From Catellatospora sp. KI3 (GTDB taxonomy: Bacteria > Actinomycetota > Actinomycetes > Mycobacteriales > Micromonosporaceae): a stretch of 64,000 nt of DNA. The stretch is taken from assembly GCF_029948125.1 (NCBI RefSeq), contig NZ_JASAMB010000026.1:1-64000 (forward strand). Direction: 5' to 3'. A program made the position numbers and the translations under genes. Shown here in pieces: positions 1 through 64,000 of this stretch (its first letter is position 1; each line of letters begins with the position of its first letter). The notes beneath the pieces are model-generated. The model was given only the letters and a program-made list of their open reading frames with translations, had not been told where the DNA came from and searched no databases.

Positions 1-510
<510 letters not shown>

Positions 511-605
511 CCGACGCCAGAGCGTCAACCGTCGACCCGGACCGGGAGCACCGGTCCGGGTCGACGGCGCCCCGCCACCGCGCCCGACCACCGACGAGGA
601 CCGAC

Positions 606-2144
606 ATGACCCATCCCGCTCCAGCTACCGCCCGGCTCACCCTCGACCCGGCGTTGCGGATCGCACCGGTGTCCCGGCGCACCTTCGGCGCGTTCGTGGA
701 GCACCTGGGCCGGTGCGTGTACACGGGCATCTTCGAGCCGGACCATCCCGGCGCCGACGCCGACGGGCTGCGCACCGACGTGATCGAGCTGGTGCGGGAA
801 CTGGGCGTCAGCACGGTGCGCTATCCGGGCGGCAACTTCGTCTCCGGGTACCGCTGGGAGGACGGCATCGGCCCGGTCCAGCACCGGCCGACGAGGCTGG
901 ACCTCGCCTGGCACAGCACCGAGCCGAACACGTTCGGGCTGGACGAGTTCATCCGCTGGACCGGCAAGGCCGGCGTCGAACCGATGATGGCGGTCAACCT
1001 CGGCACGCGTGGCATCCAGGAGGCGGTCGACCTGCTGGAATACTGCAACTTCCCGTCCGGGACGCGGCTGTCGGACCTGCGCGTGGCCAACGGCGCCCCG
1101 CAGCCGCACGGCATCCGGATGTGGTGCCTGGGCAACGAGATGGACGGCCCCTGGCAGATAGGCCACAAGACCGCCGGGGAGTACGGGCGCCTGGCGGCGG
1201 AGACCGCGCGGGCCATGCGCATGATCGACCCGGGGCTGGAGCTGGTGGCCTGCGGCAGCTCGGGGTCGGGCATGCCGACCTTCGGGCAGTGGGAGGCCAC
1301 GGTCCTGGAGCACGCGTACGACCTGGTCGACTTCGTCTCCTGCCACGCCTACTACCAGGAGAAGGACGGCGACCTGGCCGGCTTCCTGGCCAGCGCGGTC
1401 AACATGGAACGCTTCATCAACGACGTGGTGGCCACCGCCGACCACGTCCGGGCGAAGCGGCGCGCCGACAAGCGCCTGATGATCTCATTCGACGAGTGGA
1501 ACGTCTGGTACATGGACCAGCCGGCCTCGCAGACCCCGCGGGAAGCGGACTGGCCGGTGGCACCGCGGCTGCTGGAGGACCATTACCACGTGGCCGACGC
1601 GGTCGTCGTGGGCAGCCTGCTCATCACGCTGCTGCGGCACAGCGACCGGGTCACGGCCGCGAGTCTGGCCCAGCTCGTCAACGTGATCGCCCCGATCATG
1701 ACGGAACCCGGCGGCCGGGCGTGGCGGCAGACCACCTTCCACCCCTTCGCCCAGGCGTCCCGCCATGCCGCCGGCGAGGTGCTGCGCGTGGAGCCGACCT
1801 CGCCCACCTACCCCACGACCGAGTACGGCGAGGTGCCCGTCTTGCACGCGGTCGCCACCCACGACCCGGAGACCACCGGCACCACGGTCTTCGCGGTGAA
1901 CCGCTCACTGGACACTCCGCTGTCGCTGGCGATCGACACCCGGCCGATGGGTTCGATGCGGGTCGTCGAGGCGTCCGTGCTCACGTCGCGGGACCCGTAC
2001 GCGCGCAACACCGCCGACGCGCCCGAGCGGGTGTCGCCACGGTCCAACCCGTCGGTGTCGACCGATCGCGACGGGTTCACGGTCGCGCTCGCGCCGGTGT
2101 CCTGGAACGTGATCCGACTGGAGTCCGCGAGTCGAACCGGTTGA
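606..2144 (+). CDS. GH51 alpha-L-arabinofuranosidase, cytoplasmic
   Basis: A 512-residue protein, the usual length for GH51. It hydrolyses terminal alpha-L-arabinofuranosyl residues from arabino-oligosaccharides. It opens with the family-typical substrate-site stretch around GRCVYTGIFEP and has the RYPGGNFVSGYRW motif. The likely acid/base glutamate is E178 in CLGNEMDG and the nucleophile E297 in SFDEWNVWY. There is no signal peptide, so it probably works inside the cell on imported oligosaccharides. The ATG at 606 is preceded by GAGGA at 596-600. It lies 95 bp after the probable xylanase and before a secreted GH54 enzyme, so it could complete arabinoxylan or arabinan breakdown. Streptomyces homologues are often named abfA. 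Confidence 0.95.
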   Translation: MTHPAPATARLTLDPALRIAPVSRRTFGAFVEHLGRCVYTGIFEPDHPGADADGLRTDVIELVRELGVSTVRYPGGNFVSGYRWEDGIGPVQHRPTRLDLAWHSTEPNTFGLDEFIRWTGKAGVEPMMAVNLGTRGIQEAVDLLEYCNFPSGTRLSDLRVANGAPQPHGIRMWCLGNEMDGPWQIGHKTAGEYGRLAAETARAMRMIDPGLELVACGSSGSGMPTFGQWEATVLEHAYDLVDFVSCHAYYQEKDGDLAGFLASAVNMERFINDVVATADHVRAKRRADKRLMISFDEWNVWYMDQPASQTPREADWPVAPRLLEDHYHVADAVVVGSLLITLLRHSDRVTAASLAQLVNVIAPIMTEPGGRAWRQTTFHPFAQASRHAAGEVLRVEPTSPTYPTTEYGEVPVLHAVATHDPETTGTTVFAVNRSLDTPLSLAIDTRPMGSMRVVEASVLTSRDPYARNTADAPERVSPRSNPSVSTDRDGFTVALAPVSWNVIRLESASRTG

Positions 2145-2149
2145 CCGAG

Positions 2150-2190
2150 TGTTGCGCGCACATTTCCGCCGATGTATGTTAGCGCGCACA
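2150..2190. promoter_or_regulatory. Two LacI-type operator-like sites upstream of the GH54 gene
   Basis: TGTTAGCGCGCACA at 2177-2190 is an imperfect palindrome of the TGTTAGCGCTAACA type bound by LacI-family regulators. A weaker copy, TGTTGCGCGCACA, lies at 2150-2162. A nearly identical site occurs at 16456-16469 before the GH43_24 gene, which suggests a common regulator. No regulator gene for it was identified locally. Confidence 0.5.
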
Positions 2191-2412
2191 TAGCGTCGAA
2201 CGTTTTCGGCGCCCGGGAAGGTGTGGGCGCTCTCAACCGAGGGAGGTCCCGCAAGCCGCACCGAGCAGGCGCCTACGTCGACCACTTTGCTCTCGCCGCA
2301 GCGAACCCGAACTGACGGACCAACCGGACCGCAGCGCGTCGTCCACCGACGCGCGATGAACCATGCCCGGACGGCGGTCCCCAAGTCCCCCACCGCAACG
2401 GAAGAGGAAGCA

Positions 2413-3906
2413 ATGGCACTCGATCAGAAGCATCGGCACCTGCGTACGGCCGCGCTCGCGGTGGCCACCGCGGCGGCACTCGTCGCGGGCCTGCTCACCG
2501 GCGCGGGCACCTCGCTGGCCGCGACCACCGGCCCGTGCGACATCTACGCCTCCGGCGGCACCCCCTGCGTCGCCGCGCACAGCACCACCCGGGCCCTGTT
2601 CGGCACCTACAGCGGCGCGCTCTACCAGGTCCGGCGCTGGTCCGACGGCGCCACGACCAACGTCGGCGTGCTCGCCGCCGGCGGCTACGCCAACGCGGCG
2701 ACCCAGGACTCCTTCTGCTCCGGCACGTACTGCACCATCGTGCGGATCTACGACCAGACCTCGCGCCACAACGACCTCACCATCGCCCCCGGCGGCGGCG
2801 CCAACCCGACCGCCGACCAGGGCGCCAACGCCGCCGCGCTGCCGGTGACCGCGGGCGGCCACAAGGTCTACGGCGTCTACATCTCGGCCGGCAACGGCTA
2901 CCGCAACAACGCGACCAACGGCATCGCCACCGGCAGCCAGCCCGAGGGCATGTACATGGTGACCGAGGGCACGCACGTCAACGACCGCTGCTGCTTCGAC
3001 TACGGCAACGCCGAGACCAACAACATGGACACCGGCAACGGCGACATGGACGCGATCTACTTCGGCAAGCTGTGCTGGTTCTCGCCCTGCGCGGCGGGCC
3101 CGCGCGTGGCGGCCGACCTGGAGAACGGCCTGTTCGCGGGCGGCAACGGCTCCTGGACCGCGAACACCGGCCGCAGCAGCGCGTTCGTGACCGCGATGCT
3201 GAAGAACAACGGCACCACCACGTACGCGATCAAGGACGGCGACGCCCAGTCCGGCGGCCTCAAGACCCAGTACAACGGCGGGCTGCCGACCCAGGCGGGC
3301 TACAAGCCGATGACCAAGCAGGGCGCGATCATCCTCGGCATCGGCGGCGACAACAGCAACGGCTCGGTCGGCTCCTTCTTCGAGGGCGTCATGACCAGCG
3401 GCTACCCCAGCGACGCCACCGAGAACTCGGTGCAGGCCAACATCGTGTCGGTCGGCTACGGCAAGAGCGTGACGTTCCCGGTGAACGGGGCCACGTACCG
3501 GCTCACGAACCTCGCCAGCGGCAAGGTGCTCGACGCCGTCAACTGCGGCACCGGCAACGGTACGGGGATCCAGCTGTGGCAGTCGCTGGGCAACGCCTGC
3601 CAGCAGTGGCGCTTCAACAACGTCGGCCCGAACAAGTGGACCGTCACCAACGTCAACGCCAACCGGGTCCTGGACGCGGTCAACTGCGGGCAGGCCCTCG
3701 GCACCGCCACGAACCTGTGGGACTCGCTGGGCAACACCTGCCAGCAGTGGGCGGTGATCCCCGCCGGCAACGGCCGCTACGAACTGGTGGTCGAGAACAG
3801 CGGCATGGTCCTGGACGGCCAGAACTGCGGCACCGCCAACGGCACCAAGGTGCAGATGTGGATGTGGCTCAACAACACCTGCCAGCTCTGGTCCATCGCT
3901 CCGTAG
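2413..3906 (+). CDS. Secreted GH54 alpha-L-arabinofuranosidase with C-terminal CBM13
   Basis: A 497-residue exported enzyme. Residues 1-35 form a signal peptide ending near SLAA. Residues 36 to about 355 match the GH54 (fungal AbfB) catalytic fold, with GPCDIYASGGTPCVAAHST at its start, the CCFDYGNAET motif and GAIILGIGGDNSNG near its end. By comparison with Aspergillus AkAbfB, E237 (in ADLENGLF) would be the nucleophile and D313 (in GGDNSNG) the acid/base. Fungal GH54 enzymes end in a CBM42. Here the C-terminus is a CBM13 beta-trefoil with three QQW/QLW repeats (residues 360-497). The ATG at 2413 has GGAAGAGGAAG just upstream. It should release arabinose from arabinoxylan or arabinan outside the cell. 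Confidence 0.93.
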   Translation: MALDQKHRHLRTAALAVATAAALVAGLLTGAGTSLAATTGPCDIYASGGTPCVAAHSTTRALFGTYSGALYQVRRWSDGATTNVGVLAAGGYANAATQDSFCSGTYCTIVRIYDQTSRHNDLTIAPGGGANPTADQGANAAALPVTAGGHKVYGVYISAGNGYRNNATNGIATGSQPEGMYMVTEGTHVNDRCCFDYGNAETNNMDTGNGDMDAIYFGKLCWFSPCAAGPRVAADLENGLFAGGNGSWTANTGRSSAFVTAMLKNNGTTTYAIKDGDAQSGGLKTQYNGGLPTQAGYKPMTKQGAIILGIGGDNSNGSVGSFFEGVMTSGYPSDATENSVQANIVSVGYGKSVTFPVNGATYRLTNLASGKVLDAVNCGTGNGTGIQLWQSLGNACQQWRFNNVGPNKWTVTNVNANRVLDAVNCGQALGTATNLWDSLGNTCQQWAVIPAGNGRYELVVENSGMVLDGQNCGTANGTKVQMWMWLNNTCQLWSIAP

Positions 3907-3913
3907 CGTGAGC

Positions 3914-3945
3914 GCTGTGGCGCGGTCGCCCGACCGCGCCACAGC
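3914..3945. terminator. Bidirectional hairpin terminator
   Basis: GCTGTGGCGCGGTC and its exact complement form a 14-15 bp GC-rich stem with a very small loop. It lies between the ends of the convergent GH54 and acetyltransferase genes. There is no U-tract, which is common in actinomycetes. Confidence 0.7.
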
Positions 3946-3950
3946 CCGCT

Positions 3951-4517
3951 TCACGCCGGCTTCAGGCGCCTGCGCTCGACGATGCTCGTCGCCGTCACCA
4001 CGCTCAGCGGCGGCACGTCCTTCGCGACCACCGCACCCGCGCCCACCACCGAGCCCCGGCCGATCGTCACCCCGGGGGTGACCGTGACGGCGGCGCCGAT
4101 CCACACGTCATCCTCGATGACGATCGGTGCGTGCGTGATGAAGTCGAGGCGTTCGTGCAGCTCGACGGGGTGCCCCGCAGTGCTCAGGGTCACGCCGGGC
4201 CCGATCAGGACCCGGTCGCCGATTTTGATGCCCCCGTAGTCGAGGAAGTAGCAGCCCTGGTTGATGAACACCCGCTCGCCGAACGACGCGCCGAGCCCGT
4301 AGTCGCAGTGGAACGGCGGCAGGATCGACAGCGAATCCGGTACGGGCCTGCCGAAGATCTCCGTGAGCAGCGCTCTGCGCCCGTCCAGATCGTCGAACGG
4401 CAGCAGGTTGAGACGCGCGGACAGGCTCATCGCGAGCTGCACGCGCTGCGCGAAGGCCCGCGACTCGGCCGTCCCCGTCTGCAGGCGTTGCTCGTTGCGC
4501 ACGGACGATTGTGGCAC
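3951..4517 (-). CDS. Maltose/galactoside-type sugar O-acetyltransferase (left-handed beta-helix)
   Basis: A 188-residue protein of the hexapeptide-repeat transferase family (MaA/LacA type), which acetylates sugar hydroxyls using acetyl-CoA. The N-terminal third is the usual helical region (N-L-L-P-F-D-D). Residues 80-175 carry hexapeptide repeats such as IGDRVLIGPGVTLS and IEDDVWIGAAVTVTPGVTIG. The catalytic histidine is probably in STAGHP. Its start lies 12 bp after the end of the oxidoreductase gene at 4530-5159 on the same strand, so the two are probably one operon, under the divergent HxlR-controlled promoter. The real substrate is unknown. Confidence 0.85.
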   Translation of the reverse strand: MPQSSVRNEQRLQTGTAESRAFAQRVQLAMSLSARLNLLPFDDLDGRRALLTEIFGRPVPDSLSILPPFHCDYGLGASFGERVFINQGCYFLDYGGIKIGDRVLIGPGVTLSTAGHPVELHERLDFITHAPIVIEDDVWIGAAVTVTPGVTIGRGSVVGAGAVVAKDVPPLSVVTATSIVERRRLKPA

Positions 4518-4529
4518 GGCCGGCGGATC

Positions 4530-5159
4530 TCACCCGGCCTCGATGCCCAGATGGATGCGGTGGTGCGTCGGGTTCTCGATCTCGTCCACCACCGCCACCG
4601 CGAAATCCGGGTAGCTGATGCGGCTGGCCGCGTCGGCCGGGGCGAGGCGGTGCCGACCGGTGCCTGCGGCGGCATGGTCGAAGTCTCCGGCCGGGCTGAG
4701 CACCAGCCAGTCCAGGTCGGTCTCCGCAGCGCGGAGCACGGCCGTGCCCGCCGCGTGGCCGAGGTAGAAGGACCGGTACTCCTGGGGATAGCCGGGGGTG
4801 TCCATCAGCGGGGTGCCGGCGGCGGTGTCCAGTACCGAGGCCAGGCCGACGGTCACGAGGCGGCCGACTCCGGCCCGCGGCAGCCCGTCGAGCAGGGCGT
4901 GTGCGGCAGCCGGGAAGAACGTGCCCGGGTCGGCGGTGAGATCGACGGCGGCGTGCACGGCCGCGTCGTGCCCGGCGGCGACCCGCGCCACGTCGGCCGG
5001 GTCGGTGACGTCACCGGCCGCGATGCCGTCGGCGGCGAGGCCAGGGTGGCGCGCGGGGTGCCGTACCACCGCCGTCACCTGGTGGCCCCGCCGCCGCGCC
5101 TCGGCCGCGACGGCCCGGCCCGCCCGGCCTCCGGCTCCGAAGACCACGATCCTGCGCAT
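4530..5159 (-). CDS. NAD(P)-binding oxidoreductase (NmrA/SDR-a5 type)
   Basis: A 209-residue single-domain Rossmann protein. The dinucleotide-binding loop is at the very N-terminus (VVFGAGGRAGRAV), followed by a basic stretch (VRHPARHP) that suggests NADPH preference. The rest follows the atypical short-chain NAD(P)H-binding family (YwnB-like). This family includes flavin reductases, quinone reductases and redox sensors, so the substrate cannot be named. It is divergent from an HxlR regulator, a common pairing for stress-inducible oxidoreductases, and is followed by the acetyltransferase gene. Confidence 0.85.
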   Translation of the reverse strand: MRRIVVFGAGGRAGRAVAAEARRRGHQVTAVVRHPARHPGLAADGIAAGDVTDPADVARVAAGHDAAVHAAVDLTADPGTFFPAAAHALLDGLPRAGVGRLVTVGLASVLDTAAGTPLMDTPGYPQEYRSFYLGHAAGTAVLRAAETDLDWLVLSPAGDFDHAAAGTGRHRLAPADAASRISYPDFAVAVVDEIENPTHHRIHLGIEAG

Positions 5160-5211
5160 GGCGTCACTCCTCAGGGTGCTGGCCGGGCACGCCCCGGCCT
5201 CCGGGGCGGAC

Positions 5212-5244
5212 GGTATCCGGGTACGTGGTATCCGTTCGGATACC
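5212..5244. promoter_or_regulatory. HxlR-type operator in the divergent promoter
   Basis: An 18-bp palindrome, GGTATCCG-TT-CGGATACC, lies at 5227-5244. A third copy of the half site (GGTATCCG) lies at 5212-5219, directly repeated 15 bp upstream. The site sits between the divergent oxidoreductase (start 5159) and HxlR (start 5261) genes, so the regulator probably controls both. Confidence 0.65.
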
Positions 5245-5260
5245 GGCTACCATCGCCCGG

Positions 5261-5620
5261 GTGATCGAACCCCTGGCCCCGGACATGTTCGACGAGATCT
5301 GTCCGTCCGATCTGTCGCCGATCCGGTTCGGCGACAAGTGGACCGGCATGGTGGTGCGCTGCCTGGAGCACGGCCCGCGCCGCTTCTCCGAACTGCGGGT
5401 GCCGCTGCGCGGCGTCACCGCGAAGGTGCTGACCAAGTCGCTGCGCACGATGGAACGCGACGGCCTGGTGCGCCGCAGCGTCGCGGGAAGGCAGGTCGCG
5501 TACGAGCTGACTCCGCTCGGCCGCAGCATGGTCGCCCCGATGGACGCGGCATGCGCCTGGGCCCGGGAGCACTGGGACGAACTGCTCGACGCCCGCGAAG
5601 GCGTCCTCGCCGACCGCTGA
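5261..5620 (+). CDS. HxlR-family winged-helix transcriptional regulator
   Basis: 119 residues, matching the typical 100-130 for HxlR regulators. The winged helix spans roughly residues 20-105: F-G-D-K-W opens it, the recognition region is G-P-R-R-F-S-E-L through V-L-T-K-S-L-R, and the wing ends in Y-E-L-T-P-L-G. A conserved cysteine (C15, in EICPSD) lies just before the helix, the place where redox-sensing members have theirs. I chose GTG 5261 over an in-frame GTG at 5225, because the longer version would be translated through the palindromic operator. It probably represses itself and the divergent oxidoreductase operon. Confidence 0.88.
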   Translation: MIEPLAPDMFDEICPSDLSPIRFGDKWTGMVVRCLEHGPRRFSELRVPLRGVTAKVLTKSLRTMERDGLVRRSVAGRQVAYELTPLGRSMVAPMDAACAWAREHWDELLDAREGVLADR

Positions 5621-5825
5621 GGAGCGCCGCTGCCTCGGGAGACAGGCGGCCACTGAGCCGACTGTGCGCCCGCGCCGACCGCGCGGCGCATCCATGTGTC
5701 GACGTGGTTCGATGGCCCTGCCCGGCTGGCTGAGGCGGCCCGCCGCCGCGTCCCCCTACGCTGCAACAGATCAGCGGAGATCGAAGTAATGGCTATGGGG
5801 GCTCATCAGATCAAAGGGGTGGCGA

Positions 5826-6449
5826 GTGCCCTTTCCGGTGACCATCGACGGTGGCGACATCGTCCTGCGGGAGCTGTGCGAGCAGGACCTTCCCGCGCTG
5901 ACCCGCCTCTACACCGATCCCGAGCTGACCCAGTTCATGGGATTCGACAAGCTGACGTCCGACCAGGTGCCAGAGGCGCTGAGAACGCATCTGGCCGCGG
6001 CCCGCCGCACGCCCCGCACCCAGTACACCCTGGCCATCACCGTCGACGGGGCACCCGACCTGGTCGGCGTGGTGCGGCTGCTGGTGGAGGAGTACGGCCG
6101 CAACGCCATGCTCGGCGGCCTCATCGTGATCCCGGAGTCCCCGGGCGTGGGACGGGGCGTGACCGCCTCCCGCCTGCTGATGGCGTACGGGTTCGGCCCG
6201 CTCGCGCTGCACCGTATCTGGGGCGGCAGGCGGACCGACTATCTGCGCATGCACGAGCGGATGACCCGCCTGGGCCTGGTGCAGGAGGGCTTCATGCGCG
6301 AACTGTTCCACACCCAGGGGGTATGGCACGACGTGGTCAGCTACTCGGTGCTGGCCCACGAGTGGAAACCCGACGGGGCCGAGGTGTCCATCATGGAGTC
6401 GACCGGCCCCGCCGCGCTGTCGGCCTCAGGCCCGGCCGGGCTCGTCTGA
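5826..6449 (+). CDS. GNAT-family N-acetyltransferase
   Basis: A 207-residue protein with the acetyl-CoA binding fold (RimJ/RimL-like): I-V-L-R-E-L near the start, then G-V-V-R-L-L-V, and the pyrophosphate-binding region around PGVGRGVTASRLLMAYGF in place of the usual R/Q-x-x-G-x-G/A. The last 30 residues after HEWKPDG are low complexity and probably disordered. A ThiF-like gene starts 11 bp downstream behind a strong AGGAGG, so the two are almost certainly cotranscribed. The acceptor substrate is unknown. Confidence 0.85.
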   Translation: MPFPVTIDGGDIVLRELCEQDLPALTRLYTDPELTQFMGFDKLTSDQVPEALRTHLAAARRTPRTQYTLAITVDGAPDLVGVVRLLVEEYGRNAMLGGLIVIPESPGVGRGVTASRLLMAYGFGPLALHRIWGGRRTDYLRMHERMTRLGLVQEGFMRELFHTQGVWHDVVSYSVLAHEWKPDGAEVSIMESTGPAALSASGPAGLV

Positions 6450-6460
6450 GAGGAGGACAG

Positions 6461-7588
6461 GTGACCATCCCGGAGCTGCTGTCGGAGCGGGAACGCGAAG
6501 GCGACGTGCTCGCCTGGCGTCCGGAACTGCTGCGCCTGGGCGACGAAGGCGACCGGCACCGGTTCGAGGCGCTGCTGCGCTCCGGCCGGGCACGCGAGGT
6601 CTGCGACACCTTCGCCGAGCAGGTGGCCGACCTGGTCGCCACGCTGCACCCGCCGCTGAAGGGCGATCGCGACCAGCTCGCCCGCCTGGCGGCCGAGTAC
6701 CTGGGCGGTGCGCCGCTGTGGCAGGCCGGCACCTGGGTTTTCTACCCGTGGTCGGGGCGGCTGGTGCACCTGCTGGACCGCGACGACTTCCGGCTGCTGC
6801 GCACCGACCGCAACCGGGGGAAGATCAGCCGTGAGCAGCAGCGCAGTCTCGCGGGCCGCCGCATCGGCGTCATCGGGCTGTCGGTGGGCAACAGCGCCGC
6901 GCTGACCCTGGCCACCGAGGGCATCGCGACCGCGTTCACCCTCGCGGACTTCGACACCCTGGCGCTGTCGAACCTCAACCGGCTTCGCGCCGGCGTGCAC
7001 GACCTGGGCGTCAACAAGACCGTCATCGCGGCCCGGCAGCTGTTCGAGCTCGACCCCTACCTCGACGTGGACGTCTACCCCGACGGGCTGCACGACAACA
7101 ACATCAAGCGGTTCTTCCTGGGCGGCAGCGGCCCGATCGACCTGCTGGTCGAGGAGTGCGACGAGCCGCGCGTCAAACTGGCCGCCCGCGAATGGGCGCG
7201 CAGCTGCCGCATCCCGGTCCTGATGGACACCAACGACCGGGGCATGCTCGACATCGAGCGCTTCGACCTGGAGCCCGACCGGCCGCTGCTGCACGGCATC
7301 CTCGGCCCGATCGGCTCGGCCGACCTGGCCGAGCTCAGCCGCGCCGAGGTGATCGAGAACGTGCTCAAGATGATCGGCGAGATCAGCCCCAAGCTCGCCG
7401 CCTCGATTCCGCGCATCGGCGTCGAGCTGAGCAGCTGGCCGCAGCTGGCCTCCGGGGTCGGTCTGGGCGGGGCCCTGGTCGCCGACGCGGCCCGGCGGGT
7501 GCTGCTGGGCGAGCTGCGCGAGTCGGGCCGGTTCTACGTCGACCTGGATCAGCTGATCCGCGACGGCGCGGGGGCCGACCCGGTGTGA
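6461..7588 (+). CDS. ThiF/E1-like adenylyltransferase family protein
   Basis: A 375-residue protein. Residues 1-125 are a helical N-terminal region of unknown role. The E1-like Rossmann domain begins near residue 130 with IGVIGLSVGNSAA, a variant of the GxGxxG nucleotide loop. DFDTLALSNLNR supplies the Asp, Asn and Arg of the ATP/Mg site, and VEECDEPRVKLAA matches the usual D-x-x-D-N crossover segment. The Cys-x-x-Cys zinc pairs of ThiF, MoeB and ubiquitin E1 are absent. No ubiquitin-like or sulfur-carrier protein is encoded nearby. GTG 6461 has AGGAGG at 6450-6455. The layout resembles the ThiF half of mycobacterial Rv1355c-type proteins. Adenylation of a small molecule or peptide terminus is possible. 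Confidence 0.8.
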   Translation: MTIPELLSEREREGDVLAWRPELLRLGDEGDRHRFEALLRSGRAREVCDTFAEQVADLVATLHPPLKGDRDQLARLAAEYLGGAPLWQAGTWVFYPWSGRLVHLLDRDDFRLLRTDRNRGKISREQQRSLAGRRIGVIGLSVGNSAALTLATEGIATAFTLADFDTLALSNLNRLRAGVHDLGVNKTVIAARQLFELDPYLDVDVYPDGLHDNNIKRFFLGGSGPIDLLVEECDEPRVKLAAREWARSCRIPVLMDTNDRGMLDIERFDLEPDRPLLHGILGPIGSADLAELSRAEVIENVLKMIGEISPKLAASIPRIGVELSSWPQLASGVGLGGALVADAARRVLLGELRESGRFYVDLDQLIRDGAGADPV

Positions 7589-7696
7589 GCGGCCGGACCG
7601 CAGCCCGGGCGGGTGAGACCGGCCGGACGCCGAGGAGGGCGCCCGGCCGGTGCGCCGGTGCGACCGGGTCTCCGGCCACCGTGAAATGATCCGTCT

Positions 7697-8791
7697 GTGC
7701 TGACCCGCCGTGACCTGAACCGTGCGCTGCTGGCGCGGCAGCTGCTGCTCGAGCGCGTGCCGATGGACCCGCTGGCGGCGCTCGAGCACCTGGTCGGCCT
7801 GCCCGCCCAGGCGCCGAACCCGCCGTACCTCGGGCTGTGGACGCGGCTGGAGAGCTTCGCGATCGAGGACCTGTCGGCGCTGGCCGCCTCCCGTGCGGCG
7901 GTGCGGCTGGCGCTGATGTGCGGCACGGTGCACCTGGTCAGCGCTCGCGACGCGACGGACCTGCGCCCGCTGCTGCAGCCGGTGCAGGGCCGCCACCTGG
8001 ACGCGGCGGCGCGCGAGCGGCTGCGGGGCGCGGATCCGGCGCGGGTGGCCGCCGCCGGGCGGGAGCTGGTCGAGCAGCGCCCGTACACGCTGAAGGAGCT
8101 GGGCGCCGAACTCGCCGGTCCCTGGCCGCAGGCGGACCCGGCCGCCCTCGCCGCGGCCGTGCGGGCCGCCGTGCCGCTGGTGCAGGTGCCGCCGCACGGG
8201 CTGTGGGGCGCGGTCGGCCAGTCGGCGTACACCAGCGCCGAGCACTGGCTCGGCACCGCCGGGGCGCCGCGGCTGACAGCGGGCGAGCTGGTGGTGCGCT
8301 ATCTGCGCGCGTTCGGGCCGGCCGCCGTCGCCGACATGGAGGCCTGGTCGGGGCTGACCGGGCTGGGCGAGATCGTCGACGGCCTGGGCAGCCGGCTGGT
8401 CGCCTACCGGGACGAGGACGGCGTGGAGCTGCTCGACCTGCCCGACGCTCCGCTGCCGCACGAGGACACCCCCGCGCCGGCCCGCTACCTCGCCGACTTC
8501 GACGCGGTCCTGGTCTCCCACCACGACACCAGGCGCATCCTGGACGACCGGGACCGCCGTGACGTGTTCGCCGTGCCCGGCGTCGTCCCGGGGACGGTGC
8601 TGGTCGACGGCTTCGTCCGGGCGCTGTGGCAGATCACCCGGCGCAAGGGCGTGGCGACGCTCGTGGTGCGGCCGCTGTTCCAGATCCCCACCCGCGACGT
8701 GCACGAGTTGACCGAGGAAGGCGAGCGGCTGCTCGCCTTCGCCGCCGCCGATGCCACCCGCCGCGAGGTCAGGTTCAACTCCCGCTGGTGA
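7697..8791 (+). CDS. Winged-helix DNA-binding protein (HTH_42; AlkZ/YcaQ superfamily)
   Basis: A 364-residue protein of the winged-helix family that includes the DNA glycosylases AlkZ and YcaQ, which excise alkylated or crosslinked bases. It has the family landmarks L-P-A-Q-A-P-N-P-P-Y-L-G-L-W near residue 35, C-G-T-V-H-L-V near residue 75, D-F-D-A-V-L-V-S-H and V-F-A-V-P-G-V-V-P-G-T-V-L-V-D-G near the C-terminus. The glycosylase QxQ motif appears only as P-A-Q, so enzymatic activity is uncertain. The GTG start at 7697 has no strong ribosome binding site. It is probably monocistronic. Confidence 0.83.
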   Translation: MLTRRDLNRALLARQLLLERVPMDPLAALEHLVGLPAQAPNPPYLGLWTRLESFAIEDLSALAASRAAVRLALMCGTVHLVSARDATDLRPLLQPVQGRHLDAAARERLRGADPARVAAAGRELVEQRPYTLKELGAELAGPWPQADPAALAAAVRAAVPLVQVPPHGLWGAVGQSAYTSAEHWLGTAGAPRLTAGELVVRYLRAFGPAAVADMEAWSGLTGLGEIVDGLGSRLVAYRDEDGVELLDLPDAPLPHEDTPAPARYLADFDAVLVSHHDTRRILDDRDRRDVFAVPGVVPGTVLVDGFVRALWQITRRKGVATLVVRPLFQIPTRDVHELTEEGERLLAFAAADATRREVRFNSRW

Positions 8792-8832
8792 GCGGCCGTC
8801 GTTCGGACGGGACTGCCGCGCGTTCTCCTATG

Positions 8833-8890
8833 GAGAGCGCTTTCACGAAGTCTTGCTCTTGTAGAAGTCGTTTTCGGAGAGCGATTGCTC
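8833..8890. promoter_or_regulatory. LacI-type operator pair before the GH16 gene
   Basis: GAGAGCGCTTTC at 8833-8844 matches 11 of 12 bases of the GAGAGCGCTCTC palindrome at 47933-47944. A degenerate copy, GAGAGCGATTGCTC, follows at 8877-8890. The local sequence is noticeably AT-richer than the surroundings (8845-8940), as expected for a promoter. The regulator encoded at 46883-47878 is a candidate. Confidence 0.45.
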
Positions 8891-8986
8891 ATCTAAAAAG
8901 TATTGACTCCGGCCAAGTGGCAGTCATAATTTTCACTGTCTCGATCGAGCCGTGAACATAATGCTCGCCGTCCCCCGGAGGTCCTC

Positions 8987-10356
8987 ATGTTCCGAAAACC
9001 CGCTGTGTCGAGTGCGGCGGTCCTGCTGCTCGCCGCCGGGCTGGTCAGTGTCGCCCAGCCCTTGCCCGCGGCCGCTGCCAGCTGCAGCGTCCTGTTCGAC
9101 GACTTCCAGTACAGCTCGTCGAGCGACCCGGCGCTGGCCGCGCACCACTGGACGGTCCGCGGCGGGGCGGCGGACCGGGCATCCCCGGGGCCTCCTGGCT
9201 GCCGGCCAACGTGACGTTCCCCGTCGCGGACGGGCAGAAGGTCCTCCAGCTGTCGTCCTACACCGACGGCACCGGCGCCGGTACGGCGCAGACGGAGATC
9301 TACCACCAGCGGAAGTTCTTCGAGGGCACCTATGCCAGCCGCGTCCGCTTCACCGACGCGCCGGTGTCCGGCAACGACGGCGACCGGATCGTGGAGACCT
9401 TCTTCACGATCACCCCGCTGGCGTACCCGATGGATCCGAGCTACGGCGAGATGGACTTCGAGTACCTGGCCAACGGCGGCTGGGGCGAGACGGGCTCGGC
9501 GTTCTTCGAGACCACCTGGGAGACCTACCAGCCCGACCCGTGGGTCGCCGACAACGTCCATGCCGTGCAGCGCCGCAGCTACGACGGCTGGCACGACCTG
9601 GTGGCGCAGGTCAGCGGCGGCCGGGTCAAGTACTTCATCGACGGCGCGCTGGTCGCCGACCACGGCGACAAGTTCTACCCCGAGACCCCGATGTCGATCA
9701 ACTACAATCTGTGGTTCATCGACAGCTCCGGCCACACCGGCGGGCGCAGCACCTACATCCAGCAGGTGGACTGGCTCTACTTCGCCGGCAACGAGGTGAT
9801 CTCGGGCGACGTCGCCCGCAACCGGGTCAACGCCTACCGGAGCCTGGGCACCACGCACGTGGACGCGGTGGGCACCGGCGGCACCTGCACCGAGCCCGGC
9901 GGCGGTGGCGGCGGCACGATCCCGTCCAGCACCTGGTACAGCATCGTCAACAAGAACAGCGGCAAGTGTGTCGACGCCCGTGCCTCGGGCACCGCCAACG
10001 GCACCGCGATCCAGCAGTACACCTGCAACAACACCTACGCCCAGCAGTACCTCTTCCAGCCCACGAGCGGCAGCGACGTCCGGGTCAACAACCGGAACAA
10101 CTCCGCCCAGGTCCTGGACGTGAGCGGGGTGTCGGCCGCCGACAACGCGGTCGTGCACCTGTGGGGCTACGTCGGCGGCGGCAACCAGCAGTGGACCCCG
10201 GTGGCCGAGGGCGGCGGCTACTACCACTTCGTGTCCGTGCACAGTGGCAAGTGCCTCGACGTCCCGAACGCCTCGACCGCGGACAGCGTGCAGCTGGTGC
10301 AGTACACCTGCAACGGCACCGGAGCGCAGTCGTTCCGGCTGGTGGCCCAGCCGTAG
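8987..10356 (+). pseudogene. Secreted GH16-like beta-glucanase with CBM13, frameshifted
   Basis: The first frame (from ATG 8987, GGAGG at 8977-8981) encodes a signal peptide and the start of a jelly-roll domain (SCSVLFDDFQYSSS). It stops at 9214. The rest lies in another frame up to 10356: GH16-like residues with E-M-D-F-E, the catalytic E-x-D-x-E signature, then a Gly-rich linker and a CBM13 trefoil with repeats ending QQYLF, QQWTP and QSFRL. Loss of one base in the GC-rich run at about 9160-9176 explains the break. Restoring it gives a continuous, sensible protein of about 456 residues. It may be a real mutation or a sequencing error. The likely substrate is a beta-1,3 or beta-1,3-1,4-glucan. 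Confidence 0.75.
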
Positions 10357-10455
10357 CTGCCCACCTCGTGAGCACGGGGGCTACCACTGCCGGTGGATGT
10401 CGTTCGACCTGTGCGGCGAGGGCGCGGCCGGCACGTACCGGATCATGAGAACAGG

Positions 10456-10491
10456 CGTCGACCCCGGCCGCTGGCACGGCCGGGGTCGACG
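10456..10491. terminator. Strong bidirectional hairpin terminator
   Basis: CGTCGACCCCGGCCG and its perfect complement form a 15-bp stem with a 6-base loop (CTGGCA). It lies between the convergent GH16 and amidohydrolase genes, 7 bp from the end of the latter. Confidence 0.8.
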
Positions 10492-10497
10492 CGGCGG

Positions 10498-12060
10498 CTA
10501 CGCCGCGCTCCAGCGGACCTCGCCGCCGACGACCGTCGACAGCACCCGCGTACGCAGGACCGCCTCGGGCGACTCCCGGTAGAGGTCGGTGTCGAGCACG
10601 GCGAAGTCGGCGAGCATCCCCGGCACCAGCAGGCCCTTGCGGCCGTCCTCACCGGCGGCGTAGGCGGCGCCGACCGTGTGCGCCCGGATCGCCTCGGCCA
10701 TGGTGATCCGCTGCTCGGGCTGCCAACCGCCGACCGGGCTGCCGTCGGGGCGGGTCCGGGTCACCGCCGCGTACAGGGCGGCGAACGGGTCCGGGTCCTC
10801 CACCGGCGCGTCGGAGCCGAAGGCCAGCGCGGCTCCGGCGTCGAGCAGGTCCCGCCAGGCGTACGAGGCCAGGTCGTGCCCGGCCAGCAGCGAGTCGACC
10901 AGGTCGATGTCGCTGGTGCAGTGGACCGGCTGCATCGACGCGACCACGCCGAGCCGCGCCAGCCGTGCCACGTCACGCCGCTGCAGGTGCTGCGCGTGCT
11001 CGATCCGGTGCCGCAGTCCGGGCGTCGGACCGAGCTCCTCGTACGCATCGAGCACCAGGTGGTTGGCCTGGTCGCCGATGGCGTGGGTGGCCACGGCGAT
11101 CCCCGCGCCGGCCGCGGTGCGGAACAGGCGCAGCAGCTCGTCGTAGGGCACGATCGCGATGCCGTGGTCGCCGCCGCGCATCGGCCTGCTCATGTGGCAG
11201 GTGTGCGAACCCAGCGCCCCGTCGCTGAACACCTTCAGCGGGCCGGTGCGGAACCAGTCGTCGCCCTGCCCGGTCCGGCGGCCCTCGGCCAGGGCCGTCT
11301 CCAGATGCTCCAGCCGGATCGCCTTGTGCACCCGCAGCTTCAGCTCGCCCTCGGCCCGCATCCGCAGGTACGCCGCCCGGCAGTCCTCGCCGTCGATGTC
11401 GTGCACGCTGGTGATGCCCAGCGCCAGCAGCCGCTCCTGGGCGGTGCGCAGCAGGCTGCCGAGGTCGTCGGCGGCCGTGAACCGGCGCAGCGGCTCGGTG
11501 GCGGTCTCGCGCAGGATCCCGGTCGGACGGCCCGCGTCGTCGCGGACGATGTGCCCGCCGACCGGGTCGGGGGTCGAGGCGCCGATCCCCGCCGCCCGCA
11601 GCGCGGCCGAGTTCACCCAGAGCGTGTGGACGTCGACGGTGGTCAGCGCGACCGGGTTGTCGGGGCACACCGCGTCGAGGGCGTGCCGGTCCGGCTGGAC
11701 CGGCGGCTCCCAGACGTTGCTGTTCCAGCGGCCGCCGAGCAGCCACTCGCCTGGCGGCAGGCCTGCCGCGCGGGCTGCGATCCGCTCCAGGGCCTGCGCC
11801 AGCGAGCGCGTCCCGGACAGGTCGACCGTGGTGAGGCTGTGGGCGTACTGCGCGGTGTGGATGTGACCGTCGTAGAACCCGGGGATCACCGCGGCGCCGT
11901 CGAGGTCGACGAGCTCCGCGCCCGGTCCGGTCGCGGCCCGGACCTCGGCCTCCGACCCGACGGACACCAGTTCGCCGTCTCGCACGGCGAGGGCCTGGGC
12001 GGTCGGCCGCCGGTCGTCGCCGGTGTGGATGGCCGCGTTGCGGAAGACCACGATGCTCAC
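10498..12060 (-). CDS. Amidohydrolase family protein (YtcJ/amidohydrolase_3 type)
   Basis: A 520-residue metal-dependent hydrolase. It has a small N-terminal beta-sandwich piece (FRNAAIHTGD) and a TIM barrel with metal ligands: H-x-H in GFYDGHIHT, a Lys in LKVFSDGALG, His in THAIGDQA and EHAQHL, and Asp in GSDAPVEDPDP. The barrel ends in the composite sandwich R-K-G-L-L-V-P-G-M-L-A-D-F-A-V-L-D. Members such as YtcJ and N-substituted formamide deformylase act on amide bonds. The substrate here cannot be deduced. There is no signal peptide. It is probably transcribed alone. Confidence 0.88.
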   Translation of the reverse strand: MSIVVFRNAAIHTGDDRRPTAQALAVRDGELVSVGSEAEVRAATGPGAELVDLDGAAVIPGFYDGHIHTAQYAHSLTTVDLSGTRSLAQALERIAARAAGLPPGEWLLGGRWNSNVWEPPVQPDRHALDAVCPDNPVALTTVDVHTLWVNSAALRAAGIGASTPDPVGGHIVRDDAGRPTGILRETATEPLRRFTAADDLGSLLRTAQERLLALGITSVHDIDGEDCRAAYLRMRAEGELKLRVHKAIRLEHLETALAEGRRTGQGDDWFRTGPLKVFSDGALGSHTCHMSRPMRGGDHGIAIVPYDELLRLFRTAAGAGIAVATHAIGDQANHLVLDAYEELGPTPGLRHRIEHAQHLQRRDVARLARLGVVASMQPVHCTSDIDLVDSLLAGHDLASYAWRDLLDAGAALAFGSDAPVEDPDPFAALYAAVTRTRPDGSPVGGWQPEQRITMAEAIRAHTVGAAYAAGEDGRKGLLVPGMLADFAVLDTDLYRESPEAVLRTRVLSTVVGGEVRWSAA

Positions 12061-12275
12061 GCGAGCAGACCATACCGGCTTCGCCCTGGCGGCCCCAGCG
12101 GGCCCGGCTCAGTATCCGGGGCGCACTCTATCAGGGTCCGCCCTGGTCGCCCCGCTGTGCCGGGCACGTGGGGCCCGAACGGGTGCTGTGACCCGATCGG
12201 CGGGCCGACCGTGCGGCGTGTTCGCCGCGCTGCGCGTCGGCCGGCGGCTGTAATCGCCGGATGGGGAGCGAGTGG

Positions 12276-14111
12276 ATGTCGCCGGGCGGCCGACCGCGGT
12301 GGGCCCGGCCGCTGTCACTTCTCCTGGTGACGCTCGCCGCCGCGGGTTACGCCTGGCACCTGGACCTCGCCCGGCTGCACCCTTACTACGGGCCGGCGGT
12401 CAGGAGCATGGCGTCCAGTTGGCGCTGCTGGTGGTACGGGGCCTTCGACCCCGAGGGCAACCTGACCCTGGACAAGCTGCCCGGCGCCTTCCAGCTGCAG
12501 GCCCTGTCGGCCAGGCTGTTCGGCTTCCACCACTGGGCGGTGCTGCTGCCGCAGGTCCTCGCGGCGGCGGCGGCCGTCTGGGTCCTCTACCGGCTCGTAT
12601 CGCGCTGGCACAGCCCGGCTGCCGGCCTGGTCGCGGCCGCGGCCCTGGCCACCACACCCGTCGTCGCGGCGCTGGCCCGGACCCAGTTCGCCGACATGGC
12701 CCTGATCGCCCTGCTGCTCGTCGCCGCGAACGCCTGGCACCGCGCGGTCACCCGCGGCCGGCTCGCGCCGCTGCTGGGCTGCGGCCTCGCCGTCGGCCTC
12801 GCGTTCGGGGTGAAGATGGTCCAGGCGTGGGCACTGCTGCCGGTCTTCGGCCTGCTCTACCTGGTCGCGGCGCCGAACCCGCTGCGTACGCGCGCGGCCC
12901 ACCTCGCGCTGGCGGCGGTGACCGCCGCGGCCGCGTCGGGCCCGTGGATCGCGGCGGTGCTGCTCGTCCCGGCCGCGGACCGGCCCTTCATCGACGGAAC
13001 CGTCGACAACTCCCCGCTGTCCATGGTGTTCGGCTACAACGCGCTGCACCGGTTCGGCGACGGGGGCATGGGCTACGCCGCCGACGGGGTCCCGCTGGGG
13101 TGGAGGACGCTGCTGGCGGCCCCGGTCGCGGTCGAGGTGGGCTGGCTGTACCCGCTGGCTCTGCTCGGCCTGGCCGCGGGCCTCGCCTGGCGCGGCCGGG
13201 CCGCCCGCACCGACCAGCTCCGCGCCGGATACCTGCTGTGGGCCGGCTGGCTGGGGGTCTACGCGGCCGCGTTCAGCCTCGGCAGCATGGCGCACAAGTA
13301 CTACGTCATCGCCGTCGCCCCGCCGGTGGCGGCCCTGGCCGGGGCCGGCGCGGTGCGGCTGTGGACGTGGCGGGCGCGGCCCCGGCTGCGCTGGGTCCTC
13401 CCGGCGGCCGCGGCCGTGAGCACCGCCTGGTCCTGGCACCTGGCCGCGGACCACCCGCAGGACATGCCATGGCTGCCCGAGGCCGTGCTCTGCGCCGGCG
13501 CGCTCGCCGCCGTCGGGCTCGCCCTGGCGATCGGGCGCCCGTCGCTGCCGCGCCACCTCGCCGGGCACAGCCAGGTCCGGCGCGTCGCCGGGCTCGCCGT
13601 CGCCGCAGCCGCCGCGCTCGCCGTGTTCGGCGGTCCGGCCGCATGGGCGGTGTCGGTCCACGACGGCATCGACCCCAGGCCCGCCGAGGCGGGCCGCCAC
13701 ACCGACGGGGTGAGGGTGGCGGGCGTCGTGCCGCCCCTCGGACTCGCGGACTATCTCGCCGAAAGGCGCGAGGGCCGCCGCTACCTGCTCGCCGCCCAGG
13801 GCTCCAAGATCGCCGGGCAGTACCTGCTGGCCGGGTACTCCGTCTTCACCATGGGCGGCTACAGCGGGAACGTGCCGTTCCCCGCGCCGGCCACGCTGGC
13901 CGAGCTCGTCGCCCGGAACCGGGTCCGCTACGTCCAGTTCGACCCGCACCGGAACCTGCGGTCGGCGCTCGCCCGGTGGGTCGGCTCGCACTGCGCGCCG
14001 ATCGATCCGGCGGCCTACGGCGGAACCGGGGAGCCGTCTGTCTACGACTGCGGGCCCACCGGGGGCGGTCGTGCGAGCGCGCCGCCCAGGCACGGGTCGC
14101 GCAGCTCGTAG
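12276..14111 (+). CDS. GT39-like (ArnT/PMT family) membrane glycosyltransferase
   Basis: About 611 residues with roughly 11 hydrophobic segments. The first periplasmic loop has the family pattern H-P-Y-Y-G-P-A-V-R-S-M and Y-G-A-F-D-P-E-G-N-L-T-L-D-K, where a conserved acidic residue acts with polyprenyl-phosphate sugars. A soluble C-terminal part (after about residue 460) contains G-S-K-I-A-G-Q-Y-L-L-A and Y-S-V-F-T-M-G-G-Y-S-G-N, typical of the actinobacterial ArnT-like subfamily. It should move a sugar from a lipid-linked donor to a cell-surface acceptor. I chose ATG 12276 because GGGGAG at 12263-12268 is well spaced for it. An ATG at 12261 is also in frame. Confidence 0.85.
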   Translation: MSPGGRPRWARPLSLLLVTLAAAGYAWHLDLARLHPYYGPAVRSMASSWRCWWYGAFDPEGNLTLDKLPGAFQLQALSARLFGFHHWAVLLPQVLAAAAAVWVLYRLVSRWHSPAAGLVAAAALATTPVVAALARTQFADMALIALLLVAANAWHRAVTRGRLAPLLGCGLAVGLAFGVKMVQAWALLPVFGLLYLVAAPNPLRTRAAHLALAAVTAAAASGPWIAAVLLVPAADRPFIDGTVDNSPLSMVFGYNALHRFGDGGMGYAADGVPLGWRTLLAAPVAVEVGWLYPLALLGLAAGLAWRGRAARTDQLRAGYLLWAGWLGVYAAAFSLGSMAHKYYVIAVAPPVAALAGAGAVRLWTWRARPRLRWVLPAAAAVSTAWSWHLAADHPQDMPWLPEAVLCAGALAAVGLALAIGRPSLPRHLAGHSQVRRVAGLAVAAAAALAVFGGPAAWAVSVHDGIDPRPAEAGRHTDGVRVAGVVPPLGLADYLAERREGRRYLLAAQGSKIAGQYLLAGYSVFTMGGYSGNVPFPAPATLAELVARNRVRYVQFDPHRNLRSALARWVGSHCAPIDPAAYGGTGEPSVYDCGPTGGGRASAPPRHGSRSS

Positions 14112-14196
14112 CGGGGGCGATCCGCCTCGGTGCCGAGGGGTGGTATCGCGAGGACTCGGTCCGACCGGGTGCCGGGCACGGCGATACATTGCTCCG

Positions 14197-14892
14197 GTGA
14201 CCACGGTGGAGATCTGCGTCAGCGACGTGCCGACCGCGCTGGTGGCGGAGGCGGCCGGGGCGCACCGGCTCGAACTCTGCGCCGACCTGGGCCAGGGCGG
14301 CACCACGCCGAGCCTCGGCGCGGTCGCGATCGCCCTGCGCACGCTGACCACGGCCGGATTGCGGGTGATGGTCCGGGCCCGCGGCGGGGACTTCCGGGTG
14401 AGCGAGGTCGAGGAGCAGGTGATGCTCGCCGACATCGCCGCGCTGCGCGCGCTGCCCAATCCGCGCGGGCTGCCGCTCGGGGTGGTCGTCGGTGCCGTCG
14501 CCGACGGCCGCCTGGACCTGCCCGTCCTGGGCCGCCTGATCGAGGCGGCCGGGCCGCTGCCGGTGACCGTGCACAAGGCGTTCGACGAGGTCAGTGACCA
14601 GTTCGAGGCGCTCGACCAGATCATCGGGCTCGGCGCGGACGCGGTCCTGACCTCCGGCGGAGCGCCCACCGCGCTGGACGGTGCCGTACGCATCGCCGCG
14701 CTGCGGCAGCGGGCCGGCGACCGGCTGCGCGTCATCGCCGGGGGCGGCATCCGCTCGCACAACGTCCGGCAGGTGCTCACCGAGACCGGCGCGCGCGAGC
14801 TGCACCTGCGCGCACCGGTGCGGCGCGACGGCCGCGAGGCCACCGACGCCGCCGAGGTGCGCCGGGTCGTGGACGCCGTCCGCACGCACTGA
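14197..14892 (+). CDS. cutC: CutC family protein
   Basis: A 231-residue TIM-barrel protein of the CutC family, historically linked to copper homeostasis although the enzymatic role is unsettled. Characteristic motifs are V-E-I-C-V-S-D near the N-terminus, H-R-L-E-L-C-A-D-L-G-Q-G-G-T-T-P-S, V-M-V-R-A-R-G-G-D-F, T-V-H-K-A-F-D-E and V-I-A-G-G-G-I-R. The GTG at 14197 begins immediately before the family-typical first strand. It ends 51 bp before the convergent GH43 gene, with a terminator between. Confidence 0.93.
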   Translation: MTTVEICVSDVPTALVAEAAGAHRLELCADLGQGGTTPSLGAVAIALRTLTTAGLRVMVRARGGDFRVSEVEEQVMLADIAALRALPNPRGLPLGVVVGAVADGRLDLPVLGRLIEAAGPLPVTVHKAFDEVSDQFEALDQIIGLGADAVLTSGGAPTALDGAVRIAALRQRAGDRLRVIAGGGIRSHNVRQVLTETGARELHLRAPVRRDGREATDAAEVRRVVDAVRTH

Positions 14893-14898
14893 CGGGTG

Positions 14899-14932
14899 CG
14901 GGTGTCGGCAGGTCGGCACCCGCCGACACCCG
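14899..14932. terminator. Bidirectional hairpin terminator
   Basis: CGGGTGTCGGC (14899-14909) pairs perfectly with GCCGACACCCG (14922-14932), an 11-bp stem with a 12-base loop, between convergent cutC and the GH43_24 gene. Confidence 0.75.
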
Positions 14933-14943
14933 GCCGCCGCGGT

Positions 14944-16383
14944 TCAGGACTGGGTCCGCGACCACTGCTGGTTGTTGCCGCTGCCGCAGCTGTACTGCTG
15001 GATGTCGCTGCCGTCGCCGGTGCCGGAGCCGACCACGTCCAGGCACTTGCCGCTGTGCCGGGCGACGAGCCGGTAGTAGCCGCCGGTGGCCTGCCACTGC
15101 CACTGCTGGTTGGTGCCGGTGCCGCAGCTGTACTGGATGATGTTGGCGCCGTCGGCGGTCGAGGCCGAGGCGACGTCCAGGCACTTGCCGCTGTTGGCGT
15201 TGACGATGCGGAACCAGCCGCCGCCGGCGTCCTGGAAGGACCACTTCTGGTTGCCGCCGCCGTTCCAGCTCCACTGCTTGACTTCGGCGCTGTTGGCGGT
15301 GGAGCTGCTCACGACGTCCATGACCTTGCCGCTGTTGCGGTTGGTGATCCGGTACACCGTCGCCGCGACGCCGCTGACGGTGCCGGCCGCCGCGTCGATC
15401 GTGATCTGGGGGTACCAGGTCAGGCTCATGCTGGTGGCGGTCGGGAAGGCGATCGGCAGCCACACGTACTGGGAGTCGTTGACGGGGCCGCCCCAGGCGC
15501 CGGCCCAGCGGTCGCCCAGGTAGAGGTAGCTCGTGCCCGCCGTGCCCTGGACCGGCAGCACGTACGCGGGCTGCGAGCCGAACGTGGTGCCGTCGCCCAC
15601 ATTGGTCCAGCCGGTCCACGGACCGGAGATGCTGCTCGCGGTGGCGTACTTGGCCTGGTTCGGGCTCCAGCCGGTGGCCGCCGAGGTCAGCATGAAGTAG
15701 GTGCTGCCGCGTTTGAACAGGGCCGGGGCCTCGCGGTGCGCGTCGTTCCAGAAGTTGCCGACCAGCGTGCTCACGCTGAGGTAGTCCGCGGTGAGCCGGT
15801 AGATGTGCAGGTCGTAGTTCTCGTCGGCCGCCGAGATCATGTAAGCGGTGCCGTTGTCGTTGTAGAGCGTGATGTCGCGGGACATGTGCTGGCCCAGCGG
15901 CCGGAAGCTGCCGTGGTAGGTGTAGGCGCCGTCGACCGTGGCCGAGGAGGCGACGGCGGCGCGCGCCTCGCCGTAGTCGGATCCGTTCTCCTTGTGCATC
16001 CACATCACGTACCGGCCGGTCGCGCTGTTGTAGACGACCTTGGGACGTTCGATGTTGGCGACGTTGAGTTCGGCGGCCGAGGACTGGGTGAGCACGTTGT
16101 TGCGGAACTCCCAGTTGCGCAGGTCGGTCGAGCGGTAGACCGAGACGGCCTTGAACGTGCCGTTGGGGTTGCGGTTCTCGCCGAACCAGTAGTAGTAGTC
16201 GCCGACCTTCAGCATGCCGCCGCCGTGGGCGTGCAGCACGCTGCCGGCGGTGTCGGTGAACTGGGTGCCGTTGGTGACGGTGACCGGTGCGGCGGTCGCG
16301 GGGGAGGGGGCGGTCAGCAGGGTGGCGCCGGTGAGCAGGAGCGCGAACAGGCATGCCGCGCCGCGTCGAGCGGGACGGAGCAT
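14944..16383 (-). CDS. Secreted GH43 subfamily 24-type exo-beta-1,3-galactanase with CBM13
   Basis: A 479-residue exported protein. Residues 1-32 are a signal peptide. The five-bladed propeller starts at FTDTAGSVLHAHGGG and has YYYWFGENR. The residues known in fungal Pc1,3Gal43A are all visible: E112 in IERPK, E218 (acid) in REAPAL, and Q271 in FGSQPAY, the glutamine that replaces the usual GH43 Asp base. LGDRWAGAWGG and YVWLPI are also typical. The C-terminus is a CBM13 trefoil (from about 348) with three QKW/QQW repeats. It should trim galactose from beta-1,3-galactan backbones of arabinogalactan. ATG 16383 is preceded by GAAGAAGG. Confidence 0.88.
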   Translation of the reverse strand: MLRPARRGAACLFALLLTGATLLTAPSPATAAPVTVTNGTQFTDTAGSVLHAHGGGMLKVGDYYYWFGENRNPNGTFKAVSVYRSTDLRNWEFRNNVLTQSSAAELNVANIERPKVVYNSATGRYVMWMHKENGSDYGEARAAVASSATVDGAYTYHGSFRPLGQHMSRDITLYNDNGTAYMISAADENYDLHIYRLTADYLSVSTLVGNFWNDAHREAPALFKRGSTYFMLTSAATGWSPNQAKYATASSISGPWTGWTNVGDGTTFGSQPAYVLPVQGTAGTSYLYLGDRWAGAWGGPVNDSQYVWLPIAFPTATSMSLTWYPQITIDAAAGTVSGVAATVYRITNRNSGKVMDVVSSSTANSAEVKQWSWNGGGNQKWSFQDAGGGWFRIVNANSGKCLDVASASTADGANIIQYSCGTGTNQQWQWQATGGYYRLVARHSGKCLDVVGSGTGDGSDIQQYSCGSGNNQQWSRTQS

Positions 16384-16455
16384 TGCTTCACCTTCTTCGG
16401 GTAGGGCGGGCCCGGGCAGACCCGCCTCCTGCGGAATTTGCGGTGATTGGCGAAA

Positions 16456-16469
16456 TGTTAGCGCGAACA
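16456..16469. promoter_or_regulatory. LacI-type operator before the GH43_24 gene
   Basis: TGTTAGCGCGAACA is an imperfect palindrome within an AT-rich stretch (AAATG...CATTTATG), about 73 bp upstream of the minus-strand start. It differs by one base from the site at 2177-2190 before the GH54 gene. Confidence 0.55.
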
Positions 16470-16666
16470 TTTATGAACGTGATACTGGCACAGCGCCCGC
16501 CGTTCGCCAAGAACTCGGGGCTGCCAACCGCGACGGGGGCGCCGACATCCAGACAGCGACGATGCTCGATGACATTGGTCCGATCTGGACCTATGCTGTA
16601 GGCAGCGGCGAGCCACCGGGCGTGTATCCCCACTGGTCACTCCTCACTCTGCAGGAGATCTTCGCC

Positions 16667-18313
16667 ATGCCGTCTTCCGAAACGAGGCTCCGGTCGCCGC
16701 GCACCGCCGTCGCGCTGCTGGCGATCGCCGTGATGTCGCTGGTGTCCGCGCCCGCCGCGCACGCGGCCGCGGACACCGCGGCACCCACCGCACCCGGTGC
16801 TCCGACCTTCTCCCAGGTCACACCGTTCGCCCTGACCCTGACCTGGCAAGCATCCACCGACGACACCGGCGTCAGCGGGTACCTGATCCGCCGGACGCTG
16901 CCCACCGGCGGAACGTGGGTCGAGAGCACCTCCGGCCCCGCCACCACGCTCACGATCCGGGACCTCACCCCGAACAACGGCTACACGTTCACCGTCGTGG
17001 CCACCGACGCCGCGGGCAACTGGTCCGCCGCGTCGCCTGCGGCGGGCGTGCGGACACTCGCGTACACCGCCGGCAGCATGTGCTCGGTGGTCTACCAGCC
17101 GGTCAGCTCCGGCGGCGGCTCGTTCTCCGCCCAGGTCGCCATGACCAACCTGACCCCCGGGGTCTGGCAGGAGTGGACCCTGGGGTTCGCCCTCGCCTCC
17201 GGACAGCGGATAAACCCGGAGTGGGGTTTCCAGCAGAGCGGGACGCGCTGGCGCCAGACGTTCGTGTCGCTGTGGTCCAGCGGCGCCGGTCCGCTGCTGT
17301 CCGGCGGCACCAGGTCGGTGAACTTCACGGGCACCTACAGCGCCGGCGGCAACCCGCCGCCGACCGACTTCAGCATCAACGACCACCCGTGCACCGTGAC
17401 GGGGCAGCCCGTCCCGCCGGGCTCGCCCGTGAACCTGACCGCGGGCGACGTGACGCCGGGCAGCGTCTCGCTCACCTGGACCGCGGCGACCGCGGGAACC
17501 AACCCGATCAGCGGGTACGAGGTGCTCGTCAACGGATACCGGTACACCTGCGTCGGGGTGAATCCGCTCGGCTGCCTGGTCACCGGCCTGTCGCCGGGCA
17601 CGGCCAACGCCTTCGCGGTACGGGCGGTGGACACCGCCGGCCTGGTCGGCCCCGCGACGACGATCGTGGTGCAGACCCCGGCGGCGCTACCGCCGACGGC
17701 ACCGGGCAACCCCGGCGTCTCCGCGATCACGCCCACCGGTGCCACCCTGACCTGGACCGCCGCGACGCCGGGCACGGCACCGCTGGCGGGGTACGTCGTA
17801 TTCCGCCTGGACGGCGCCACGGAGACCCCGATCGCGGTCACGCCCAACGCGACCACAACGACCGCGACCCTGACCGGGCTGACCCCGGGCACGGCGTACT
17901 CCGTGCGGGTGCGCGCCCGCGACACCGGCGGAGTCCTGTCCGGACCGTCGGCGACGGTGGGTTTCAGCACTTCGGCCGTGCCCCGGACCTGCGCGGTCGG
18001 GTACACCGTGGCCGACTGGGGCAACGGCTCCGGCTTCACCGCGACCGTCACCGTCACCAACACCGGCAGCACCGCCCTGTCCGGTTGGACCCTGCGCTTC
18101 AGCTTCCCCTCCTCGCAGCGGGTGGTGCAGGGCTGGAACGCGAACTGGACCCAGCCGCCGGGCAGCCCTGACGTCACGGCGACGAACCTCGGCTGGAACG
18201 CGACCCTGCAGCCGGGCGCCTCGTTCTCCATCGGCTTCAGCGGCAGCTACAGCGGCGCCAACCCCAGGCCCACCGCCTTCACGATCAACGCAGGCGCCTG
18301 CGCCGTCTCGTGA
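16667..18313 (+). CDS. Secreted non-catalytic FN3/CBM2 protein
   Basis: A 548-residue exported protein with no recognisable catalytic domain. Order: signal peptide (1 to about 35), fibronectin type III (about 44-128, with TLTWQASTDDTGVSGYLI), CBM2-like beta-sandwich (about 133-242, with terminal cysteines at CSVVYQ and HPCTV), two more FN3 repeats (about 245-330 and 335-425, with Y-x-V-x-V-R-A-x-D), and a clear CBM2 at the C-terminus (from CAVGYTVADWGNGSGF to GACAVS, with the surface tryptophans). ATG 16667 follows GCAGGAGA. It could bind cellulose or other wall polysaccharides and help tether or recruit enzymes. That role is inferred. Confidence 0.8.
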   Translation: MPSSETRLRSPRTAVALLAIAVMSLVSAPAAHAAADTAAPTAPGAPTFSQVTPFALTLTWQASTDDTGVSGYLIRRTLPTGGTWVESTSGPATTLTIRDLTPNNGYTFTVVATDAAGNWSAASPAAGVRTLAYTAGSMCSVVYQPVSSGGGSFSAQVAMTNLTPGVWQEWTLGFALASGQRINPEWGFQQSGTRWRQTFVSLWSSGAGPLLSGGTRSVNFTGTYSAGGNPPPTDFSINDHPCTVTGQPVPPGSPVNLTAGDVTPGSVSLTWTAATAGTNPISGYEVLVNGYRYTCVGVNPLGCLVTGLSPGTANAFAVRAVDTAGLVGPATTIVVQTPAALPPTAPGNPGVSAITPTGATLTWTAATPGTAPLAGYVVFRLDGATETPIAVTPNATTTTATLTGLTPGTAYSVRVRARDTGGVLSGPSATVGFSTSAVPRTCAVGYTVADWGNGSGFTATVTVTNTGSTALSGWTLRFSFPSSQRVVQGWNANWTQPPGSPDVTATNLGWNATLQPGASFSIGFSGSYSGANPRPTAFTINAGACAVS

Positions 18314-18320
18314 GCCGGTG

Positions 18321-18363
18321 CCGGGTTGCCGCGAGCCCGAGCCCAGGGCCCGCGGCAACCCGG
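18321..18363. terminator. Bidirectional hairpin terminator
   Basis: CCGGGTTGCCGCG (18321-18333) pairs exactly with CGCGGCAACCCGG (18351-18363), a 13-bp stem between the convergent FN3/CBM2 and LacI genes. Confidence 0.75.
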
Positions 18364-18391
18364 CCCGGCGGTGCCCCGTGCGGCGCCGTGG

Positions 18392-19408
18392 TCAGGCCGG
18401 TCGGGGCGGCGCGGTGCTGGCCCGGACCACCAGGCGGGTGGGCACGAGCGTGGTGCCGTGCTCGGTCTCGCCGTGCTCGATCTGGCGCAGGATGCCCTGC
18501 ACGCAGTGGCGGCCGACCTCGGCGAAGTCCTGGTGGACCGTGGTCAGCGGCGGGATGAACGAGCCGGACTCCGGGATGTCGTCGAAGCCCACCACGCTGA
18601 TCTGTGCGGGCACGGCACGGCCCCGCTCGTGCAGGGCGCGCAGCACGCCCAGGGCCATCTGGTCGTTGGCGGCGAAGACCGCGGTGCAGTCCGGTTCGTC
18701 GGCCAGCCGCAGGCCGGCCCGGTAGCCGGACTCGGCCGACCAGTCGCCGCGCAGCGGCGGGGGCACCTCCCGCCCGGCGGCGGTGAGCGTGTCGCGCCAG
18801 GCCTGGGCGCGCCGCTCGCCGGCGAAGGACTCCTCGGGGCCGGTGACGTGCCACACCGTGCGGTGGCCCAGGTCCAGCAGGTGCGTCACCGCCTGCCGGG
18901 CGCCGTCGGCCTGGTCGGTGTCCACCACGGTGTACCGGTCACCCGCGTCGGAGTCGACGACCACCACCTGCACGTGCGGGGGCAGGGTCACCGTCGCCGA
19001 GTCGAGCAGGTGCACCTCCATGATCACGATGACGCCGTCCACGGCGAGCTCGCCCAGTCTGGTGAAGGCGCCGAGCACGCTGTCCTGGGTCGGCACGGCG
19101 ACCGGGATGAGGGTGATGGCGTACCCCTCGAGCGCCGCGTGGGTGGCGATCGCCTCCAGCGTGCGGCTGTTGCCGGTGGTGGACAGGGTGAACAGGATGA
19201 CGCCGATGGTGCGGAACTGGCCGCTCTTCAGGGCCCGGGCCGCGCTGTTGGGCCGGTAGCCCAGCTCCTTCATGGCGTCGAGGACCTGCTGGCGGGTGCT
19301 GCCGACCACGCCGGGATGACCGGTGGAGACGCGGGAGACGGTCTGCGAGGAGACGCCGGCGAGCCGGGCCACGTCGGCCATCGACACGCGGGCCTTCGGC
19401 CGGCCCAT
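18392..19408 (-). CDS. LacI-family transcriptional regulator of the first GH42 locus
   Basis: A 338-residue regulator. The helix-turn-helix is at residues 8-30 (VSMADVARLAGVSSQTVSRV), followed by the hinge helix P-N-S-A-A-R-A-L-K-S-G. The periplasmic-binding-protein-like ligand domain continues to the C-terminus, with D-G-V-I-V-I, F-A-A-N-D-Q-M-A-L-G and V-V-G-F-D-D-I-P-E-S. It is divergent from an ABC sugar importer and GH42 beta-galactosidase, and two ATGTTTACGTAAACAT-type palindromes lie in between. It is most likely a repressor released by a galactoside. Confidence 0.92.
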   Translation of the reverse strand: MGRPKARVSMADVARLAGVSSQTVSRVSTGHPGVVGSTRQQVLDAMKELGYRPNSAARALKSGQFRTIGVILFTLSTTGNSRTLEAIATHAALEGYAITLIPVAVPTQDSVLGAFTRLGELAVDGVIVIMEVHLLDSATVTLPPHVQVVVVDSDAGDRYTVVDTDQADGARQAVTHLLDLGHRTVWHVTGPEESFAGERRAQAWRDTLTAAGREVPPPLRGDWSAESGYRAGLRLADEPDCTAVFAANDQMALGVLRALHERGRAVPAQISVVGFDDIPESGSFIPPLTTVHQDFAEVGRHCVQGILRQIEHGETEHGTTLVPTRLVVRASTAPPRPA

Positions 19409-19476
19409 CGCGCGCTCCTTCCGGTGACGCCCGCCGCCGGGCGCGATGATGCGGTGTAACGAATCCGAACCGGTGC

Positions 19477-19619
19477 TTGACGCCTGTCCGACGACGGTGA
19501 CACTATCACTCGGCCAATGTTTACGTAAACATGGCCGCCTGTAACGACTTGCCTCCCGTTCGTGCCGAGCGCTCCTGGGCGTGGAGGCGGACCGCGGTCA
19601 GTGATGTTTGCGTAAACAT
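19477..19619. promoter_or_regulatory. Divergent promoter region with two LacI operators
   Basis: A perfect 16-bp palindrome, ATGTTTACGTAAACAT, lies at 19518-19533. A second copy with one mismatch, ATGTTTGCGTAAACAT, lies at 19604-19619, 86 bp away, just before the Shine-Dalgarno region of the transporter operon. A plus-strand promoter is possible at TTGACG (19477-19482) with CACTAT (19501-19506), 18 bp apart. This would place both operators downstream of the transcription start. Confidence 0.75.
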
Positions 19620-19651
19620 AGTCAATCGCCGACCTGTCGGAAGGAGTAGAC

Positions 19652-20581
19652 GTGACGGTGCTCGGCCCTCCGACGATCCAGGCCACCGGCAGAGCGGGCC
19701 GGGGTAGCCCCGCCCGGCGCCGCCGGGCCTGGACGGGCTGGGCGTTCGTCGGGCCGTTCATGGCGGTCTTCGCGTTCGTGTTCCTCGCGCCCATCGCCTA
19801 CGCGGTCCAGCTGAGCCTGTTCCGGACCCGGATGATCGGCGGGACCAGCTTCGTCGGCCTGGACAACTACGAGCGCGCCTTCACCGACCCGCAGTTCTGG
19901 TCGGCGGTCGGCCGGGTGTCGCTGTTCCTGGCGGTCCAGGTGCCGGTCATGCTGGCCCTGGCGCTGCTGGTCGCCCTGGCGATCGACAGCGGCAGGCTCT
20001 ACGGCAGGGCGTTCTTCCGGGTCGCCGTCTTCATGCCGTACGCGGTGCCGGCCGTGGTCGCCACCCTGATGTGGGGCTTCATGTACGGCTCCCGCTTCGG
20101 CCTGGTCGGCGACCTGAACGACGCGCTCGGCACCTCCCTGCCCGACCCGCTCTCCCCGGACCTGATCCTGGCCTCGATCGGCAACATCGTGACCTGGGAG
20201 TTCGTCGGCTACAACATGCTGATCCTCTACAGCGCGCTGCGGACCGTGCCGAAGTCGCTGTACGAGGCCGCCGACATCGACGGGGCCGGCCGGCTCCAGG
20301 TGATCCGGTCGATCAAGCTGCCCGCGATCCGGGGCGCGCTGCTCATCGCGACGATCTTCTCGATCATCGGCAGCTTCCAGCTGTTCAACGAACCGAGCAT
20401 CCTGCAGAGCCTGGCGCCGAACGTGATCACCACCTACTTCACCCCGAACCTGTACGCGTACTCGCTGTCCTTCTCCGGCCAGCAGTACAGCTACTCGGCG
20501 ACCGTCGCGATCGTCATGGGCCTGCTCACCGCGGTCGTCGCCTACGCCGTCCAGCTGCGCGCCGCGCGCCGGGAGCGCTGA
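19652..20581 (+). CDS. Sugar ABC transporter permease (MalF type)
   Basis: A 309-residue inner-membrane permease of the CUT1 carbohydrate uptake family. Six hydrophobic helices can be seen, starting with WTGWAFVGPFMAVFAFVFLA. The EAA loop that contacts the ATPase is at Y-E-A-A-D-I-D-G-A-G-R-L-Q-V. GTG 19652 is preceded by GGAAGGAG. Its end is 3 bp from the next permease start, so translation is coupled. No ATPase gene is present, which is normal for CUT1 systems that share an MsiK-like ATPase encoded elsewhere. Confidence 0.92.
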   Translation: MTVLGPPTIQATGRAGRGSPARRRRAWTGWAFVGPFMAVFAFVFLAPIAYAVQLSLFRTRMIGGTSFVGLDNYERAFTDPQFWSAVGRVSLFLAVQVPVMLALALLVALAIDSGRLYGRAFFRVAVFMPYAVPAVVATLMWGFMYGSRFGLVGDLNDALGTSLPDPLSPDLILASIGNIVTWEFVGYNMLILYSALRTVPKSLYEAADIDGAGRLQVIRSIKLPAIRGALLIATIFSIIGSFQLFNEPSILQSLAPNVITTYFTPNLYAYSLSFSGQQYSYSATVAIVMGLLTAVVAYAVQLRAARRER

Positions 20582-20584
20582 GCC

Positions 20585-21454
20585 GTGGCCGCGACGACCG
20601 CCCGCAAGGCGCACCGGCGGCGCAGCCCGCTGCTGACCGCGCTCACCGCCGCCATGCTCGTCTACAGCCTGGTTCCCCTGCTGTGGCTGGTCGTCAACGC
20701 CACGAAGACGCAGGCGAGCCTGTTCGACTCGTTCGGCCTGTGGTTCTCCGGCGACTTCTCCCTCGGCGCGAACATCGCCGACACCCTCACCTACGACGAC
20801 GGCGTCTTCGTCCGCTGGCTGCGCAACACCCTGCTGTACGTGCTGCTCGGCGCCGGAGGCGCGACAGTCCTCGCGACGCTGGGCGGGTACGCGCTGGCGA
20901 AGTTCGACTTCCCGGGCAGGCGCGGCGTCTTCGCCGTCGTCATCGGCGCCGTCGCGGTGCCGGGCACCGCGCTGGCCGTACCCACCTTCCTGATGTTCGC
21001 CAAGCTCGGCCTGACCGACACCCCGTGGGCCGTGATCATCCCCTCGCTCGTCTCCCCGTTCGGCCTCTACCTGATGTGGACGTTCGCGGCCCAGGCCGTT
21101 CCGGGTGAGCTGATGGAGGCCGCGCGGGTCGACGGCGCGGGGGAGCTGCGCACGTTCCTGCGCATCTGCGTGCCCCTGCTGGCGCCCGGCATCGTCACCG
21201 TCGCGCTGTTCACCATGGTCGCCACCTGGAACAACTACTTCCTGCCGCTGATCATGCTCAAGGACCCGGACTGGTACCCGCTCACGCTGGGCCTCAACGC
21301 GTGGAACGACCAGGCCGCCACCGCGGGCGGGCAGCCCGTCTTCCACCTCGTGATCACCGGCTCGCTGCTGACGATCCTGCCGCTGCTGGCCGCCTTCCTG
21401 CTGCTGCAGCGCTACTGGCAGTCCGGCCTGGCCGCCGGCGGCGTCAAGGACTGA
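20585..21454 (+). CDS. Sugar ABC transporter permease (MalG type)
   Basis: A 289-residue partner of the preceding permease. Six helices are visible, including LLTALTAAMLVYSLVPLLWL near the start. The EAA loop is M-E-A-A-R-V-D-G-A-G-E-L-R-T-F. The spacing of 3 bp from the upstream stop and 43 bp to the solute-binding lipoprotein shows one operon. Its paralogue at 37727-38617 plays the same part in the second GH42 locus. Confidence 0.92.
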   Translation: MAATTARKAHRRRSPLLTALTAAMLVYSLVPLLWLVVNATKTQASLFDSFGLWFSGDFSLGANIADTLTYDDGVFVRWLRNTLLYVLLGAGGATVLATLGGYALAKFDFPGRRGVFAVVIGAVAVPGTALAVPTFLMFAKLGLTDTPWAVIIPSLVSPFGLYLMWTFAAQAVPGELMEAARVDGAGELRTFLRICVPLLAPGIVTVALFTMVATWNNYFLPLIMLKDPDWYPLTLGLNAWNDQAATAGGQPVFHLVITGSLLTILPLLAAFLLLQRYWQSGLAAGGVKD

Positions 21455-21497
21455 ACCCGCACCACCGACCGTCCTACCCCCGTTCGAGAGGACACTG

Positions 21498-22838
21498 ATG
21501 TTCGCCAACCGACGCGCGCTCCTGCGCACCGCGGCGCTCGCCACGGCCGTGGCCACGGCCGCGGCCCTGGCGGCCTGCGGCACCGATGACAACGACGGCG
21601 CGACCACCCCCGTCACCGCCGACCAGGTGCAGTCCGCGCTGGAGGCGGGCGGCTCGATCACGGTATGGGCCTGGGAGCCGACCCTCAAGCAGGTCGTCAC
21701 CTCGTTCCAGGCGAAGTACCCCAAGGTGAAGGTGAACCTGGTCAACGCCGGCACCGGCAACGACCAGTACACCGCGCTGCAGAACGCGATCGCGGCCGGC
21801 TCCGGCGTGCCCGACGTGGCGCAGATCGAGTACTACGCCCTGCCGCAGTTCGCGCTGGGCAAGTCGCTCACCGACCTGTCCTCGCTGGGCGCCGGCGCCC
21901 TGGACGGCACGTTCACCCCCGGCCCGTGGTCGTCGGTCAAGGTCGCCGGCGGCACCTTCGGGCTGCCGATGGACTCCGGCCCGATGGCGCTGTTCTACAA
22001 CAAGGAGGTCTTCGACAAGCACCAGCTCGCCGTGCCCACCACGTGGGAGGAGTACGTCGCGGCGGCCCGCAAGCTGCACGCGGCCGACCCGAAGGCGTAC
22101 ATCACCAACGACACCGGTGACGCGGGCTTCACCACCAGCCTGATCTGGCAGGCGGGCGGCAAGCCGTTCAGCGTGGACGGCACCAAGGTGAAGCTCGACC
22201 TCGCCGACCAGGGCTCCACCACCTTCGCCGGCACGTGGCAGCAGCTCATCAGCGACAAGCTGGTCGCCCCGGTCGGGTCGTGGAGCGACGGCTGGTACAA
22301 GGGCCTGGGCGACGGCACCATCGCGACCCTCGTCATCGGTGCCTGGATGCCGGCGAACCTGGAGTCCGGCGTGCCCGCCGGCAAGGGCAAGTGGCGCGTC
22401 GCGCCGATGCCGCAGTGGACCGCCGGCGGCACCGCCGCCGCCGAGAACGGCGGCAGCTCGCTGGCCATCCCGAAGGCGGGCGCCCACAATGCGCTCGCCT
22501 ACGGCTTCCTCAAGTACGCCACCGCGGGCGACGGCGTGAAGATCCGCATCGACAACGGCGCCTTCCCGGCCACCAACGCCGAGCTGAAGTCCGAGGCGTT
22601 CCTGAACAAGGAGTTCCCGTACTTCGGCGGGCAGAAGGCGAACGAGGTATTCGCCCAGTCGGCCGCCGACGTCGTCAAGGGCTGGTCCTACCTGCCGTTC
22701 CAGGTGTACGCGAACAGCGTCTTCAACGACACCGTCGGCAAGGCGTACGTCTCCGGCACCAGCCTGGCCGACGGCCTGAAGGCATGGCAGGAGGCCGCCG
22801 CCAAGTACGGCAAGGACCAGGGCTTCACGGTCGACTGA
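21498..22838 (+). CDS. Sugar-binding lipoprotein of the ABC importer
   Basis: A 446-residue extracellular solute-binding protein (family 1). A lipoprotein signal ends in A-L-A-A-C with lipidated C27. The mature part has family features such as I-T-V-W-A-W-E, A-A-G-S-G-V-P-D-V-A-Q-I-E, F-G-L-P-M-D-S-G-P-M-A-L-F-Y-N and the C-terminal N-x-x-F-P-A-T-N. It feeds the permeases just upstream. The neighbouring GH42 gene suggests galactosides or beta-galacto-oligosaccharides as ligand. The second-locus lipoprotein at 36363-37685 is homologous (shared Q-D/D-S-T/S-G-P-M-A-L-F-Y and W-R-V-A-P-M-P-Q-W). Confidence 0.92.
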   Translation: MFANRRALLRTAALATAVATAAALAACGTDDNDGATTPVTADQVQSALEAGGSITVWAWEPTLKQVVTSFQAKYPKVKVNLVNAGTGNDQYTALQNAIAAGSGVPDVAQIEYYALPQFALGKSLTDLSSLGAGALDGTFTPGPWSSVKVAGGTFGLPMDSGPMALFYNKEVFDKHQLAVPTTWEEYVAAARKLHAADPKAYITNDTGDAGFTTSLIWQAGGKPFSVDGTKVKLDLADQGSTTFAGTWQQLISDKLVAPVGSWSDGWYKGLGDGTIATLVIGAWMPANLESGVPAGKGKWRVAPMPQWTAGGTAAAENGGSSLAIPKAGAHNALAYGFLKYATAGDGVKIRIDNGAFPATNAELKSEAFLNKEFPYFGGQKANEVFAQSAADVVKGWSYLPFQVYANSVFNDTVGKAYVSGTSLADGLKAWQEAAAKYGKDQGFTVD

Positions 22839-22846
22839 CCGCCGGC

Positions 22847-22891
22847 CCCGGCGTCGCGGACAGGCCCGCAGCGACCGCCCGCGACGCCGGG
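22847..22891 (+). terminator. Intercistronic hairpin between lipoprotein and GH42 genes
   Basis: CCCGGCGTCGCG (22847-22858) pairs with CGCGACGCCGGG (22880-22891), a 12-bp stem. It may partly terminate transcription or protect the upstream mRNA, giving more binding protein than enzyme, as in other sugar uptake operons. Confidence 0.5.
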
Positions 22892-22928
22892 TCCTCGCCG
22901 ACCCGCGCAACCCGCAAGGAGCACCCCC

Positions 22929-24965
22929 GTGACCCACCCCGCCCGTCCGCACTGGCTGCGCCGGCCCGACCGCGCCGCCGCGGGCCTGGCCTACGGCGCC
23001 GACTACAACCCCGAGCAGTGGCCCCGCGAGGTGTGGCGCGACGACGTCCGCCTCATGCGGGAGGCGGGGGTCGACATCGTCTCCCTCGGCATCTTCTCCT
23101 GGGCCCGCCTGCAACCCGCCGAGGACACCTGGCGCTTCGACTGGCTCGACGAGATCATGGGCCTGCTGCACGAGCACGGGATCGCCGTGGACCTGGCCAC
23201 CGCGACCGCCTCGCCGCCGCCGTGGCTCACCTCGAAACACCCCGAGATCCTGCCGGTGAACGCGCGCGGCGAGACGATCTGGCCGGGCGGCCGCCAGCAC
23301 TGGCGACCCACCTCACCGGTCTTCCGCCGGTACGCCCTGCACCTGGTCGAGACGCTGGCCGGCCGCTACGCCGACCACCCGGCGCTCGCGGCCTGGCACG
23401 TCTCCAACGAGCTGGGCTGCCACAACGTCTACGACTACTCCGACGACGCCGCCCGTGCCTTCCGCGATTGGCTGCGCGCCCGCTACTCGACCATCGCGGC
23501 GCTGAACGAGGCGTGGGGCACCGCGTTCTGGTCGCAGGAGTACGGCGACTGGGCCCAGGTCCTGCCGCCGCGCCTGGCCGCGACCCACCCCAACCCGGGC
23601 CAGCAGCTGGACTTCAAGCGGTTCTCCTCCGACGCGCTGCGCGAGCACCTGCGGGCCGAGCGCGACATCCTGCGGCGGTACACCCCCGACGTGCCGGTCA
23701 CCACGAACTTCATGGTCATGGGCGGGACCAAGGGCATGGACTTCGCCGCCTGGGCCGCCGACGTCGACTTCGTCGCCAACGACCACTACAGCGAGCCGGG
23801 CCCGCAGGCGCGCGACGAGCTGTCGTTCTCGGCGAACCTGACCGGCAACATCGCCGGCGGGCGGCCCTGGTTCCTGATGGAGCACGCCACCAGCGCGGTC
23901 AACTGGCAGCCGGTCAACGTCGCCAAGAAGCCGGGTGAGCTGGCCCGCGACTCGCTCACCCACGTCGCGCACGGTGCCGACGCGGTCTGCTTCTTCCAGT
24001 GGCGGCAGTCGGCGGCCGGCGCCGAGAAGTACCACTCCGCGATGCTGCCGCACGCCGGTGCCGACAGCGACGTGTTCCGCTCGGTGGCCCGCCTCGGGGC
24101 GACGCTGCGGGAGCTGGCCCCGGTCGCGGGTGCGACCCGTGAACCGGCGCCCGCCGCCGTCCTCTTCCACTGGGACTCGTGGTGGGCCGCCGAGGCCGAC
24201 TCCCACCCGACCGACCGCCTGCGCTACCGCCAGGAGGCGCTGGACTGGTACACCGCGTTCCTGAACCTCGGCATCCGGGCCGACGTGGTCCCGCTCGGCA
24301 CGCCGCTCGACGGCTACCGGCTGGTCGTCGCCCCGATCCTGCACGTGGTCAGCGAGCCGGTGGCCAAGACGCTGCAGGGGTACGTCGAGTCCGGCGGCCA
24401 CCTCGTCACGACGTACTTCTCCGGCATCGTCGACGAGCGCGACCACGTCTGGCTGGGCGGCCACCCGGGCGCGCTGCGGGACCTGCTCGGCATCCGGGTG
24501 GAGGAGTTCGCCCCGCTGCTGGACACCGAGACTGTCACCCTCGACAACGGACTGCGCGCGGTGCTGTGGTCCGAGCGGGTGCGGGTGACCGACCAGGACG
24601 CGGCCGTGCTGGCGCGCTACGCCGACGGCGAGCAGGCCGGGCACCCGGCCATCACCCGCCGCGCGGTCGGCGGCGGGTCGGCGGCGTACGTGTCGACCAG
24701 GCTGGGGGCCGCGGGCCTGACCGCGGTGCTGGGCGGCCTGGCCGCCGCGGCGGAGCTGGAGAGCGACCTGCCGCCGGCCGTCCGGGGCAAGGTGGAGTCG
24801 GCGGTACGCCGCCAGGAAGGAGCCCGCTTCGCGTTCCTGATCAACCGTTCCGAGCAGCCGGTCACCGTCGCGGGGGTGCCCGGCGAACCACTGGTCGGCA
24901 GTCGTGGCCCCGACGGCGCGGTGACGCTGGAGCCCCGGGGGGTGGCCGTGCTGCGCCAGACCTGA
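22929..24965 (+). CDS. GH42 beta-galactosidase, cytoplasmic
   Basis: A 678-residue enzyme, typical for GH42. The TIM barrel begins at YGADYNPEQWPREVW. The acid/base is E161 in HVSNELGCHN and the nucleophile E318 in LMEHATSAVNW. A trimerisation domain (residues 400-600, with V-V-T-T-Y-F-S-G-I-V-D-E) and a small C-terminal beta domain follow. There is no signal peptide, so it cleaves imported galactosides. GTG 22929 follows GCAAGGAG. It is the last gene of the importer operon controlled by the divergent LacI protein and is paralogous to the gene at 39549-41573. Confidence 0.95.
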   Translation: MTHPARPHWLRRPDRAAAGLAYGADYNPEQWPREVWRDDVRLMREAGVDIVSLGIFSWARLQPAEDTWRFDWLDEIMGLLHEHGIAVDLATATASPPPWLTSKHPEILPVNARGETIWPGGRQHWRPTSPVFRRYALHLVETLAGRYADHPALAAWHVSNELGCHNVYDYSDDAARAFRDWLRARYSTIAALNEAWGTAFWSQEYGDWAQVLPPRLAATHPNPGQQLDFKRFSSDALREHLRAERDILRRYTPDVPVTTNFMVMGGTKGMDFAAWAADVDFVANDHYSEPGPQARDELSFSANLTGNIAGGRPWFLMEHATSAVNWQPVNVAKKPGELARDSLTHVAHGADAVCFFQWRQSAAGAEKYHSAMLPHAGADSDVFRSVARLGATLRELAPVAGATREPAPAAVLFHWDSWWAAEADSHPTDRLRYRQEALDWYTAFLNLGIRADVVPLGTPLDGYRLVVAPILHVVSEPVAKTLQGYVESGGHLVTTYFSGIVDERDHVWLGGHPGALRDLLGIRVEEFAPLLDTETVTLDNGLRAVLWSERVRVTDQDAAVLARYADGEQAGHPAITRRAVGGGSAAYVSTRLGAAGLTAVLGGLAAAAELESDLPPAVRGKVESAVRRQEGARFAFLINRSEQPVTVAGVPGEPLVGSRGPDGAVTLEPRGVAVLRQT

Positions 24966-24988
24966 GCGGCCTGCCGCCGCACCGTCCA

Positions 24989-25016
24989 GCCGCGCACCGG
25001 AGGTCCGGGGCGCGGC
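24989..25016. terminator. Possible hairpin terminator
   Basis: GCCGCGC (24989-24995) pairs with GCGCGGC (25010-25016), enclosing a second CCGG/CCGG pairing. It lies between the ends of the convergent GH42 and small secreted protein genes. Confidence 0.4.
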
Positions 25017-25029
25017 CGGACGTGCTGTG

Positions 25030-25338
25030 TCACCCGCGGGTGCTGACCCACACGTTGACGATGGTGTGGGACGCGCACGAAGCATAGGAGACCTGGCCCA
25101 CGGGGGCCCAGTTGCCGGGGCACGCGATGTAGCCGACGCCCGGCATGAAGTGCTGCTGCAGCATGTTGACCTGGTGCTCACCGGTGCCGCCGGTGCAGAT
25201 GCTCTGCGCCCAGTTGGCGCCGTAGGTGACCGTGCAGCCCGTCGGCGCGGCGGACGCGGCCGAACCGGTCGCGGCCACGGTGCCGGTGGCGACCAGCAGG
25301 CCCAGGGCCGCGTGGGCGGCCGCCTTCCTGAGCTTCAT
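25030..25338 (-). CDS. Small secreted four-cysteine protein of unknown function
   Basis: A 102-residue protein. Residues 1-31 form a clear signal peptide (two Lys/Arg, a hydrophobic core, ending A-S-A-A). The mature part of about 71 residues has four cysteines (in GCTVTYG, SICTGG, IACPGN and YASCASH), enough for two disulfides. It starts behind AAGGAGGAG. I recognise no family. Short exported cysteine-containing proteins like this in actinomycetes include enzyme inhibitors and surface proteins, but nothing here decides between them. An AT-rich palindrome sits directly upstream. Confidence 0.75.
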   Translation of the reverse strand: MKLRKAAAHAALGLLVATGTVAATGSAASAAPTGCTVTYGANWAQSICTGGTGEHQVNMLQQHFMPGVGYIACPGNWAPVGQVSYASCASHTIVNVWVSTRG

Positions 25339-25350
25339 ACTCCTCCTTCA

Positions 25351-25372
25351 GTTAAGAAGCCTTTCAATTAAC
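25351..25372. promoter_or_regulatory. AT-rich palindrome at the small secreted protein promoter
   Basis: GTTAA and TTAAC arms enclose GAAGCCTTTCAA, giving a 22-bp imperfect inverted repeat 13 bp before the start codon at 25338. It stands out in a region above 70 percent GC, so it is probably an operator overlapping the transcript start. Confidence 0.5.
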
Positions 25373-25472
25373 GCGCACCCTATGGTCCGCGATTCGCACT
25401 CGTCAATACCGAAGGATGTCGATCAATGGTGCGCGATTGGAAAGGCCGGCTCGGCCGTGGTGCGATGGAGTC

Positions 25473-25973
25473 ATGAGCCATGACGGATCCTCCACTTCGG
25501 ACAGCGTCGCCGCGCCCGGCCCGGGAGCCGCGGCCGGCGGAGACGCGCACCTCGCGGTCATCCTGGGCGCGGCCCTGGCGCTGGCCGGCTACCTGCTGCC
25601 CTGGTTCAGGAAGCAGGACGGCTACCTCTGGTCGTACTCGGGCTGGCAGTACGCCGATCTCAGCGGTGGCGGCGGCTGGACCCTGGGCGCGATCGCACTG
25701 CTGGGGGCCGCGTTCCTGGCCGCCTTCTGGACCGGCCGCTCGAAGACGGCCGCCGTCGCCTGCCTGGTGTGCGGCGTCGCCGGCGGGTTCTGGGCGTCGG
25801 CGGTGGTCGCGGCGAGCTTCGGCACGCTGGGGGAGCGGTCCTCGCTCAACGACCTGACGGAGCTGCCGTTCGGCCCGGGCCTGCCCGCCCTGGCCCTGGG
25901 CCTCGGCCTGCTGGTCGCCATGGCGGGGTACCAGCTCGTCCGCCACCTGATCAACGAGAGCGCGGCCAGGTAA
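25473..25973 (+). CDS. Small four-helix membrane protein of unknown function
   Basis: 166 residues with a polar, Gly/Ala-rich N-terminus (about 25 residues) and four predicted transmembrane helices: around AVILGAALALAGYLLPWF, TLGAIALLGAAFLAAFW, AAVACLVCGVAGGFWASAVV and GLPALALGLGLLVAMAGY. The loop between helices 1 and 2 is aromatic (YLWSYSGWQYAD). I chose the ATG at 25473, immediately before the polar N-terminus. A longer in-frame version from 25416 lacks a ribosome binding site. No family is recognised. Confidence 0.75.
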   Translation: MSHDGSSTSDSVAAPGPGAAAGGDAHLAVILGAALALAGYLLPWFRKQDGYLWSYSGWQYADLSGGGGWTLGAIALLGAAFLAAFWTGRSKTAAVACLVCGVAGGFWASAVVAASFGTLGERSSLNDLTELPFGPGLPALALGLGLLVAMAGYQLVRHLINESAAR

Positions 25974-26084
25974 CCCCGAGCGTCCCGGCGGTCGGCGGCG
26001 CTCGCCGACCGCCTTACATTCTTCGATCCGTGTGCGGTCCCGTTGACCTGCGGGCGAAAGGTTTCGAGCCTGCTCGCGGCGGTC

Positions 26085-26112
26085 TTGACACTCGAAATGT
26101 TATCGATAACAT
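26085..26112 (+). promoter_or_regulatory. Promoter of the arabinan cluster with a perfect operator palindrome
   Basis: TTGACA (26085-26090) and TAACAT (26107-26112) are -35 and -10 boxes 16 bp apart. The 16-bp perfect palindrome ATGTTATCGATAACAT (26097-26112) fills the spacer and covers the -10. A bound LacI-type repressor would therefore exclude RNA polymerase. Confidence 0.7.
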
Positions 26113-26231
26113 GCCTGTAACGCGGATCCGCTCGGACCGCGTGGTACGGGAACACCGCGCCCGAACCAGTAGCACGACAAACTATGCCCTCCATCCGTCC
26201 CTGGACGTAAGGGCCCTGTCGAGGCGCGGCG

Positions 26232-26245
26232 TGTTAACGGTAACA
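26232..26245. promoter_or_regulatory. Second LacI-type operator of the arabinan cluster
   Basis: TGTTAACGGTAACA, a near-palindrome related to the site at 26097-26112 and about 134 bp downstream of it, within the 5' leader of the first GH43 gene. Two operators at this distance would allow DNA looping. Confidence 0.55.
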
Positions 26246-26387
26246 GCTGTGGCTTGACGGGTGCACCTGGCGTCCCCGCCGCGCACCGTCCCCACCCACC
26301 GCGACACCGCAGGCGCCCGCCCGGCGTCCGGCTCGCCGTGGCCGCAGACCGTTCCACCACCCGTCCCTGCACGTCCCGGGAGCGACG

Positions 26388-27827
26388 ATGACCCACCGGT
26401 TCCGACGATTCGGGCTCGGCGGCATGATCACCACTCTGCTGCTGACCCTCGGCCTCACCACGGCGGCGCAGCCCGCGGCCGCCGCCGACCCCAACACCGC
26501 GTACCTCATGGCGCACTTCACCGGCGAGAGCGCCACCGGCGAGCAGATCTACTTCGCCACCAGCACCGACGGTCTGCACTGGACCGATCTGAACTACTCC
26601 CAGCCGGTGCTGCTGTCCAACGTCGGCGAGAAGGGCGTACGCGACCCCAGCCTGGTGCGCTCACCGGCGGGCGACAAGGTCTTCCTGATCGCGACCGACC
26701 TGCGCATCGCCAGCGGCAAGGGCTGGGACGCCGCCCAGCACGCGGGCAGCACGTCCCTGGTCGTCTGGGAGTCCGCCGACCTGGTCAACTGGTCGGCTCC
26801 GCGCCTGGTCAACGTCGCGGGCGGCATCGCCGGCGCCGGCTGCGCGTGGGCACCCGAGGCGATCTACGACGCGGCCAGCGGCGACTACATCGTCTACTGG
26901 GCGACCATCTCCCCGCTCAACGGGGTCGACAAGGCCCGCATCTACTACTCCCGCACCCGTGACTTCCGCACCTTCAGCACCGCCCAGCTGTACATCGACC
27001 GGCCCGGCAGCCAGGGCATCATCGACACCCAGATCATCGAGGTGGCGGGCAGCACCGGCGGCTACCGCTACATCCGCGCCTCCGGCGACGGCCAGATCAG
27101 CATCGAGGGCAGCAACTCCATCCTGTCCGGCTGGTCGCGCCTGGGCGACATCTCGCACCTGGGCCTGACCGGCGCGCAGGTCGAGGGCCCGATCCTGCAC
27201 CAGTTCAACGGCCGCAACGAGTGGGGCCTGTGGGTGGACCAGTACGCCGCCGGCAAGGGCTACCTCCCGCTCACCACCACCAACCTGGCCAGCACCGGAA
27301 CGTACCGGGTGCGCGGCACCTCCGAGTACAACCTCGGCGCCAGCCGCAAGCGGCACGGCTCGATCATGGGCATCACCCAGGCCCAGTACAACACCCTGCA
27401 GTCCCGCTTCGGGGGGAACGCCAACCGGCTGCAGTCGTACAACTTCAACACCCGGTACGTGCGGCACGCCAACTACGACGCCCGGATCGACGCCAACGTC
27501 AGCCCGCTGGCCGACTCGCAGTGGCGCATCCGGCCGGGCCTGGCGAACGCCAGCGGTTACGTGTCGTTCGAGTCGGTGAACTTCCCCGGCTACTACCTGC
27601 GCCACTCGAACTACGACTTCGCGCTGGTCCGCAACGACGGCACGGCGCAGTTCGCCGCGGACGCGACGTTCCGGCAGGTCGCCGGGCTGGCCGACGCCTC
27701 GGCGGTGTCGTACCAGTCGTACGGCAACACGAGCCGGTACATCCGGCACTACAACTACCTGCTGCGGCTCGATCCGATCAGCACCGCCACCGAACGCGCC
27801 GACGCCACCTTCCGCATCACCAGCTGA
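26388..27827 (+). CDS. Secreted GH43 exo-alpha-1,5-L-arabinofuranosidase with CBM42
   Basis: A 479-residue exported enzyme. Signal peptide about 1-33. The GH43 propeller carries D86 in GVRDPSL as the likely base, and a Glu in VEGPILHQF as the likely acid. The order and sequence resemble Streptomyces avermitilis Araf43A (GH43_26), an exo-1,5-arabinofuranosidase. Residues 347-479 are a CBM42 (AbfB beta-trefoil) with three R-Y/YYL/R-Y-x-R-H repeats that bind arabinofuranose side chains. ATG 26388 follows GGGAGCGACG. It is the first gene of a three-gene arabinan cluster downstream of the operator-covered promoter. Confidence 0.9.
   Translation: MTHRFRRFGLGGMITTLLLTLGLTTAAQPAAAADPNTAYLMAHFTGESATGEQIYFATSTDGLHWTDLNYSQPVLLSNVGEKGVRDPSLVRSPAGDKVFLIATDLRIASGKGWDAAQHAGSTSLVVWESADLVNWSAPRLVNVAGGIAGAGCAWAPEAIYDAASGDYIVYWATISPLNGVDKARIYYSRTRDFRTFSTAQLYIDRPGSQGIIDTQIIEVAGSTGGYRYIRASGDGQISIEGSNSILSGWSRLGDISHLGLTGAQVEGPILHQFNGRNEWGLWVDQYAAGKGYLPLTTTNLASTGTYRVRGTSEYNLGASRKRHGSIMGITQAQYNTLQSRFGGNANRLQSYNFNTRYVRHANYDARIDANVSPLADSQWRIRPGLANASGYVSFESVNFPGYYLRHSNYDFALVRNDGTAQFAADATFRQVAGLADASAVSYQSYGNTSRYIRHYNYLLRLDPISTATERADATFRITS
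27426..27827 (+). repeat. CBM42-coding repeat, copy 1
   Basis: About 400 bp encoding the C-terminal CBM42. It is highly similar at DNA level to 30454-30858, with a run of more than 100 identical bases from the repeat start. It is less similar to 31863-32267. Confidence 0.8.
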
Positions 27828-27832
27828 CAGCC

Positions 27833-27869
27833 GGTGCGCCCCGGGTGGAGCCACCGCCCGGGGCGCACC
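27833..27869 (+). terminator. Intercistronic hairpin in the arabinan cluster
   Basis: GGTGCGCCCCGGG (27833-27845) pairs perfectly with CCCGGGGCGCACC (27857-27869), an 11-base loop, between the first and second GH43 genes. It may act as an attenuator or mRNA-stabilising element. Confidence 0.6.
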
Positions 27870-27890
27870 CTGACCGGAAAGCGAGCCGTC

Positions 27891-29321
27891 GTGACCCACC
27901 GTTCCCGCAACCAGCCCCGCCGCGCATCCGCGGCGTCCCGATTCAAGAACTCGATCTCCCGGGTGCTCACCGTGTCGCTGCTGGCCGGCTCGCTCACCGC
28001 CGCCGTCGGGCAGCCCGCGGCGGCGGCCGAGATCCCGACCGGGGCCCGGTCCCTGCAGTCGGTCAACGTGCCCGGCTACTACCTGCGGCACAGCAACTAC
28101 CTCGGCGGCATCGCGGCCGTCACCTCGGCCAGCGCCGCCACGGCCAAGAGCGACGCCACCTTCACCGTGACGCCCGGACTGGCCGGCGGCGCGGGCTGCG
28201 TGTCCTTCCAGGCCGCCAACGGCATGTGGCTGCGCCACCGCGACTACCGGGTGCGCCTGGAGGCCAACAACGGCAGCACCACGTTCCTGGCCGACGCCAC
28301 CTTCTGCGTACGGGACGGCTCGAGCGCCGGGTCGGTGCGGCTGGAGTCGCTCAACTACCCGGGCCGGTTCATCCGCCACCGCGACTACGAGCTGTGGCTG
28401 GACACCTCGGCGACCAACCCGGGCACCTTCACGGCCGACAGCTCGTTCCTGGTCGGCACCCCCTGGGCGGCCGGCCGGCGCAGCCCCGTGATCAAGGGCC
28501 TGTACGGCGACCCGAACATCGCCTACCTCAACGGCCGCTACTACCTCTACCCGACCACCGACGGCTACGCCGGCTGGAGCTCCACCAGGTTCAAGGCCTT
28601 CTCCTCGACCGACCTGGTGAACTGGACCGACCACGGCACCATCCTCGACCTCGGCCCGCAGATCAGCTGGTCCGACAGCCGCGCCTGGGCGCCGACCATC
28701 GCCTACCGGAACAACCGGTACTACTTCTACTTCTGCGCCGACACCAACATCGGCGTCGCCACGTCGACCAGCCCCACCGGGCCGTTCACCGACCCGCTGG
28801 GCCGCCCGCTGGTCGCGGCCGGGTTCCGCAGCGGCCAGATGATCGACCCGCACGTGTTCACCGACGACGACGGAGCGTCCTACCTCTACTGGGGCAACGG
28901 CTACGCCTACGGTGTGCGGCTCAACGCCGACATGGTCTCGTACGACAGCGCGCAGGTGCGCACGTTCAGCCTGCCGAACTTCCGCGAGGCCCTGTTCGTG
29001 TTCAAGCGCAACGGCGTCTACTACATGTCGTACTCGGTGGACGACACCCGCTCGGAGAACTACCACGTCGAGTACGCGACCGGCACGACCCCGTTCGGGC
29101 CGTGGACCCACCGCGGCACGATCCTGGCCAAGAACCTCAGCCTCGGCGTCAAGGGCCCCGGGCACCACTCGGTGGTGAAGGCGCCCACCGGCGACACCTG
29201 GTACATCGCCTACCACCGCTTCGCCGTTCCGGCCGGGGACGGGACCAACCGCGAGGTCACCATCGACCCGATGCGGTTCAACGCCGACGGCACCATCCAG
29301 CCGGTCACCCCCACGCTCTGA
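27891..29321 (+). CDS. Secreted GH43 enzyme with N-terminal CBM42
   Basis: A 476-residue exported protein with the module order reversed compared with its neighbours. A long signal peptide (1 to about 46, with several Arg) comes first. The CBM42 trefoil is at about 53-195, with repeats YYLRHSNY, WLRHRDY and RFIRHRDY. The GH43 propeller follows from about 200. Catalytic candidates are D207 in YGDPNIA (base), the Asp in MIDPHVF (pKa modulator) and the Glu in FREALFVF (acid). GTG 27891 follows the weak site CCGGAAAG. It probably trims arabinan or arabinoxylan. The exact specificity cannot be read from sequence. Confidence 0.88.
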   Translation: MTHRSRNQPRRASAASRFKNSISRVLTVSLLAGSLTAAVGQPAAAAEIPTGARSLQSVNVPGYYLRHSNYLGGIAAVTSASAATAKSDATFTVTPGLAGGAGCVSFQAANGMWLRHRDYRVRLEANNGSTTFLADATFCVRDGSSAGSVRLESLNYPGRFIRHRDYELWLDTSATNPGTFTADSSFLVGTPWAAGRRSPVIKGLYGDPNIAYLNGRYYLYPTTDGYAGWSSTRFKAFSSTDLVNWTDHGTILDLGPQISWSDSRAWAPTIAYRNNRYYFYFCADTNIGVATSTSPTGPFTDPLGRPLVAAGFRSGQMIDPHVFTDDDGASYLYWGNGYAYGVRLNADMVSYDSAQVRTFSLPNFREALFVFKRNGVYYMSYSVDDTRSENYHVEYATGTTPFGPWTHRGTILAKNLSLGVKGPGHHSVVKAPTGDTWYIAYHRFAVPAGDGTNREVTIDPMRFNADGTIQPVTPTL

Positions 29322-29346
29322 ACCGTCCGCCCTGAAGGGGATTTCC

Positions 29347-30858
29347 ATGGCCATTCCCATCCCGTCCGGCCGGGGCGGCGTGCGGCGGCGCACCGTCCGG
29401 ACCCTGCTGGCCGCGGTGACCGCTGTGCTGGTCTCGGCGGTCGTGGCGCTGGTCGCACCGTCGGCCGCGCACGCCGGTCCGGCGTTCACCAACCCGCTCA
29501 ACAGCACCGGTCCCGACCCGTACATGACCTGGTACAACGGCAACTACTACCTGATGACCACGCCGTGGAGCGGGCCGCTGACCATGCGCAAGGCCCCGAC
29601 GATCGCGGCGCTGAAGACGGCGACGCCTGCCGCGGTGTTCAGCGCGCACGCCGCCGGTCGCGACCACTCCATCTGGGCGCCCGAGTTCCACCTGCTCAAC
29701 GGGCCGAACGGGCAGCGGTGGTACATCTACTACTCGGCCGGCAACGGTGACATCGAGACGCAGCGGGTGCACGTGCTGGAGAGCGCGGGCCTGGATCCGC
29801 TCGGGCCGTACACGTACAAGGGGATGATCTTCGGTTCGAACAACTGGTGGGGTATCGACGGCAGCGTCGCGACCATCAACGGCCAGCTGTACTTCACCTG
29901 GTCCGGCGTGCCGACCGTGCTGTGGCGCGACAGCGACCCGCACATCTACCTCGTCGCGCTGGCCAACCCGTGGACCGTCACCGGGGCACGCACCGCGATC
30001 TCCGCCCCGACCTACGACTGGGAGCGCCAGGGCACTCCGATGAACGAGGGGCCCGTCGCGATCCAGCGCGGCGGCCGCACCTTCATCACCTACTCCGCCA
30101 GCGCCTGCCAGGGGCCCGACTACAAGATCGGCCAGCTGGAGTACACCGGCGGCAACGTGCTGTCGGCGGGTTCCTGGACCAAGAAGGCCATCCCGATCTT
30201 CCAGCGCAACGACGCCGCCGGGGTCTACGGGCCCGCCCACCACGGATTCTTCAAGTCACCCGACGGCACCGAGGACTGGATCGTCTACCACGCGAACAGC
30301 TCGGCCGGGGACGGCTGCGGATCGACCCGCACCACCCGCATCCAGAAGATCACCTGGAACGCGGACGGCACCCCGAACCTCGGCGTGCCCGTCGCCACCA
30401 GCACGATTCTCGCCCCGCCCGCCGGTGAACCCGCCGGACCGGCCGTCGCGATGCGGCTGCAGTCGTACAACTTCAACACCCGGTACGTGCGGCACGCCAA
30501 CTACGACGCCCGGATCGACGCCAACGTCAGCCCGCTGGCCGACTCGCAGTGGCGCATCGTGCCCGGCCTGGCGAACACCGCCGGCGGGTACGTGTCGTTC
30601 GAGTCGGTGAACTTCCCCGGCTACTACCTGCGCCAGTCGAACTACGACTTCGCGCTGGTCCGCAACGACGGCACGGCCCAGTTCGCCGCCGACGCGACCT
30701 TCCGGCAGGTCGCCGGGCTGGCCGACGCCTCGGCTGTCTCCTACCAGGGCTACAGCGCCCCGACCCGGTACCTGCGGCACTACAACTACCTGCTGCGGCT
30801 GGACCCGGTAAGCACCGCCACCGAACGCGCCGACGCCACCTTCCGACTCACCGCCTGA
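29347..30858 (+). CDS. Secreted GH43 arabinofuranosidase-like enzyme with C-terminal CBM42
   Basis: A 503-residue exported enzyme. Signal peptide 1 to about 43 ends in AAHA. The GH43 domain has D57 in TGPDPYMTW as the likely base, the Asp in GIDGSVA, and the Glu in MNEGPVAI as the likely acid. H-x-x-F-F-K-S-P-D-G-T-E-D-W-I-V-Y-H-A is typical of GH43 alpha-L-arabinofuranosidases. Residues 370-503 form the CBM42. Its start lies 25 bp after the previous gene with AAGGGG as ribosome binding site, so it belongs to the same operon. Confidence 0.9.
   Translation: MAIPIPSGRGGVRRRTVRTLLAAVTAVLVSAVVALVAPSAAHAGPAFTNPLNSTGPDPYMTWYNGNYYLMTTPWSGPLTMRKAPTIAALKTATPAAVFSAHAAGRDHSIWAPEFHLLNGPNGQRWYIYYSAGNGDIETQRVHVLESAGLDPLGPYTYKGMIFGSNNWWGIDGSVATINGQLYFTWSGVPTVLWRDSDPHIYLVALANPWTVTGARTAISAPTYDWERQGTPMNEGPVAIQRGGRTFITYSASACQGPDYKIGQLEYTGGNVLSAGSWTKKAIPIFQRNDAAGVYGPAHHGFFKSPDGTEDWIVYHANSSAGDGCGSTRTTRIQKITWNADGTPNLGVPVATSTILAPPAGEPAGPAVAMRLQSYNFNTRYVRHANYDARIDANVSPLADSQWRIVPGLANTAGGYVSFESVNFPGYYLRQSNYDFALVRNDGTAQFAADATFRQVAGLADASAVSYQGYSAPTRYLRHYNYLLRLDPVSTATERADATFRLTA
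30454..30858 (+). repeat. CBM42-coding repeat, copy 2
   Basis: About 405 bp at the end of the third arabinan gene, nearly identical at DNA level to 27426-27827. The similarity stops at the module borders. The catalytic halves of the two genes are clearly different. Confidence 0.8.
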
Positions 30859-30878
30859 CCCCCACAGGAGATGACCCG

Positions 30879-32267
30879 ATGCGCAGAAGACCACCCTCGC
30901 GTACGGCGCTGCGGCGCGCCGCGTCCCAGCTGCTGGCCGCCTGCCTGGCGGCCGCGGCGGCCGTGCTCGCCGTGCCCGCCCCCGCCCAGGCGGCCAACCC
31001 GATCGTCACCCGGTTCGCGGCCGACCCGTCCGCGCACGTGTTCAACAACCGCATGTACATCTACGCCACCGACGACGAGAGCAACAGCGGCACCTACTGG
31101 GACTCCAACGCGTGGCGGGCGTACTCGTCCAGCGATCTGACCACCTGGACCGACCACGGCGCGCCGTTCTCGGTCACCGGGTTCAGCTGGGCCACCCAGT
31201 ACGCCTGGGCGCCCTCGGCCGCCCAGCGCAACGGCTACTACTACCTCTACCTGCCCGTCGACCGCACCAAGATCGGCGTGGCCCGCAGCACGTCACCCAC
31301 CGGCGGGTTCACCGACCCGCGCGGCAACCCGCTGATCGAGCGCGGCCGCGACGCCAACACCGGGGACGAGCCCATCGACCCGGCCGCGTTCGTCGACGAC
31401 GACGGCCAGGCCTACCTGTACTTCGGCGGCGCCCGCGCGCCCAAGGTGGTCCGCCTCAACGCCGACATGATCTCCACCAGCGGTGCCGTGCAGAGCATCA
31501 CGATCACCGGCGGCACCGGCTTCGCCGAGGCCGGGTTCATGCACAAGCGCAACGGGCTCTACTACTACTCCTACTCCACCGGCTGGCCGGGCCAGATCGC
31601 CTACGCCACCGCGAGCAGCCCGCTGGGCCCGTTCACGTACCGGGGCGTCATCCTCGACGCCGTCAACGTCAACACCAACCACCACTCGATCACCTCGTAC
31701 AACGGCCAGTGGTACATCGCCTACCACCGCAGCGCCCGCACCGGCGGCGGCAACTACAAGCGCTCGCTGGCCATGGACTACCTGACCTACAACGCCGACG
31801 GCACGATCGTGCGGGTCACCCAGACCAGCAGCGGCGTCGGGACGCCCACGATCCCGGTCAACCGGCTGCAGTCGTACAACTTCACCGACCGCTACGTCCG
31901 CCACGTCAGCAACGACGTGCGCATCGACCCGAACGTCAGCCCGCTCGCCGACTCGCAGTGGCGGATCGCGCCGGGGCTGGCCAACCCCGCCAGCGGGTAC
32001 GTGTCGTTCGAGTCGGTCAACTTCCCGGGCTACTACCTGCGGCACTACAACTACGACTTCGTGCTGGCCCGCAACGACGGCTCGACCCAGTTCGCGGCGG
32101 ACGCGACGTTCCGGCGGGTCGCCGGGCTGGCCGACGCCTCGGCGGCGTCGTTCCAGTCGTACAACTTCACCAGCCGCTACGTCCGGCACTACAACTACCT
32201 GCTGCGGCTCGACCCGGTCAGCACCGCCGCCGAACGGGCCGACGCCACGTTCCGCGTCACCGGCTGA
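30879..32267 (+). CDS. Secreted GH43 enzyme with C-terminal CBM42 (last gene of the cluster)
   Basis: A 462-residue exported protein. Signal peptide 1-38 (M-R-R-R-P-P-S-R, hydrophobic core, ending AQA). The GH43 domain has D49 in AADPSAHVF (base), the Asp in PIDPAAFVDDDG, and the Glu in FAEAGFMHK (acid), then HHSITSYNGQWYIAYHR. This pattern is common in GH43 enzymes acting on xylan or arabinan. Residues 329-462 are CBM42 copy 3. The ATG at 30879 follows ACAGGAGATG at 8 bp. The gap from the previous gene is 20 bp, so they form one operon. Specificity could be arabinofuranosidase or beta-xylosidase. Confidence 0.88.
   Translation: MRRRPPSRTALRRAASQLLAACLAAAAAVLAVPAPAQAANPIVTRFAADPSAHVFNNRMYIYATDDESNSGTYWDSNAWRAYSSSDLTTWTDHGAPFSVTGFSWATQYAWAPSAAQRNGYYYLYLPVDRTKIGVARSTSPTGGFTDPRGNPLIERGRDANTGDEPIDPAAFVDDDGQAYLYFGGARAPKVVRLNADMISTSGAVQSITITGGTGFAEAGFMHKRNGLYYYSYSTGWPGQIAYATASSPLGPFTYRGVILDAVNVNTNHHSITSYNGQWYIAYHRSARTGGGNYKRSLAMDYLTYNADGTIVRVTQTSSGVGTPTIPVNRLQSYNFTDRYVRHVSNDVRIDPNVSPLADSQWRIAPGLANPASGYVSFESVNFPGYYLRHYNYDFVLARNDGSTQFAADATFRRVAGLADASAASFQSYNFTSRYVRHYNYLLRLDPVSTAAERADATFRVTG
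31863..32267 (+). repeat. CBM42-coding repeat, copy 3
   Basis: A third C-terminal CBM42 copy, clearly related to copies 1 and 2 along its whole length, but with more differences. It has F-T-D-R-Y-V-R-H-V-S-N-D in place of F-N-T-R-Y-V-R-H-A-N-Y-D. Confidence 0.75.
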
Positions 32268-32272
32268 GCCCG

Positions 32273-32313
32273 GCCGTCGTGCACCCGGCGGACCGCGCCG
32301 GGTGCACGACGGC
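32273..32313. terminator. Strong bidirectional hairpin terminator
   Basis: A 17-bp perfect stem (32273-32289 with 32297-32313) and a 7-base loop, between the arabinan cluster and the convergent lipoprotein gene. Confidence 0.85.
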
Positions 32314-32339
32314 ACCCGCGCCGATCAGGAGGCGCGGTC

Positions 32340-33266
32340 TCAGGACGCGGGCGGGCCGAGGACGACCTGGCCGTGCAGCGGGCCGGCGAGCACGGCCCGC
32401 GCGACGACGCCGCCGTCGGGGCGCAGCGTCTCGACCGCGTCGCCGGTGCCGGACAGCAGCAGGTCGTCGGTGGCCCACACCGCGGCCCCCGGGAACGGCA
32501 CGGCCGTGCCGGTGGCGGTGTCGACCAGCTCGTACCCCGAGACGGTGATCTCGCGGCGGCCCACCAGCCGGGTCCCGTCGGGCGACCAGGCGAACGGGCC
32601 GCCGGGGAAGACCCGCGCCGGCACGGTACGGGTCGGTGCGCCGGTCTCCGCGTCGAACAGCTGCACGGCCCGCGTGTAATCGTGCGCCTCGCCCGCGGAC
32701 CGGTCGGTGATCGACAGGGCGACCTCCCGGCCGTCCCGGGTGAACGTGAGGGCGCAGAAGCTGCAGTCGTAGGTGCCGTGGTCGAACCAGTGCTCGGTGC
32801 GCTTCGCGGTCTTCGCGTCGATCACCGCGAAGCCGACGGCGAACGGCTCCTTGCGGCTGACCATGCCGACCAGGCGGGTGCCGTCCGGGGACCAGCGCAT
32901 GCCGCTGTCCAGCCACAGCTGCAGGTCGGGGCCCTCGTCGTCGACGAGCATCTGCGCGCCTGCCGCGATCTCCACGATGGTCACGCCGGTGTCGTCCTCG
33001 ACGGCGTAGCGCCGCCCGGTCGGGTCGAGCTGGGCGCCCCCGGGCAGTTCCAGCGGGACGTACCGGCTCTGCGCCCGGTCGAGCACCGTGCCCGTGGCCG
33101 CGACGACCTGCCAGCCGCCGGCGAGCTGCTGCGGCGTACCCGAGAGGGTGGACAGCGAGGGCTGCGCCACCGGGTCCGCCGCGGGCGACTGGCCGCCGCA
33201 GGCGGCCAGCGAGACGGCGAGGGCCGCCGCCAGGGTCGTGCCGAGCGCGCCCGACTGCCATTTCAT
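32340..33266 (-). CDS. Lipoprotein with beta-propeller-like (WD40/TolB-type) domain
   Basis: A 308-residue lipoprotein: the signal ends in S-L-A-A-C near residue 22. The mature protein holds repeated propeller-like blades with the S-P-D-G-T-R-L-V-G motif (twice) and T-R-D-G-R-E-V-A-L. A C-x-x-C-A pair (D-C-S-F-C-A) lies in the middle. ATG 33266 is preceded by GGGGAGCAGAC. The function is unknown. Surface propellers of this kind usually bind proteins or ligands. It is convergent with the arabinan cluster but separated by a strong terminator, so a shared role is not implied. Confidence 0.8.
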   Translation of the reverse strand: MKWQSGALGTTLAAALAVSLAACGGQSPAADPVAQPSLSTLSGTPQQLAGGWQVVAATGTVLDRAQSRYVPLELPGGAQLDPTGRRYAVEDDTGVTIVEIAAGAQMLVDDEGPDLQLWLDSGMRWSPDGTRLVGMVSRKEPFAVGFAVIDAKTAKRTEHWFDHGTYDCSFCALTFTRDGREVALSITDRSAGEAHDYTRAVQLFDAETGAPTRTVPARVFPGGPFAWSPDGTRLVGRREITVSGYELVDTATGTAVPFPGAAVWATDDLLLSGTGDAVETLRPDGGVVARAVLAGPLHGQVVLGPPAS

Positions 33267-33419
33267 GTCTGCTCCCCGTGGTCGGTGTCGCGGGGGACGG
33301 CATGGCGCCGGAGGGTCGGCGCCCCCGCGCCGCGAGCCAGGATAGACGTCCTCGGCCGGGCATGCCGCACCCGCCGGGCGGCGGTGGCACCCCGCGGCGC
33401 GGACGTGCTCGGTAACCTG

Positions 33420-34493
33420 ATGCCGTCGACGAGAGGCGTGATCGTGGCGGTGTTGCGGGCGACGCGGGAACTGCTGGACCGGTGTGCCGGCGCCTCGGGC
33501 GCCCTGCCGTGGCGGTGGGAGTCGACGGTCGTCGAGGTCATCGTGCGCCGCGGCTCCCGATCGGACGCGCAGGCGCTGCTGGGGACGTTCCTGGACGATC
33601 CGGAGGCACGTCGGCGGCTGGTGCCCGTGCTCGCCCAGCATGGCGACCGGGCGACGGCCGAGCGGCTGGCGGGGGCGTGCCTGGCGGCGGGGCGACTGCG
33701 CGCGGAGGCGCCGCCGGAGGTGCTGCACGCGCTCGGCCTGCTGGGCTACGAGCCCGCCGAGCCGGTGCTGTGGGGGCACCTCGAAGGTACGTACGACGAG
33801 GCGACCAACGCGGCGTTCGGGCTGCTCCACCTGCCCTGCCACGGCCTGCGCACCGAGATCGCCCAGGCGCTGGAGCGGCACTGCGGCGCCCACCTCTTCC
33901 CGGAGTTCCTGCCCGTGCTGGCGACCAAGACGGGTGATCCGTCCTGGCTGGACCGGCTGGTCGCGTGGGGCGACGGGGCGGCCTCGACCGACTGCAACGG
34001 CGGACTGATCCTCGGGATCGCGCTGCACGGCCGGCGTGCTCGGGCGGAGTTCACCCGGCTGCTGTGGGACCCGTGGTGGGAGGCGTACGGCGGCGGCACC
34101 GGGTCCGACCGCTGGGCCTACGCGGGCGCCCGCGTGCTGGGCCTGACCATGTCCGAGCTGTACGCCGACCTGACCGCCCGGCTCGCCTCGGACGCCGGCG
34201 CGCGGGACAAGGAGCACGGCCTGCGGACGTTCACCGCGCTGCTGGAGCACTGGACCAGCCGCCCCTGGCTCGGCGTGAGCGCGGCACCGGACCCCGCCGA
34301 AACCTGCGCCGAACTGCTCGGGCAGCTGTTCGACTGGTCCACCCCGCACCGGGACGACTCCGTGATCGGGCTCGCCGGCGCCGTCCTCGACCGCGACGAC
34401 CCCGTGCTCGCCCGGCTCCACGGACTCGAGCACGAGCTGCAGGTACGGGCCGGGCACGAGCTGGAGCTACAGAGCCTCTTGCAGAACCTTTGA
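33420..34493 (+). CDS. Uncharacterised helical (HEAT-like) protein
   Basis: About 357 residues with no signal peptide or membrane segment. The sequence is made of repeating Leu/Ala-rich helix pairs (for example RRRLVPVLAQHGDRATAERL and LHALGLLGYEPAEPVLWGHL), in the manner of HEAT/armadillo repeats, and has W-D-P-W-W-E-A-Y-G-G-G-T-G-S in its middle. I recognise no family. The start is uncertain: ATG 33420 would give a nearly leaderless message behind GGTAACCT, while GTG 33444 has GAGAGG at 33431-33436 and would shorten the protein by eight residues. Confidence 0.65.
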   Translation: MPSTRGVIVAVLRATRELLDRCAGASGALPWRWESTVVEVIVRRGSRSDAQALLGTFLDDPEARRRLVPVLAQHGDRATAERLAGACLAAGRLRAEAPPEVLHALGLLGYEPAEPVLWGHLEGTYDEATNAAFGLLHLPCHGLRTEIAQALERHCGAHLFPEFLPVLATKTGDPSWLDRLVAWGDGAASTDCNGGLILGIALHGRRARAEFTRLLWDPWWEAYGGGTGSDRWAYAGARVLGLTMSELYADLTARLASDAGARDKEHGLRTFTALLEHWTSRPWLGVSAAPDPAETCAELLGQLFDWSTPHRDDSVIGLAGAVLDRDDPVLARLHGLEHELQVRAGHELELQSLLQNL

Positions 34494-34561
34494 AGAATCC
34501 GTACAGACCGTGACCCGACGCTGGCTCCCATGCGCAAGATGGTGGTGTTAGCCGACCCGGA

Positions 34562-34675
34562 GATCGGACCATCGACCGGTTCATCAACTACAACAGCAAC
34601 AACGACGGCAAGTGGGGCCTGGACCCCTGGTACCTCACCGGCAGCCCCGGCATCACCACCAGCGTGCAGGGCTGA
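34562..34675 (+). pseudogene. Possible 3' remnant of a secreted protein gene
   Basis: This frame encodes a protein-like tail, including I-N-Y-N-S-N-N-D-G-K-W-G-L-D-P-W-Y-L-T, and ends in TGA at 34673. Codon usage matches the genome, but no start codon, signal sequence or ribosome binding site fits upstream. The stretch 34494-34776 otherwise holds no gene I can support. It looks like the end of a larger gene lost by deletion. The parent family was not recognised. Confidence 0.35.
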
Positions 34676-34776
34676 ACCGCACCACCGCTGCGCCGCCGCG
34701 GGCCGTCTCCGGCCCGCGGCGGCTCACGTTCGCCGCCTGCTGTCAGCGCGCCCCGTTCATGTCCGTACGATCCCGG

Positions 34777-35358
34777 TCAACGGCGCACCCGATAGCGCAG
34801 GTGAAGCACCCGTTCGCCCTGAACGACGACGTCTGGGCCGTCGAGCAGGTGCTGCGCGTCGACGGAGCCGAAGTAGCGCTTGCCGGACCCGAGCACGACG
34901 GGTGCGACGTCCATGCGTACCTCGTCGACCCAGCCTGCGGCGAGCGCCTGGCCGCCGACGTCGCCGGCGGTGACCTCGACCGTGCGGTCACCGGCAAGCT
35001 CCCGCGCCTTGGCCACGGCCGCCTCGATGCCGTCGACGAAGTGAAACGGCGCCTGGAGGTCCCAGCCCTCGGGCGCACCACGATGGCTCACCACGACCAC
35101 ATGGTCGATCCCACTCGGAGGCGTCCCATCCCAGCCGTCGGTGATGTCGAAGGCGTGACGGCCGGCGATGGTCACCCCGACCTCGTCCCAGTACGGCCGG
35201 ACGTAGTCGAACGAAGCCTGCGACACCTTCAGCACGCCACTGCCGTCCAGTGGCACGTCACCGCTGACCAGCCACTCGAAGAGCGGACCGGGATCGTCGT
35301 TCTCAGCCGCGATGAAACCGTCTACCGAGACCGACGCGTTCAGGACGATCTTGCCCAT
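34777..35358 (-). CDS. Dihydrofolate reductase-like (RibD C-terminal) family protein
   Basis: A 193-residue protein of the RibD C-terminal/DHFR fold (YyaP/YwjB-like). Signatures are K-I-V-L-N-A-S-V-S-V-D-G-F-I-A at the start, the cofactor loop V-T-I-A-G-R-H-A-F-D, V-V-V-V-S-H-R, and V-T-A-G-D-V-G-G-Q-A-L-A-A-G-W-V-D-E near the end. ATG 35358 follows GAGGAGGAG, which decides the start over an upstream in-frame codon at 35385. The gene follows the AraC-type regulator by 63 bp on the same strand and may be its target. The enzymatic role of this family is mostly untested. Confidence 0.88.
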   Translation of the reverse strand: MGKIVLNASVSVDGFIAAENDDPGPLFEWLVSGDVPLDGSGVLKVSQASFDYVRPYWDEVGVTIAGRHAFDITDGWDGTPPSGIDHVVVVSHRGAPEGWDLQAPFHFVDGIEAAVAKARELAGDRTVEVTAGDVGGQALAAGWVDEVRMDVAPVVLGSGKRYFGSVDAQHLLDGPDVVVQGERVLHLRYRVRR

Positions 35359-35421
35359 GGACTCCTCCTCTGTTCGAAGTCCCAAGTCTCATGCGGTGTG
35401 AGCTGCGGCTCTTGTACGAAA

Positions 35422-36261
35422 TCAATCGGCTGGGAGCGGCCAGCCGTCCAGGGCGTGATCGGGATGATCGCGCAGGAACCGCCGCCGGGCTTCGGCGTAC
35501 CGGGTGGGCGTGAGCCCGGTGAACTCCCGGAACTCGCGCACGAAGTGGGCCTGGTCGAAGTAGCCCGCGTCGGCGGCGACCTCTCCCCAGTCGATCGGTG
35601 CGGCGACGTCGAGCGCCAGCACGGCGGAGCTGAAGCGGTAGCTGCGAGCCAGCCGCTTCGGCGTGACACCGATTACGGCCTTGAACCGCTTCGCCAGGTA
35701 CGTGCTGCTGGCGCGGGCCGCCACACCGATGTCGCTGATCGGCACCGCCCCGCCGGTCGCCGCGATGGCGCTGCTCATCTGGCGGACCAGGTCGAGACCG
35801 TCGATCACCCGCAGCCGTCGCACCAGTTCCTCTTCGAGCAACATCAGCATTTCGTGAGGTGTGTCCGCCAGGGTCAGTCGGTGTCGCAGCGCAGCGACAG
35901 CGGGCTGGCCCCAGATCTGCTCCACTGTCGCAGGCCGGTCGCACAACTCGGCCGCGGGCATCGGCAGGAGCGGTGCCAGGCCCCACGGCCTGAAGTGGGC
36001 GCCCACGGACCGGGTCGGGGTCGGGTAGCCGAACTCCCACGCCCGCGTGGGCGTGGTGACCGCGCAGCCGTCGGCGTACTCCACGGCTGCTACGTCGGTG
36101 CCCGCACGGATGAGGAACGGCGCCCCGAGGTTGACGATGAGCAACGGCGCGGGCGCCGCCGGCAGCATCAACCGGGAGTACGGCGGGGCGCCTTCCAGGT
36201 AGTAGAGGTCGTCGATCAGCCCGTCCAGCGGCGGACCGGGCACCCTGGACACATACTCCAC
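35422..36261 (-). CDS. AraC-family transcriptional regulator
   Basis: A 279-residue regulator. Residues 1-155 are a cupin-like N-terminal domain of the type found with DUF6597 (L-P-A-A-P-A-P-L-L-I-V-N-L-G and G-A-H-F-R-P-W-G). Residues 170-265 carry the two AraC helix-turn-helix motifs: I-G-V-A-A-R-A-S-S-T-Y-L-A-K-R-F-K and A-D-A-G-Y-F-D-Q-A-H-F-V-R-E-F-R, ending G-L-T-P-T-R-Y. It is probably cotranscribed with the DHFR-like gene. The inducer is unknown. Confidence 0.9.
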   Translation of the reverse strand: MEYVSRVPGPPLDGLIDDLYYLEGAPPYSRLMLPAAPAPLLIVNLGAPFLIRAGTDVAAVEYADGCAVTTPTRAWEFGYPTPTRSVGAHFRPWGLAPLLPMPAAELCDRPATVEQIWGQPAVAALRHRLTLADTPHEMLMLLEEELVRRLRVIDGLDLVRQMSSAIAATGGAVPISDIGVAARASSTYLAKRFKAVIGVTPKRLARSYRFSSAVLALDVAAPIDWGEVAADAGYFDQAHFVREFREFTGLTPTRYAEARRRFLRDHPDHALDGWPLPAD

Positions 36262-36303
36262 CCCGACATCATCGCCGACGGCCCGGCCGGCATCAGACGA
36301 ACG

Positions 36304-36345
36304 CCGTCCGCGGGCCGGGGCACTGGAGCCCCGACCCGCGGACGG
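36304..36345 (-). terminator. Hairpin terminator of the second GH42 operon
   Basis: CCGTCCGCGGG and CCCGCGGACGG form the base of a long stem that continues as CGGGGC/GCCCCG after a one-base bulge. It lies 18 bp after the last gene of the minus-strand operon. Confidence 0.7.
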
Positions 36346-36362
36346 ATGACGCTGGAGGGTGG

Positions 36363-37685
36363 CTAGGCGACCGGGATCGCCTGGTTCTTCAGGGTCTGGA
36401 TCGTGTACGCCTGCGCGGCGGTGAGCGCGTCGAGCAGGGTGCCCTTGCCGGAGACGGCGGCCTTGAAGCCGTCGGAGGCGTTGGCGTAGGTGGCCGTCAT
36501 GCTCGGTCCCCAGGTGAACCCGGACGGGACCTGCGTGGAGGCCTTGGCGAACACCTCGTAGATCTTCTGGTCGCCGTAGAAGGCGACACCGTCGGCCAGG
36601 GCGGGCAGGTTCGCGCCCGCCTTGGTGGCGGGGTACAGGTTGGCCTTCTGGTTGAGCAGGGTGAGCGCCTCGTCACTGGAGTTCAGCCAGAGGGCGAACT
36701 TGGCGGCCTCGTACGGGTGCTTGGAGGTCTTGAACACCGCCGTGGACGAGCCGCCCCAGTTGCCCGCGCTGGCCTGCGCGCCGTCCCACTGCGGCATCGG
36801 GGCGACGCGCCACTTGCCCGCGGTCTTGGGCGCGCCGCTGGCGATCGAGTTGGCGCCCCAGACCGCGGAGACCCAGGTCCAGGCCTGGTCGGTGTTGTAG
36901 GCGTTGTCCCACTCGGTGGTCCACGGCGGCACCGACGACACCAGCTTGCGGTCGATCAGGTCCTGCCAGTACTGCGCGACCTTCGTGGTGCCCGGGTCGG
37001 CGAGGCTGACCGTCCACTTCTGCCCGTCGTTGCCGAACCAGTGGCCGCCGGCCTGCCAGGCGAGCCCGGCGAACTGGTTGATGTCGCTCTGCGAGAAGTT
37101 GGTGATGTAGCCGCCGGCCGCCTTGACCTTCTCCGCCGCGGCCGCGTACTCCTGCCAGGTGGCCGGCACGGCGATGCCGGCCTTGTCGAACAGGTCGGCG
37201 CGGTAGAACAGCGCCATGGGTCCGGTGTCCTGCGGCACGCCGTACGCGGAGCCGGCGTCGCCGAGGCTGACCTGGTCCCAGGTCCAGGGCACGAACTGGT
37301 CCTTGGCCTTGGCGACGATGTCGCAGGCGCCCAGGTCGAACAGGCCGTCCTGCACGCGGAACCCGGGCAGGGCGTCGTACTCGATCTGGCCGAGGTCGGG
37401 GGCGTTGCCCGCCTTGAGCTGGTTAAAGAAGTTCTGGTACGTGCCGCCGTTGCCGTTCGGGCCGGTCTGCACCTTCACCTGGATGTCGGGGTTCTTGGCG
37501 TTCCAGGCCTGGACGACCTCCTCGATGCCGGGGATCCAGGAGGTGAAGGTCAGGGTGACCGGTCCGCCGCCGGACGGCGCGCACGCCGACGCCGGGTTCT
37601 GGGCGGGGGTGTCGGTGGTGGAGCAGGCGGTGAGGGCGACCGCTGAGGTCAGCAGCACGCCTATGGTGCGCAGGAACGCGCTCAT
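36363..37685 (-). CDS. Sugar-binding lipoprotein of the second GH42 locus
   Basis: A 440-residue extracellular solute-binding protein. The lipoprotein signal ends in V-A-L-T-A-C with C21. The mature part has F-T-S-W-I-P-G-I-E-E-V, A-G-N-A-P-D-L-G-Q-I-E-Y-D-A-L, G-V-P-Q-D-T-G-P-M-A-L-F-Y and W-R-V-A-P-M-P-Q-W-D. It is a clear paralogue of 21498-22838. ATG 37685 follows GAAAGGA. It lies last in the operon, 41 bp after the MalG-type permease. The ligand is presumably a beta-galactoside oligosaccharide. Confidence 0.9.
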   Translation of the reverse strand: MSAFLRTIGVLLTSAVALTACSTTDTPAQNPASACAPSGGGPVTLTFTSWIPGIEEVVQAWNAKNPDIQVKVQTGPNGNGGTYQNFFNQLKAGNAPDLGQIEYDALPGFRVQDGLFDLGACDIVAKAKDQFVPWTWDQVSLGDAGSAYGVPQDTGPMALFYRADLFDKAGIAVPATWQEYAAAAEKVKAAGGYITNFSQSDINQFAGLAWQAGGHWFGNDGQKWTVSLADPGTTKVAQYWQDLIDRKLVSSVPPWTTEWDNAYNTDQAWTWVSAVWGANSIASGAPKTAGKWRVAPMPQWDGAQASAGNWGGSSTAVFKTSKHPYEAAKFALWLNSSDEALTLLNQKANLYPATKAGANLPALADGVAFYGDQKIYEVFAKASTQVPSGFTWGPSMTATYANASDGFKAAVSGKGTLLDALTAAQAYTIQTLKNQAIPVA

Positions 37686-37726
37686 CAGGACATCCTTTCG
37701 AGGGGTTGGTGAGGTGGAACGGGTGG

Positions 37727-38617
37727 TCACTTGACCGCGCCGGTGCTGATTCCGGTGCGCCAGAAGCGCTGGAGCAGCAGGAAGGCGACGGCGAGGGGTG
37801 TGATGGAGATCAGCGAGCCGACGATGACCATGCCGCGCAGCTCGGGGACCTGGGCGATCTGCGTGTTCCAGGTGTAGAGGCCGAGGGTGACCGGGAAGAG
37901 CCGCTCGTCGCTGAGCATGATCAGCGGCAGCAGGAAGTTGTTCCAGACGGCCACGAAGTGGAACAGGAAGATCGTCACGAGTGCCGGGGCCATCAGCCGG
38001 GCGGAGATGGTGAAGAAGGTGCGGACCTCGCCGGCGCCGTCGATGCGGGAGGCCTCCAGCAGCCCGTCGGGGACGCCCGCGGCGGCGTAGACCCTGGCCA
38101 GGTACACCCCGAACGGGTTGACCAGGCTGGGCAGGAAGACCGCCCAGAAGGTGTTGGTCGCGTGGACCTGGCTGAAGATGAGGAACAGCGGCAGCGCCAG
38201 CGCGGTCGCCGGGACCAGCACCCCGCTGAGCACCACGTTGAAGATGAGCTCACGGCCGGGGAAGCGGTACTTGGCCAGCGCGTACCCGCACATGGCTGCC
38301 AGCAGCGTGCCCAGCAGCGCGGCGCCCGCGGTGTAGGCGAGGCTGTTGAGCGTCCAGCGCAGGAACAGCCCGTCGCGGTAGCTCATCAGCTCGCCGAGGT
38401 TGTCCAGCAGCCGGAAGTCGGCGAACCAGAGCGAGTCGGTGCCGGTGAACTGCTCGCGGCTCTTGGTCGCGCCGACGAGCAGCCACCACAGCGGCAGCAG
38501 GAAGTAGACGGTGCAGACGCCCATGATGAGCATGGCCGCCGAGCGGGGCAGGACGCTGCCGCGTTCGCGCGGCCGGGTCTCGGCGGGGGTGACGATCGCG
38601 GTCGGGGCAGTGGTCAC
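37727..38617 (-). CDS. Sugar ABC transporter permease (MalG type), second locus
   Basis: A 296-residue CUT1 permease with six helices (first around SAAMLIMGVCTVYFLLPLWW). Its EAA loop is L-E-A-S-R-I-D-G-A-G-E-V-R-T-F-F, with Ser replacing the second Ala. GTG 38617 overlaps the stop of the upstream permease by 4 bp (GTGA), a sign of translational coupling. Confidence 0.92.
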   Translation of the reverse strand: MTTAPTAIVTPAETRPRERGSVLPRSAAMLIMGVCTVYFLLPLWWLLVGATKSREQFTGTDSLWFADFRLLDNLGELMSYRDGLFLRWTLNSLAYTAGAALLGTLLAAMCGYALAKYRFPGRELIFNVVLSGVLVPATALALPLFLIFSQVHATNTFWAVFLPSLVNPFGVYLARVYAAAGVPDGLLEASRIDGAGEVRTFFTISARLMAPALVTIFLFHFVAVWNNFLLPLIMLSDERLFPVTLGLYTWNTQIAQVPELRGMVIVGSLISITPLAVAFLLLQRFWRTGISTGAVK

Positions 38618-39552
38618 GGGTTGCTCCTGCGCTGTGCGGTCTTGAGGAAGGCGAAGGAGAGGACGAAGGTCGTCAGCGCCAGCACCACGGAGAACGCGGC
38701 CGCCAGGTGGAAGTTCGGGATCGACGACAGCGACAGCACCGTGAGGTTGGGCGTGTAGGTGCTCGACACGGCGGAGCTGAAGCTGCGGAAGACCTGGGGT
38801 TCGGACAGCAGCTGCAGGGTGCCGATGATGGAGAAGACAGCGGTGAGCACGATCGCCGGGCGGACCATCGGGATCTTGATGGACCAGGCGATGCGCAGGC
38901 GGCCCGCACCGTCGAGCCGGGCGGCCTCGTACATCTCGGTGGGGATCGACATCAGGGCCGAGTAGATGATCAGCATGTTGTAGCCGACGTAGACCCAGGT
39001 GACGACGTTGGCGATGGACCACAGCACGGTGTCGGCCGACAGCAGGTCGAACGTGCTGGTGATCGGCTTGAGCGGCGACAGGTTGGGCGAGTAGAGAAAG
39101 CCCCACATGATGGCGGCGACGACGCCGGGCACGGCGTAGGGCACGAAGAAGGCCAGCCGGAAGAAGCGGCGGCCGGTCACCAGGCCCGAGTCGAGGAGCA
39201 GCGCCAGGGCCAGGGCGAGGCCGAGCATGACCGGCACCTGGATCGCGCCGAAGGCCAGCATGCGGCCGACCGACCGCCAGAACGGCCCGTCGCTGAACAC
39301 CAGCCGGTACTGGGTGAGGCCGCCGAAGACCTCCTGGGCGGGGCCGTAGGTGCCGGTGCGCTGCACGGTGTACAGCGACTGCACCACCGCGTAGACGATC
39401 GGGACGAGGTAGAACAGCAGGAACAGGACGGCGAACGGGCCGACGAACACGGCGGCGGCGCGGGCGTACCGGATGCGCCCGCGCCGGGCCGGGGTACGCG
39501 CGGGCGGCCGGTCCTGCGCCAGGGGCTCGGTGGTGGTGGCGAGCTGCGTCAT
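38614..39552 (-). CDS. Sugar ABC transporter permease (MalF type), second locus
   Basis: A 312-residue permease with a charged N-terminal tail (about 30 residues), six helices, and the EAA loop Y-E-A-A-R-L-D-G-A-G-R-L-R-I. Its ATG overlaps the stop codon of the GH42 gene (ATGA). Together with the partner permease, lipoprotein and enzyme this is a complete uptake operon that lacks only the shared ATPase. Confidence 0.92.
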   Translation of the reverse strand: MTQLATTTEPLAQDRPPARTPARRGRIRYARAAAVFVGPFAVLFLLFYLVPIVYAVVQSLYTVQRTGTYGPAQEVFGGLTQYRLVFSDGPFWRSVGRMLAFGAIQVPVMLGLALALALLLDSGLVTGRRFFRLAFFVPYAVPGVVAAIMWGFLYSPNLSPLKPITSTFDLLSADTVLWSIANVVTWVYVGYNMLIIYSALMSIPTEMYEAARLDGAGRLRIAWSIKIPMVRPAIVLTAVFSIIGTLQLLSEPQVFRSFSSAVSSTYTPNLTVLSLSSIPNFHLAAAFSVVLALTTFVLSFAFLKTAQRRSNP

Positions 39553-41573
39553 CGGGACTGCTCCTGTCTGACCACGCGCACCGCGCCGGCGGGCACGCGC
39601 AGCACGGTGCCGACGTGCTCGCCGGTGATCAGCTCGTGGCCGGTGAGGTGGTGTTCGATCTCCTTCGCGCCGTGGTTGACCACGAAGGTGTAGCGGTGCT
39701 GCCCGCCGCGGCGGCGCACGACCTCGACCGTGCCGTCGCTCTCGGGCCCGGCGGCGGTGGCGCCCGCTTCGCGCAGCGCGCGGCGCAGCACGTCACGCAG
39801 GTCCGCCGGGTCGAGCGCGGTCGCGACGTACCAGGCCTGCCCGGAGCCGTGGCGGTTGCGGGTGACCGCGGGCACGCCGGGCAGCGGCCCGTCGGCGTAG
39901 CTGTCGATGGTCTCGGCGCCGGTGGTGCGCAGCAGCTCGGTCCAGGTGCCCGCGCGGGCGCCGCTGGCGAGGGTGGTCTCGTCGCCCGGCAGCAGCGGCA
40001 CGAACTCCTCGACCGTCACGCCGAGCAGGTCGCGGAACGCGCCCGGGTAGCCGCCGAGCCGGACCCGGTCGTGCTCGTCGACGATCCCGCTGTAGAAGGT
40101 GACCACGGCGTGGCCGCCGGCTCGGACGTAGTCGGACAGGGCGGCCGCGTCGGTGTCGCGGACCAGGTGCAGGCAGGGCACGATCACGGCGCGGTAGCGG
40201 CTCAGGTCCGCCGAGGGCGCGACGATGTCGGTGGTGACGCCGAGTTCGCGCAGCGCGCGGTAGGCGGCGTGGACCTGGTCGAGGTAGCGCACGCCCTGCG
40301 ACGGTCGCGCCTCGGTGTCGGTGGCCCACCAGGACTCCCAGTCGAACAGCAGCGCGGTGTCGGCCTCGACGGTGCTGCCGGTGATCTCCGCGAGCCGGTC
40401 GAGGGTCGACGACAGTTCGAGGACCTCGCGCCAGGCGGTGGTCTCGGTCCCCGCGTGGGGCACGATCGCGGAGTGGAACTTCTCGGTGCCCTGCGCGGAG
40501 GCCCGCCACTGGAAGAAGCAGAGCGAGTCGGCGCCGCGCGCGACATGGGTCAGCGAGTTGCGAAGCAGCTGGCCGGGTGCTTTGGGCAGGTTGTACGGCT
40601 GCCAGTTGACCGCGCCGACGGCCTGCTCCATGAGCATCCAGGGGCGCCCGCCGGCCAGGCCCCGGGTCAGGTCGGCGGCGAACGACAGCTCGGCGACGGG
40701 GTCGGCCAGCCGGTGGTCGAGGTAGTGGTCGTTGGCGATGAGGTCCATCGCCGGGGCCCACTTCCAGTAGTCCAGGTTGCGGATGTGGGCGGTGACCATG
40801 AAGTTGGTGGTCACGGGTGCGCTGGAGTGCCGGCGCAGCACCTGCTCCTCGGCCAGGTAGCAGTCGAGCAGGGCGTCGGAGCTGAAGCGCTGGAAGTCGA
40901 GCAGCTGGGCGGGGTTGCGCGCCGACAGCGCGAGCCGGGGCGGCTGGATCTCGGCCCAGTCGCCGTAGCGCTGGCTCCAGAACGCGGTGCCCCAGGCCTG
41001 GTTGAGGGTGTCGAGGTCGCCGTAGCGGTCGGCGAGCCAGGTCCGGAACGCCTGGGCGCTGGTGTCGTCGTAGCACAGGGCGTTGTGGCAGCCGAGCTCG
41101 TTGGACACGTGCCACATGGCCAGGGCCGGGTGGTTGCCGTAGCGCCGTGCGACCTGCTCGACCAGGGCGAGGGCGTGCTGCCGGAACACCGGTGAGCTCG
41201 GGCACCAGGCCTGCCTGCCGCCGGGGAAGCGGGTGGTGCCGTCGGCCGTCACGGGCAGCACCTCGGGGTGCTGGTGGGTCAGCCACGGCGGGGGAGAGGC
41301 GGTGCCGGTGCCGAGGTTGACGCGGACGCCGTTGGCGTGCAGCAGGTCCATGATCTGGTCGAGGGCGGCGAAGTCGTACCGGCCGGGCTGCGGCTCGATG
41401 GCGGACCAGCCGAAGATGTTGATCGCCACGAGGTCGATGCCGGCGGCGCGCATCAGGGCCATGTCCTGGTCCCACACGCTCGCGGGCCACTGTTCGAAGT
41501 TGTAGTCGCAGCCCAGGACGATGCCGGGGGACGCGAGCGCGGGGTGAGTGTGGCCGCGTGGCTGGTTCGGCAT
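39549..41573 (-). CDS. GH42 beta-galactosidase, second locus
   Basis: A 674-residue enzyme. It starts with G-C-D-Y-N-F-E-Q-W-P, the GH42 substrate-site opening. The acid/base is E159 in HVSNELGCHN and the nucleophile E316 in LMEQAVGAVNW. A trimerisation domain with V-V-T-F-Y-S-G-I-V-D-E-H-D follows. No signal peptide. ATG 41573 follows GAGGGAAGG. It is the first gene of the minus-strand operon, opposite to the order at the first locus, where GH42 comes last. Two TGTG...CACA operators sit before it. Confidence 0.95.
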   Translation of the reverse strand: MPNQPRGHTHPALASPGIVLGCDYNFEQWPASVWDQDMALMRAAGIDLVAINIFGWSAIEPQPGRYDFAALDQIMDLLHANGVRVNLGTGTASPPPWLTHQHPEVLPVTADGTTRFPGGRQAWCPSSPVFRQHALALVEQVARRYGNHPALAMWHVSNELGCHNALCYDDTSAQAFRTWLADRYGDLDTLNQAWGTAFWSQRYGDWAEIQPPRLALSARNPAQLLDFQRFSSDALLDCYLAEEQVLRRHSSAPVTTNFMVTAHIRNLDYWKWAPAMDLIANDHYLDHRLADPVAELSFAADLTRGLAGGRPWMLMEQAVGAVNWQPYNLPKAPGQLLRNSLTHVARGADSLCFFQWRASAQGTEKFHSAIVPHAGTETTAWREVLELSSTLDRLAEITGSTVEADTALLFDWESWWATDTEARPSQGVRYLDQVHAAYRALRELGVTTDIVAPSADLSRYRAVIVPCLHLVRDTDAAALSDYVRAGGHAVVTFYSGIVDEHDRVRLGGYPGAFRDLLGVTVEEFVPLLPGDETTLASGARAGTWTELLRTTGAETIDSYADGPLPGVPAVTRNRHGSGQAWYVATALDPADLRDVLRRALREAGATAAGPESDGTVEVVRRRGGQHRYTFVVNHGAKEIEHHLTGHELITGEHVGTVLRVPAGAVRVVRQEQSR

Positions 41574-41615
41574 GGACCTTCCCTCTGTGCTGTGGGCGTT
41601 TGCCCAGGTGGAGCG

Positions 41616-41680
41616 TGTGTGCACGAGCACACATCCAACCGTGAAACGGTACGGATGAAGAATGTGTGAACGAGCACACA
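41616..41680. promoter_or_regulatory. Two LacI operators in the divergent promoter of the second GH42 locus
   Basis: TGTGTGCACGAGCACACA at 41616-41633 and TGTGTGAACGAGCACACA at 41663-41680 are 18-bp inverted repeats whose starts are 47 bp apart. They lie between the GH42 start (41573, minus) and the LacI start (41733, plus). They share no sequence with the ATGTTTACGTAAACAT operators of the first locus, so the two systems are separately controlled. Confidence 0.8.
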
Positions 41681-41732
41681 CGCTAGCCACGGGCCCTGAG
41701 CGACGTCAAGTGGCTTCGTTTACAGTGACGAC

Positions 41733-42752
41733 GTGACCACATCCGGTGCGCCCCGGCGATCCACCGTGAAGGACATCGCCGCCGCGGCGGGCGTGTCTCG
41801 CGGCACGGTGAACCGCGTGCTCAACGGCGGTTACGTCTCACCCGAGGCCCGCGCCGCGATCGAGTCGGCCATCGCCGAGGTCGGCTACGTGCCCAACACC
41901 GCGGCGCGCAACCTCAAGCGCCGCCGGTCCGAGGCCGTGGGCTTCCTGGCCCTGGAGCCGCACACCGTGCTGCTGGAGGACCCCAACATCGGGGCCATCA
42001 TGCTGGGCGCCAACGCCGCGCTGTCGCTGGCCGGATACCAGATGGTCAGCCTGGTGATCGACTCCGACCGCGACACCGAACGGGTCGCCCGCTACCTCAG
42101 CGGCGGCTTCGTCGACGGCGCGATCATCGTCTCCGCGCGCGCCTACGACCCGATCACCAGGCTCATCGGGCAGATCGGCCTGCCCGCGGTGTTCGTGGGG
42201 CACCCACCCGACCTGAACAACGCCATCCCGTTCGTGGGCATCGACAACGTCGGCTCCGCCCGGGAGGTCACCCGGCGCCTGGTGGCGACCGGCCGCCGCC
42301 GCGTCGGCATGATCGCGTCCGCGCTCAACCGCGACTCCGGCACCGACCGCCTCACCGGGTTCCGGGAGGCCCTCGGCGACCTCTTCGACGCCTCGCTGGT
42401 GGCCGAGGTGCCGCTCTACGACTACGCCGGCGGCGTCACCGGCATGCGGGAGCTGCTCGCGCGCGAGCCCGGCATCGACGGGGTGTTCGCCGCCTGCGAC
42501 GCGGTCGCCGCCGGGGCGATGCAGGTGCTGCGCGAGACCGGCCGCGAGGTCCCGGCCGACGTCGGGGTGGTGGGCTTCGACGACAGCTCATGGGCTGCCC
42601 GCACCCAGCCGCCGCTGTCGACCGTGCACCAGCCCGCGCGCGAGATCGGCCGCAACGCGGCCGAACTGGTGCACCGGCAGATCCTCGGCCACGAGGACGT
42701 GCCGCCCAGCGTCCTGCTGCCCTCGCCCGTCGTCTGGCGGCAGTCGGCCTGA
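41733..42752 (+). CDS. LacI-family transcriptional regulator of the second GH42 locus
   Basis: A 339-residue regulator. The helix-turn-helix (residues 12-33, TVKDIAAAAGVSRGTVNRV) has G-T-V-N-R in the recognition helix where the first-locus regulator has Q-T-V-S-R, which fits its different operators. The hinge helix is P-N-T-A-A-R-N-L-K-R-R-R. The ligand domain ends with V-V-G-F-D-D-S-S-W-A-A and L-S-T-V-H-Q-P. GTG 41733 is 52 bp from the nearer operator. It probably represses both itself and the GH42 importer operon. Confidence 0.92.
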   Translation: MTTSGAPRRSTVKDIAAAAGVSRGTVNRVLNGGYVSPEARAAIESAIAEVGYVPNTAARNLKRRRSEAVGFLALEPHTVLLEDPNIGAIMLGANAALSLAGYQMVSLVIDSDRDTERVARYLSGGFVDGAIIVSARAYDPITRLIGQIGLPAVFVGHPPDLNNAIPFVGIDNVGSAREVTRRLVATGRRRVGMIASALNRDSGTDRLTGFREALGDLFDASLVAEVPLYDYAGGVTGMRELLAREPGIDGVFAACDAVAAGAMQVLRETGREVPADVGVVGFDDSSWAARTQPPLSTVHQPAREIGRNAAELVHRQILGHEDVPPSVLLPSPVVWRQSA

Positions 42753-42842
42753 GCACCGGCCGGGTGCCCAGAAAATGGGCATCTCCGGCGGCGTCCGCTG
42801 AGGACTTCGCCTCATGTCTCCGATCGCGACCGTCACTACGTT

Positions 42843-42860
42843 GAGAGACCTCGCTCTCTC
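42843..42860. promoter_or_regulatory. Inverted repeat before the CBM6-DUF1996 gene
   Basis: GAGAGACCTCGCTCTCTC, with GAGAG/CTCTC arms, sits 22 bp before the start codon. It recalls the GAGAGCGCTCTC palindromes near 46807 and 47933 but has a longer centre, so common control is only a suggestion. Confidence 0.35.
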
Positions 42861-42881
42861 GCGGAACGTAGGAGGTCGCGC

Positions 42882-44267
42882 ATGACAAGAGACTGGATGA
42901 GACGGCCGGTGCGGACGCTCTGCCTCGGCGCCGGCGGCGCGGGGCTGGTGCTGGCCGCGGCCCTGGTGGCGCTGACCCCGGCGGCGAGCGCCGCCGAGCT
43001 GGTGGTGCAGGCCGAGGCGTACTCGGCCCAGTCTGGCGGCGTCGTCGAGGCGACCGTGGACACCGGCGGCGGCTCCGACGTCGGCTACCTGTCCCGCGGG
43101 GACTGGCTGCGCTACGACGGGGTGGACCTGGGCGCCTCCGGCGCGATGAACGTCTCCGTCCGCGTCGCCTCCGCCACCGGCGGCCCGGGGACGGTCGAGC
43201 TGCGCACCGGGTCCCTGACCGGGCCGGTGCTGGCGCAGTTCACCATCACGGCCACCGGCGGCTGGCAGACGTGGACCACCAAGACGGTGAGCCTCACCAG
43301 CCACCCGGTCGGTACGCAGTCGGTCTACGCCGTGATGGCCAACGCCGGCAGCGGCGCCGACTTCGTCAACCTCAACTGGCTGTCGTTCAACGCCGGCGGC
43401 CCGGCCAGCGGCTGGGTGAACGTCGACCCGGTGAAGTGGGGCGCGCAGCTGGCCGCCTTCCGGGCGATGGCCATGGCCCCCGCGCCGCCCGACGCCGTAC
43501 GGGTGCCGGAGTTCAACGCGACGTGCACGTACAGCCACTCGCTCAAGGACGACCCGATCGTCTTCCCCCGGCTGCCCGGCGCCTCGCACATGCACACGTT
43601 CTTCGGCAACCGCGGCGCCAATGCGAACTCCACCGTGGACAGCCTGCGCGCGAACACCGCCACGACCTGCGCCCCGGCCCCCGCCGACCTCTCGGCGTAC
43701 TGGGTGCCGACCCTGTACGAGCGCGGTACGGCGGTGGAACCGAAGGGCATCGTGGTCTACTACGGCTCGCGGCTGGCCGATCCCGGCCAGACGGTGCCCT
43801 TCCCGCGGGGCTTCGAGATGATCGCGGGCGACGCCCGTCTGCAGGCGCCCACCCCGGCCGGGTCGGTGAACCAGTTCTACTGCGTGGGCGGGACCACCGG
43901 CGGCGCGATCGGGCGCAGCGCCGACGGGAACTGGCCGGTCTGCTCGCCGGGCGGGACGCTGATGTTCCAGCTCGTGTTCCCGGACTGCTGGGACGGCACG
44001 CACCTGGACAGCCCCGACCACAGGTCGCACGTGGCGTACACGCCGAACGGGACCTGCCCGAGCGCTTTCCCCGTCGCGATCCCGTCGCTCTCGTTCGTCA
44101 TCGCGTACCCCACCGCGGGCAGCGCGGACGGGTTCACCCTGGCATCGGGGATGGCCTCGTCCATGCACGGCGACTTCTTCAACGCCTGGGACGACGAAGC
44201 GCAGGGGCACCGGGTGAAGAACTGCATCGTCCAGTCGGCCAAGTGCAACACCGCCGGGCAGTTCTGA
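42882..44267 (+). CDS. Secreted CBM6-DUF1996 protein
   Basis: A 461-residue exported protein. Signal peptide 1 to about 37. Residues 40-170 form a CBM6 beta-sandwich (VVQAEAYSAQSGG, EATVDTGGGSDVGYL, GDWLRYDGVDLG, GGWQTWTTKTVSL). Residues 185-461 are a DUF1996 domain, with H-S-L-K-D-D-P-I-V-F-P, the His-rich H-M-H-T-F-F-G-N, S-H-V-A-Y and H-G-D-F-F-N-A-W. DUF1996 is frequent in fungal and actinobacterial secretomes and is often attached to CBMs, but its activity is unknown. ATG 42882 follows GTAGGAGG. Confidence 0.88.
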   Translation: MTRDWMRRPVRTLCLGAGGAGLVLAAALVALTPAASAAELVVQAEAYSAQSGGVVEATVDTGGGSDVGYLSRGDWLRYDGVDLGASGAMNVSVRVASATGGPGTVELRTGSLTGPVLAQFTITATGGWQTWTTKTVSLTSHPVGTQSVYAVMANAGSGADFVNLNWLSFNAGGPASGWVNVDPVKWGAQLAAFRAMAMAPAPPDAVRVPEFNATCTYSHSLKDDPIVFPRLPGASHMHTFFGNRGANANSTVDSLRANTATTCAPAPADLSAYWVPTLYERGTAVEPKGIVVYYGSRLADPGQTVPFPRGFEMIAGDARLQAPTPAGSVNQFYCVGGTTGGAIGRSADGNWPVCSPGGTLMFQLVFPDCWDGTHLDSPDHRSHVAYTPNGTCPSAFPVAIPSLSFVIAYPTAGSADGFTLASGMASSMHGDFFNAWDDEAQGHRVKNCIVQSAKCNTAGQF

Positions 44268-44270
44268 GCA

Positions 44271-44304
44271 CGCGTCCGGGCGGGCCGGTGCCCGCCCGGA
44301 CGCG
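44271..44304. terminator. Bidirectional hairpin terminator
   Basis: A 15-bp perfect stem (44271-44285 with 44290-44304) and a 4-base loop, starting 3 bp after the CBM6-DUF1996 stop and 12 bp from the end of the convergent CBM35 gene. Confidence 0.85.
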
Positions 44305-44315
44305 GCCGCCCGGCG

Positions 44316-44909
44316 TCAACTGATCGTGATCGTGTTGATGTCGGGGGCCGACCCGGCGTCGTTGAAGAACCGGATCCAGCACGCGCCCCGAGGCAGCCGC
44401 AGCCGCACCGACACCCGCGCCGGGATCAGCCAGCTGCGGGCCCCGGCCAGCGTCAACACCCGCACCGGCCCGTCGTCGACAGCGACCTTGAGGGTACGCG
44501 GCTGCTCGGTCTCGTACACGATGGTCAGGGTCCGCACACCCGCCTGCGGCACTCCCGCGACCCGGACGGCGAGGGTGTTCGGGCCGCCGATGTAACCGAC
44601 CCGGCTGCCGTCCACGCAGCTGGGGCAGTCGATCACCCGGGCACCCGCGCGGAGGTTGGCCGGATCGGCGGCGTGCACGGTGATCGGCCGGAACCGGCTG
44701 GTCGCCGACGCGACCGGCCGGGCCGACGGCGATCGGGTCGGCGGCCCGGGTGCCGGCGACGGCCGCCCGGACGGCGCCGCGGCGGACGGCCGTGCCGCGG
44801 GCACCGCGCCGGGCTGCGGCATGAGCAGCGGCGGCACCACGACGATCGTGGCGCCGACCGCCACGACCAGGGCAGACCAGCCCAGCAGCCGCGAGGACAG
44901 GAGGGGCAC
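44316..44909 (-). CDS. Membrane-anchored CBM35 protein
   Basis: A 197-residue protein. Residues 8-30 are a single hydrophobic helix, without a clear cleavage site, so it is probably an anchor. Residues 31-72 are a Pro/Ser/Ala-rich spacer. Residues 75-197 match the CBM35 galactose-binding-like sandwich: I-D-C-P-S-C-V-D-G-S-R-V-G-Y-I-G near its start, N-T-L-A-V-R-V, and A-P-D-I-N-T-I-T-I at the end. The start is 4 bp from the stop of the response regulator, so it is cotranscribed with the two-component system. It may present a carbohydrate ligand to the kinase. That role is inferred. Confidence 0.82.
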   Translation of the reverse strand: MPLLSSRLLGWSALVVAVGATIVVVPPLLMPQPGAVPAARPSAAAPSGRPSPAPGPPTRSPSARPVASATSRFRPITVHAADPANLRAGARVIDCPSCVDGSRVGYIGGPNTLAVRVAGVPQAGVRTLTIVYETEQPRTLKVAVDDGPVRVLTLAGARSWLIPARVSVRLRLPRGACWIRFFNDAGSAPDINTITIS

Positions 44910-44913
44910 GCCG

Positions 44914-45573
44914 CTACCGCTGCCCGGTCCACACGGCGACCGCCTCGGTGCGGCGGCGTACGCCCAGCTTGGTGAAGATGTGCTGCACGTGGTTCTTGAC
45001 CGTCTTCTCGGTCAGCAGCAGCCGGTGGCCGATGGCGGCATTGGACAGACCCTGGGCCAGCTGCGCCAGCACCTCCTGCTCCCGCCGGGTCAGGCCGAAC
45101 CGGGACCTGGCCAGCAGCCGCCGCTCGGCGAGGTCGCGGCGGACCCGCTCCTGCTCGGCCTGCTCCCGTACGGTGGCGGCCGCGACGGCCGCCGCGACCG
45201 GGGAGAGCCAACCGTGCCCCGCCGCGACCGAGGCGACCGCCCGGTGCAGCTCCGGCGGGTCGAACGCGCCGTGGACGAGGTAACCGCACGCTCCGCCGCG
45301 CAGCGTGGCGGCGATGAGATCCGGACTGGCGTCACTGGTCAGCACCAGCACCCGGGTATGACCGACCAGCTCGCCCAGCACCGAGAGCCCGTCCGCCACC
45401 GGCATGCGGTGGTCCAGCAGGGTAACCGTGGGCCGGTTCCGGCGGGCCAGCGCGACCGCCTCCCGCCCGTCGGCCGCCTGCGCCGACACGCATACGTCCG
45501 GGCACAGTGCCAGGTAGCCGCTGAGCGCGGCCCGGACGATGGGATTGTCGTCCACCACCAGCACCGAGATCAT
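44914..45573 (-). CDS. Two-component response regulator (NarL/LuxR type)
   Basis: A 219-residue regulator. The receiver domain (1-120) has the acidic pocket V-V-D-D-N, the phospho-acceptor Asp in TLLDHRMP and a Thr in VLTSDAS. A long helical linker (about 130-155) follows. The LuxR-type helix-turn-helix (155-215) has L-T-R-R-E-Q-E-V-L and L-L-T-E-K-T-V-K-N-H-V-Q-H-I-F-T-K-L-G-V. Its start overlaps the kinase stop by 4 bp, so this is the cognate partner. The typical conserved Lys switch residue is replaced (Y-L-V-H-G-A), so activation may be non-standard. Confidence 0.92.
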   Translation of the reverse strand: MISVLVVDDNPIVRAALSGYLALCPDVCVSAQAADGREAVALARRNRPTVTLLDHRMPVADGLSVLGELVGHTRVLVLTSDASPDLIAATLRGGACGYLVHGAFDPPELHRAVASVAAGHGWLSPVAAAVAAATVREQAEQERVRRDLAERRLLARSRFGLTRREQEVLAQLAQGLSNAAIGHRLLLTEKTVKNHVQHIFTKLGVRRRTEAVAVWTGQR

Positions 45574-46766
45574 GACGGCGTCGCGGCGTAGGCGGCCGCC
45601 CTGGACGAGCTGTCGGCGACCAGGGTCTCGACGACCGTGCCCCGGCCCGGCGCGGAGACCACCCGCAGCGTGCCGTCCACGGCGGCGGCCCGCTCGGCCA
45701 TCCCGATCAGGCCGAGGCAGCCGCGCAATCCGGTCGGCACCCGGAAGCCGCGGCCGTTGTCGGCGACCCGCAGCGCCGTCGTCCCGGCGGCCTGGGTGAG
45801 CCGCACGGTCACCGCCGACGCCCCGGCATGGCGCGCGACGTTCACCAGCGACTCGCGCAGGATCTGGCCCAGCTCGTAGCGCAGGTCCACCGGCAGGTCG
45901 ACCGGCGCGACGGACACCTCGACCACGACGCCTTCACGCTCGCTCCACTGTCGACAGACCTGTTCGACCGTCGCCGCGAACTCCTGAGCCGGGTCGTCCA
46001 GGCGCAGCCCTTCGAGCACCTGCCGCGCCTGCTCCGCCGCCGCCGTCGCGCCCGCCGACACCGTCGCGGCCAGCTGCTCGGCCAGGCCCGGCTGCCGGCG
46101 CAGCGAAGCGGGCAGCGCCAGCGCGGCGAACGACACCCCGCGCAGCGTCTTGGTGACCGAGTCGTGCAGCTCCCGGGCGAGCCGCGCCCGCTCCGAGGCC
46201 GCCGCCGTACGCTGTGCCGCCGCGAGCAGGTAGACCGACGACTCGACGTAACCGGCCACGGCGGCCGTGGTCACGGCGGCGGCTACGGCGGCGAGCACGT
46301 TCGCGATCGGGAAGGCCAGGATGAACCCGGCCAGGCTCGGCGCGTCCGCCACCGAGTCGAGCAACCGGGCGGCGACCAGGTAGCCGAGCCCGGCGTAGCC
46401 TGCGGCGAGCAGCAGTGACCGCAGGCCGACGAGCACGCCCGCCAGCGCGCTCGCGCCGACGGCGCAGCAGAAGAAGGCGACGTCGCCGCGATCGAGTCCG
46501 AGCACGATGACGACGAGCGCGGCGTCCCCGGCCAGGACCGGGAAGGGGCGGTCGACCAGCCGGGGGTGGCGCACCAGACAGACCAGGGCGAGGACCGCCG
46601 TGCACAGGACCAGCAGGATGACGGCCAGCAGCGGGGCGGGCCGGGTGCTCAGGCGGAGCAGTCCGCCGGTGACGGCGAGGGTCGCCGCCGTGCGGCCGAG
46701 CAGCACCGCCCGCGCGACAGCGGCCCGCGCGACGATGCGGTCGAGGGGTCCGGCTGTCGTGGTCAC
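45570..46766 (-). CDS. Sensor histidine kinase (NarX/DesK-like)
   Basis: A 398-residue kinase. The N-terminal half has about five or six transmembrane helices and no obvious large extracellular domain, as in integral-membrane sensing kinases. The dimerisation and phospho-acceptor box is A-R-E-L-H-D-S-V-T-K-T-L. The ATPase domain has the N box E-S-L-V-N-V-A-R-H-A-G and the glycine boxes A-D-N-G-R-G-F and G-L-I-G-M-A-E-R-A. GTG 46766 is the first plausible start in this frame. It forms an operon with the response regulator and the CBM35 protein. Confidence 0.92.
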   Translation of the reverse strand: MTTTAGPLDRIVARAAVARAVLLGRTAATLAVTGGLLRLSTRPAPLLAVILLVLCTAVLALVCLVRHPRLVDRPFPVLAGDAALVVIVLGLDRGDVAFFCCAVGASALAGVLVGLRSLLLAAGYAGLGYLVAARLLDSVADAPSLAGFILAFPIANVLAAVAAAVTTAAVAGYVESSVYLLAAAQRTAAASERARLARELHDSVTKTLRGVSFAALALPASLRRQPGLAEQLAATVSAGATAAAEQARQVLEGLRLDDPAQEFAATVEQVCRQWSEREGVVVEVSVAPVDLPVDLRYELGQILRESLVNVARHAGASAVTVRLTQAAGTTALRVADNGRGFRVPTGLRGCLGLIGMAERAAAVDGTLRVVSAPGRGTVVETLVADSSSRAAAYAATPS

Positions 46767-46806
46767 GAGGTTGCCCGGGGCATGCGCGATACCTGACGAT
46801 CTTTGG

Positions 46807-46818
46807 GGGAGCGCTCTC
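46807..46818. promoter_or_regulatory. LacI-type operator before the kinase operon
   Basis: GGGAGCGCTCTC, one base different from the palindrome GAGAGCGCTCTC at 47933-47944, lies 41 bp upstream of the kinase start and 65 bp after the end of the LacI gene. It places the two-component operon under the likely control of that regulator. Confidence 0.55.
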
Positions 46819-46882
46819 TCTGAGGATCGGCCAACCGATCGGAGGTTGTCAAGATATGTATCGACGGCGAACCGCCCCGGCG

Positions 46883-47878
46883 TCAGCGGGCGGTGCTCTG
46901 GCGCCGGACGAGTTCGGCCGGGAACAGCGTGCGGTGGCCGGACGTGATGTCGCCGGACAGCAGCAGCCGCACGGCGGCGGCGGCCATCTCCTCGACCGGC
47001 AGGCGCATCGTGCTCAGTGGTGGGTTCGTGCAGCTGGCAGCCACACTGTCGTCGAACCCGATGACGCTGACATCCTCGGGCACGCGGCGACCACACGCCG
47101 TGAGCGCCTGCACCACGCCGGCCGCCATCAGATCGCAGGCCACGAAGACGGCGTCGAGGTCGGGGTGCTGCGCCAGCAGCTGCTGCGCGGCCTGGTAGCC
47201 GCCCTCCCGGGTGAAGGGGGCGGCCGCGCTTACCTCGGCCAGGCCCAGCTGCTCGACGGCGCGCAGGTGCCCGATGCGCCGATCGGCGGCGCAGCTGCTG
47301 ATCACCGGGCCGTGGATCGCGGCGATCCGGCGGCGGCCGAGGCGGTGCAGCTCCGTGACCGCCGCGTACGCCCCGCCGATGTTGTCGGCGACCATCGCCG
47401 GGACCGTGGCCGCGGTCGGCACCAGCGAGACGGTGCGGCGGCACCGGCGGTGGAACCGCGCGGCCAGCGTCGGGGTGACATCGGACAGCACCGCGCCGAG
47501 GGTGACCCCGGCGGCGATCTCGTCCAGTGCCTCGGGTGCCGAATCGTGGCTGAGGGCGTGCACCCGCAACTGCGCGCCCGCGTCGGCCAGCAGCGGCATC
47601 ATCCCGGCCAGGACCCGGCTGTAGTAGGGATTCGAGCCCAGCCATCCGCCGGGCGGATTGCAGGTCACGGCGATCACGTCGACCGCCCGCGGCCGTCCGG
47701 AAGCCAGGGCGCGGGCGGCCTCGTTGGGCAGGTAGCCGAGTTTGGCCACCGCCTCGTGCACCCGGACCCGAAGCGGCCCGGAGGCGCCGGGCGCGTTGTT
47801 GATCACTCGTGAGGCGGTCGCCCGGGACACCCCGGCGACCCGCGCCACATCATCGATCGTCGGCTTGGCACTGCTCAT
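46883..47878 (-). CDS. LacI-family transcriptional regulator
   Basis: A 331-residue regulator. The helix-turn-helix (5-26, TIDDVARVAGVSRATASRVI) is followed by the hinge L-P-N-E-A-A-R-A-L-A-S-G-R. The ligand domain has D-L-M-A-A-G-V-V-Q-A-L and V-I-G-F-D-D-S-V-A-A-S-C-T. A perfect GAGAGCGCTCTC palindrome lies 55 bp before its start, and related sites lie before the kinase operon and before the GH16 gene at 8987. The sites resemble operators of CebR-like regulators, so the inducer may be an oligosaccharide. Autoregulation is likely. Confidence 0.9.
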   Translation of the reverse strand: MSSAKPTIDDVARVAGVSRATASRVINNAPGASGPLRVRVHEAVAKLGYLPNEAARALASGRPRAVDVIAVTCNPPGGWLGSNPYYSRVLAGMMPLLADAGAQLRVHALSHDSAPEALDEIAAGVTLGAVLSDVTPTLAARFHRRCRRTVSLVPTAATVPAMVADNIGGAYAAVTELHRLGRRRIAAIHGPVISSCAADRRIGHLRAVEQLGLAEVSAAAPFTREGGYQAAQQLLAQHPDLDAVFVACDLMAAGVVQALTACGRRVPEDVSVIGFDDSVAASCTNPPLSTMRLPVEEMAAAAVRLLLSGDITSGHRTLFPAELVRRQSTAR

Positions 47879-47932
47879 GACGCACCTGAACCCTCCGTCG
47901 CGTCCGGGAAGCGGTATCCCGACGGTACCGGA

Positions 47933-47944
47933 GAGAGCGCTCTC
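47933..47944. promoter_or_regulatory. Perfect LacI operator palindrome
   Basis: GAGAGCGCTCTC is a perfect 12-bp palindrome located 55 bp upstream of the minus-strand LacI start, the expected place for autoregulation. Confidence 0.65.
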
Positions 47945-47972
47945 ACTGGAAGCGGTCCCACGCGGTTAGCGC

Positions 47973-48341
47973 TCAGGCGGAATCGCAGTGCCGGTCGAGC
48001 ACGTCGCGGTACAGCTGCTGCCACGCGTCCTGCCGGCTCATCGCGCCCACCGCGGCCAGCCGGTCGACCGCCGACTCCACCAGGGCCACCATCGCGACGG
48101 TCTGCGGTGAGGCCTCGTGTACGCCCAGCGCCTGCAGTTCCCGCAGCAGCTGCGCACCGGAGTTCGGGTCGGCCAGGTCGGCTACCCGCTCGCGCTGGGA
48201 CTTGAGCACGGCCTGGGCCACCGACAGCGCGAAATGGACGTCGCGGCAGACCTCGTGGCCCTCGAGCTGCCAGATCGGTTGGACCTCCTGCAGTTTGCCG
48301 ATCTGCGCCAGGGTGTCGCCGTCGGCGACTGGCTCGGTCAT
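47973..48341 (-). CDS. Small hypothetical cytoplasmic protein
   Basis: 122 residues, mostly helical, no signal peptide or membrane segment. It has regular Leu/Ala heptad-like spacing in the middle (F-A-L-S-V-A-Q-A-V-L-K-S-Q-R-E-R-V) and two cysteines (C32 and C119). Codon usage is normal for the region, and the ATG at 48341 precedes a well-formed frame without alternatives. No family is recognised. It is 31 bp or more from any neighbour and is probably transcribed alone. Confidence 0.65.
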   Translation of the reverse strand: MTEPVADGDTLAQIGKLQEVQPIWQLEGHEVCRDVHFALSVAQAVLKSQRERVADLADPNSGAQLLRELQALGVHEASPQTVAMVALVESAVDRLAAVGAMSRQDAWQQLYRDVLDRHCDSA

Positions 48342-48458
48342 GGTCTGCCTCCCGCATCACGGTTGCCGCCGGCCGGCTCGGCGCCGACCGTTTCGCTGCG
48401 GGGCCTATGTCCGGCCGGTGCCCGGCCCAAACGCCGAAGACCGGGTGCCGGGGCGCCG

Positions 48459-49316
48459 TCAGACCGCGGCCAGCACTGCCGGTATCTCGTCGGCCAGTTC
48501 CCGCGCGAGGAAGCCGATCCGGCCGAAGCGCGGCGCCAGCCGCTGGGCGCTGCCCGCATGGGCGTACGCGGCCCAGCAGGCCGCCTGCGCCGGCTCCGCG
48601 CCCCGGGCCAGCAGGCCGGTCACCAGGCCCGCCCGCACGTCACCGCTGCCCGAGGTGCCGAGCCCCGCGCCGCCGGTCTGCTCCCACCACAGGCGACCGT
48701 CCGGATCGGCGACACGGCCGAACAGCGACACCACCGACCGGTACCGGCGCGCGATCCGCCGCGCCGCGTCGGCCAGGTCGTCGCCCAGCTCGTCGTCGCC
48801 GAGCAGGTACCGGGCCTCCTCCAGGTTCGGCGTGAGCAGGTGGCGGCCCGGCCGGCCGGTGATCAGCGCGGGCTCGCGGCTCAGCGCGCCGAGGGCGTAC
48901 GCGTCGAGCACGATCGTCGCGTCGGGCGCCGCCGCGTCCAGCACGTACCGCATGATGGCCGCGGTGTGGTCGAGGTCGCCCAGGCCGGGTCCGATCGCGA
49001 TGGCCGAGGCCCCGGCGGCCAGCTCCGCCAACCGGCCGGGCAGCGGGCCCGGCACCTCGGGCAGGTCGAGCACCAGCGCCTCCGGCATCTGGATGCTCAG
49101 CGCCGCCGCGGTGGACTCCGCCACGGCCAGCTGCAGCACCCCGGCACCGGCCCGCAGCGCGGCCACCCCGGCCAGCAGGACCGCCCCGGGCGTGTGCCGG
49201 GAACCGCCGATGACCAGGGCCGTGCCCCGGCTGTCCTTGGCGCCGTCCGGCTGCGGCAGGGGCCAGTCGCGCAGCAGCTGCACCGTGACGATCGCGGGCT
49301 CAGACGGGCTCGGCAC
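48459..49316 (-). CDS. nnrD: ADP-dependent (S)-NAD(P)H-hydrate dehydratase
   Basis: A 285-residue ribokinase-like enzyme that dehydrates damaged NADHX/NADPHX with ADP. It has S-R-G-T-A-L-V-I-G-G-S near the start, the G-A-V-L-L-A-G-V-A-A-L-R-A-G-A-G signature, A-I-G-P-G-L-G, L-L-T-P-N-L-E-E and the anion-hole motif G-T-S-G-S-G-D-V-R-A-G with the catalytic Asp. The N-terminal epimerase half (NnrE), often fused, is absent. The gene overlaps the upstream phosphatase gene by 17 bp, so they are cotranscribed. Confidence 0.9.
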   Translation of the reverse strand: MPSPSEPAIVTVQLLRDWPLPQPDGAKDSRGTALVIGGSRHTPGAVLLAGVAALRAGAGVLQLAVAESTAAALSIQMPEALVLDLPEVPGPLPGRLAELAAGASAIAIGPGLGDLDHTAAIMRYVLDAAAPDATIVLDAYALGALSREPALITGRPGRHLLTPNLEEARYLLGDDELGDDLADAARRIARRYRSVVSLFGRVADPDGRLWWEQTGGAGLGTSGSGDVRAGLVTGLLARGAEPAQAACWAAYAHAGSAQRLAPRFGRIGFLARELADEIPAVLAAV

Positions 49317-50022
49317 GTACGCCCTCCTCGGCGGTGGGCCGGGTGTCCTCGGCCCGCAGGTGGGTGATGTCGTTGAACACCCCGGCGACCAGCCGGCCCG
49401 CCGCGTCGCGGGCCCAGGTGCCGACCGAGGCGTTGGCGATGACCTGCCGCCGGGCGCTGTCCATGAGCTGCTCCTCGCTCAGGTCCTCGACCAGGTAGCG
49501 GACGAGCTGCACGACCACGTCGTGGGTGAACAGCAGCACGCGCCCGCCGTCGTGGTCGCGGCGCAGGTCGGCCAGCAGCGAGCGCAGCCGCAGGGCCACA
49601 TCGGCCCAGGACTCCCCGCCGGGCGGCCGGTAGTAGAACTTGCCCAGCCGCTGGCGCCGCTCGGCCTCCTGCGGATACAGCGTGCGCACCCCGTGCGTGG
49701 TCAGCAGGTCCAGCTGGCCCAGGTCGCGGTCGCGCAGCCGTTCGTCGCGGGAGGTGGGCCACGGTGCGCCGGCCAGTGCCGCCCGGGCGGTCTCGACCGT
49801 GCGCAGGTACGGCGACACCAGCACCAGGTCCGGCGGCGGGACCGCCCGCAGCCAGCGGTTCACGGCGCTCGCCTGCTCCAGGCCCAGCGGGGACAGGGGC
49901 ACGTCGGGGTCGCGCGGGGCCAGGTCGAGCCGCTCCGCCCCGTCGCGCTCGGCCCGCAGCGCGGCGAGATTGCCGATGCTCTCGCCGTGGCGTATGACCC
50001 CCAGCCACTCCAGCTCGCCCAT
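49300..50022 (-). CDS. Histidine phosphatase family protein (phosphoglycerate mutase-like)
   Basis: A 240-residue protein. The catalytic histidine is in V-I-R-H-G-E-S, and the second histidine in L-L-F-T-H-D-V-V-V. S-P-Y-L-R-T-V-E-T-A is the conserved middle segment. The start ATG 50022 has AAGGGACG upstream. Substrates in this family range from sugar phosphates to phosphoproteins and cannot be predicted. It overlaps nnrD by 17 bp. Confidence 0.88.
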   Translation of the reverse strand: MGELEWLGVIRHGESIGNLAALRAERDGAERLDLAPRDPDVPLSPLGLEQASAVNRWLRAVPPPDLVLVSPYLRTVETARAALAGAPWPTSRDERLRDRDLGQLDLLTTHGVRTLYPQEAERRQRLGKFYYRPPGGESWADVALRLRSLLADLRRDHDGGRVLLFTHDVVVQLVRYLVEDLSEEQLMDSARRQVIANASVGTWARDAAGRLVAGVFNDITHLRAEDTRPTAEEGVRAEPV

Positions 50023-50096
50023 ACGTCCCTTCCCGGTGCCGTCTGGAGGGGGCGTACCCCGTCCGTCCGCCGCGCAATCATCGCCTGCGGGCACGG

Positions 50097-50129
50097 AGCG
50101 GTGCCGCCGTGTGGCACGGCGGCACCGCT
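50097..50129 (-). terminator. Hairpin terminator of the triple-repeat protein gene
   Basis: AGCGGTGCCGCCGTG and its complement form a 14-15 bp stem with a 3-base loop, 19 bp after the end of the gene at 50148. Confidence 0.75.
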
Positions 50130-50147
50130 GCGCGGACGGGGGCTCGC

Positions 50148-51062
50148 TCAGGCGGCGAGGACCGGCAGGTGGATCGACCCGGAGCAGGTCGTCGATCCGA
50201 CGTTCTTCACGTAGAAGACGATCTGCCGCGCGGCCGCGCCGCTGGGCTCGATGATCTGGCGGTAGTCCACCCGGGTGGTCTCCAGCTGGCAGCCCGAGCC
50301 GCTCGGCGAGAGGCCGACGACGTGCAGGTAGTTGCCGACCGGGGTGTACCAGACCCAGCCCACGCTGCCGCCGGGCGCCAGCGTGCCGGTGCTGACGGTG
50401 GAGCCCCCGCTGACCGTCGCCAGCTGGACGTCGGCCTGGCAGGTGATGGCACCGACGTTCTTGACCGTGAACCAGAACTGGCGGGCGGCGCCGGACTGGA
50501 CGTACCAGCTGCGCACGACCTGCCACTGGCACGCGGAACCGCTGGTGGCGCCGCTGGCCTTGATCCCGGCCAGGTACGTCAGGCCGGCCGGGAGGTTGGT
50601 CCACAGGTAGGTCTGGCTGCCGCCGGGGACGACGCCGCCGGTGGAGCCGATCGTCCACGACGACACGCCCGACAGCAGGACCGTGGTGCCGCAGGCGATG
50701 GTGCCCACGTTCTTCAGGGTGAACTGGAACCGGCGCTCGCCGCCGTACACCTGCAGGTAGCGGCTGTCGGTGGTCGAGAACTGGCAGGGCGCGGAGGTGC
50801 TGGCGCCGGCCGGGACGTAGCCGACGGCGTACGCGACGTCGGCCGGGGCGTTGTTCCAGGTCCAGGTCTGCGACCCGCCCACGGCGACGGTGCCGGTGTA
50901 CCAGGTCGAGTTGATGCCGATCTTGCCGGTCGCCGCGGCGGCCGCCCGCGCGTCGAGCTTCGGTGTGCCGGCGGCGCCGGGCTGGGCGTGTGCCACGCCG
51001 GCGGTCGCGATCGCCGCGGACAGCGCCAGTGCGGCGACTGCGGCGCGGATGAGCGTCTTCAT
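50148..51062 (-). CDS. Secreted protein with three tandem beta-rich repeats, unknown function
   Basis: A 304-residue exported protein. Signal peptide 1-27 ends in AHA. From about residue 52 it consists of three repeats of about 80-85 residues. Each has a V/L-x-P/V-G-G-S-x-x-W/Y-x-W turn, a G-(Y/I/L) strand, then a Cys, an aromatic R-x-F/V-x-F-x-V-K-N-V-G strand and a second Cys (I-A-C, I-T-C, T-T-C), so one disulfide per repeat is likely. The V-K-N-V-G motif is present in repeats 2 and 3 (L-K-N-V-G in repeat 1). No domain family is recognised. It is divergent from the SARP regulator at 51231. Confidence 0.8.
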   Translation of the reverse strand: MKTLIRAAVAALALSAAIATAGVAHAQPGAAGTPKLDARAAAAATGKIGINSTWYTGTVAVGGSQTWTWNNAPADVAYAVGYVPAGASTSAPCQFSTTDSRYLQVYGGERRFQFTLKNVGTIACGTTVLLSGVSSWTIGSTGGVVPGGSQTYLWTNLPAGLTYLAGIKASGATSGSACQWQVVRSWYVQSGAARQFWFTVKNVGAITCQADVQLATVSGGSTVSTGTLAPGGSVGWVWYTPVGNYLHVVGLSPSGSGCQLETTRVDYRQIIEPSGAAARQIVFYVKNVGSTTCSGSIHLPVLAA

Positions 51063-51230
51063 GAGGACTCCTCGTCCGGGTCGGGCGCCCGGCTCACCAT
51101 CGAGGCTGCGCGGCCCGGCTTGGCGTCGGCTAGCCGTCGGCTAGCCGCGCTGGCCCAGGTGGTTAGACTTGTCGATGCGTCAATGTGGACGGACGGTGGT
51201 TCGGGGTGCACTGATCCGTGGGGGAGATGC

Positions 51231-54200
51231 ATGGAATGGCGTCTGCTCGGCCCGGTCGACGCTGTCGTGGACGGTCGGCCGCTGCCGATCACCCGTCCCC
51301 AGCAGCGCGCCGTGCTGGCGTACCTGCTGCTCAACGCGAACGTGACGGTCTCGGTCGAGCAGCTGGCCGAGGCGCTGTGGGGCGGGGCCGTGCCCGCCAG
51401 CGCGCGTACGCAGATCCAGGTGTGCGTGTCCCGGCTGCGCCAGCTGGCCCGCGCGGCCGGGGCGGGCGAACCGATCGCCTCCGGGGCCGGCGGATACCGG
51501 CTCGCCGTGGCCGAGGGCGACCTGGACCTGCTGGCCTTCACCGCCCTGGCCGCAGACGCCCGGCGGCACGCCTCGGCCGGCGCGGCCGAACCCGCCGCGG
51601 CCCTGCTGCGGCAGGCGCTGGGGCTGTGGCGCGGACCCGCGCTGGCCGGCGCCGCCGCGGCGTTCGTCGGCCCGGCCGCCGCGGCCCTGCACGACGAACG
51701 GCTGGCCGCCTACGAGGACCTGTTCGAGGCCGAGCTCGCCCTCGGCCGCCACGCCGCCCTTGTCGGGCCCATGCGCGACCTGGCGGCCGAGAACCCGTGG
51801 CGGGAGCGGCTGGCGGCCCAGCTGATGACCGCGCTGGCGCGCTCGGGCGACCAGGCGCAGGCGCTGCGGGTGTACGACCAGGCCCGCCGACGCCTCGCCG
51901 ACGAGCTGGGCGTCGAACCCGGCGCGCAGCTCAGCGAGGTCCACCTGCAGGTGCTGCGGCAGGGGCTGCCGCCCGGCGGTTGCGCGCCCGGCGCCGCGGC
52001 CACCGCCCCGTCCGGACCGGCCCAGCTGCCGGCGGACCTGTCCAGCTTCACCGGCCGCGAACCGGCCCTGTCCGCCCTGGACGCGATGCTGGACCGGGCC
52101 CGCGGCAGCCAGGCCACCGCCGTCGTCGCGATCGTCGGCACCGCGGGCGTCGGCAAGACCGCCCTGGCGGTCCGCTGGGCCCACCGGGTACGGCACCTGT
52201 TCGGCGACGGCCAGCTCTTCGTCGACCTGGGCGGCTTCTCGCCCACCAGCCCGATGCCGACCGCCGAGGCCCTGTCGCGGTGCCTGCGCGCCCTCGGGGT
52301 GCCGCCCGGGCAGGTGCCCGACGACCTCGACGAGGCGGCCGCGCTGCTGCGCAGCGTGCTCGCACACCGGCGGGTGCTGATCCTGCTCGACAACGCCCGC
52401 GACACCGCGCACATCCGCCAGCTGCTGCCCGGCGGCGCCGACTGCCTGGTGATCGTGACCAGTCGCGGGCGGCTCGACGGGCTCGTCGCCCGGCACGACG
52501 CGCAGCGGCTGTCGCTGGACGTGCTGTCCCCGGCCGAGGCCGACGAGCTGCTCATCCGGGTGCTGGGCAGCGAACGGGCCGCCGGGCAGCACCCCGCGAT
52601 CACCCGGCTGGCGCAGGCGTGCGCCGGGCTGCCGCTGGCCCTGCGCATCGCGGCGGCGGACCTGCACGGCCGCCCGCAGGAGACGGTGGCGGCCTACCTG
52701 ACCCGGCTGCGCGACGGCGACCCGCTGTCCATCCTGGCCGTGGCCGAGGACGAGCAGCTCGCCGTACGCCACGCGTTCGCGCTGTCGTACCGGGCGCTGC
52801 CCACCCCGCTGCGGCGGCTGTTCCGGCTGTTCGGGCTGGTGCCCGGCTGCGACGTGACGGCGGAGTCGGCCGCCGCGATGCTGCGCTGCCCGCCCGGCGA
52901 GGCGGCGCCGATGCTGTCCGGGCTGGCCGACGCGCACCTGGTGTTCGAGCGGGCACCCGGCCGGTTCGCCGTGCACGACCTGCTCGGCCTGTACGCGACC
53001 CAGCTGGTCGAGGGCGAGGACAACCGGCAGGTCCGGGCCGACCTGTTCGACTGGTACCTGTCCAGCCTGCACGCGGCCGCCGACCGGCTGTACCCGCAGG
53101 TGCTGCGCCTGCCGCCCGCACCGGCGCCCGCACGCCCGCCGCAGCGCTTCGCCTCGCACGTGGAGGCCCGGGCCTGGCTCGACGCGCAGCGCCACGACCT
53201 GGTGACCTCGGTGCGCCATGCCGCCGACACCGGCCTGCACACCTGCGCCTGGTCGCTGGCCGACGGGCTGCGCGGCTACCTCTGGCTGGGCATGCACACC
53301 ACCGAATGGGCCGAGGTGGCCACGGTCGGCCTGGCCGCCGCCCAGGCCGACGGACACCAGCGGGCCGAGGCCGCCGCCCGGCTCAGCCTCGGCGCACTGC
53401 ACTGGCGGCGCGAGCGCTTCGCCGGGGCGATCGACGAGTACGAGCGGGCGCTGGCCTGCGCCCGCCGCGCCGACTGGGCCGAGGGGCAGGCGGCGGCGCT
53501 GGGCAACCTCGGGCCGGTGTACCGCATGTCGGGTCGGCCGCAGGAGGCGCTGCGGATCCTGGCGGAGTCGCTCGCGATGAACCAGCGCGCCGGCCGGGGC
53601 GCCGGGGCCGCGGTCAACCACAACAACCTCGGCCTGGTCTGCGCCGACCTCGGTCGCCTGGAGCAGGCCGCCGCGCACTACCAGGCCGCGCTGTCGTACC
53701 AGGACGGCGCGGCGGCCAGCCGGGCGCTCACCCTGTCGAACCTGGCCCAGGTCCTGCACCTGCTCGGCCACTCCGACGAGGCCCTGCGCACGGCGACGGA
53801 CGCGCTGCGCCTGCACGAGCAGACGGGCAGCCGGGGGCAGGCCACGGCACTGTGCATCCTGGCCCGCGTCCACGGCGACCGGGGCGACCGGTCGCAGGCG
53901 GTACGGCTCGCGCAGCAGGCCCTGGCCATGGCGCGTGAACCGGCCGAGCCCCGGCTGGAGGCCAGCGCCCTGCACGCCCTCGGCGTCGTCGAGCGGGACA
54001 CCCGGCCGCTGGTGCAGGCCCTGTCGCTGGCCCGTGCGGCGGGTGACCGGTACATCGAGGCCGAGGTCGCCGTCAGCCTCGCCGAGCTGGACGAGCCCGC
54101 CGCGCTGTCCTGGTGCCACGCGGCACTGTCGATCGCGCGCGAGTGCGGCTACCGGGTGCTCGAAGGACGGGCGTACGCGGCCCGCGCGGTGGCCGAGCAC

Positions 54201-54332
54201 CGCGCCGGTGCGCCGGCGGCCGCGCTGGAGTGCGCCCGGACCGCCCGGCGGCTGCACGCCGAGACCGGCCACCAGCCGGGCGCCGAACGCGCGGACAAGC
54301 TGCTGGCCCGCCTCGGCGCGACCCCGTCCTGA
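51231..54332 (+). CDS. AfsR/SARP-family regulator (SARP-NB-ARC-TPR)
   Basis: A 1033-residue multidomain regulator. Residues 1-95 are an OmpR-like winged helix (M-E-W-R-L-L-G-P-V at the start, S-V-E-Q-L-A-E-A-L-W). Residues 95-245 are the bacterial activator domain (L-W-R-G-P-A-L-A-G, E-N-P-W-R-E-R-L-A-A-Q-L-M). Residues 280-600 form an NB-ARC ATPase with Walker A G-T-A-G-V-G-K-T-A near 304, Walker B V-L-I-L-L-D-N-A and G-L-P-L-A-L-R-I. TPR repeats fill about 700-1030. It resembles AfsR and other pathway activators of secondary metabolism, but no biosynthetic cluster is present. It may act on the divergent secreted repeat protein. Confidence 0.92.
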   Translation: MEWRLLGPVDAVVDGRPLPITRPQQRAVLAYLLLNANVTVSVEQLAEALWGGAVPASARTQIQVCVSRLRQLARAAGAGEPIASGAGGYRLAVAEGDLDLLAFTALAADARRHASAGAAEPAAALLRQALGLWRGPALAGAAAAFVGPAAAALHDERLAAYEDLFEAELALGRHAALVGPMRDLAAENPWRERLAAQLMTALARSGDQAQALRVYDQARRRLADELGVEPGAQLSEVHLQVLRQGLPPGGCAPGAAATAPSGPAQLPADLSSFTGREPALSALDAMLDRARGSQATAVVAIVGTAGVGKTALAVRWAHRVRHLFGDGQLFVDLGGFSPTSPMPTAEALSRCLRALGVPPGQVPDDLDEAAALLRSVLAHRRVLILLDNARDTAHIRQLLPGGADCLVIVTSRGRLDGLVARHDAQRLSLDVLSPAEADELLIRVLGSERAAGQHPAITRLAQACAGLPLALRIAAADLHGRPQETVAAYLTRLRDGDPLSILAVAEDEQLAVRHAFALSYRALPTPLRRLFRLFGLVPGCDVTAESAAAMLRCPPGEAAPMLSGLADAHLVFERAPGRFAVHDLLGLYATQLVEGEDNRQVRADLFDWYLSSLHAAADRLYPQVLRLPPAPAPARPPQRFASHVEARAWLDAQRHDLVTSVRHAADTGLHTCAWSLADGLRGYLWLGMHTTEWAEVATVGLAAAQADGHQRAEAAARLSLGALHWRRERFAGAIDEYERALACARRADWAEGQAAALGNLGPVYRMSGRPQEALRILAESLAMNQRAGRGAGAAVNHNNLGLVCADLGRLEQAAAHYQAALSYQDGAAASRALTLSNLAQVLHLLGHSDEALRTATDALRLHEQTGSRGQATALCILARVHGDRGDRSQAVRLAQQALAMAREPAEPRLEASALHALGVVERDTRPLVQALSLARAAGDRYIEAEVAVSLAELDEPAALSWCHAALSIARECGYRVLEGRAYAARAVAEHRAGAPAAALECARTARRLHAETGHQPGAERADKLLARLGATPS

Positions 54333-54342
54333 CCGGAGCGGC

Positions 54343-55071
54343 TCAGGTACCCGTGTTGACCTGCGCGTACGTGGGAAGGTCAGCCGGTATGGCCAGGCCG
54401 TCCCGGACGGCCGCGGCGGTCCGCACCGACGCCGCCAGCGCGGCGCGGAACAGCAGCGAGCCGGTGCTGATCCGCCGCACGCCCAGCTCGGCCAAGGTGG
54501 CGACAGTGTGCCGACCGGGTAGGAACAGCACGTTGACCGGAACGTCGACCGCCGCCACCACCGCGGCGATCTCCGCCGGCTCGGACAGCCCGGGAACGAA
54601 GACGCCGTCCGCACCGGCGTCGGCATAGCGCCGCACCCGGCGCAGCGTCTCGGTCAGATCGCCGGGCCGCTGCCAGTGGGTGTCGGTGCGGGCGTTGACG
54701 AACAGGCCCGGCACCCGCTGCTTGATCTGCCGGATCAGTGCCGCGTGGGCCCCGGCCGGGCCCATGGCGTCCTCCACGTTGACGCCGACGGCCCCGGCCG
54801 CCGCCACCGCTGCCGCCGCCTCGACCGAACCGGTCTCGATGTCGGCGGTGAGGCAGACCGGCAGGGTGGCCAGGGCGCCGACCAGGCGCAGCGTCTCGGC
54901 CACGGTGACACCCAGACCGTCGGGCAGGCCGTGCGCGGCCGCGACCCCGAGGCTGGTCGTGCCGAGCGCCGGGAAACCGGCGTCGGCCAGGGCGCGCGCG
55001 GACGCGACATCCCACACGTTCGGCAGGACGAGCGGGTCACCGGCACGGTGCAGCGCGGCGAAGTCCCTCAT
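54343..55071 (-). CDS. Isocitrate lyase/PEP mutase family protein
   Basis: A 242-residue TIM-barrel protein of the PEP mutase/isocitrate lyase superfamily. It has L-V-L-P-N-V-W-D-V-A-S-A-R, T-T-S-L-G-V-A-A-A-H-G, the metal-site V-N-V-E-D-A-M-G, and V-N-A-R-T-D-T-H-W. The isocitrate lyase catalytic K-K-C-G-H motif is missing, so it is of the oxaloacetate hydrolase/carboxyphosphonoenolpyruvate mutase-like group, with uncertain substrate. Its start overlaps the P450-like stop by 4 bp. Confidence 0.87.
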   Translation of the reverse strand: MRDFAALHRAGDPLVLPNVWDVASARALADAGFPALGTTSLGVAAAHGLPDGLGVTVAETLRLVGALATLPVCLTADIETGSVEAAAAVAAAGAVGVNVEDAMGPAGAHAALIRQIKQRVPGLFVNARTDTHWQRPGDLTETLRRVRRYADAGADGVFVPGLSEPAEIAAVVAAVDVPVNVLFLPGRHTVATLAELGVRRISTGSLLFRAALAASVRTAAAVRDGLAIPADLPTYAQVNTGT

Positions 55072-55742
55072 GCCGCGGCTCCTTCGCTCCGGCTCGCGGC
55101 CACCAGGGCCAGGGCGTGCGCGCTGCCGGGGCAGCGGCGGGGCCCGGCACCGAACGCCAGCTCATCGGCGAGTCGCACCGACACCGTCTCGCCCGCTTCG
55201 ATGGTGAGCCCGCCGACGGTCGTCGTCTCGAGGGCCCGCCGCCTGGTCGCGGGGACCGGCGGATCCGCACGCAGCACCTCCGCGACGGGGCGGTGCCGGG
55301 CGCGCTCGATCAGAGCCGAAGTCGCCGCATACGCCTGCACCAGCACCCCGATCCGGGCCGCGGTCGGCTCGTCGTGCCCGCCGAAGGCCGCGACCAGCGC
55401 CTCGACCGCCGCGTCGGCGCGCGCTTCGTCGCCGGTACCCGGCTGATAGGCCTGCGCGACCTCGCGCACCAGCTCGACGACGTCCTGCTCGACGCCCATG
55501 GCCCGCGCCAGCGCCCGCACCGGATCGGTCGGACCGCCGGTGCGCAGCACCTCCGGCGGGATCGCGTCCAGGATCGCGACCGACAGCGCCCGACGGCGCT
55601 CGTGCGCCGGTCCGTCGCTGAACCGGCCGACCGTGGCGCGCAGCCACGCCACCCCGGACTGGGCCGGGGGCACCGGCGGCACCGCGAACCGAGGGTCGGT
55701 CAATACGGCGAGAGCGGCGTCGCGGCCGCGGATCTCCTGCAT
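55068..55742 (-). CDS. Compact cytochrome P450-like protein
   Basis: 224 residues, against about 400 for normal bacterial P450s. It still has the heme loop L-A-F-G-A-G-P-R-R-C-P-G with C204 as the thiolate ligand, and a K-helix-like E-V-L-R (E155/R158) followed by the usual D-P-P-V-P-A-T-R-R. An I-helix-like stretch (Q-A-Y-A-A-T-S-A-L-I) sits directly before it. The N-terminal region is mostly missing and only 20 residues follow the heme Cys. The frame is intact and coupled to the next gene, so it is a maintained small protein, not obvious debris. Whether it binds heme is unproven. Confidence 0.75.
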   Translation of the reverse strand: MQEIRGRDAALAVLTDPRFAVPPVPPAQSGVAWLRATVGRFSDGPAHERRRALSVAILDAIPPEVLRTGGPTDPVRALARAMGVEQDVVELVREVAQAYQPGTGDEARADAAVEALVAAFGGHDEPTAARIGVLVQAYAATSALIERARHRPVAEVLRADPPVPATRRRALETTTVGGLTIEAGETVSVRLADELAFGAGPRRCPGSAHALALVAASRSEGAAA

Positions 55743-55806
55743 ACGGCAAAGCTAGGGCCATGACGGTTCGGCGTGCGCCGAAGGGACCCCAGCCCACAAT
55801 GGGACG

Positions 55807-56505
55807 ATGAACCGAGCTTCGGACCTGGCGGCGCTGGCGGCCCTGCTGGCCGACCAGACGCGGGCGGCCATGTGCCTCGCGCTGCTCGACGGCCGCGCCT
55901 GGACCGCGGGAGAACTCGCGGCCCACGTCGGCGTCGCGCCGTCCACCGCGACCGGGCACCTGCACCGCCTGATCGACGGCGGGCTGCTCGCGGAGCGGCG
56001 CCAGGGCCGCCACCGGTACGTACAGCTCGCCGACCCGACTGTCGCCCACCTGATCGAAGACCTGTCGGCCCGCTTCGGGCCCCGGCCGGCCCCGGCGCGC
56101 GGACTGCGGGAGGCGACCGCGGGCGCCGCCCTGCGGCGCGGCCGGACCTGCTACGACCACCTCGCCGGACGGCTCGGCGTCGGACTGACCGACGCGATGA
56201 CCGCGGCGGGCCTGCTCGACCAGGCCAACGGCTTCGCCCTCACCGCCACCGGTCTCGCCTGGCTGACCGACGAGCTGGAACTGAGCCCCGACGAGCTGCG
56301 GTCCGGTCGGCGCCCCGTCGCACGCGGATGCCTGGACTGGACCGAGCGCCGGCAGCACCTGGCCGGCACGGCCGGGGCCCAGCTGTGCCGACGGCTGCTC
56401 GACAACCGGTGGGTCGCCCGGATCGGATCCGGCCGGGCGGTGCGGCTGACCCCGGCCGGCAAGACCGCGCTCGGCCGCCTGCTGGAACTACCCGACCTCG
56501 ACTGA
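55807..56505 (+). CDS. ArsR-like winged-helix transcriptional regulator
   Basis: A 232-residue protein, longer than simple ArsR regulators. The winged helix is in residues 5-80: A-L-L-A-D-Q-T-R-A-A-M-C-L-A-L-L-D-G, the recognition helix G-V-A-P-S-T-A-T-G-H-L and the wing R-R-Q-G-R-H-R-Y-V. Residues 95-232 are an additional domain with another winged-helix-like unit (L-T-P-A-G-K-T-A-L-G-R-L). No metal-binding Cys motif is seen. It is divergent from the P450/PEP mutase pair by 64 bp and probably controls it. Confidence 0.87.
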   Translation: MNRASDLAALAALLADQTRAAMCLALLDGRAWTAGELAAHVGVAPSTATGHLHRLIDGGLLAERRQGRHRYVQLADPTVAHLIEDLSARFGPRPAPARGLREATAGAALRRGRTCYDHLAGRLGVGLTDAMTAAGLLDQANGFALTATGLAWLTDELELSPDELRSGRRPVARGCLDWTERRQHLAGTAGAQLCRRLLDNRWVARIGSGRAVRLTPAGKTALGRLLELPDLD

Positions 56506-56687
56506 CGGGCGGCGGAACCCACCGCCGAACGGAACGTGCTCGGTTTTCTGTTATCCGGCGGCCCGGCCGCCCGTCTACCTACGAGAGCGCAGACGCCCTG
56601 GCACATCCGGGGTCCAGGACGCCGAGGCAGCGGCGTACGTCGGCTGTGCTCCGTCCGTTCCATACGGCTCCGATCTGGGAGAGGAAT

Positions 56688-58499
56688 ATGTCAAGGATCA
56701 GGTTCGCGAGGACCCCGGCGCGGCTGGCCGGTCTGCCGAAGTCGGCCCGTGCCGCCGCGGCGTCGGCCGTGGCCGCCGTTCTCGTCATCGCCGGGGTGGT
56801 CGCCGGCAGCCCGCCGGCCAGCGCGGCGGCGGTGGCCGCCTTCCCCGGCGCCGCAGGCCCCGCGATGTACGCCACCGGCGGCCGCGGCGGCGACGTCTAC
56901 CACGTCACCAACCTCACCGACAACGCCGGCAGCCCGCAGCCCGGATCACTGCGCTACGGCATCAACACCACACCGGGCAGCGGCCGGACGATCGTGTTCG
57001 ACGTGGCGGGCACCATCAAGCTCTCCCCGGCGGGCCGCCAGGGCTGGCTGACCGTCAACTCCAGCAACCTGACCATCGCCGGGCAGACCGCGCCCAAGCC
57101 CGGGATCACGATCATGGGCCAGGCCACCAAGGTCACCGGTAAGAACATCATCATCCGGCACGTGAAGTTCCGCCCCGGCAAGGACCAGGCCAACCCCGGG
57201 TCGGCGACCAACGACGGCATCTGGATCACCGGCGACAACGTCATCGTCGATCACGTCTCGGTCAGCTGGGCCGATGACGAGGGCATCAGCTCCAGCGACG
57301 GCGCCGGCCAGGTCACTGTCCAGTACTCCATCGTGTCCGACGGGCTGAACTACGGCGGTCACAGCTACGGCGCCATCATCGGCAGCGACGTGACCGGCTC
57401 GAACATCGCCTACCACCACAACCTCTTCGCCCACCACAAGAGCCGCCTGCCGCGGCTGGGCAACGAGACCGGCGCGGTGACCAACGCCGAGTGGAGCAAC
57501 AACGTCATCTTCGAGGGCAAGGGCTACAGCGGCAACGACCAGCTCGCCAACGGAAACTTCGTGGGCAACACCTACCTGCGCCAGAACACCAGCAACGCAG
57601 AGGTGTTCACCGGGGCGACCGGTACGGCCGCGTACATCTCGGGCAACCGGGCCGACTACGACGGCGACTCGAACCTGACCAACGGCGTGGACATCGCCTG
57701 GGACCGGTTCACCGACGTCCCGACGCACAAGACGAGCCGCTTCAACGTACCCAACATCACCACCGAGTCGGCGGGCGCGGCGCTGACCAAGGTGCTGGAC
57801 GGTGCGGGCGCGTTCTGGTGGGCGCGCGACGCGGTCGACACCCGAGTGGTCAGCGAGACCCGGTCGACCAGCGGCTCGGTCGTCAACGAGCCCAACTCCA
57901 CCGAGTGGAGCAACCTGTGGAACGCCGGGCAGGTGAACAGCCCCAGCGGCTGGGACACCGACCGGGACGGCATGCCGAACGCCTGGGAGACGGCCGGCGG
58001 GCTGAACCCGAACGCCGACGACCACAACGGCGACGCCGACGGCGACGGCTACCGCAACATCGAGGAGTACCTCGACTACGCCGCGCAGGGCGGCAAGTCG
58101 CTGCCGACCCCGCCGCCCGCCTCGCCGTCGGCCTCGTCGACCCCCTCGCCCAGCCCCTCGACGAGCCCGTCGGCCAGCCCCACGCCGTCGACGCCGCCGC
58201 CCGCCGGTGCGTGCGGGGCGACCTACCTGACCACCAACTCCTGGCCGGGCGGTTTCCAGGGCGAGGTGACGGTGCGCGCGGGCAGCGCGCCCATCAGCGG
58301 CTGGACGGTCCGGTGGACGCTGGGCAGCGGCCAGGCCGTCACCCAGCTGTGGAGCGGCCGCCTCACCACCAGCGGTACGGCCGTGACCGTCGCCAACGAG
58401 TCCTACAACGGCGCGCTGGCGGCGTCGGCCTCCACCACGTTCGGCTTCACCGCGACCGGCACCGCGACCACCCCCGCCCTGACCTGCACCAGCCCGTAG
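56688..58499 (+). CDS. Secreted PL1-type pectate lyase with CBM2
   Basis: A 603-residue exported enzyme. Signal peptide 1 to about 47. Residues 50-400 form a right-handed beta-helix of the pectate lyase type: F-P-G-A-A-G near the start, G-S-L-R-Y, V-F-D-V-A-G-T-I, I-R-H-V-K-F-R-P-G, D-H-V-S-V-S-W-A-D-D and H-H-K-S-R-L-P-R-L-G, where the last Arg residues are candidates for the catalytic Arg. Residues 425-465 carry a calcium-type D-x-D-x-D-G repeat. A Pro/Ser/Thr linker and a CBM2 (506-603) follow. ATG 56688 is preceded by GGGAGAGGA. It cleaves de-esterified pectin by beta-elimination. Confidence 0.9.
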   Translation: MSRIRFARTPARLAGLPKSARAAAASAVAAVLVIAGVVAGSPPASAAAVAAFPGAAGPAMYATGGRGGDVYHVTNLTDNAGSPQPGSLRYGINTTPGSGRTIVFDVAGTIKLSPAGRQGWLTVNSSNLTIAGQTAPKPGITIMGQATKVTGKNIIIRHVKFRPGKDQANPGSATNDGIWITGDNVIVDHVSVSWADDEGISSSDGAGQVTVQYSIVSDGLNYGGHSYGAIIGSDVTGSNIAYHHNLFAHHKSRLPRLGNETGAVTNAEWSNNVIFEGKGYSGNDQLANGNFVGNTYLRQNTSNAEVFTGATGTAAYISGNRADYDGDSNLTNGVDIAWDRFTDVPTHKTSRFNVPNITTESAGAALTKVLDGAGAFWWARDAVDTRVVSETRSTSGSVVNEPNSTEWSNLWNAGQVNSPSGWDTDRDGMPNAWETAGGLNPNADDHNGDADGDGYRNIEEYLDYAAQGGKSLPTPPPASPSASSTPSPSPSTSPSASPTPSTPPPAGACGATYLTTNSWPGGFQGEVTVRAGSAPISGWTVRWTLGSGQAVTQLWSGRLTTSGTAVTVANESYNGALAASASTTFGFTATGTATTPALTCTSP

Positions 58500-58508
58500 T
58501 CACCGGGG

Positions 58509-58594
58509 CCCGCCGCCGTGCCGCCACCGCGCACGGCGGCGGGGATCCTCCGCCGACGGACCGGGGCGCGGCGGCCCACAGCGCCGCGCCCCGG
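58509..58594 (+). terminator. Two consecutive hairpins between pectate lyase and pectin methylesterase genes
   Basis: Hairpin 1 pairs CCCGCCGCCGTGC (58509-58521) with GCACGGCGGCGGG (58531-58543). Hairpin 2 pairs 58561-58573 with 58582-58594, also 13 bp. Such a double hairpin suggests that the two genes are mostly separate transcripts, or that the upstream message is protected. Confidence 0.7.
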
Positions 58595-58624
58595 TGCGCC
58601 ACCGATCAGATGAGGAGCAGATCC

Positions 58625-60037
58625 ATGCCTCACCACCTGTCCACCCGTCCGCGCCGAAGCACCCGGCTCGCCGTGGCGGCCACCGTCATCGCCGCCCTGG
58701 CCGCCTCGGCGTCGGTCGCGGTCGGCACCATCGCGCGGGCCGCCGCCGGATGCCAGGTCGGCTACCAGGTGACCGCCCAGTGGACCGGCGGGTTCACCGC
58801 CGCCGTCACGATCAAGAACCTAGGCGATCCGCTGACCGGCTGGAAGCTCGGCTGGACGTTCCCGGCCGGGCAGAGCATCACCCAGGCCTGGGGGTTCACG
58901 GCCGATCCGGTCTCCGGGACGGTCGTGGCCACCAACGTGGACTACAACGCCGCGATCGGCACCGGAGCCGTGGTCGAGGTCGGCTTCAACGGGAGCTGGA
59001 CCACCGGCAACCCCGTACCGGCCGCGTTCACGCTCAACGGCACCGCCTGCACGGGCGGCACCGCGCCCACGGCCGCGCCGACCACGGCGGCGCCGTCGCC
59101 GTCCGCCACACCCTCGCCCAAGCCGTCGGTCTCGCCCAGCGCGTCGCCCGTCAAGCCGACCGTCGCCAAGGACGGCACCGGCACCTACACCACGGTGCAG
59201 GCCGCGATCAACGCGGTGCCCTCCGGCAACACCACCCGCCGCGTCATCACGATCAAGGCAGGCACCTACCGCGAGCAGATCAAGGTGCCTGCCGACAAGC
59301 CGCTGATCACGCTGCAGGGCCTCGGCTCGGCGGCGGCCCAGACGGTGATCGTCTACAACCGCAACGCGGGCAGCTACGGCGCCACGGGCAGCGCCACCGC
59401 GTGGATCCTCGGCAAGAACTTCGCCGCGTCCAACCTGACGTTCTCCAACGACTTCGACGAGAACTCATCGGACACCGGCGACCAGGCGCTGGCCATGTAC
59501 ATGGACGGCGACCGGGCGGTGTTCAGCAACACCCGGTTCCTGGGCGACCAGGACACGCTGCGGGTCGAGGACGGCAACCGGGCCTACTTCACCGGCAGCT
59601 ACGTCGAGGGCACGGTCGACTTCATCTACAGCGGCGGCACCGCGGTCTTCAGCGGCTGCCAGATCTACGAGAAGCGCAGCTCCGGCGGCCCGATCACGGC
59701 AGCCTCGACGCCCACCGGGCAGAACTACGGGTTCCTGTTCTACCGGTCGACCGTCACTGGCGCCGCCGGCAACGTCACCCAGCTCGGGCGGCCCTGGCAG
59801 CAGGGCGCGCAGGTGGTGTTCCGGGAGTCCGACCTGAGTGCCACCATCAGGACCGCCCAGCCGTGGGCCGACATGGGCGACGCCGCCTGGAAGCAGGCCC
59901 GGTTCTTCGAGTACCGCAACACCGGCGCCGGGGCGACCGTCAACAGCAACCGCCCGCAGCTGACCGACGCCCAGGCCGCCAACTACACCCCGCAGAAGTA
60001 CCTGGCGGGCACCGACGGCTGGAACCCGGTCACCTAG
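58625..60037 (+). CDS. Secreted pectin methylesterase (CE8) with N-terminal CBM2
   Basis: A 470-residue exported enzyme. Signal peptide 1-40. CBM2 at 42-140 (C-Q-V-G-Y-Q-V-T-A-Q-W-T-G-G-F). A Pro/Thr/Ser linker of about 35 residues. The CE8 beta-helix from about 178 shows the family motifs G-T-Y-T-T-V-Q-A-A-I, G-T-Y-R-E, G-D-Q-A-L-A-M, F-L-G-D-Q-D-T-L (first catalytic Asp), G-T-V-D-F-I-Y-S-G (second Asp) and L-G-R-P-W (Arg). It removes methyl esters from homogalacturonan, giving the substrate of the pectate lyase encoded just upstream. ATG 58625 follows GATGAGGAG. Confidence 0.93.
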   Translation: MPHHLSTRPRRSTRLAVAATVIAALAASASVAVGTIARAAAGCQVGYQVTAQWTGGFTAAVTIKNLGDPLTGWKLGWTFPAGQSITQAWGFTADPVSGTVVATNVDYNAAIGTGAVVEVGFNGSWTTGNPVPAAFTLNGTACTGGTAPTAAPTTAAPSPSATPSPKPSVSPSASPVKPTVAKDGTGTYTTVQAAINAVPSGNTTRRVITIKAGTYREQIKVPADKPLITLQGLGSAAAQTVIVYNRNAGSYGATGSATAWILGKNFAASNLTFSNDFDENSSDTGDQALAMYMDGDRAVFSNTRFLGDQDTLRVEDGNRAYFTGSYVEGTVDFIYSGGTAVFSGCQIYEKRSSGGPITAASTPTGQNYGFLFYRSTVTGAAGNVTQLGRPWQQGAQVVFRESDLSATIRTAQPWADMGDAAWKQARFFEYRNTGAGATVNSNRPQLTDAQAANYTPQKYLAGTDGWNPVT

Positions 60038-60130
60038 CGCCGCAGCGGACGTGCCAGACGGACGTGGAGGGGCCTTCAGGGACGAGCAGAGCGCTGCCCG
60101 TACCCCTGCGGGCCCTGCCACGTCTGCGCA

Positions 60131-60159
60131 GTTTCCGCCGCCGCGGACCGGTGCTACCT
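60131..60159 (+). promoter_or_regulatory. Putative promoter motif of the sigma factor gene
   Basis: GTTTCC (60131-60136) and CTACCT (60154-60159), 17 bp apart, resemble GTTATCC (56550-56556) and CTACCT (56575-56580), 18 bp apart, upstream of the pectate lyase gene. They may be an autoregulated ECF-type promoter pair. The match is short and could be chance. Confidence 0.25.
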
Positions 60160-60206
60160 TCAGCCGGCCCGCGGCGGCATCATCCGTAGCCGACTGAGGA
60201 GACACG

Positions 60207-62348
60207 ATGGCGACGAGCAGGCCCGGCGAGATGCCGGCGGCGGAGGTCGACGCCCTGGTCCGGGCCGCGCAGGCCGGCGACGAGGCGGCGTTCTCCGAAC
60301 TGGTCTCCGCCCACCTGCCGGTGCTGCAGGGCTTCGTCGGCCGGACGCTCAACGGGCACGCCGACGTCGACGACGTCGTGCAGGAGACCCTGGTCCGGGC
60401 CATGCGCGGGCTCGCCGGGCTGCGCGAGCCGGACAAGTTCCGCTCCTGGCTGCTGGCCATCGCCTACCGCGAGACGCAGGCGCTGCTGCGGCGGCGGACC
60501 GCGGACCCGTCGCGCGCGGGGGAGCCGGCGGCCGAACCGGTGGACCCGGACGGGGACTTCGCCGAGCGGACGGTGTCCGAACTCATGCTCGCCGACCAGC
60601 GCAGAGAGCTGGTGGCGGCGGCCCGCTGGCTGGACGTGGACGACCAGCGACTGCTGTCGCTGTGGTGGCAGGAGACCCTCGGGCAGCTGAGCCGGGGGCA
60701 GCTGGCGGCCGCGCTGTCGGTCAACCCCAAGCACGTCGCGGTACGGGTGCAGCGGATGCGCGCGCAGCTCGAGGCGGTCCGGGGCGTCATCCGCGCGCTG
60801 CGTGCCGCGCCGCGCTGCCCCGGCCTCGACGAGGCCGTCCAGGGCTGGAACGGCGTCGCCGACCCGCTGTGGCGCAAGCGGCTGACCCGGCACGTACGCG
60901 ACTGCGTGACCTGCGAACAGCACGCGCACGGTCTGGTGGCGCCCGAGGACCTGCTGCTCGGCATCACGGCCCTGCCGCTCCTGCTGGGCGTGGCCACGTC
61001 GGCCGCGGGAGGCGCGGCGAAGTGGTCTACGTGGGCGGCGGTCCGCGGGTACCTGTCCCGCAAGGCGGTCGCGGCGGCGGCGTCGTTGACGGTCGTCGCG
61101 GGCGGGGTGACGGCGTTCGCGGTGCTAGAGGAGCCGGCGACGCCGGACGCGCCCGCGTTCGTCAGCCCCGCCGTGTCCGGGCCGCCCCTGGCAACCGGGA
61201 TCCCCAGCGCGTCCCCCACCCGGTCGAGCACCCCGTCCCCGGCGGCCGCCGTCGGCTCGGGCGTCGCCACCGCCGACATCTTCGTCGCGCCGGGCGGCTC
61301 GGACTCCGGCGACGGCACCGCCGCGCGGCCGTACGCGACGCTGGGCAAGGCCGTCTCGGTGGTACGCGCCGGGCAGACCATCGCGCTGCGCGGCGGCACC
61401 TACCGGCCCACCGAGCCCGTGGAGATCAGCGGCAGCGGCACCGCCGAGCGGCGCATCACGATCAGCAACTACCGCGACGAGCGACCGGTGCTCGACTTCG
61501 GCCGGGTCCCGGCCGACAAGTGGGGGATCACCCAGCGCGCCGACTACGTCACGGTGCAGGGGCTGGAGATCATGAACTCGCGCAGCCACGCCTACGTCTG
61601 CCGGTCCTGCCGGTACGGGGTCTTCCAGCGGCTGGTCATCCACGACAACGCCCGGTCGTCGCTGCTGCTGCGCGATGCCGGCACGATCGGCAACAAGGTG
61701 CTCGACTGCGACTTCTTCGACAACCGCGACCCCGCCGCCCCGGGCAGCGTCGGCGTCGGGCTGGCCGTGACGTTCGGATCCGGCACCGGCAACCTGATCC
61801 GGGGCAACCGGGCGTTCCACAACGCCGACGACGGGTTCGACTTCAACGACTTCGCCGACCCGCTGACCGTCGAGTACAACCGCTCCTACGGCAACGGCGT
61901 GAACCGGTGGAGCCTGCCGGGCTGGGACAGCGACGGCGTCGGCTTCAGCATCGGCGGCGGCGACCGGGCGGTGACCGCCGCGCACGTGCTGCGGCACAAC
62001 GCGGCCTGGGACAACGCCGGTCACGGCTTCGACGACGGCGACGACAAGGGGGCGATGCGGCTGACCAACAACACCGCCTTCCGCAACGGGGGAGTCGGGT
62101 TCTTCCTGCGCGCGACGCCGGGAACCGTGCGTGACAACGTCGCGGTGGGCAACAGCCCGGTGGACGCGGTCGTCGCGGCCGCGACGGGGGCGGGGAACTC
62201 CTGGCAGACCGGCGACGGCACCACCGCGCTGTTCCGCTCCACCGACCCGCGCGCGGCCGAGGGCCGGCGCGCGCCGGACGGCACCCTGCCCGACACCCTC
62301 TTCCTGGCCACGCGCAGCGGGATCGGCGCCGACATGTCCGGCGGTTAG
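60207..62348 (+). CDS. Membrane-anchored ECF sigma factor fused to a PL9-like pectate-lyase beta-helix
   Basis: A 713-residue protein. Residues 15-98 are sigma region 2 (DDVVQETLVRAMRG, DKFRSWLLAIAYRE). Residues 125-195 are sigma region 4. H229, C233 and C236 give an H-x3-C-x2-C motif, as in zinc-binding anti-sigma domains. Residues 286-307 are a transmembrane helix preceded by R-K (cytoplasmic N-terminus). A Pro/Ser linker (308-355) leads to a right-handed beta-helix (356-713) starting I-F-V-A-P-G-G-S-D-S-G-D-G-T, as in PL9 pectate lyases. A calcium-site-like A-D-D-G-F-D-F-N-D is at 540-548. The PL9 catalytic Lys position (expected G-N-G-F-K-L-G-G) reads G-V-G-F-S-I-G-G, with S581. The strong start has GAGGAG at 60196-60201. 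It probably senses pectin directly. Confidence 0.9.
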   Translation: MATSRPGEMPAAEVDALVRAAQAGDEAAFSELVSAHLPVLQGFVGRTLNGHADVDDVVQETLVRAMRGLAGLREPDKFRSWLLAIAYRETQALLRRRTADPSRAGEPAAEPVDPDGDFAERTVSELMLADQRRELVAAARWLDVDDQRLLSLWWQETLGQLSRGQLAAALSVNPKHVAVRVQRMRAQLEAVRGVIRALRAAPRCPGLDEAVQGWNGVADPLWRKRLTRHVRDCVTCEQHAHGLVAPEDLLLGITALPLLLGVATSAAGGAAKWSTWAAVRGYLSRKAVAAAASLTVVAGGVTAFAVLEEPATPDAPAFVSPAVSGPPLATGIPSASPTRSSTPSPAAAVGSGVATADIFVAPGGSDSGDGTAARPYATLGKAVSVVRAGQTIALRGGTYRPTEPVEISGSGTAERRITISNYRDERPVLDFGRVPADKWGITQRADYVTVQGLEIMNSRSHAYVCRSCRYGVFQRLVIHDNARSSLLLRDAGTIGNKVLDCDFFDNRDPAAPGSVGVGLAVTFGSGTGNLIRGNRAFHNADDGFDFNDFADPLTVEYNRSYGNGVNRWSLPGWDSDGVGFSIGGGDRAVTAAHVLRHNAAWDNAGHGFDDGDDKGAMRLTNNTAFRNGGVGFFLRATPGTVRDNVAVGNSPVDAVVAAATGAGNSWQTGDGTTALFRSTDPRAAEGRRAPDGTLPDTLFLATRSGIGADMSGG

Positions 62349-62386
62349 GGCCGGTACGCCGTGGGCCGCAGCGCGGCCGGAAGGCG

Positions 62387-62944
62387 TCAGTCCGCCGAGG
62401 CGTCAGGCAGCTGGGGCGGGCAGGGGCGGCCGGGTCGGGTCGTCAGCTCGAAGTGCCAGATCTCGTTCGCGTAGACCTGGCACAGGCCGTACGCGGCACC
62501 GTGCCGCTGGAGCCACCGGTCGGCCTCGGGCGGTCCGATGTCGACGGCCCGGCCGGTCACGTGGGTGGACCGGTCGGGGCCGTTGACGCGCCGGTCGGCC
62601 TCGGCCGGGCCGTACGAGGCGATCGCTTCGTCGAGCAGTTGCTGCTGGTAGCGGCCGCTGCGCCAGCCGGAATTGACCATGATCGCGACGCCGTCGGCGC
62701 GGGCGTCCGCGGTGGCCTGCTGCACTGCGGCGCGCAGGCCGGGGTCCAGGTCGGCGACGGCGGGCTCGGTGTCGAACGGCGTCACCGGCTCGCGCAGGTA
62801 GCCGTCGGCGGCGGTGCGGGCGTCCGCGCTCGCCGGACGGGTCTGCGCGAACGCCGCGTACGCGGGCACCGCGATCAGCGCCGCCGTGGCGACGCCGACC
62901 CCGGTGCGCCAGGCCGGTCTCGGTCGTGGGGGAGGGCACGTCAT
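62387..62944 (-). CDS. VanY-like D-alanyl-D-alanine carboxypeptidase (M15 family), exported
   Basis: A 185-residue protein. Residues 12-35 form a signal peptide or anchor. The M15 zinc-peptidase domain carries the ligand motif S-T-H-V-T-G-R-A-V-D-I (S-x-H-x-x-G-x-A-x-D) and E-I-W-H-F-E-L, with the catalytic Glu and the third ligand His. Also M-V-N-S-G-W-R-S-G-R-Y-Q-Q-Q. It should trim the D-Ala of peptidoglycan stem peptides. ATG 62944 follows AGAGGAG. It is short, as usual for single-domain members. Confidence 0.9.
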   Translation of the reverse strand: MTCPPPRPRPAWRTGVGVATAALIAVPAYAAFAQTRPASADARTAADGYLREPVTPFDTEPAVADLDPGLRAAVQQATADARADGVAIMVNSGWRSGRYQQQLLDEAIASYGPAEADRRVNGPDRSTHVTGRAVDIGPPEADRWLQRHGAAYGLCQVYANEIWHFELTTRPGRPCPPQLPDASAD

Positions 62945-63108
62945 CGGAACTCCTCTCATGGCCACCGGCAAGGGACCGCGGTGACTCTCGAGGACCCACT
63001 CCAACACCCGGCGTGTTACCAGGCCGAGAGCCGATCACCACACACGGCCTTAACATCGGCCATTTCAGGCGGGCGTCCCGCGGGACGTGGGATCGTCCCA
63101 GCCCGGTG

Positions 63109-63849
63109 TCAACCGTTGCGCAGCAGCGAGTCCGCGACGCCGGGGGCGACCCGCCGGACGATCCGGAACGACCGCGCCCGGCCCACCGCGATCACCGGGA
63201 CCCGCCGGGCGATGCCCGCCGCGATCTGCGCGGCGGCCGCGTCGGCGCTCATCGCCCCGTCGTTGCGGCCCGCCGTCATCGGCGTGGCGACCAGCGGCAT
63301 CAGCGCCTCCTGCACGCACACCCCGGCCCGCTCGTCCTCCCACTGGTAGCGCAGCGCGCGCAGGAAGACCGACAGCCCGGCCTTGCTGGCGCAGTACACC
63401 GGTGCGCCCTTCTTCGGCGAGTAGGCCAGGGCGGAGGTGAGCGCGGTGAACACCCCGCCCGAGCGGCGCAGGTGCGGCCCGGCGGCACCCGCCAGCGCGA
63501 TCGGCCCGGCGAGGTTGGTACGCAGCTCGGCCAGCACCGCCGTGTCGTCGGCCGCGGTCCAGCCCTGGGTGAACGCCTGCTGGTGCTGCACCGCCGCGCT
63601 CGCGACCACGACGTCGAGGCCGCCGAGCGCGTCCGCGGCCCGCGCGACGAGGTCGGCGCCGGCCGCCGGGTCGGCCAGGTCGGCGATCCACCCCGTCACC
63701 CCGGTCCGGCTGGTCGCCTCGGCCAGTCGTACCGCATCCCGGCCGCAGGTCGCCACCTGGGCGCCCCGCTGCGCCAACTGCTGGACCAGGGCCGCGCCGA
63801 TGCCGCTGGTGCCGCCGGTGACCAGCACCCGCTTTCCGTGAAAATCCAT
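63109..63849 (-). CDS. Short-chain dehydrogenase/reductase (DltE-like)
   Basis: A 246-residue classical SDR. The cofactor loop is V-T-G-G-T-S-G-I-G (T-G-x-x-x-G-I-G). The active-site residues are Ser in L-T-S-A-L-A and Y-C-A-S-K (Y-x-x-x-K). N-L-A-G supplies the structural Asn. The Arg in A-T-C-G-R-D suggests NADPH. The substrate is unknown. It is divergent from the partial gene at 63899. Confidence 0.9.
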   Translation of the reverse strand: MDFHGKRVLVTGGTSGIGAALVQQLAQRGAQVATCGRDAVRLAEATSRTGVTGWIADLADPAAGADLVARAADALGGLDVVVASAAVQHQQAFTQGWTAADDTAVLAELRTNLAGPIALAGAAGPHLRRSGGVFTALTSALAYSPKKGAPVYCASKAGLSVFLRALRYQWEDERAGVCVQEALMPLVATPMTAGRNDGAMSADAAAAQIAAGIARRVPVIAVGRARSFRIVRRVAPGVADSLLRNG

Positions 63850-63886
63850 GCCGCCAGCCTCGCCGAGGAAACCGCCGCCGCGCTTG

Positions 63887-63892
63887 TACGAT
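63887..63892 (+). promoter_or_regulatory. -10 element of a probable leaderless transcript
   Basis: TACGAT ends 6 bp before the ATG at 63899, which would place the transcription start at the first base of the start codon. Leaderless messages of this kind are common in actinomycetes. No ribosome binding site is present. Confidence 0.4.
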
Positions 63893-63898
63893 CACGCC

Positions 63899-64000
63899 AT
63901 GCAGGTCCGGGTCCCCGGCCACGAACGCACCGTCCACCCTGAGCTGGCCCGCGCCGCCCTGCTCGGCGTACGCCGCCACGGTGGCGGCCCGGCCGCCGAC
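63899..64000 (+). CDS. Start of an unidentified gene, cut by the window edge
   Basis: 34 codons from ATG 63899 to the right edge, without stop. The residues seen are M-Q-V-R-V-P-G-H-E-R-T-V-H-P-E-L-A-R-A-A followed by an Arg/Gly-rich piece. There is no signal peptide. A short N-terminal domain of a regulator is possible, given the divergent SDR gene, but too little is visible to name a family. Confidence 0.5.
   Translation, partial: MQVRVPGHERTVHPELARAALLGVRRHGGGPAAD

What the first reader, a model, noticed from the sequence alone, without database searches (positions are those of the whole stretch)
60207..62348. Single-protein pectin sensor: ECF sigma factor joined through the membrane to a pectate-lyase-like beta-helix
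The sequence shows one uninterrupted 713-codon frame with sigma regions 2 and 4, a transmembrane helix and a PL9-like extracellular beta-helix. Sigma factors are normally held by a separate anti-sigma factor. ECF sigma factors with regulatory C-terminal extensions are known in actinobacteria (I recall the group called ECF53, some with carbohydrate-related domains), but a pectate-lyase-fold sensor beside pectate lyase and pectin methylesterase genes would be a new, specific sigma-level one-component system. Signal transmission could be by conformational change or by regulated proteolysis.
Basis: partly seen in the sequence, partly recalled or inferred. Interest (0 to 1): 0.92.

Follow-up and report, generated by a model that had tools for sequence, protein, structure and literature searches.

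The report
Membrane sigma factor sensing pectin
This soil bacterium carries a single protein that joins a gene-switching sigma factor, a probable built-in restraint, a membrane anchor and a disabled pectin-cutting enzyme, and it probably turns on the neighbouring pectin-degrading genes when pectin is outside the cell.

Summary

Evidence for a pectin sensor: (1) a pectate lyase or methylesterase gene lies within 5 kb of 31 of 33 PL9 fusions, but of 0 of 36 AbfB and 0 of 24 GH128 relatives. (2) The lyase active site is complete in 5 of 33 fusions, but in 21 of 21 and 71 of 71 PL9 proteins without sigma; the window's protein lost D209 and K273. (3) TGTTAT-N17-CGTCT precedes the window's lyase gene; such sites occur upstream of fusion or pectin genes at 19 of 33 PL9 loci, and GH128 loci alone yield the same elements. 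Genome-wide the pattern barely exceeds its control (39 against 24).

The architecture is known in outline (ECF52/ECF53). My paper searches showed no PL9 version. Proteolytic release is inferred.

The parts
60207..62348 (+). ECF sigma - anti-sigma-like - membrane helix - PL9 beta-helix fusion gene, 713 aa
   Evidence: open frame; 15 full-length members aligned, window included; 33 PL9 fusions
60288..60773 (+). ECF sigma domains 2 and 4 (residues 28-189)
   Evidence: TIGR02937 E 5.9e-16; Sigma70_r2 32-98; Foldseek to sigmaE and SigW chains
60816..60956 (+). anti-sigma-like zinc domain: C204-x24-H229-x3-C233-x2-C236 and following helices
   Evidence: four residues invariant in 72 of 72 and 33 of 33; helices 205-210, 220-232, 234-240, 246-250 in the model; no Pfam family matched
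61065..61130 (+). predicted transmembrane helix (residues 287-308), preceded by RGYLSRK
   Evidence: hydropathy peak 1.96; low model confidence there
61131..61256 (+). Pro/Ser/Thr/Ala-rich linker (residues 309-350), judged by eye
   Evidence: translation; low pLDDT 261-350
61260..62306 (+). PL9-type right-handed beta-helix (residues 352-700), presumed sensor domain
61755..61757 (+). codon of V517, at the place of the Pel9A calcium ligand D209
   Evidence: alignment
61947..61949 (+). codon of S581, at the place of the Pel9A catalytic base K273
   Evidence: alignment
56549..56576 (+). candidate ECF promoter TGTTAT-N17-CGTCT
   Evidence: one of five GTTATN{16,17}CGTCT sites in the 8.2 Mb genome
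56688..58499 (+). pectate lyase (Pectate_lyase_4) with CBM2; ATG with upstream GGGAGAGG; signal peptide judged by eye
58625..60037 (+). pectin methylesterase (Pectinesterase) with CBM2; signal peptide judged by eye

Best explanation
The gene encodes a one-polypeptide transmembrane signalling sigma factor. Inside the cell, sigma regions 2 and 4 are probably held inactive by the attached zinc anti-sigma-like domain. A helix crosses the membrane, and a Pro/Ser-rich linker carries a PL9-derived beta-helix outside. That beta-helix has lost the catalytic base and a calcium ligand, so it most likely binds pectic polymer or oligogalacturonides without cutting them. Binding is inferred to lead to release of the sigma part, most likely by extracytoplasmic then intramembrane proteolysis as proposed for ECF52/ECF53, or else to a conformational change. 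The freed sigma then directs RNA polymerase to TGTTAT-N16/17-CGTCT promoters, above all the one in front of the pectate lyase and methylesterase genes; as the fusion gene lies next downstream on the same strand, this could also raise the sensor's own level. Shown by computation: architecture, conservation, gene linkage, active-site loss, recurrent motif. Inferred: membrane topology, autoinhibition, ligand, release step, that this sigma uses this promoter, and the operon.
For: Domains and fold. Zinc residues invariant in 72 of 72 members of several sensor classes. Pectin gene within 5 kb: PL9 31 of 33, AbfB 0 of 36, GH128 0 of 24, other 4 of 15 (genes labelled by BLAST to six reference proteins); Fisher P 1.2e-22 for the first three classes, relatives counted as independent. 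Order and strand of the pectin genes differ between loci. D209/D233/D237/K273 all kept in 5 of 33 fusions against 21 of 21 PL9 proteins without sigma from genomes of the same bacterial family and 71 of 71 from many phyla. Promoter: 19 of 23 sites in PL9 loci fall within 450 bp upstream of a fusion or pectin gene, 3.5% of the sequence (circular in part, since the motif was found in these loci). Independent: GH128 loci alone yield GTTAT-16-CGTC(T) at the top of their list, and 13 of 13 sites there lie upstream of the fusion gene. In the own genome 2 of 5 sites stand beside its two PL9 fusions.
Against: No expression, binding or proteolysis data. Pfam and NCBIfam do not recognise the anti-sigma segment of this protein. 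Residues 261-350, which include the membrane helix, are modelled with low confidence, and 52 of 107 members show two hydrophobic peaks rather than one. Two PL9 fusions (L190, L193) have no recognised pectin gene nearby. 14 of 33 PL9 loci lack a strict site in the 450 bp test, 10 of them in the window's own subclade of 13, where only W, L021 and L198 pass and four more have one- or two-mismatch candidates. In 11 genus genomes the pattern has 39 sites against 24 for the reversed control; 12 of the 39 lie beside PL9 fusions and two conserved sites unrelated to them make up 20 more. No strict site lies directly upstream of the window's fusion gene.
Confidence: 0.76

Rival explanations
1. Same receptor, but the ligand is not homogalacturonan: it may be rhamnogalacturonan I or another acidic polysaccharide, with pectin genes as only part of the response.
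Against: The linked genes are pectate lyases and methylesterases, whose usual substrate is homogalacturonan (general knowledge).
Confidence: 0.2
2. Same protein, but the signal is passed by conformational change, the full-length chain staying at the membrane, rather than by proteolytic release.
For: Conformational activation is described for other ECFs with extensions, such as ECF41 and ECF238 (PMC8999054 passages).
Against: For membrane-linked ECF48/52/53 the same review expects proteolysis, and it reports cleavage of IutY by Prc and RseP (passages).
Confidence: 0.25
3. The protein is an active membrane-displayed pectate lyase and the sigma part is secondary: the enzyme itself makes the signal.
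For: In sister subclade II D209 is kept in 20 of 20 and K or R stands at position 273 in 19 of 20; 5 fusions have the full set.
Against: In the window's subclade I, K273 is kept in 0 of 13 and D209 in 0 of 13.
Confidence: 0.05
4. Assembly or sequencing error joining two genes.
For: None found.
Against: The same continuous fusion occurs in many assemblies.
Confidence: 0.01

Closest known systems
ECF52 / ECF53 sigma factors (e.g. SCO4117)
   Same: ECF sigma, zinc finger, membrane helix, proline-rich linker and a carbohydrate-related outer domain in one chain; actinobacteria (PMC5826349 passages; PMC8999054 passages; PMC10766802 passage)
   Different: SCO4117 has a carbohydrate-binding module and a developmental role; no PL9 sensor, active-site loss or pectin gene link in the passages I saw. 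Group assignment could not be tested here.
SigI/RsgI systems of Clostridium thermocellum
   Same: Sigma activity set by extracellular polysaccharide sensors, including CBM42, GH10 and a pectin-recognising PA14 domain (PMC12203970 passages); works alike
   Different: Sigma and anti-sigma are separate proteins with an autocleaving periplasmic domain; here all is one chain
Pel9A and other PL9 lyases
   Same: Fold over 349 residues; two of the three calcium aspartates that PMC10992409 lists (D233, D237), and also D234
   Different: Catalytic base and D209 lost; joined to a sigma factor
IutY of Pseudomonas putida (ECF243)
   Same: Sigma fused to its membrane-bound anti-sigma, released by proteolysis (PMC8999054 passages)
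   Different: [quoted passage not shown] no polysaccharide sensor mentioned

Membership tests
ECF sigma factor | regions 2 and 4 | tested here: met
   TIGR02937 above cut-off at 28-189, Sigma70_r2, Foldseek sigmaE; Pfam region 4 models gave no match
Class I (zinc) anti-sigma domain | Hx3Cx2C over helices 2 and 3 | tested here: met
   H229-C233-C236 invariant in 72 of 72; lies over helices 220-232 and 234-240; criterion from PMC7406223 passages
Class I (zinc) anti-sigma domain | match to a curated profile | tested here: inconclusive
   none in Pfam or NCBIfam for the window segment; a relative matches RsrA TIGR03988 only at E 0.064, below cut-off
ECF52/ECF53 | sigma, zinc finger, membrane helix and carbohydrate-related extension in one chain | tested here: met
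   zinc finger by motif and membrane helix by hydropathy only
ECF52/ECF53 | placement by the published ECF group models | not testable with these tools
   the models are not on hand and the classification paper is not held
PL9 lyase | PL9 beta-helix fold | tested here: met
PL9 lyase | catalytic base K273 and calcium ligands D209, D233, D237 | tested here: not met
   S at K273 and V at D209; D233 and D237 kept; residues named in PMC10992409 passages
SigI/RsgI | separate sigma and anti-sigma proteins | tested here: not met
   one chain

The most novel reading that the evidence does not exclude
A modular set of one-protein sigma receptors in Micromonosporaceae in which retired or still active polysaccharide enzymes and binding modules (PL9, AbfB, a GH128-type glycosidase and others) serve as plug-in sensors; at least the PL9 and AbfB classes are linked to matching degradation genes, with class-specific -10 elements (CGTCT for PL9 and GH128, AGTCG or GGTCG for AbfB). 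The window's member is a pectate lyase turned pure receptor, kept in one genome with a paralogue whose active-site residues are all in place.
Probability: 0.5. Interest if true: 0.84.

Novelty: new variant of a known kind. Interest (0 to 1): 0.72.

Why it matters
How Gram-positive soil bacteria sense insoluble plant polymers that they cannot import is poorly known outside clostridial SigI/RsgI (my judgement). A single chain that links an outer pectin-type receptor to promoter choice would be the simplest such route. The candidate promoter, the disabled sensor and a paralogue with intact residues in one genome make the ECF52/ECF53 sensing idea, called unvalidated in PMC10766802 (passage), directly testable, and interchangeable sensors could serve for building polysaccharide-responsive gene switches.

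Tried and rejected
Sequencing-error fusion: rejected by homologues. Active lyase: rejected for this protein by residues, not for subclade II. Two-helix topology with a cytoplasmic sensor: considered because a first hydrophobic stretch (249-267) precedes the one at 287-308; of 107 members 52 have two peaks, 50 one and 5 none; basic residues before the second stretch and the nature of the outer domains favour C-out. CxxC (C465/C468) as a fusion hallmark: in 33 of 33 fusions but also in 2 of 21 and 4 of 71 PL9 proteins without sigma. The first dyad scan ranked many other dyads as high, most seemingly from coding sequence because the gene caller cut some starts short; I followed up only GTTAT-N17-CGTC, and left GTAGA-N19-ATAA (8 of 20 groups, upstream of fusion genes) untested. 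AbfB loci searched for GTTA-N17/18-CGTC[GT]: 3 sites against 6 for a control with reversed halves (PL9 22 against 5, GH128 13 against 0); their own form has AGTCG or GGTCG. Foldseek on the N-terminal model: the best rows are sigma chains; I saw no clear anti-sigma chain among the 50 rows shown, which is inconclusive.

Rows dropped or left out: duplicate loci L226 and L277; 13 of 122 sequences in which my gene caller found no fusion: 11 were re-read and not added to the counts; the other two are L084 (match at the contig end) and L088 (counted with the PL9 proteins without sigma). Class 'other' (15 of 108 fusions) holds truncated, unclassified and small classes. Locus L288 holds two AbfB fusions, so it is counted twice among 36, and two of the 40 AbfB sites are counted twice. 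For alignment A2 I gave 72 of 74 listed references, that list itself leaving out near-copies and late-starting matches. The tree left out L226, L277, L284, L036 and L204 and added 10 re-read rows. The 71-locus control was fetched by patterns that include the D233/D234 stretch, so only D209, D237 and K273 are unbiased there; L081-L087 and L089 were left out of it. Of 20 loci fetched for the nearer control 19 held a PL9 match (L303 did not); L035 and L037 were added. That these controls are secreted was not tested; they lack a matching sigma half.

Recalled, not from a call: the names PL1 (Pectate_lyase_4), PL3 (Pectate_lyase), GH128 (Glyco_hydro_cc) and CBM42 for AbfB.

Full report

Relatives. 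Of 61 near genomes, all 11 of the genus, the own one included, plus two others (G019, G030) hold a fusion matching both halves; the own genome holds a second one at C6:95726, 52% identical. In a sample of 101 genomes of the bacterial family 49 hold the sigma half at E up to 1e-30 (at most 22 candidates scored per genome). In 122 sequences my gene caller found 110 fusions. With two duplicates removed they are, by their outer part, 36 AbfB, 33 PL9, 24 GH128-type, 4 of one unknown kind, 2 CAP, 2 ricin-B and 7 others (Pfam of examples). In 148 genomes of the class (at most 7 candidates scored per genome) a match to both halves was listed only in the own genome; sigma halves with CAP, the unknown domain or the GH128-type domain were found elsewhere. 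On a tree of 116 sigma halves the PL9 fusions fall in one group of 36 rows, support 96/82, which also holds L194 and L196 (they look like truncated PL9 members) and L189 (outer part unclassified); it splits into subclade I (16 rows, with the window) and II (20 rows) (midpoint root).

Link to pectin genes. Genes similar to pectate lyases, methylesterase or a PL9 protein without sigma lie within 5 kb of 31 of 33 PL9 fusions, 0 of 36 AbfB, 0 of 24 GH128-type and 4 of 15 others. Of those four, two are L194 and L196 and two are of the unknown class. Side and strand of the neighbours vary. Examples were confirmed by Pfam. In AbfB loci the recurrent neighbours are instead a cluster whose representative is a GH10 xylanase (18 of 36 fusions) and one whose representative is a GH43 protein (9 of 36), neither seen within three genes of PL9 or GH128-type fusions. 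So the outer domain predicts the neighbouring enzyme type for these two classes. For the GH128 type I annotated only one recurrent neighbour cluster, an alpha-amylase (4 of 24), which is no obvious match.

A disabled enzyme. PMC10992409 (passages) names D209, D233 and D237 of Pel9A as calcium sites and K273 as base. All four are kept in 5 of 33 fusions, in 21 of 21 PL9 proteins without sigma from genomes of the same bacterial family and in 71 of 71 from many phyla (D233 is biased by the search pattern in the last set). In subclade I neither K273 nor D209 is kept in any of 13; in subclade II D209 is kept in 20 of 20, and position 273 is K in 15, R in 4 and D in 1. The window's protein has V517 and S581 there. 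GH128-type sensors, by contrast, keep FNEPD and TE[FY] in 24 of 24 (19 by the script's pattern, the other 5 by eye on its output). That these are catalytic motifs is recalled.

A promoter. A dyad scan of PL9 loci gave GTTAT-N17-CGTC among many top rows. In the window it reads TGTTAT-N17-CGTCT at 56549-56576, about 110 nt before the pectate lyase ATG at 56688. In PL9 loci 19 of 23 sites lie within 450 bp upstream of a fusion or pectin gene, 3.5% of the sequence, and 19 of 33 loci have one; this test is partly circular. The GH128-type loci, scanned alone, put GTTAT-16-CGTC and its shifts at the top, and there 13 of 13 sites (13 of 24 loci) lie upstream of the fusion gene itself, suggesting autoregulation; AbfB fusions have 1 site in 523 kb. 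A looser form had 22, 13 and 3 sites in PL9, GH128-type and AbfB loci against 5, 0 and 6 for a control with reversed halves. Genome-wide the signal is weak: in the 11 genus genomes GTTATN{16,17}CGTCT has 39 sites against 24 for the backwards pattern. By my count of that list 12 of the 39 lie beside PL9 fusions (one on a duplicate contig), 11 and 9 belong to two conserved sites elsewhere, and 7 are single. The own genome has 5 (control 1); two stand in front of the pectate lyase genes beside its two PL9 fusions. AbfB loci have instead GTTA-N18/20-GTCG, mostly TGTTAT or TGTTAC, N17, AGTCG or GGTCG: 40 sites in 523 kb (38 distinct), found post hoc, against 0 in 361 kb of GH128-type, 10 in 582 kb of PL9 and 4 in 198 kb of other loci. 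This suggests one -35 and class-specific -10 elements. Weak points: 14 of 33 PL9 loci lack a strict site, 10 of them in the window's own subclade, where CATCT and TGTTGT variants are candidates, and no strict site lies directly before the window's fusion gene.

How it probably works. Steps shown by computation: fold, fusion, conserved zinc motif, gene linkage, loss of active-site residues, recurrent motif. Steps inferred: the zinc domain holds the sigma inactive; the beta-helix is outside; it binds a pectic ligand; binding leads to release, likely by proteolysis as the literature proposes for this kind; the sigma reads the motif; and the sensor gene is co-transcribed with the two enzymes (gaps of 125 and 169 nt on one strand).

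What is known. PMC8999054 (passages) and PMC5826349 (passages) describe ECF48/52/53 or ECF52 with zinc finger and membrane helices; PMC10766802 (passage) states that some ECF52 and ECF53 have predicted glycosyl hydrolase and carbohydrate-binding domains without experimental validation. PMC12203970 (passages) describes the two-protein analogue in a clostridium, with CBM42, GH10 and a pectin-recognising PA14 domain. My searches for a sigma factor with a pectate lyase, polysaccharide lyase or glycosidase domain (listings only, and capped lists) showed none with a PL9 domain; three key papers are not held, so an earlier mention there cannot be excluded. I therefore call it a new variant of a known kind.

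Noticed in passing
L035:16145-17737, L036:556-2100 (own genome) and 34 further AbfB fusions: Sister sigma fusions with an AbfB outer domain, often beside a GH10-type (18 of 36) or GH43-type gene (9 of 36), with a distinct promoter-like form TGTTA[TC]-N17-[AG]GTCG.
   Followed up: partly
L203:6559-8343 and 23 further loci: Sister sigma fusions with a Glyco_hydro_cc (GH128-type) outer domain, presumed catalytic motifs kept, and GTTAT-N16/17-CGTC upstream of the fusion gene itself in 13 of 24.
   Followed up: partly
L224, L225 (also L200, L201): Sigma fusions with an outer domain for which Pfam gave no match (tested on L200); two of four lie next to a methylesterase-like gene. Genomes outside the bacterial family have it too.
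   Followed up: no
window 61599-61610 (residues C465 and C468): A CxxC in the beta-helix, invariant in 33 fusions, rare in PL9 proteins without sigma (2 of 21, 4 of 71); possible disulfide or metal site.
   Followed up: partly
L194, L196, L204, L250, L284: Members of the family that look truncated or frame-shifted within or before the outer domain; sequencing error or decay not distinguished.
   Followed up: no
G000 C9:70931, C10:133872, C4:165679: Three other GTTATN{16,17}CGTCT sites in the own genome; the first is identical in 11 of 11 genus genomes and the second nearly so in 9 of 11, so they may be real elements of another kind.
   Followed up: partly
upstream of PL9 fusion genes: A second dyad, GTAGA-N19-ATAA, upstream of the fusion genes in 8 of 20 groups and in none of the background sequences; could be the sensor genes' own promoter; not pursued.
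   Followed up: no
window 58500-58624: GC-rich inverted repeats in the gap between the lyase and methylesterase genes, seen by eye; could tune readthrough in the presumed operon.
   Followed up: no
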